Shown here: positions 1 through 11,591 of the stretch, in pieces
How the letters are laid out: each line of letters begins with the position of its first letter
Position numbering within the stretch: the stretch's first letter is position 1
Assembly: GCA_903831335.1 (NCBI GenBank)
Contig: CAIKXH010000115.1
Location: forward strand, 1 to 11,591
Direction: 5' to 3'
DNA length: 11,591 bases
Source of the DNA: Candidatus Uhrbacteria bacterium
Lineage (GTDB): Bacteria > Patescibacteriota > Patescibacteriia > UBA9934 > GWF2-40-263
Notes under the pieces: generated by a model
What the model saw: the letters and a program-made list of their open reading frames with translations, nothing else
Told to the model about the DNA's origin: nothing
Databases searched by the model: none
Translations under genes and position numbers: made by a program

Positions 1-1
1 A

Positions 2-409
2 ACGATTTTTGATCCAGCCCCAGACTTTAAATTCAAAAACGATACAGGACACTACATTCTTTTACAGGCAGAAAATATTCCATCAAAAACTCTGTTGAAA
101 TTCACCTTCTGGGGAACATCGGATGGCAGAAAAGGATCCTATACCCCACCTATTGTTTCCAAGTGGTTTCCATATGGCGATAAAGTTGTTCAAACATCAA
201 CAGATCTAAAACCTGGAGAGGAAAAATGTCAGGAAGCTCATAAAGGAGCAAATGCTTCTTTTACCTACACCATCACAAAGGCTGATGGAACAAAAATAGA
301 TAGACTTTTTACCTCACATTATCGTCCCCTCCCAAGAATATGCTTGGTGGGAGTTGATCCAACACAGACTGTACCCGTGACGACTCCTGAAACAGTCGTG
401 ACACCATAA
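2..409 (+). CDS. VanW family protein, C-terminal part (5' end outside window)
   Basis: The frame is open from the first bases of the window to TAA at 407-409, so the true start lies upstream and about 135 residues are visible. The pattern DPAPDFKFKNDTGHYILLQA, then FTFWGTSDGRK, and an ending like SHYRPLPRICLVG, match the end of the VanW domain as I know it: a pocket with FKN(D/N)T, a later GTSDGR, and a final LVG strand. VanW proteins are usually surface or secreted proteins of CPR and Gram-positive bacteria, often with a peptidoglycan-binding domain; their biochemical role is not settled. The Thr/Pro/Val-rich tail (about the last 17 residues) looks unstructured. A TTG at 95 is in frame, but the family pattern clearly continues upstream of it. 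A strong hairpin terminator follows directly. Confidence 0.8.
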   Translation, partial: TIFDPAPDFKFKNDTGHYILLQAENIPSKTLLKFTFWGTSDGRKGSYTPPIVSKWFPYGDKVVQTSTDLKPGEEKCQEAHKGANASFTYTITKADGTKIDRLFTSHYRPLPRICLVGVDPTQTVPVTTPETVVTP

Positions 410-410
410 A

Positions 411-470
411 GCACCAAAAATAAAATTCCAAATTAATTGGAGCTTGGAATTTTTTAATTTGGTGCTTTTC
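411..470 (+). terminator. Rho-independent terminator after the VanW gene
   Basis: A long hairpin starts one base after the stop codon. GCACCAAA (411-418) pairs with TTTGGTGC (458-465), and AAAATTCCAA (422-431) pairs with TTGGAATTTT (444-453). TTTT follows the stem. Confidence 0.8.
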
Positions 471-530
471 ATTTATCCCCAGTATTCTCTTGCATGAAAT
501 TTCAAACGTCGTAAGATCGAAACAGGAAAT

Positions 531-563
531 AAAAAAATCGTACGCATGTGCGAACGATTTTTT
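531..563 (-). terminator. Terminator hairpin of the structured RNA
   Basis: A nearly perfect palindrome: an A-rich arm reaching ATCGT (531-541) pairs with ACGATTTTTT (554-563), with CGCA/TGCG near the tip. Read on the minus strand it ends in seven T residues, as expected for the 3' end of the RNA at 531-747. It could work in both directions. Confidence 0.65.
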
Positions 564-747
564 CCGGAAAACTTCTCGTGACTAAGCTGCAGGCAAGAAA
601 TTTCACAAATGGAGAGATCGAGTCCGGAGACCTGATGCATCCATTTTTTGAAATCCCATGCTTGTCGTGCCTGCAGGTCAGTCGCGATAAGGTAGACGAA
701 GGTTTAGGCCTAAGCGGAACAGAGAAATCAATGCTTCCATAGCGGAA
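531..747 (-). ncRNA. Structured small RNA, possibly 6S-like
   Basis: No convincing protein is encoded here, but the stretch folds into one long rod. CTGCAGGCA (587-595) pairs perfectly with TGCCTGCAG (668-676). Outside it, TCGTGACT and AGTCGCGA pair, then AACTTC with GAAGGTT, then TTCCG with CGGAA. Inside it, ATTTCA pairs with TGAAAT and AAATGG with CCATTT. Helices are separated by asymmetric bulges. On the minus strand the unit has a promoter (754-782) and ends in a hairpin with a T-run, giving a transcript of about 217 nt. A rod of about 200 nt with bulges and its own sigma70-type promoter fits 6S RNA, the RNA polymerase regulator. I see no decisive 6S sequence signature, and the conserved blocks of RNase P RNA, tmRNA and SRP RNA are absent. 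The RNA-gene call is fairly firm; its identity is a guess. Confidence 0.6.
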
Positions 748-753
748 GAAAGA

Positions 754-782
754 AGTTTATCAGTGCTTTTGCCTGTTGTCAA
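754..782 (-). promoter_or_regulatory. Sigma70-type promoter for the structured RNA
   Basis: On the minus strand there is a perfect -35 box TTGACA (777-782), a 17-bp spacer, and TAAACT (754-759) as the -10 box (4 of 6 matches to TATAAT). Transcription would start near 747, just before the folded region. Confidence 0.65.
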
Positions 783-890
783 GCATAAACACATTCATTT
801 TGTAGCTCATTTCAGACATTTCTTTCACATTTAGCAAAAACCATAAGAAAATAAGCCAAAAATTGTCATTTTTAGGCGGATTTCCATCAT

Positions 891-917
891 AAAACGAGCC
901 AATTCCGGCTCGTTTTT
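891..917 (-). terminator. Terminator downstream of clpP, probably bidirectional
   Basis: AAAACGAGCC (891-900) pairs with GGCTCGTTTT (907-916) around a 6-nt loop. It begins about 10 nt beyond the clpP stop. It has four T on the minus strand and seven on the plus strand, so it may stop transcription both ways. Confidence 0.7.
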
Positions 918-926
918 TTGGTCCTT

Positions 927-1544
927 TTATTTTATCACTTTATCGATCAATCCGTAAGAGAGAGCTTCTCCAGGATCAAGAAAGTAATCCCGTTCTGTGT
1001 CTTGCTCTACCTGCGCTTTCTTTTTTCCTGTGTGCTTCGCCAAAATCGTATTCAATTGATCTTTGATTTTTAAAATACGTTCTGCGTGGATTTTAATATC
1101 TGTTGCTTGCCCCGATACCCCACCCAACACTTGGTGAATCATAACTTCAGAGTTCGGAAGACAAAAACGTTTCCCTTTTGCCCCTGATGCAAGAAGCACA
1201 GCAGCCATAGATGCGGCCATTCCGACACAAATAGTCGAGACATCTGGTTTTACATACTGCATCGCGTCATAAATCGCGAGTCCTGATGTAACAGATCCGC
1301 CCGGTGAGTTGATATAGATTTTGATATCTTTTGTTTTGTCTTGGCTTTCAAGAAACAACAGCTGAGCAATCACAAGGTTTGCGACATTATCATCAATCTC
1401 TGTTCCAAGAAAGATAATTCTGTCTTTAAGCAAACGGGAGTAAATATCATACGCACGTTCTCCCATGTTCGTTTTTTCGATAACAGTCGGAATGAGATAG
1501 TTATCATCTACGCTTTGGAATTTTGAAGTGATTTTGTGGTTCAT
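927..1544 (-). CDS. clpP: ATP-dependent Clp protease proteolytic subunit ClpP
   Basis: The 205-residue protein is a full-length ClpP, the serine peptidase that forms two stacked heptameric rings and degrades proteins fed to it by a Clp ATPase in the cytoplasm. The catalytic triad is readable: Ser112 in GMAASMA, His137 in VMIHQ, and Asp186 in DTERDYF. The core signatures [23 protein letters not shown] and QATDI are intact. The N-terminus before [12 protein letters not shown] is short, as in other ClpPs with a small or absent propeptide. The ATG at 1544 has no clear SD upstream. The upstream neighbour on the same strand is the NrnA-like gene, separated by a palindromic repeat, so the two may be co-transcribed; the clpP end has its own terminator. 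No Clp ATPase is in the window. Confidence 0.97.
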
Positions 1545-1617
1545 AGGATGGCGTTACGAATAACGAATTTAGCTACAAATCTACGAATGGAGAAATAGTA
1601 ACATTCTTTACTTTTGT

Positions 1618-1697
1618 TGTCATTGCGAGCGAAGCGAAGCAATCTTTTCGTTCTGTGATGGCGAGATTGCTTCGTCGTCGAACTCCTCGCAATGACA
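1618..1697. repeat. Dispersed palindromic repeat of the GCGAAGC type
   Basis: The ends TGTCATTGCGAG (from 1618) and CTCGCAATGACA (to 1697) are exact reverse complements, and GAAGCAATCT pairs with GATTGCTTC further in. Repeats of this appearance occur in many CPR, Rickettsia-like and other genomes. Its translation gives the familiar spurious peptide containing FASLAMT. It lies between clpP and the NrnA-like gene, where it could form a large mRNA hairpin. Confidence 0.8.
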
Positions 1698-1708
1698 GAA
1701 ATATAACT

Positions 1709-2725
1709 TTATGTTGAAAAAAATTCATGAAACTTAAGTGCGTGGGCGATGGGTAGTGTTTTTTGTTCCTGTAGAACACACCATATTGCCTCACGCTCGA
1801 CAAGACACGCACGCTCAAGGGTAAACCCCGCGGCTTTTGCATGTCCTCCCCCACCATAGACAGACGCAATTTTTGAGACATCTTGTGTACGTGATCGCGC
1901 AGAGACTTTTACTCCTCCCTCTTTTGTTTCTCGAAGGACAAATAGTGTATCTGTATCTGCAACAAGGTTGAGAAAATTTGAAAGCCCATCAATCTCATCA
2001 TCTGTGACATGGTGTGTTTCAATATCTGCTCGTGTAAGCACGGTTGTCATCACACGAATCTCCGGATGATCCGTAAGCCGTTCAAGTGCAGCACCCCAGA
2101 CATGAAGAGCGCTCACAGAACGATTTTGAAACATGGTTCGGATCACATCTTGCACACGTGCGCCGTGCAAAATAAGTTGTGAAGCTGTGCCAAGGGCGTT
2201 TTCATTTGTGGCAGAGTTTGAAAACATGTTTGTGTCAAAACAAAGCCCTGCAAGCAAACACGTGGAAACATGTTTTGTGATCACAGCATTATTCGCCATC
2301 AAAAAACGAAATACAACCTCCGCTGTTGCAGATGCGTCAACAAGCACCTGATTCACATTTCCGTATCTTGGATTTGTTTTGTGATGATCTATATTCACCA
2401 CAATCGGATTCCCCTGCACACGTTCGACGAGCGACGCGACGAATGCCGCTTCAGAACAATCGAACACAACAATAAGATCAATCGTCTCATCATCAAAAAT
2501 AGACACATCTGTTGTACACACATGTACATCCGGAAGAAAACAATATTGTTCAGGCACAGGTTCCGCCACATAAACTTTCGATGTTTTTCCGTGCTGGTGC
2601 AAAAAGTGATACATCGCCATCGCAGAACCGAGCGAATCTCCATCTAGACGAACATCAGAAACAAGCACAGGATTTTGTGCGCCAAGCAAAAGGTCGTGAA
2701 TCCGTTTGTGGGTCAGTTGTTCCAT
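1709..2725 (-). CDS. nrnA: DHH/DHHA1 phosphoesterase, NrnA-like
   Basis: A 338-residue member of the DHH superfamily with the motif order of NrnA, which degrades nanoRNA and/or dephosphorylates pAp using Mn2+. With the ATG at 2725 as residue 1: DGDSLGS at about 28-34, FDCSE with Asp89, the namesake DHH at 113-115 in NIDHHKTN, and DTNMF with Asp164. The C-terminal DHHA1 substrate-binding domain ends with GGGGHAKAAGF near 291-301. The length is normal for NrnA. An in-frame GTG at 2740 would add five residues. I prefer the ATG at 2725 because the candidate promoter's -10 box overlaps that GTG; neither start has an SD. Some relatives prefer cyclic dinucleotide products, so exact substrate is inferred only. 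Confidence 0.88.
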   Translation of the reverse strand: MEQLTHKRIHDLLLGAQNPVLVSDVRLDGDSLGSAMAMYHFLHQHGKTSKVYVAEPVPEQYCFLPDVHVCTTDVSIFDDETIDLIVVFDCSEAAFVASLVERVQGNPIVVNIDHHKTNPRYGNVNQVLVDASATAEVVFRFLMANNAVITKHVSTCLLAGLCFDTNMFSNSATNENALGTASQLILHGARVQDVIRTMFQNRSVSALHVWGAALERLTDHPEIRVMTTVLTRADIETHHVTDDEIDGLSNFLNLVADTDTLFVLRETKEGGVKVSARSRTQDVSKIASVYGGGGHAKAAGFTLERACLVEREAIWCVLQEQKTLPIAHALKFHEFFST

Positions 2726-2736
2726 AGGAATGTCAT

Positions 2737-2765
2737 ACACTAAACAATCCTTGGCAGATGGTCAA
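2737..2765 (-). promoter_or_regulatory. Possible promoter of the NrnA-like gene
   Basis: On the minus strand TTGACC (2760-2765), a 17-bp spacer and TAGTGT (2737-2742). The -10 match is weak. Transcription would start near 2730, giving an almost leaderless mRNA for the ATG at 2725. It overlaps the divergent smc promoter. Confidence 0.35.
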
Positions 2766-2777
2766 CCGTGCTATAAT
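2751..2777 (+). promoter_or_regulatory. Extended -10 promoter for smc
   Basis: TGCTATAAT (2769-2777) is a perfect TATAAT with an upstream TGN extension. TTGGCA at 2751-2756 is a possible -35 with a short 15-bp spacer. Transcription would start near 2784, giving an untranslated leader of about 50 nt before smc. Confidence 0.65.
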
Positions 2778-2833
2778 TATTCCCGACTAATATCTCCCAT
2801 TTCTGCGAGGTCTAGGGACCCCGCCCATATCGT

Positions 2834-5128
2834 ATGTTTTTGTCGAAACTCGAAGTTCAGGGCTTTAAAACCTTTGCAAAAAAAACCTCTCTTTCCTTTC
2901 TCCCTCCTAGCGGTACCAGATACCCTCTCACTTCTATTGTTGGACCAAACGGATCTGGAAAATCTAACCTAGCGGACGCCATCCGATGGGTTTTGGGTGA
3001 GCAAAGTATGAAACTTCTCCGCGGAAAAAAATCCGAGGATGTGATTTTTTCTGGTTCTGAAGGACGCGGACGATCTGGATTTGCGGAAGTCTCGATCACA
3101 CTGAACAACGAGGACAAAATGATGCCGATCGATTATACGGAAGTGACCATCACACGACGATTGTATCGCGACGGCAATTCTGAATATCTTTTGAATGAGG
3201 GCGCGGCACGACTTTCTGATATTCAACTTCTTCTTGCGCAAGCAAACGTTGGTCAACGTTCATACTCTGTTATCGGTCAGGGGATGATCGATCATATTTT
3301 GGTTTCTACCCCAGAAGAGCGCAAAAGTTTCTTTGATGATGCAACGGGTGTGAAACCTCTTCAACTCAAACGCCATGAGGCAATCCTCAAATTAAAACGT
3401 ACTCTTGAAAATCTCACAGACGTTGAAATGTTGGTGCAAGAAATCGAACCAAGACTTCGATCATTAAAACGACAAGTTTCGAGACTCTCAGAAAGAGCAG
3501 AAGTGGAACATGAATTGCGCGGAATGGAGACATCTTACTTTGGAACACTTTGGTGGCAACTCGTCGATGAACTTTCCACGGTAAATAGTAGACTCGGCGG
3601 ACTCGACGCAAAAATCAAAGAACGACGCGATGAACTTGAAGTCATAGAAAAAAGAACCCGTGCGGTTGAATCATCCGAAACCGGAGAAGATGCGGGGCTT
3701 GCTGCACTTCAAAAAGTTTATCGTGAAAAGCAAAAAGAACGGGACGCCTGCCGCCATGCACAATTTCAAATTGAAAAAGAAATTGAGCTCACAAAAGTCC
3801 GCGCCCAATCGAACTGGGCCCCACTCCCCCTCTCAAAAATCGTGGAAGAAATTGATGGACTTGATGTTCTTCTCCGAAATTTGAAAACACTCAAAGATCT
3901 GGATGCACTTGATCTTGCCATCGACAGCGTGCTCGAAAAAGTTCTTGGACTCAATAAGCGTTTGAAAAAACCAAACCCAGAAGACATCAAACCTGATCCT
4001 GTTCTCCTAGAAAAGAAAGCGGCTCTAAACCTCGATGAACAACGCATCAAAGCAGAACTCACAGAACAAGAAAAAGAAATCGATGCATACGCACAAAAAG
4101 AAAAACAGGTGCGTACAGAACTCATCGACATGCAACGAGAGTTACGTGAAAAACAAAATCAAATTCACACCCTTGAAAACGAACGCAACGGAATCAATAT
4201 TGAAGCTGCACGTTTTGAAGAGCGACAAAAAAGTTTGATGCACGAAATGGACGAAGCTATGTCCGGCGGAGCCGGATCCGGCTCCGCCGGAAAGGACCGC
4301 ATCCTTCTTATCCGCACAAAGCGTGAGGAATATCACGTGGATGCAAATGCGATTTATCCGGAAATTCAACGCCTGCGCTACAAACTGGAACTGATCGGAG
4401 GAATTGATCCTGAGATTGTGACAGAATATGAGGATACAAAAAAACGCTTTGAGTTTTTAGACACACAAGTGGAGGATCTCAAAAAAGCGATCCATGCAAC
4501 AGAAAAAATTGTTCTAGAACTGGACGAAGACATCACAGCGCAATCCAAAAAAGTCTTTGTACAAATCAATAAAGAGTTTGAAAAGTATTTCAAGATTTTA
4601 TTCGGTGGTGGAACGTGTTCTCTTATCAAGCTCACAAAAGAAGACCTCAAAGCAGATGAAGAAATTGAGGTCACACCAGAACGTGTGTTTGAAGACACGG
4701 GTGAAGGAGAGCGCGATAAAACAGACGCCATTAAAGAACGCATTGCAAAATATGATGACGGCGTTGTCGGAATCGATATTCAAGCAACACCTCCTGGAAA
4801 GAAATTAAAATCATTGAACCTCTTGTCTGGTGGAGAACGCGCACTCACATCGATTGCCCTTCTCTCAGCCATCATGGCAGTGAATCCAGCGCCATTCGTT
4901 GTACTCGATGAGGTCGACGCAGCGCTTGATGAATCAAACACTCTTCGGTTCGCATCAATCCTTGATGATCTTTCCATGAATTCACAATTCATTGTGGTTA
5001 CACACAATCGTGCGACCATGGAAAAAGCAGACATCTTGTATGGAGTCACCATGGGTGATGATGGAATCAGTAATCTCTTAAGCGTAAAACTGGAAGACGT
5101 TGCAAATGGTGCAACTGCACGCAGATAA
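2834..5128 (+). CDS. smc: Short SMC-family ATPase without a recognisable hinge
   Basis: SMC proteins organise chromosomes by ATP-driven DNA loop handling. The N-terminal half-head has FKTFAKK and Walker A GPNGSGKSN (37-45), followed by the SMC-typical stretch near QGMIDHILVSTPEERKSFF. The C-terminal half-head has the signature LSGGE (664-668), Walker B FVVLDEVDAALDESN (688-702) and switch His724 in VVTHNR. The ATPase therefore looks intact. The protein is 764 residues, whereas bacterial SMCs are usually about 1,150-1,200. The arms (roughly 165-310 and 385-570) are short coiled coils. Between them lies a non-canonical segment of about 80 residues (WAPLPLSKIVEEIDG through KPNPEDIKPDP), with no Gly-rich hinge domain that I can see. 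A palindrome encodes SGGAGSGSAG at 477-486. The ATG start fits the family N-terminus but lacks an SD. No scpA or scpB is nearby. Confidence 0.9.
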   Translation: MFLSKLEVQGFKTFAKKTSLSFLPPSGTRYPLTSIVGPNGSGKSNLADAIRWVLGEQSMKLLRGKKSEDVIFSGSEGRGRSGFAEVSITLNNEDKMMPIDYTEVTITRRLYRDGNSEYLLNEGAARLSDIQLLLAQANVGQRSYSVIGQGMIDHILVSTPEERKSFFDDATGVKPLQLKRHEAILKLKRTLENLTDVEMLVQEIEPRLRSLKRQVSRLSERAEVEHELRGMETSYFGTLWWQLVDELSTVNSRLGGLDAKIKERRDELEVIEKRTRAVESSETGEDAGLAALQKVYREKQKERDACRHAQFQIEKEIELTKVRAQSNWAPLPLSKIVEEIDGLDVLLRNLKTLKDLDALDLAIDSVLEKVLGLNKRLKKPNPEDIKPDPVLLEKKAALNLDEQRIKAELTEQEKEIDAYAQKEKQVRTELIDMQRELREKQNQIHTLENERNGINIEAARFEERQKSLMHEMDEAMSGGAGSGSAGKDRILLIRTKREEYHVDANAIYPEIQRLRYKLELIGGIDPEIVTEYEDTKKRFEFLDTQVEDLKKAIHATEKIVLELDEDITAQSKKVFVQINKEFEKYFKILFGGGTCSLIKLTKEDLKADEEIEVTPERVFEDTGEGERDKTDAIKERIAKYDDGVVGIDIQATPPGKKLKSLNLLSGGERALTSIALLSAIMAVNPAPFVVLDEVDAALDESNTLRFASILDDLSMNSQFIVVTHNRATMEKADILYGVTMGDDGISNLLSVKLEDVANGATARR
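4262..4291. repeat. Perfect 30-bp palindrome inside smc
   Basis: The 30 bases equal their own reverse complement (TCCGGCGGAGCCGGA and its mirror). They are read in frame as SGGAGSGSAG in the second coiled-coil arm. The GC-rich stretch contrasts with the A-rich coding sequence around it. Confidence 0.9.
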
Positions 5129-5130
5129 AA

Positions 5131-5161
5131 AATTCTCTCCCATTTTTGGGAGAGTTTTTTT
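5131..5161 (+). terminator. Rho-independent terminator of smc
   Basis: CTCTCCC (5135-5141) pairs with GGGAGAG (5148-5154) around ATTTTT, followed by TTTTTT. It starts a few bases after the smc stop. Confidence 0.9.
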
Positions 5162-5164
5162 AAT

Positions 5165-5188
5165 AAAAAAAAGACCCTAGAAAGGATC
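5165..5188 (-). terminator. Terminator at the end of the minus-strand small-gene array
   Basis: On the minus strand GATCC pairs with GGGTC around TTTCTA (5173-5188), followed by eight T residues (5165-5172). It lies 30 nt beyond the last array gene and faces the smc terminator. Confidence 0.7.
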
Positions 5189-5217
5189 GTGAGATGAGCG
5201 ATGATTGTTGTGCGAGA

Positions 5218-5454
5218 CTATAGACCTGCTCCTGAAACCTTCTTCATTGCATCAACCTGCTTGCAATCGATGCTTTTCTGCTCACCATTGCGATAGCGCA
5301 GGGAGCACGTCCGATCCGTCTTCTTCCCAACCTCGCACACCTCCGTGATGTCGGTGAGAAAGGAATTGTCCGGTGTGAAACAGCGCTCACCCGGGACAAC
5401 AGGACGACTGTTGCAGGCAGTAAGAACGATCGCGAACAAAAGGTATTTCAACAT
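5218..5454 (-). CDS. Small Cys-rich lipoprotein, unknown function
   Basis: The 78-residue product starts MLKYLLFAIVLTAC, a classic lipoprotein signal with lipobox LTAC and lipidated Cys14, so it should be anchored on the outer side of the cytoplasmic membrane. The mature part has four further cysteines (25, 40, 50, 64), which could form two disulfides. I do not recognise a family. The ATG at 5454 is chosen because GGGAGG lies four bases upstream; an in-frame TTG at 5466 would swallow that SD. A hairpin CCCAA/TTGGG (5462-5476) overlaps the first bases of the SD. This is the last gene of the array and is followed by a terminator. Confidence 0.75.
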   Translation of the reverse strand: MLKYLLFAIVLTACNSRPVVPGERCFTPDNSFLTDITEVCEVGKKTDRTCSLRYRNGEQKSIDCKQVDAMKKVSGAGL

Positions 5455-5461
5455 GAATCCT

Positions 5462-5534
5462 CCCAAGAACGTTGGGCTATAACCGACTTTCGGTTATTAC
5501 ATTTGAACTGAAACAGGAATACCTGAGATCACAG
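5462..5534 (-). promoter_or_regulatory. Leader with three small hairpins; possible degenerate array element
   Basis: Three stems lie before the lipoprotein gene: CCCAA/TTGGG (5462-5476, touching the SD), ATAACCGA/TCGGTTAT with a 3-nt loop (5479-5497), and CAGG/CCTG (5514-5525) enclosed by CTG/CAG, with GTTC next to it (5505-5534). The last resembles the P2 part of elements A-J in a decayed or alternative form. A run of nine C (5544-5552) separates it from the previous gene's stop. Confidence 0.4.
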
Positions 5535-5555
5535 AGCGATGTGCCCCCCCCCTAC

Positions 5556-5903
5556 TCACGCATCTTTCTTTGCGCGATCCTTCTGTTCACGCATGATACG
5601 TCGTTGTTCTCTTTTGACCAGCGTGTCGAGTGATGCCCTGGATGTTGTCGTGAGAAAAACCCATCCGTTCTTTGCAACATGCCGACTGCTTTCGATCGGC
5701 AAATCGATGACGTCAGAATCTGCTTCCGAAAGACGGAACGAAATCACTCCGTCCTGAACCACACGTTCCGCCACGAATCCACTTACGCGCAGAAAATTCA
5801 GGATATTTTCCGGAACTCCGTTTGCAAGCGGCATGCTGAACGAAATGGCGCGACCAAGCACGATGGCAAGCCACGCATTCTTCAAAAGATCTTCGTTGCT
5901 CAT
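5556..5903 (-). CDS. Hypothetical protein, 115 aa
   Basis: No family is recognised. The protein starts MSNEDLLKNAWLAIVLGRAISF, has a mixed hydrophobic/acidic middle (SFRLSEADSDVIDLP), and ends in a strongly charged probable helix (KREQRRIMREQKDRAKKDA) that could bind nucleic acid or a partner. There is no signal peptide or clear membrane segment. The ATG at 5903 is chosen because AAGGAG (5910-5915) sits six bases upstream; the frame stays open for 36 more codons, but these run through element A and are not protein-like. A hairpin GCAAA/TTTGC (5916-5932) stands directly before the SD. The stop is followed after three bases by a run of nine G on the coding strand. Confidence 0.65.
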   Translation of the reverse strand: MSNEDLLKNAWLAIVLGRAISFSMPLANGVPENILNFLRVSGFVAERVVQDGVISFRLSEADSDVIDLPIESSRHVAKNGWVFLTTTSRASLDTLVKREQRRIMREQKDRAKKDA

Positions 5904-5931
5904 CTGAATCTCCTTGCAAACAAACTCTTTG

Positions 5932-6004
5932 CTTCTGAGAAACCACGAACTTTTTCGTAGCCTCTGGAAAAGCGGCGAGATGTATCTCACCAAAGAAAAG
6001 AACA
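5932..6004 (-). repeat. Structured intergenic element, copy A
   Basis: Minus-strand order: GTTC, P1 with GGTGAGAT/ATCTCGCC (5974-5991), linker GCTTTTCCAGAG, P2 with CTACGAA/TTCGTGG (5943-5960), then TTTCTCAG. P1 contains one G-U pair and P2 one G-U pair that would be mismatches on the plus strand. It lies between the 41-aa and 115-aa genes. Confidence 0.75.
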
Positions 6005-6017
6005 GAAACACATGGAA

Positions 6018-6143
6018 TCATTTTCGCTTCAGAGAACGCTTTTCTTTCCACTCCATCCACTTCACGATCATGAATGGATAATTCGTCACAAGCAAAGCAA
6101 TCACGATCCCCGAAAGAAGAACGATAGCAGCTTCCCACGTCAT
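6018..6143 (-). CDS. Very small single-pass membrane protein, 41 aa
   Basis: The ORF begins ATG at 6143 with AAGGAG five bases upstream and ends TGA at 6018-6020. Residues about 5-20 (AAIVLLSGIVIALLV) form one transmembrane helix. The tail MEWKEKRSLKRK is basic and would stay in the cytoplasm. No family is recognised. It fills the slot between elements A and B just as larger ORFs fill the other slots, which supports it as real. CTCC eight or nine bases before GGAG could pair with the SD and mask it. Confidence 0.65.
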   Translation of the reverse strand: MTWEAAIVLLSGIVIALLVTNYPFMIVKWMEWKEKRSLKRK

Positions 6144-6192
6144 GTGCACTCCTTGAAGTCCGGAGAAAGGTTTTGTAGCTTTCATTCAAATG

Positions 6193-6274
6193 AACTTCCG
6201 CAGAACATCCCACCAATAGATTCAATGAGAGTCTCTGGAAAAGTGGCGAGGATAATCTCGCCGAGGGAAAGAAC
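6193..6274 (-). repeat. Structured intergenic element, copy B
   Basis: Minus-strand order: GTTCTTTCCCTC, P1 GGCGAG/CTCGCC (6245-6262), linker CACTTTTCCAGAGACT, P2 CATTGA/TTGGTG (6211-6227, with G-U pairs), then GTTCTGCGGAAGTTC. It ends about 16 nt from the stop of the 112-aa gene. Confidence 0.8.
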
Positions 6275-6290
6275 GGGCTTCTTTACTTGA

Positions 6291-6629
6291 TTATGGCTTG
6301 CGAAAACGTGGCTGGAATGGCCTTGGTGGCCGATCGCGCCATTCATCGATTTCGGCAAGTGAAGAACTGCTTCCATTCGTGCCCAACGAGTCGAGAGATG
6401 GCTCGCGGGAACGAACGGGAAACTGGAACACGATCGCATCAGGCCGATCATCGATCTGTTCCGGATCAGACTCCGCCCGCTTCGCACTCAGTGCTGCCTC
6501 AGCGAGCTGCCGACGATCCTCTTCCATGAACACTTTCCTTTCCGCCACACGACGGAGAATGATGTAACCCGCAAGGACCAAAAGTCCTACAATGGCTGCA
6601 GCGAGAATCGCTGTGAAAACCGTTCCCAT
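6291..6629 (-). CDS. Small N-terminally anchored membrane protein, 112 aa
   Basis: The first 26 residues (MGTVFTAILAAAIVGLLVLAGYIILR) form one transmembrane helix. A charged helix (RRVAERKVFMEEDRRQLAEAALSAKRAE) and a Ser/Pro/Arg-rich tail ending RPPRPFQPRFRKP follow. No family is recognised; the layout suggests a membrane-anchored cytoplasmic protein. The ATG at 6629 is ten bases from a strong GGAGG (6640-6644), and an in-frame TTG at 6638 is too close to the SD. An out-of-frame ATG at 6634, at better distance, opens a 15-codon ORF overlapping the gene start; it might be a leader that affects translation. Elements B and C flank the gene. Confidence 0.65.
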   Translation of the reverse strand: MGTVFTAILAAAIVGLLVLAGYIILRRVAERKVFMEEDRRQLAEAALSAKRAESDPEQIDDRPDAIVFQFPVRSREPSLDSLGTNGSSSSLAEIDEWRDRPPRPFQPRFRKP

Positions 6630-6660
6630 GACATTCAAGCCTCCTGTCTTTATAGCCTTT

Positions 6661-6737
6661 CTGTTTCACAGATTCCACAAACGACCTTCGTTCATGATCT
6701 CTGAAAAATGGACGAGAAGATCTCGTCGAGAAAAAAG
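6661..6737 (-). repeat. Structured intergenic element, copy C
   Basis: Minus-strand order: P1 GACGAGA/TCTCGTC (6711-6727), linker CATTTTTCAGAGAT, P2 CATGAACGA/TCGTTTGTG (6676-6696), then ATCTGTGAAACAG. Nine of nine P2 positions pair on the minus strand, two of them as G-U. It begins three bases after the stop of the 144-aa gene. Confidence 0.8.
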
Positions 6738-6740
6738 TGT

Positions 6741-7175
6741 TTACAATTTGTACGCGGTGATGAAGACGATGGGAGTGTTCAACCAACGCTCTGCATCTTC
6801 AAGAAGAGTGAATGCTTTGTACCGACGAATAACGAGATCTCCGTTCAAGAAGATCTTTTCATCACCGTTCACATCCAGATTCACTCCGATCGTGTTCGGT
6901 GAGCAGACACTAACTTGAAAATCCCCTTTCCGCGTTGCACTGATCTTGCCAACGATTTCAACACACTCGTTGAGCAAAAACGGAAGCTCCTTCACGAAAA
7001 TCTTGTCAGGAGATTCCCACACACCGATAAGTACAACGGGATAGTATTTCTCAGCGTCTGTGAGAAGACGACTGATACTTATTCCTGAATTTTGGAAGGA
7101 CTCAATCAGATCCGTTCCGATGAGTAATTGTGTCATTCCGTCTTTCCAGTGTATCCGATATGACTTCAGAAGCAT
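6741..7175 (-). CDS. Hypothetical protein, 144 aa
   Basis: A soluble-looking protein of mixed alpha/beta character, beginning MLLKSYRIHWKDGMTQLLIG and ending VFITAYKL. No motif or family is recognised. The stretch KIFLNGDLVIRRYKAFTLLEDAERWL reads like a beta hairpin followed by an amphipathic helix. The start at 7175 is preceded by AAGGAG four bases upstream. An upstream open stretch of 36 codons runs through element D and is not protein-like. It is the first gene behind the promoter at 7319-7347. Confidence 0.7.
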   Translation of the reverse strand: MLLKSYRIHWKDGMTQLLIGTDLIESFQNSGISISRLLTDAEKYYPVVLIGVWESPDKIFVKELPFLLNECVEIVGKISATRKGDFQVSVCSPNTIGVNLDVNGDEKIFLNGDLVIRRYKAFTLLEDAERWLNTPIVFITAYKL

Positions 7176-7221
7176 GGTTCTCCTTTTTTGTCGGTAGCGA
7201 TCAGCTTGTTGGAAACGAACA

Positions 7222-7313
7222 GACATTCTCAGAACACGCGATCCGTGATTGATCACGTTTTCTGAAAAGGGCCCCGCACACATCTCTGAAGATGCGCCGA
7301 GGCAGTAGTGAAC
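7222..7313 (-). repeat. Structured intergenic element, copy D
   Basis: Minus-strand order: GTTCACTACTGCCTCG, P1 GCGCATCT/AGATGTGTGC (about 7276-7297), linker GGCCCTTTTCAGA, P2 AAACGTGATC/GATCGCGTGT (7234-7260, one mismatch), then TCTGAGAATG. The 5' GTTC coincides with the predicted start of transcription from the promoter at 7319-7347. Confidence 0.75.
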
Positions 7314-7318
7314 AAAGA

Positions 7319-7347
7319 ATTCTACACAGAAAAGTCGAGTACGTCAA
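7319..7347 (-). promoter_or_regulatory. Sigma70-type promoter within the array
   Basis: On the minus strand TTGACG (7342-7347), a spacer of exactly 17 bp, and TAGAAT (7319-7324); each box matches five of six consensus bases. The predicted start near 7313 is the G of the GTTC that begins element D. It would transcribe the genes from 7175 down to 5218. Confidence 0.7.
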
Positions 7348-7357
7348 CCATTGGGTG

Positions 7358-7437
7358 AGTAGTTAGAAGTTGGTAGTTCGTAGTTAGGGTAGGAAGCGTG
7401 TTCACGCCTAACTACTAACTTCTAACTACAAACTACT
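7358..7437. repeat. GTAGTT-rich inverted repeat, copy 1
   Basis: Two 31-nt arms (7358-7388 and 7407-7437), built from GTAGTT/AACTAC-type heptads, face each other around a centre containing AGGAAGCG. The arms are imperfectly complementary. The right arm provides the TAG stop of the 74-aa gene. A second copy lies at 11476-11559. Confidence 0.85.
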
Positions 7438-7657
7438 TCTTCCCTTTGGCGAATTCGAGAACCGAGACAAGGATCAAGGCGATGCAAATCGACTTGAGTG
7501 GTTCGTGATACACGTACACCACTACGTCACGTACCCATCCAAGCACCATCGCAAAGACGGGAATGAATTTTGCGAGGAGGAAGATCGGGATCAGGAAGAG
7601 CGCAAAGAGGAAGGACCAGCACAGAATCTTGTAACCGATTTCAAAGAGCGTGCTCAT
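7433..7657 (-). CDS. Small membrane protein with two probable helices, 74 aa
   Basis: A first long hydrophobic stretch (about 11-40, ILCWSFLFALFLIPIFLLAK and onward) and a second near the end (ICIALILVSVLEF) suggest two or three membrane passes with a short KGKK tail in the cytoplasm. No family is recognised. The ATG at 7657 has AAAGGA about nine bases upstream. A hairpin TCGCTG/CAGCGA (7671-7695) stands directly before the SD. The stop codon TAG lies inside the GTAGTT inverted repeat, so insertion of that repeat may have set the present C-terminus. Confidence 0.65.
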   Translation of the reverse strand: MSTLFEIGYKILCWSFLFALFLIPIFLLAKFIPVFAMVLGWVRDVVVYVYHEPLKSICIALILVSVLEFAKGKK

Positions 7658-7711
7658 GTGTATATTCCTTTCGCTGGCAATATTTTTTGCAGCGATAAAA
7701 GAAGTGTGAAG

Positions 7712-7787
7712 CGTTCGCAGATCGCCCGATCGCCAATCGATCAGGATCTCTGGAAAAGTGGCGAATGAATTCGCCAAAGTGAAAAGG
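7712..7787 (-). repeat. Structured intergenic element, copy E
   Basis: Minus-strand order: P1 GGCGAA/TTCGCC (7760-7775), linker CACTTTTCCAGAGAT, P2 CCTGATCG/CGATCGGG (7725-7745, eight of eight paired, one G-U on the minus strand), then CGATCTGCGAACG. CAGA/TCTG closes P2. Confidence 0.8.
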
Positions 7788-7801
7788 TGGTTGTGAAAGA
7801 A

Positions 7802-8146
7802 CTAGGCCTGATAATCATCGAATGCCGCGTGGTCCTCACCCTCGTTGTTGTCGTCCTCTTCTTCGTGGTGATGGTCGTCGTTGTCGTCCTCATCGTCATA
7901 TACAAAACATTTTTCGTCGACCTGAACGTTGTCCATCATCGACGCGCTCTGTTCTTCAGCGACGAATTCAGATTCAGACTCTGACTCCCCCACACTCAGC
8001 GCGTCGCACATGAGCAAATGAGGATCATCGATCTTTTCGGTGTCGCCCCACAATGAACTCAAGGCAACCAAACCAACAACGATCAAGGCGGTGACCCAAT
8101 CAGGAATCACGAACGTTCGATCCTTCACAGTGATCAGTAGATCCAC
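7802..8146 (-). CDS. Small membrane protein with an acidic tail, 114 aa
   Basis: Residues about 17-34 (WVTALIVVGLVALSSLWG) form one transmembrane helix. The remainder is very acidic, with a Ser/Glu stretch (GESESESEF) and a tail of Asp, Glu and three His (DDEDDNDDHHHEEEDDNNEG), which could bind divalent metal such as Ca2+ or Ni2+. No family is recognised. The start is GTG at 8146, with GGAGGG just upstream. A hairpin GCT..GCGA/TCGC..AGC in the leader (about 8156-8178) precedes the SD. Low-complexity tails of this kind can give misleading matches. Confidence 0.65.
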   Translation of the reverse strand: MDLLITVKDRTFVIPDWVTALIVVGLVALSSLWGDTEKIDDPHLLMCDALSVGESESESEFVAEEQSASMMDNVQVDEKCFVYDDEDDNDDHHHEEEDDNNEGEDHAAFDDYQA

Positions 8147-8197
8147 TCACCCTCCAAGCTGCGAACCAAATCGCGAGCCAATGAAACTTGTTTATAT

Positions 8198-8317
8198 CTG
8201 CAGATCTCCCCACCAACCGTTTGGTGAGAGTCTCTGAAAAGGGCCCCGACGAATATTCTTGCGGAATATTGTCGAGGCGGGTTCAACACGATTCGGAGAA
8301 TCCGAGGCGGGTCGAAC
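8198..8317 (-). repeat. Structured intergenic element, copy F (with P0)
   Basis: Minus-strand order: P0 with arms GTTCGAC/GTTGAAC (8281-8317), P1 CGACAATATTC/GAATATTCGTCG with a one-base bulge (8247-8274), linker GGCCCTTTTCAGAGACT, P2 CACCAA/TTGGTG (8211-8226), then GAGATCTGCAG. It differs from copy G at about seven positions by my count. Confidence 0.85.
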
Positions 8318-8333
8318 AGTTGAGAAAGATCCA

Positions 8334-9059
8334 TCACAACGCAAGTGCCGCCGCACATTTTGCTGGCAAACCGATTGCGTCCCCATCATAGGAGTCCACG
8401 ATCTCGAGATCATATGCTGGAAGCACCTTAATCTCACTTGTAACATCCTTCCATATTCCACCCGTAATGAGATAGACCTTTGGAAGAGTGAGTTTCAAGT
8501 CAATTTTCTTTACCAAGGAGCCTTCGCAAACCGTCCAGATACTTGGGTAATCCGCGACGTTGAACGCGACCGTGTAACCAGAAGTGTTCTTGTCGAGATC
8601 CATTGCCACAAACGTCCTTGGACTGAATGTGCCACCCAACCACGATTCATCGAAAAAAGTTTTTGAACTAAATTCTGGATTCTTAGAAAATTTGTAATAG
8701 AGCGCTGACACGTATGGAGTGTATTCAGGAGCATCCCCGTACACAAGCACAAGCTTGTACGACGTCTTGTCCACACCCTCTACGGTCGGGCAAGTAGGAA
8801 GCCCCGGATGTATGCTCGCATCGTTGTCGTTGCAGTCGCCAAAGGCTGGATAGCCGTCGTGATCTGCATCCACAGTAAGAGGATCTTCTTTGACTACTGT
8901 CGTCTGTTCTTGAGAAAGAACAATGCCTGCGCCAGACACTTCCGACGTCTGGCTTGTTGCATCCGTTTGCGTCACCTGCTGAATCTCGAAATGCATATCC
9001 GAGGCTTCACAAGCGGCAAGCAAAAAAAGCGACGAGATAAACCAACGCGCATATTTCAT
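8334..9059 (-). CDS. Lipoprotein with a MopE-like metal-binding motif
   Basis: The 241-residue product begins with a lipoprotein signal (FISSLFLLAAC, lipidated Cys17) and should sit on the outer face of the membrane. After a Thr/Ser/Gln-rich linker, residues 64-85 hold one copy of the D-x-D-x-DG-Y motif with DCND and IHPG. This is the motif of the MopE-type putative metal-binding repeat found in many surface proteins; the Asp side chains would hold Ca2+ or Cu. The region from about 95 to the end is a beta-rich domain I do not recognise; Cys90, Cys178 and Cys235 might pair. The ATG at 9059 is used because AGAGGGG lies eight bases upstream; an in-frame GTG at 9068 overlaps the SD. It is the largest gene of the array. 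Confidence 0.8.
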   Translation of the reverse strand: MKYARWFISSLFLLAACEASDMHFEIQQVTQTDATSQTSEVSGAGIVLSQEQTTVVKEDPLTVDADHDGYPAFGDCNDNDASIHPGLPTCPTVEGVDKTSYKLVLVYGDAPEYTPYVSALYYKFSKNPEFSSKTFFDESWLGGTFSPRTFVAMDLDKNTSGYTVAFNVADYPSIWTVCEGSLVKKIDLKLTLPKVYLITGGIWKDVTSEIKVLPAYDLEIVDSYDGDAIGLPAKCAAALAL

Positions 9060-9083
9060 TTTATGCACCCCTCTTCATCGGAT

Positions 9084-9209
9084 CAACTTTCGCAGATCTC
9101 CCCACCAACCGTTTGGTGAGAGTCTCTGGAAAAGGCCCCGACGAATATTCTTGCGGAATATTGTCGAGGCGGGTTCAACACGATTCGGAAGTTCCGAAGT
9201 GGGTCGAAC
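9084..9209 (-). repeat. Structured intergenic element, copy G (with P0)
   Basis: Same layout as copy F: P0 (9173-9209, tip TTCGGA/TCCGAA), P1 (9139-9166), linker with CCTTTTCCAGAGACT, P2 CACCAA/TTGGTG (9103-9118), then GAGATCTGCGAAAGTT. It starts about 20 nt after the stop of the 183-aa gene. Confidence 0.85.
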
Positions 9210-9228
9210 AGGTTGGGGAAAGAATGAA

Positions 9229-9780
9229 CTAACCTTCTGGGAAGTAGAAGCCGAAGATCTGCTTGTGGCTGAGACCGTCGTAGGCGTCCGAACAGACTCC
9301 TGTGAACGGTCTGCTGCCCATCTTTGCTTCGTACGTGCACCGCTCACCGTCTTCCGACTGCGTGAACGTGATCTTGTTCCCTTCACCGCAGGTGAAGAGG
9401 AGCGATCGACGACCGAATTCGAGAGAGACGAAATCGTCGAACTGTTGAATGAACATTTGCTGGATCACCAAAGGGTGACTCAGTGCCGCAGCGCTGACAA
9501 GCTCGTGCAGGCAATGCGCCAGACGAAACTTGTCGTCGATCGCCTTGATCTGTACTTCTGTGAGCGCGTTCGGATTGTCCGGACCTTCGTAGTCCGCCAT
9601 GATGTCGCGGGACTCCTCGGCATCCTTCGGCGGATTGCATCCCTGCTCTTCGCAGAGATCCACGTACTGGCCACACGCCGAGCAGCGCTCCTCGCCGTGA
9701 TCATCGCGGTACGTCTTCGGAACATCCGAAACTTCGGTCGATCCACACGCACACCCAGCACAACCATTCGCGCATGCCAT
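9229..9780 (-). CDS. Cys-rich N-terminus protein, 183 aa, unknown function
   Basis: The N-terminus MACANGCAGCACG carries Cys3, 7, 10 and 12; a second group CSAC (33, 36), Cys43 and Cys48 follows. Two Cys4-type metal sites (zinc ribbon or similar) are plausible. The rest (about 60-183) looks like a soluble alpha/beta domain with a helix-rich middle (FRLAHCLHELVSAAALSHPLV) and aromatic strands at the end. No family is recognised. The ATG at 9780 has GGAG eight bases upstream; the longer open frame reads through the P3 leader and element H and is not protein-like. The leader is one of two identical 40-bp copies. Base composition is more GC-rich than in the core genes. Confidence 0.7.
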   Translation of the reverse strand: MACANGCAGCACGSTEVSDVPKTYRDDHGEERCSACGQYVDLCEEQGCNPPKDAEESRDIMADYEGPDNPNALTEVQIKAIDDKFRLAHCLHELVSAAALSHPLVIQQMFIQQFDDFVSLEFGRRSLLFTCGEGNKITFTQSEDGERCTYEAKMGSRPFTGVCSDAYDGLSHKQIFGFYFPEG

Positions 9781-9817
9781 GATCTTTCTCCACGCCGACG
9801 CTTTACGCGCAGGCAAA
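9778..9817 (-). promoter_or_regulatory. Translation leader, copy 1, with SD and hairpin P3
   Basis: This 40-bp stretch is identical to 10210-10249. On the minus strand GCCTGCGC pairs with GCGTCGGC (one T-C mismatch, one G-U), then GGAG and the start codon follow. It belongs to the 183-aa gene. Confidence 0.8.
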
Positions 9818-9825
9818 CACTGAAT

Positions 9826-9924
9826 GAACTTTCGCAGATCACCACATCGACCAATTCGATGAGAGTCTCTGGAAAAGGCCCGGACAAACATTCGTGAAAA
9901 TGTTGTCGAGGCAGATGAAGGAAC
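9826..9924 (-). repeat. Structured intergenic element, copy H
   Basis: Minus-strand order: GTTCCTTCATCTGCCTC, P1 GACAACATT/AATGTTTGTC with a one-base bulge at the same place as in F and G (9883-9907), linker GGCCTTTTCCAGAGACT, P2 CATCGA/TCGATG (9845-9861), then GATCTGCGAAAGTTC. P0 is absent. Confidence 0.85.
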
Positions 9925-9930
9925 GAAATG

Positions 9931-10212
9931 CTACACGCCCCGACGATCAGAGCCGCCACTCGAAGAGCCGTTCACGATCTCGAGAACGTAGTGCTCGAGG
10001 TTGTAGTCCTGATTGCTGCTCGCATCGCGACGCTTCTTGAATGCGATCCAGAGCGCTTCGCCGCAAGGAGTCTTGTCGCAGAACAGCTCGATCTGATCGA
10101 GATTGAGACGAAGACCCGCAATGATCCTTGGAAGGAACATCAAGCCAATGAGGCCTTCAGGCTTCCTTCCCAACTTCACCGCCACCCGCTGCACGCGCGC
10201 GTACTCTGTCAT
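9931..10212 (-). CDS. Hypothetical protein, 93 aa
   Basis: A small soluble-looking protein, beginning MTEYARVQRVAVKLGRKPEG, with a hydrophobic centre (LIGLMFLPRIIAGLRLNL) and a Gly/Ser-rich end (NGSSSGGSDRRGV). No family is recognised. The ATG at 10212 follows GGAG by eight bases in the repeated 40-bp leader. Only 52 bases separate it from the stop of the upstream 117-aa gene, with no A-J type element between, so the two genes form one unit. Confidence 0.6.
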   Translation of the reverse strand: MTEYARVQRVAVKLGRKPEGLIGLMFLPRIIAGLRLNLDQIELFCDKTPCGEALWIAFKKRRDASSNQDYNLEHYVLEIVNGSSSGGSDRRGV

Positions 10213-10249
10213 GATCTTTCTCCACGCCGACGCTTTACGCGCAGGCAAA
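10210..10249 (-). promoter_or_regulatory. Translation leader, copy 2, identical to copy 1
   Basis: All 40 bases match 9778-9817, including hairpin P3, the SD and the ATG. It precedes the 93-aa gene. Confidence 0.8.
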
Positions 10250-10264
10250 ATGTGAGCGAACGTA

Positions 10265-10618
10265 TTACGCCGCACGTCGGCGAAACATCTCGAAACGAGT
10301 CCTTTGGTTCGACTTGGTCTGGAGCGGAGGAAACAGCACGTCGACCCAGGTGTTCGGACGATTCACCTGACCGCACTCCGCGATCAGCGTGATGCAGGCA
10401 GACACCCTGATGCCGTTTTGGATGGGTTCGAAGTTCGTGGGAACATCGACCTCCATACGGCGCGACGACGTGTGGTTTCTGAACACAAACGTGACGAACG
10501 ACACATTCTCTTCGAACGTAACCGTCCACCGCTTGAGCTGCTCCCGCTTCACCCCCGCATGCGCGACGAGTGTTTCGAATGCAGCCTTCGCAGCCATCTC
10601 ATGTTGACGAGCATTCAT
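10265..10618 (-). CDS. Hypothetical protein, 117 aa
   Basis: The protein starts with a helix (MNARQHEMAAKAAFETLVAH) and continues with alternating strands (KRWTVTFEENVSFVTFVF, RRMEVDVP, GIRVSACITLIAE, TWVDVLFPPL), suggesting a small alpha+beta fold with a sheet. No family is recognised. The ATG at 10618 is preceded by AGGAG at six bases. Its leader contains the CCCCCTCC hairpin (10640-10662) in the place where other genes have P3. It is followed closely by the 93-aa gene. Confidence 0.65.
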   Translation of the reverse strand: MNARQHEMAAKAAFETLVAHAGVKREQLKRWTVTFEENVSFVTFVFRNHTSSRRMEVDVPTNFEPIQNGIRVSACITLIAECGQVNRPNTWVDVLFPPLQTKSNQRTRFEMFRRRAA

Positions 10619-10639
10619 GTTGGTCTCCTGTTGAATTTT

Positions 10640-10662
10640 CCCCCTCCTTCACAAGGAGGGGG
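10640..10662. repeat. CCCCCTCC/GGAGGGGG hairpin repeat
   Basis: CCCCCTCCTT (10640-10649) and AAGGAGGGGG (10653-10662) are perfectly complementary around a 3-nt loop, followed on the plus strand by CAAGGGGGTGGT. Repeats of this look are scattered in many bacterial genomes. It abuts element I and stands before the SD of the 117-aa gene. Confidence 0.8.
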
Positions 10663-10672
10663 CAAGGGGGTG

Positions 10673-10799
10673 GTCGAACTTTCTCAGATCTCACAAGCGA
10701 GAGTCGCTTGCAGTCTCTGAAAAGGGCCCCGACGAATATCCTTGCGAATATTGTCGAGGCGGGTTCGACACGATTCGGGAATTCCGAAGCGGGTCGAAC
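10673..10799 (-). repeat. Structured intergenic element, copy I (with P0)
   Basis: Minus-strand order: P0 with perfect arms GTTCGAC/GTCGAAC (10763-10799), P1 CGACAATATTC/GATATTCGTCG (10730-10756), linker GGCCCTTTTCAGAGACT, P2 GCAAGCG/CGCTTGT (10693-10711), then GAGATCTGAGAAAGTTCGAC. The plus-strand sequence GGTCGAAC occurs at both outer ends (10672-10679 and 10792-10799). Confidence 0.85.
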
Positions 10800-10815
10800 A
10801 GTTGAGGAAGAACTT

Positions 10816-11034
10816 CTAGAGCAGGCCGATCAGTCCGTGGAAGAAATCCTCGGGCGTGAGCGTCCTCGTCTCGCCGGCCGTGCAGCCGATGCGAATGGCG
10901 ATGAACAATCGCGTCTTCGAATCATCGCCGACCAGCCCTTGCCGGATGGCCTCTTCGAACGTCAGCTCGCTGACCTGGTAGGGATCTCCCCACGCGTCAC
11001 GAATGGCCTGAACGAATTCACGAGTCAATTCCAT
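10816..11034 (-). CDS. Hypothetical protein, 72 aa
   Basis: A small acidic, soluble-looking protein (MELTREFVQAIRDAWGDPYQ at the start, TLTPEDFFHGLIGLL at the end), mostly helical by appearance. No family is recognised. The ATG at 11034 has GGAG about six bases upstream and a P3 hairpin in front of it. Element I begins some 16 nt after its stop. Some of its sequence (VSELTFEEAIRQGLVGDDSKTR) reads like a domain that contacts another protein, but that is only an impression. Confidence 0.6.
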   Translation of the reverse strand: MELTREFVQAIRDAWGDPYQVSELTFEEAIRQGLVGDDSKTRLFIAIRIGCTAGETRTLTPEDFFHGLIGLL

Positions 11035-11070
11035 GTCTCTCTCCGTGCCGACGACGTTGTCGCAGGCAAA
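11032..11070 (-). promoter_or_regulatory. Translation leader with hairpin P3, variant copy
   Basis: On the minus strand GCCTGCGAC pairs with GTCGTCGGC around AAC, with the same T-C mismatch as in the 40-bp leaders, but with changed tip bases that still pair. SD GGAG and the start codon of the 72-aa gene follow. Confidence 0.7.
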
Positions 11071-11087
11071 TCTGTGTGGAACTCATG

Positions 11088-11112
11088 TGCCACAATCACC
11101 ATTGATGTGGCA
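11088..11112. repeat. Short hairpin between the 72-aa and 102-aa genes
   Basis: TGCCACAATC pairs with GATGTGGCA around ACCATT, with one bulged A. It takes the place of an A-J type element but lacks the linker and P2. No T-run follows, so terminator function is doubtful. Confidence 0.5.
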
Positions 11113-11123
11113 TTGAAGTCCGA

Positions 11124-11432
11124 CTAGTCGTTCGGAACAGGGATGTACATGTTGAGACCTTCCGGCGCTTCCGGAAGATCACGTGCTTCTTTGCGGTAGA
11201 CACAGCCATCCTGGCAGAGTTCCGCATCCTCTACGTCCGACGAGTAATTGCACGCGCACATCCGAGACTCCCGACGAAGTTGAGCGCGGCGCTCTTCCAC
11301 GCAGTCGGGGCACTGTGCGGTCGAGATGTGCTGGCCTTTGCAAGCCGCATCCGCCGCACTTCCTGGAACGACGTAATAGAGATGGTTGATGTCACCACTG
11401 ATGCAGCTCACCATTCGACGAGTATCACTCAT
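11124..11432 (-). CDS. Cys-rich probable metal-binding protein, 102 aa
   Basis: Cysteines are at 10, 31, 41, 44, 59, 61, 73 and 77. The stretch CKGQHISTAQCPDCVEERR contains CPDC with an upstream His, and CAC lies at 59-61. Cys/His pairs spaced this way usually hold zinc; one or two sites are plausible. No signal peptide or membrane helix is seen. No family is recognised. The ATG at 11432 has AGGAG about six bases upstream and a P3 hairpin before it. Like the 183-aa gene it encodes a Cys-rich product, but I see no clear sequence similarity between the two. Confidence 0.65.
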   Translation of the reverse strand: MSDTRRMVSCISGDINHLYYVVPGSAADAACKGQHISTAQCPDCVEERRAQLRRESRMCACNYSSDVEDAELCQDGCVYRKEARDLPEAPEGLNMYIPVPND

Positions 11433-11466
11433 GATTGCTCCTGTGCCGACGACGTTGTCGCAAGCG
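11430..11466 (-). promoter_or_regulatory. Translation leader with hairpin P3, second variant
   Basis: Shares the GCGACAACGTCGTCGGCAC core with 11032-11070 but diverges next to the start codon (AGGAGCAATC). The hairpin stands directly before the SD of the 102-aa gene. Confidence 0.7.
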
Positions 11467-11475
11467 TTATGAAGA

Positions 11476-11559
11476 AGTAGTTAGAAGTTGGTAGTTAGTA
11501 GTTAGGGCAGGAAGCGAGTTTACAAAACCCTAACTTCGAACTACGAACTACAAACTACT
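11476..11559. repeat. GTAGTT-rich inverted repeat, copy 2
   Basis: Arms at 11476-11506 and 11529-11559 of the same heptad type as copy 1; the left arms of the two copies differ at only one or two positions. The centre again contains AGGAAGCG. It lies between element J and the leader of the 102-aa gene. Confidence 0.85.
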
Positions 11560-11567
11560 GACCTCAG

Positions 11568-11591
11568 GTCGAACTTTCTCAGATCTCACAA
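11568..11591 (-). repeat. Structured intergenic element, copy J (cut by window end)
   Basis: The last 24 bases of the window equal 10673-10696, the outer end of element I (GTCGAAC, then the TCTCAGATCTC part). The rest of the element, and so more of the array, continues beyond the window. Confidence 0.75.

Follow-up and report, generated by a model that had tools for sequence, protein, structure and literature searches.

The same two-hairpin RNA element recurs in most of the wider gaps of a run of small genes in one group of Uhrbacteria. The sequence differs from copy to copy but the pairing is preserved, which suggests a so far undescribed RNA signal at the level of the mRNA. The window, that is, the whole stretch of DNA that was analysed, is 11,591 nucleotides long.

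Copies of the element and the genes around them

It was found that nine full two-hairpin copies (A to I) and one cut copy (J) lie between small genes on the minus strand of the window, in agreement with the original prediction. Their coordinates, with those of extra hairpins (P0) before some of them, are given below.

5933..5992, minus strand: element A (P1 5973-5992, P2 5933-5976; fold, model match 38.5 bits)
6193..6262, minus strand: element B (P1 6245-6262, P2 6193-6247; fold, 57.8 bits)
6664..6727, minus strand: element C (P1 6711-6727, P2 6664-6713; fold, 55.9 bits)
7222..7303, minus strand: element D (P1 7271-7303, P2 7222-7274; fold, 60.3 bits)
7710..7776, minus strand: element E (P1 7759-7776, P2 7710-7762; fold, 60.7 bits)
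8193..8278, minus strand: element F (P1, type c, 8243-8278, P2 8193-8246; fold, 62 bits)
8281..8317, minus strand: P0, extra type-a hairpin before element F (alignment)
9085..9170, minus strand: element G (P1, type c, 9135-9170, P2 9085-9138; fold, 73.6 bits)
9173..9209, minus strand: P0, extra type-a hairpin before element G (alignment)
9827..9912, minus strand: element H (P1, type c, 9878-9912, P2 9827-9881; fold, 70.5 bits)
10677..10760, minus strand: element I (P1, type c, 10726-10760, P2 10677-10729; fold, 66.7 bits)
10763..10799, minus strand: P0, extra type-a hairpin before element I (alignment)
11572..11591, minus strand: element J (20-nt 3' fragment, 5' part lost at the contig end; 21 bits)

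The array consists of same-strand, mostly unrelated small genes, stands at a fixed locus and has a high turnover of genes.

11124..11432, minus strand: 102 aa, no Pfam family above cut-off
10816..11034, minus strand: 72 aa, no Pfam family above cut-off
10265..10618, minus strand: 117 aa, relatives in two other species at 37-39% identity
9931..10212, minus strand: 93 aa, no Pfam family
9229..9780, minus strand: 183 aa, cysteine-rich N-terminus, four near relatives
8334..9062, minus strand: lipoprotein-like (by eye), relatives in three other genomes
7802..8146, minus strand: 114 aa, one membrane segment and acidic tail (by eye)
7433..7657, minus strand: 74 aa, membrane protein (by eye)
6741..7175, minus strand: 144 aa, one near-relative cluster
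6291..6629, minus strand: 112 aa, one membrane segment (by eye)
6018..6143, minus strand: 41 aa, one membrane segment (by eye)
5556..5903, minus strand: 115 aa
5218..5454, minus strand: last array gene, 78 aa, lipoprotein-like (by eye)

By BLASTP, 2 of the 11 window array genes compared have a match in the arrays of other species, whereas the flanking DHH protein, unlike these fast-changing genes, is 85% identical between species. The 117-aa protein is predicted to contain a helix and an antiparallel sheet, its last 17 residues being without a confident model, and the gene at 8334..9062 has a sub-threshold MopE metal-binding motif. The element had been described as lying between nearly every gene; it is present at 9 of the 12 junctions of the window, with the gene calls made in this analysis. 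In three genomes, spacers of 100 nt or more contain it in 20 of 26 cases, and none of the 10 shorter spacers does. The distance from the end of P2 to the next start codon is 16-85 nt.

Structure and covariation

A YTTTTC "linker" and a GAAAG "tail" had been described as parts separate from the hairpins. Both sequences are present and conserved, but they pair with each other and make up the conserved base of P2. This base runs CTTTT/GAAAG, mostly a 1x1 mismatch, then CAGA/TCTG, in a hairpin of 18 pairs with an internal loop. The internal loop is usually GAY/NGA and, from its sequence, could form tandem G-A pairs. By inspection of the aligned copies, conservation outside the helices is confined to this 3x3 internal loop, and the loops of P1 and P2 have none. 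This was also set against a metabolite riboswitch, for which a conserved ligand core of unpaired or junction positions would be expected. The stem base is almost invariant across four genomes, and the upper stem varies freely as long as it is paired. P1 is an interchangeable hairpin of at least four unlike types which mostly abuts P2 without a spacer. The claim that P1 stems change and still pair holds within type a, where covariation was seen; across all copies it does not, because P1 comprises these unlike types and covariation over all of them is not meaningful. Some ribosome-binding sites are preceded by a third hairpin, P3, which also covaries.

9785..9815, minus strand: P3 at the ribosome-binding site of gene 9229-9780 (alignment, covariation)
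10217..10247, minus strand: P3 at the ribosome-binding site of gene 9931-10212, junction without P1-P2
11039..11068, minus strand: P3 at the ribosome-binding site of gene 10816-11034, junction without P1-P2
11435..11466, minus strand: P3 at the ribosome-binding site of gene 11124-11432

When the nine window copies were folded singly, z-scores of -2.35 to -5.77 against dinucleotide shuffles were obtained. In P2 of these copies 93.0% of 157 cells are paired, as compared to 82.4% when shuffled and at most 50.0% when slid, and the covariation score is 0.380 as compared to 0.170 when shuffled (reached by 0 of 500) and at most 0.162 when slid. Double-change pairs numbered four, which is no excess over shuffles (338 of 500 reach that number). 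A model of the tested structure served both to find and to align the 28 copies of the four genomes, and this biases the values obtained towards that structure: 92.9% of 476 P2 cells paired, a covariation score of 0.304 (0.122 shuffled, at most 0.113 slid), nine double-change pairs as compared to 5.4 in shuffles (0 of 500 reach nine), and 89.1% of upper-stem cells still paired in spite of many double changes. The claim of a structured family with compensatory change thus stands, its covariation holding with 28 copies.

Covariation above a phylogenetic null was also observed, by an R-scape-like test of our own and not R-scape itself; it used a FastTree tree, treated columns as independent and ran 120 simulations. 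Of 1275 column pairs two are significant at E<0.05, and both belong to P2. One further P2 pair stands at E=0.56 and the remaining 15 of the 18 are not significant, several of them because they hardly vary. There are 60 G-U cells as against 12 A-C cells, an excess for which column composition accounts in part. The copies are not independent, because they are related and exchange sequence. As was predicted, no named RNA family was matched at its Rfam gathering score; a search of the window with Rfam 15 at E up to 10 gave nine matches, none of which reaches gathering or falls on an element.

Distribution of the element and exchange between copies

Of the 72 genomes examined in the order, 4 have elements, and these belong to a single genus. 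A covariance model of the nine window copies, as had been proposed, recovered copies in three more genomes of this genus; the carriers, the genome of the window included, are G000, G001, G003 and G004, all of them drafts with completeness of 77-99%. Matches at E<=0.01 lie in the array beside smc, in a second small-gene array and in the dnaK operon. G004 matches on C3 and C43 were taken as array pieces, which is not proven. At dnaK of G001 and G003, the element is present only where small orphan genes stand upstream of dnaK. A dispersed REP-like repeat was considered and rejected, as the copies are confined to the arrays and the dnaK operon and are not genome-wide. In one genome of a sister genus (BH28) a P1-P2 layout of unrelated sequence is seen beside smc, with 5 of 6 spacers folded.

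Several copies bear signs of exchange. Elements F and G are 94% identical over 120 nt, and the copy at L055:10150 is a chimera of two neighbouring copies; homologous recombination can be the source of both the duplication and the chimera. The P2 copies of the 117-aa gene in G000 and G003 are alike at 42 of 53 aligned positions, and the stretch CCACCCCC...CCCCCTCCTTGTGAAGG follows P2 in both; the P2 of this gene in G001 is less similar (35 of 53). Copy I has its nearest P2 (46 of 53) in G004, in the element that comes first there and stands before another gene.

Transcription signals

A consensus promoter stands near the rpsP end of the array and is alike in three species. The window and G001 both have strong T-rich terminator hairpins at the smc end. 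Sites in the window are the following.

5173..5188, minus strand: terminator-like hairpin with eight T, array end facing smc
7319..7347, minus strand: promoter-like site TTGACG-17-TAGAAT upstream of element D, 10 of 12 consensus positions

Element D is flanked by this promoter-like site on one side and by the start of gene 6741-7175 on the other. In G004 the first element likewise lies between a promoter-like site and the gene downstream. Since the promoter-like site precedes the element, both elements would be in the leader of the downstream gene. Simple scans of the region gave five promoter-like sites as compared to 4.3 expected, which is no excess and leaves the site of copy D within chance, and 11 terminator-like sites as compared to 6.7 expected. 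In the leaders of G001 and G003 a terminator-like hairpin precedes the first gene.

Discussion

We propose that many cistrons in one long operon of small, lineage-specific genes are preceded by a copy of the element, which would serve as a structured RNA leader and act on the mRNA; this is a tentative reading, to which we would give slightly less than an even chance. From the observed structure, covariation, position and signs of exchange between copies we infer that the array is transcribed throughout, a role at the RNA level, a protein partner and the exact effect. In the sense RNA P1 comes first and P2 follows, mostly without a spacer, and some genes add P3, which leads on to the ribosome-binding site. 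An RNA-binding or RNA-cleaving protein would read the base of P2 and the internal loop. The P1-P2 unit could separate and protect neighbouring cistrons of a polycistronic transcript, and each small gene would then be translated and decay on its own terms. Copies would spread via duplication and gene conversion while genes enter and leave the array.

Covariation with a near-invariant base, the position in wide spacers, the signals of co-transcription and the covariation of P3 count in favour of a leader, and so do the promoter placement at D and in G004, the likeness of P2 at the 117-aa gene and the BH28 layout. On the other side, the dnaK elements would fit just as well if the unit belonged with the gene upstream, the likeness of copy I is to an element before a different gene, the P2 of the 117-aa gene in G001 is less similar, column composition explains part of the wobble excess, the promoter-like site of D does not exceed chance, the copies are not independent and two P2 pairs alone pass the tree-based null. 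The terminator scan of copy C and the regional excess of terminator-like sites also count against it. Cis-regulation or mRNA processing, both raised originally, may be the function.

It is rather doubtful that P1 with CTTTT acts as a weak intrinsic terminator or attenuator for each cistron, P2 being a second hairpin or a read-through control, so that expression is graded or conditional. The stop codon is closely followed by the stable hairpin P1 and this in turn by T-rich sequence, and the scan excess and the G001 and G003 leaders fit termination. However, P1 of copy C passes the simple scan while the other eight of the nine fail, the first 8 nt after P1 have on average 4.1 T (28 elements) where the terminators that close this array and smc carry seven or eight, and the T run is taken up in the pairing of P2. 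If most genes were followed by a terminator, many internal promoters would be required, and promoter-like sites are not in excess; two elements moreover sit after such a site and before a gene. According to PMC8355165, clusters of hairpins close to the stop codon bring about termination with no U tract; adjacent hairpins at that position and a poor U tract are common to these and to our element, whereas here homologous, covarying copies recur in one apparent operon, two of them after promoter-like sites. That P2 is a processing site of RNase III type, splitting the polycistronic RNA, is improbable. P2 has the length and the internal loop for it and lies between cistrons in most long spacers, and between the early genes of phage T7 RNase III cuts at double-stranded hairpins of about two turns with an internal loop, also in a long same-strand array. 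The enzyme was found in G001, a carrier, and in G002, but neither the Pfam model nor the G001 protein as query detected it in the draft carriers G000 (81% complete), G003 (98%) and G004 (77%). So strongly conserved a stem base goes beyond the known needs of RNase III. The T7 sites differ from the present element, which has a near-invariant base, a free upper stem and an abutting second hairpin, and which occurs in one genus with the enzyme undetected in three of its four carriers.

A recombination site had also been raised; one of single-stranded DNA like the integron attC, with the locus as a gene-cassette array, is highly improbable. A fixed locus whose small genes are mostly unrelated and turn over rapidly would suit it, as would the small genes and element present or absent between grpE and dnaK, and in outline stem, internal loop and variable end are alike. 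Folded attC sites carry at their ends the R-box pair RYYYAAC ... GTTRRRY. None of the 28 elements, flanks included, has this pair in order, and the single boxes occur in 1 and in 4 of them. Six recombinase matches were obtained in G000, G001 and G003, and none in G004 (77% complete). The sixth (G003, 209 aa frame) was left out of the scan, in which the five others fell far below the cut-offs of the dedicated integron-integrase models (TIGR02249 49.9-144.9 bits, cut-off 265); three of the five pass NF040815 (XerA type), titled 'tyrosine recombinase/integron integrase'. The chimeric copy and the 120-nt duplication are explicable by homologous recombination. The attC sites (PMC2727003) too are repeated foldable sites between small same-strand genes, with a variable terminal stem, but here there is no R-box pair and no integron integrase by dedicated models. 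That same chimera and duplication would suit copies that arose incidentally, when a palindrome underwent tandem duplication and gene conversion, and that have no role in expression. This is quite improbable, as the upper stems stay paired through many double changes, the base is nearly invariant across four genomes, the copies sit in wider gaps and P3 covaries too. The tandem-hairpin antiterminators targeted by ANTAR proteins likewise have two neighbouring hairpins in leaders, but the loops of P1 and P2 are not conserved here, by inspection alone.

The structured leader is thus the reading we prefer. An extension of it, which we regard as unlikely, is lineage-specific RNA punctuation: genera of the family would keep a two-hairpin layout at the smc-side locus and rewrite its sequence wholesale, an RNA-binding or RNA-cleaving reader protein would co-evolve, and one reader would handle many cistrons in an array of fast-changing orphan genes. 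To our knowledge the mRNA organisation of the tiny uncultured Patescibacteria is poorly known. A multi-copy covarying leader in several species gives a testable handle on it, with many natural variants in one apparent operon. The element marks loci where orphan genes turn over fast between close species, and it therefore bears on gene gain. A dedicated reader protein, if there is one, would be a new RNA-recognition system.

Results

The element lies on a contig that is the window in its entirety, in a genome of 852 kb in 176 contigs. The left part carries a Clp protease gene, a DHH-family gene and smc; the right part carries, on the minus strand, 13 small genes by our own calls, in none of which a Pfam family scored above cut-off. 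A search with smc puts the window in Candidatus Uhrbacteria; the SMC of the closest named genome found, RIFCSPLOWO2_01_FULL_47_17, is 85% identical. The DHH protein adjoining smc is 85% identical between the window's genome (G000) and G001, another genome of the genus. For two of the 11 window genes compared, BLASTP matched the arrays of other species, and gene order differs; this comparison omitted the genes at 6018-6143 and 5556-5903, where a spurious frame was chosen by the script, and some frames in the other genomes are possibly wrong too. Three array proteins have near relatives in the protein database (68-94% identity). The window also holds a GTAGTTAGAAGTT-type inverted repeat in two places about 4.1 kb apart (7358-7437 and 11476-11559). 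An intergenic GTCATTGCGAGCGAAGCGAAGCAATC-type inverted repeat at 1620-1700 looks like a dispersed repeat; G000 and G003 have similar sequence ahead of dnaK.

Read in the sense of the genes, the nine full copies are alike in anatomy: a P1 hairpin and then P2. P2 opens with CTTTT, whose partner is GAAAG at the opposite end; inward of one opposed position, which is unpaired in 20 of 28 copies, comes the CAGA/TCTG pairing. The linker and tail that the original prediction placed outside the stem are therefore paired. Next in P2 come a three-by-three internal loop with GAY opposite NGA (tandem GA/GA in 21 of the 28 copies) and then the upper stem, which is about nine pairs long and differs in sequence from copy to copy. 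In the nine window copies 93.0% of 157 cells are paired, and the covariation score is 0.380 as compared to 0.170 in shuffled and at most 0.162 in slid alignments; the count of doubly changed pairs was not above shuffles at such sample size. An alignment of 28 copies (11 from G000, seven from G001, six from G003 and four from G004) has 92.9% of 476 cells paired, with double changes in nine pairs against 5.4 when shuffled. The compensatory change proposed originally is seen in pairing and covariation score, and in double changes only in the 28-copy set. A lack of covariation above a phylogenetic null had been named originally as a refutation. In a tree-based test of our own, which is not R-scape, two of 1275 column pairs were significant, both of them P2 pairs; of the remaining P2 pairs, one had E 0.56 and 15 were not significant.

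P1 occurs in at least four types, unlike each other. By a simple helix finder, which allows no bulges and gave a poor score for one of the abutting cases, it abuts P2 in 20 of the 28 copies, lies 1-2 nt away in five and 7-8 nt away in three. In other species the type-a hairpin takes the place of P1; copies F, G and I carry it in addition to P1, as P0. It too covaries: its 15 copies, mostly selected by a pattern restricting the bases at the ends, are 89.1% paired with a covariation score of 0.385 (0.232 shuffled); doubly changed pairs (5 vs 4.2) and further pair types (10 vs 11.0) showed no excess over shuffles. P3 is a short hairpin whose end, TCGGC/T, lies a few bases ahead of GGAG; it has nine copies in four genomes, eight of these copies being distinct. 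This motif served to find the copies, so its constancy reflects how they were picked; all 56 cells are paired, and double changes occur in three pairs (1.2 shuffled).

A covariance model built solely from the nine window copies recovered copies in related genomes. At E up to 0.01 it matched 11 times in G000 (nine in the window contig, two in contig C65) and 17 times in G001, G003 and G004 of the same genus, and at that threshold gave no match in G002 of the genus (56% complete), in 30 other-genus genomes of the family or in 24 of the order. A second model, run on 72 genomes of the order under stricter filters that lose weak matches, matched four, all of the window's genus. A more sensitive search of the five genus genomes revealed a second array of small genes; the gene next to it encodes a DNA polymerase delta-prime-like protein, a name given by us from sequence. 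Element matches at this array are significant in G000, G003 and G004 and weak in G002 (E 0.017) and G001 (E 0.12). This locus (L061, L059, L098, L099, L100) also adjoins a TrmB-like regulator in the five genomes.

With gene starts picked by us from ribosome-binding sites, P2 occupied 20 of the 26 spacers that were 100 nt or longer and none of the 10 shorter ones in three genomes. At the rpsP end of the array G001, G003 and G004 have like promoters, in which 17 nt separate a TTGACA box from TATATT, and T-rich terminator hairpins stand at the smc end in the window and G001. This suggests that the array is one long operon. A promoter-like site precedes copy D, and another the first G004 element, with no gene between, which places both elements in leaders, though the copy D site does not exceed what chance would give in its region. 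On this ground we assign the element to the cistron that follows it, but the grpE-dnaK locus argues for the opposite: small orphan genes are followed by an element in G001 and G003, the latter a weak match (E 0.17) placed partly by eye, an arrangement absent from G000, G002 and G004. A P2-like palindromic hairpin directly follows the grpE stop codon in G001, with a more diverged one in G003 (L082, L083).

The array leaders of G001 (L054:4827-5010) and G003 (L055:4008-4220) share a like promoter and then a long leader. Before the first gene stands a strong terminator-like hairpin (AACCAATGATT or AACCAATGTTT ... AATCATTGG, then T-rich) that looks like an attenuator, and an alternative pairing would be possible for a GAGAGAG / CTCTC stretch. 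A repeated structured spacer without P2 (TTAGCYTCGCGCGAATGAGAG ...) is also common to both (L054:5626-5828, L055:4640-4760).

Copies F and G, which flank a lipoprotein-like gene, are 94% identical over 120 nt, and the G003 element at L055:10150 is a chimera of its two neighbours: its 5' part matches one at 59 of 66 positions and the other at 29, while its 3' part matches the second at 55 of 56 and the first at 49 of 57. Thus sequence passes between element copies, through homologous recombination or gene conversion.

Discussion

Action at the RNA level fits best, since sense-strand hairpins co-oriented with the genes fill the spacers of an apparent operon, and since the lower-stem and internal-loop bases of P2 are near-invariant, as a protein would read them. 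The effect would most likely be to separate adjacent cistrons, either through cleavage or through a block to exonucleases and ribosome run-through. RNase III processing as in phage T7 is weakened as a model for P2, since searches did not find the enzyme in G000, G003 and G004, three of the four carriers, of which one is 98% complete. G001, G002 and each of the four genomes tested from other genera do have it, and gene loss or draft gaps could possibly account for the missing cases. The main rival to cistron separation is termination at P1-P2. The T run that follows P1 is short and itself paired, and of nine P1 hairpins one passed a simple terminator scan, but hairpin clusters lacking U tracts have been proposed to act as terminators (PMC8355165). 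For the recombination site left open originally, an integron type is not supported: the 28 elements hold no R-box pair, and none of five recombinases scanned exceeded the dedicated integron-integrase cut-offs. A broader XerA-type model, which has integron integrase in its title too, is passed by three of the five.

A parallel exists in BH28 (G017), of a sister genus in the same family, where small genes again lie beside smc (SMC 64%). Five of six folded spacers, one piece being cut short, have a hairpin and, directly after it, a longer one that small internal loops interrupt (z-scores -1.99 to -6.80). The hairpin sequences are unlike those of the window, and the window-only model found no significant element in this genome (best E 0.54); a BH28-type model matched only G017 among 72 genomes, and three further smc loci inspected had nothing comparable. 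It may be suggested from these two genera that layout is kept while sequence is not.

Structured intercistronic or leader RNAs are already known as a kind. An Rfam search of the window returned no family matching the element, and nothing on such elements in Uhrbacteria was found in the open-access papers searched. What is new is the combination of a stem base that can be read, free rewriting of the upper stem and a swappable abutting hairpin, repeated across many cistrons of one orphan-gene operon.
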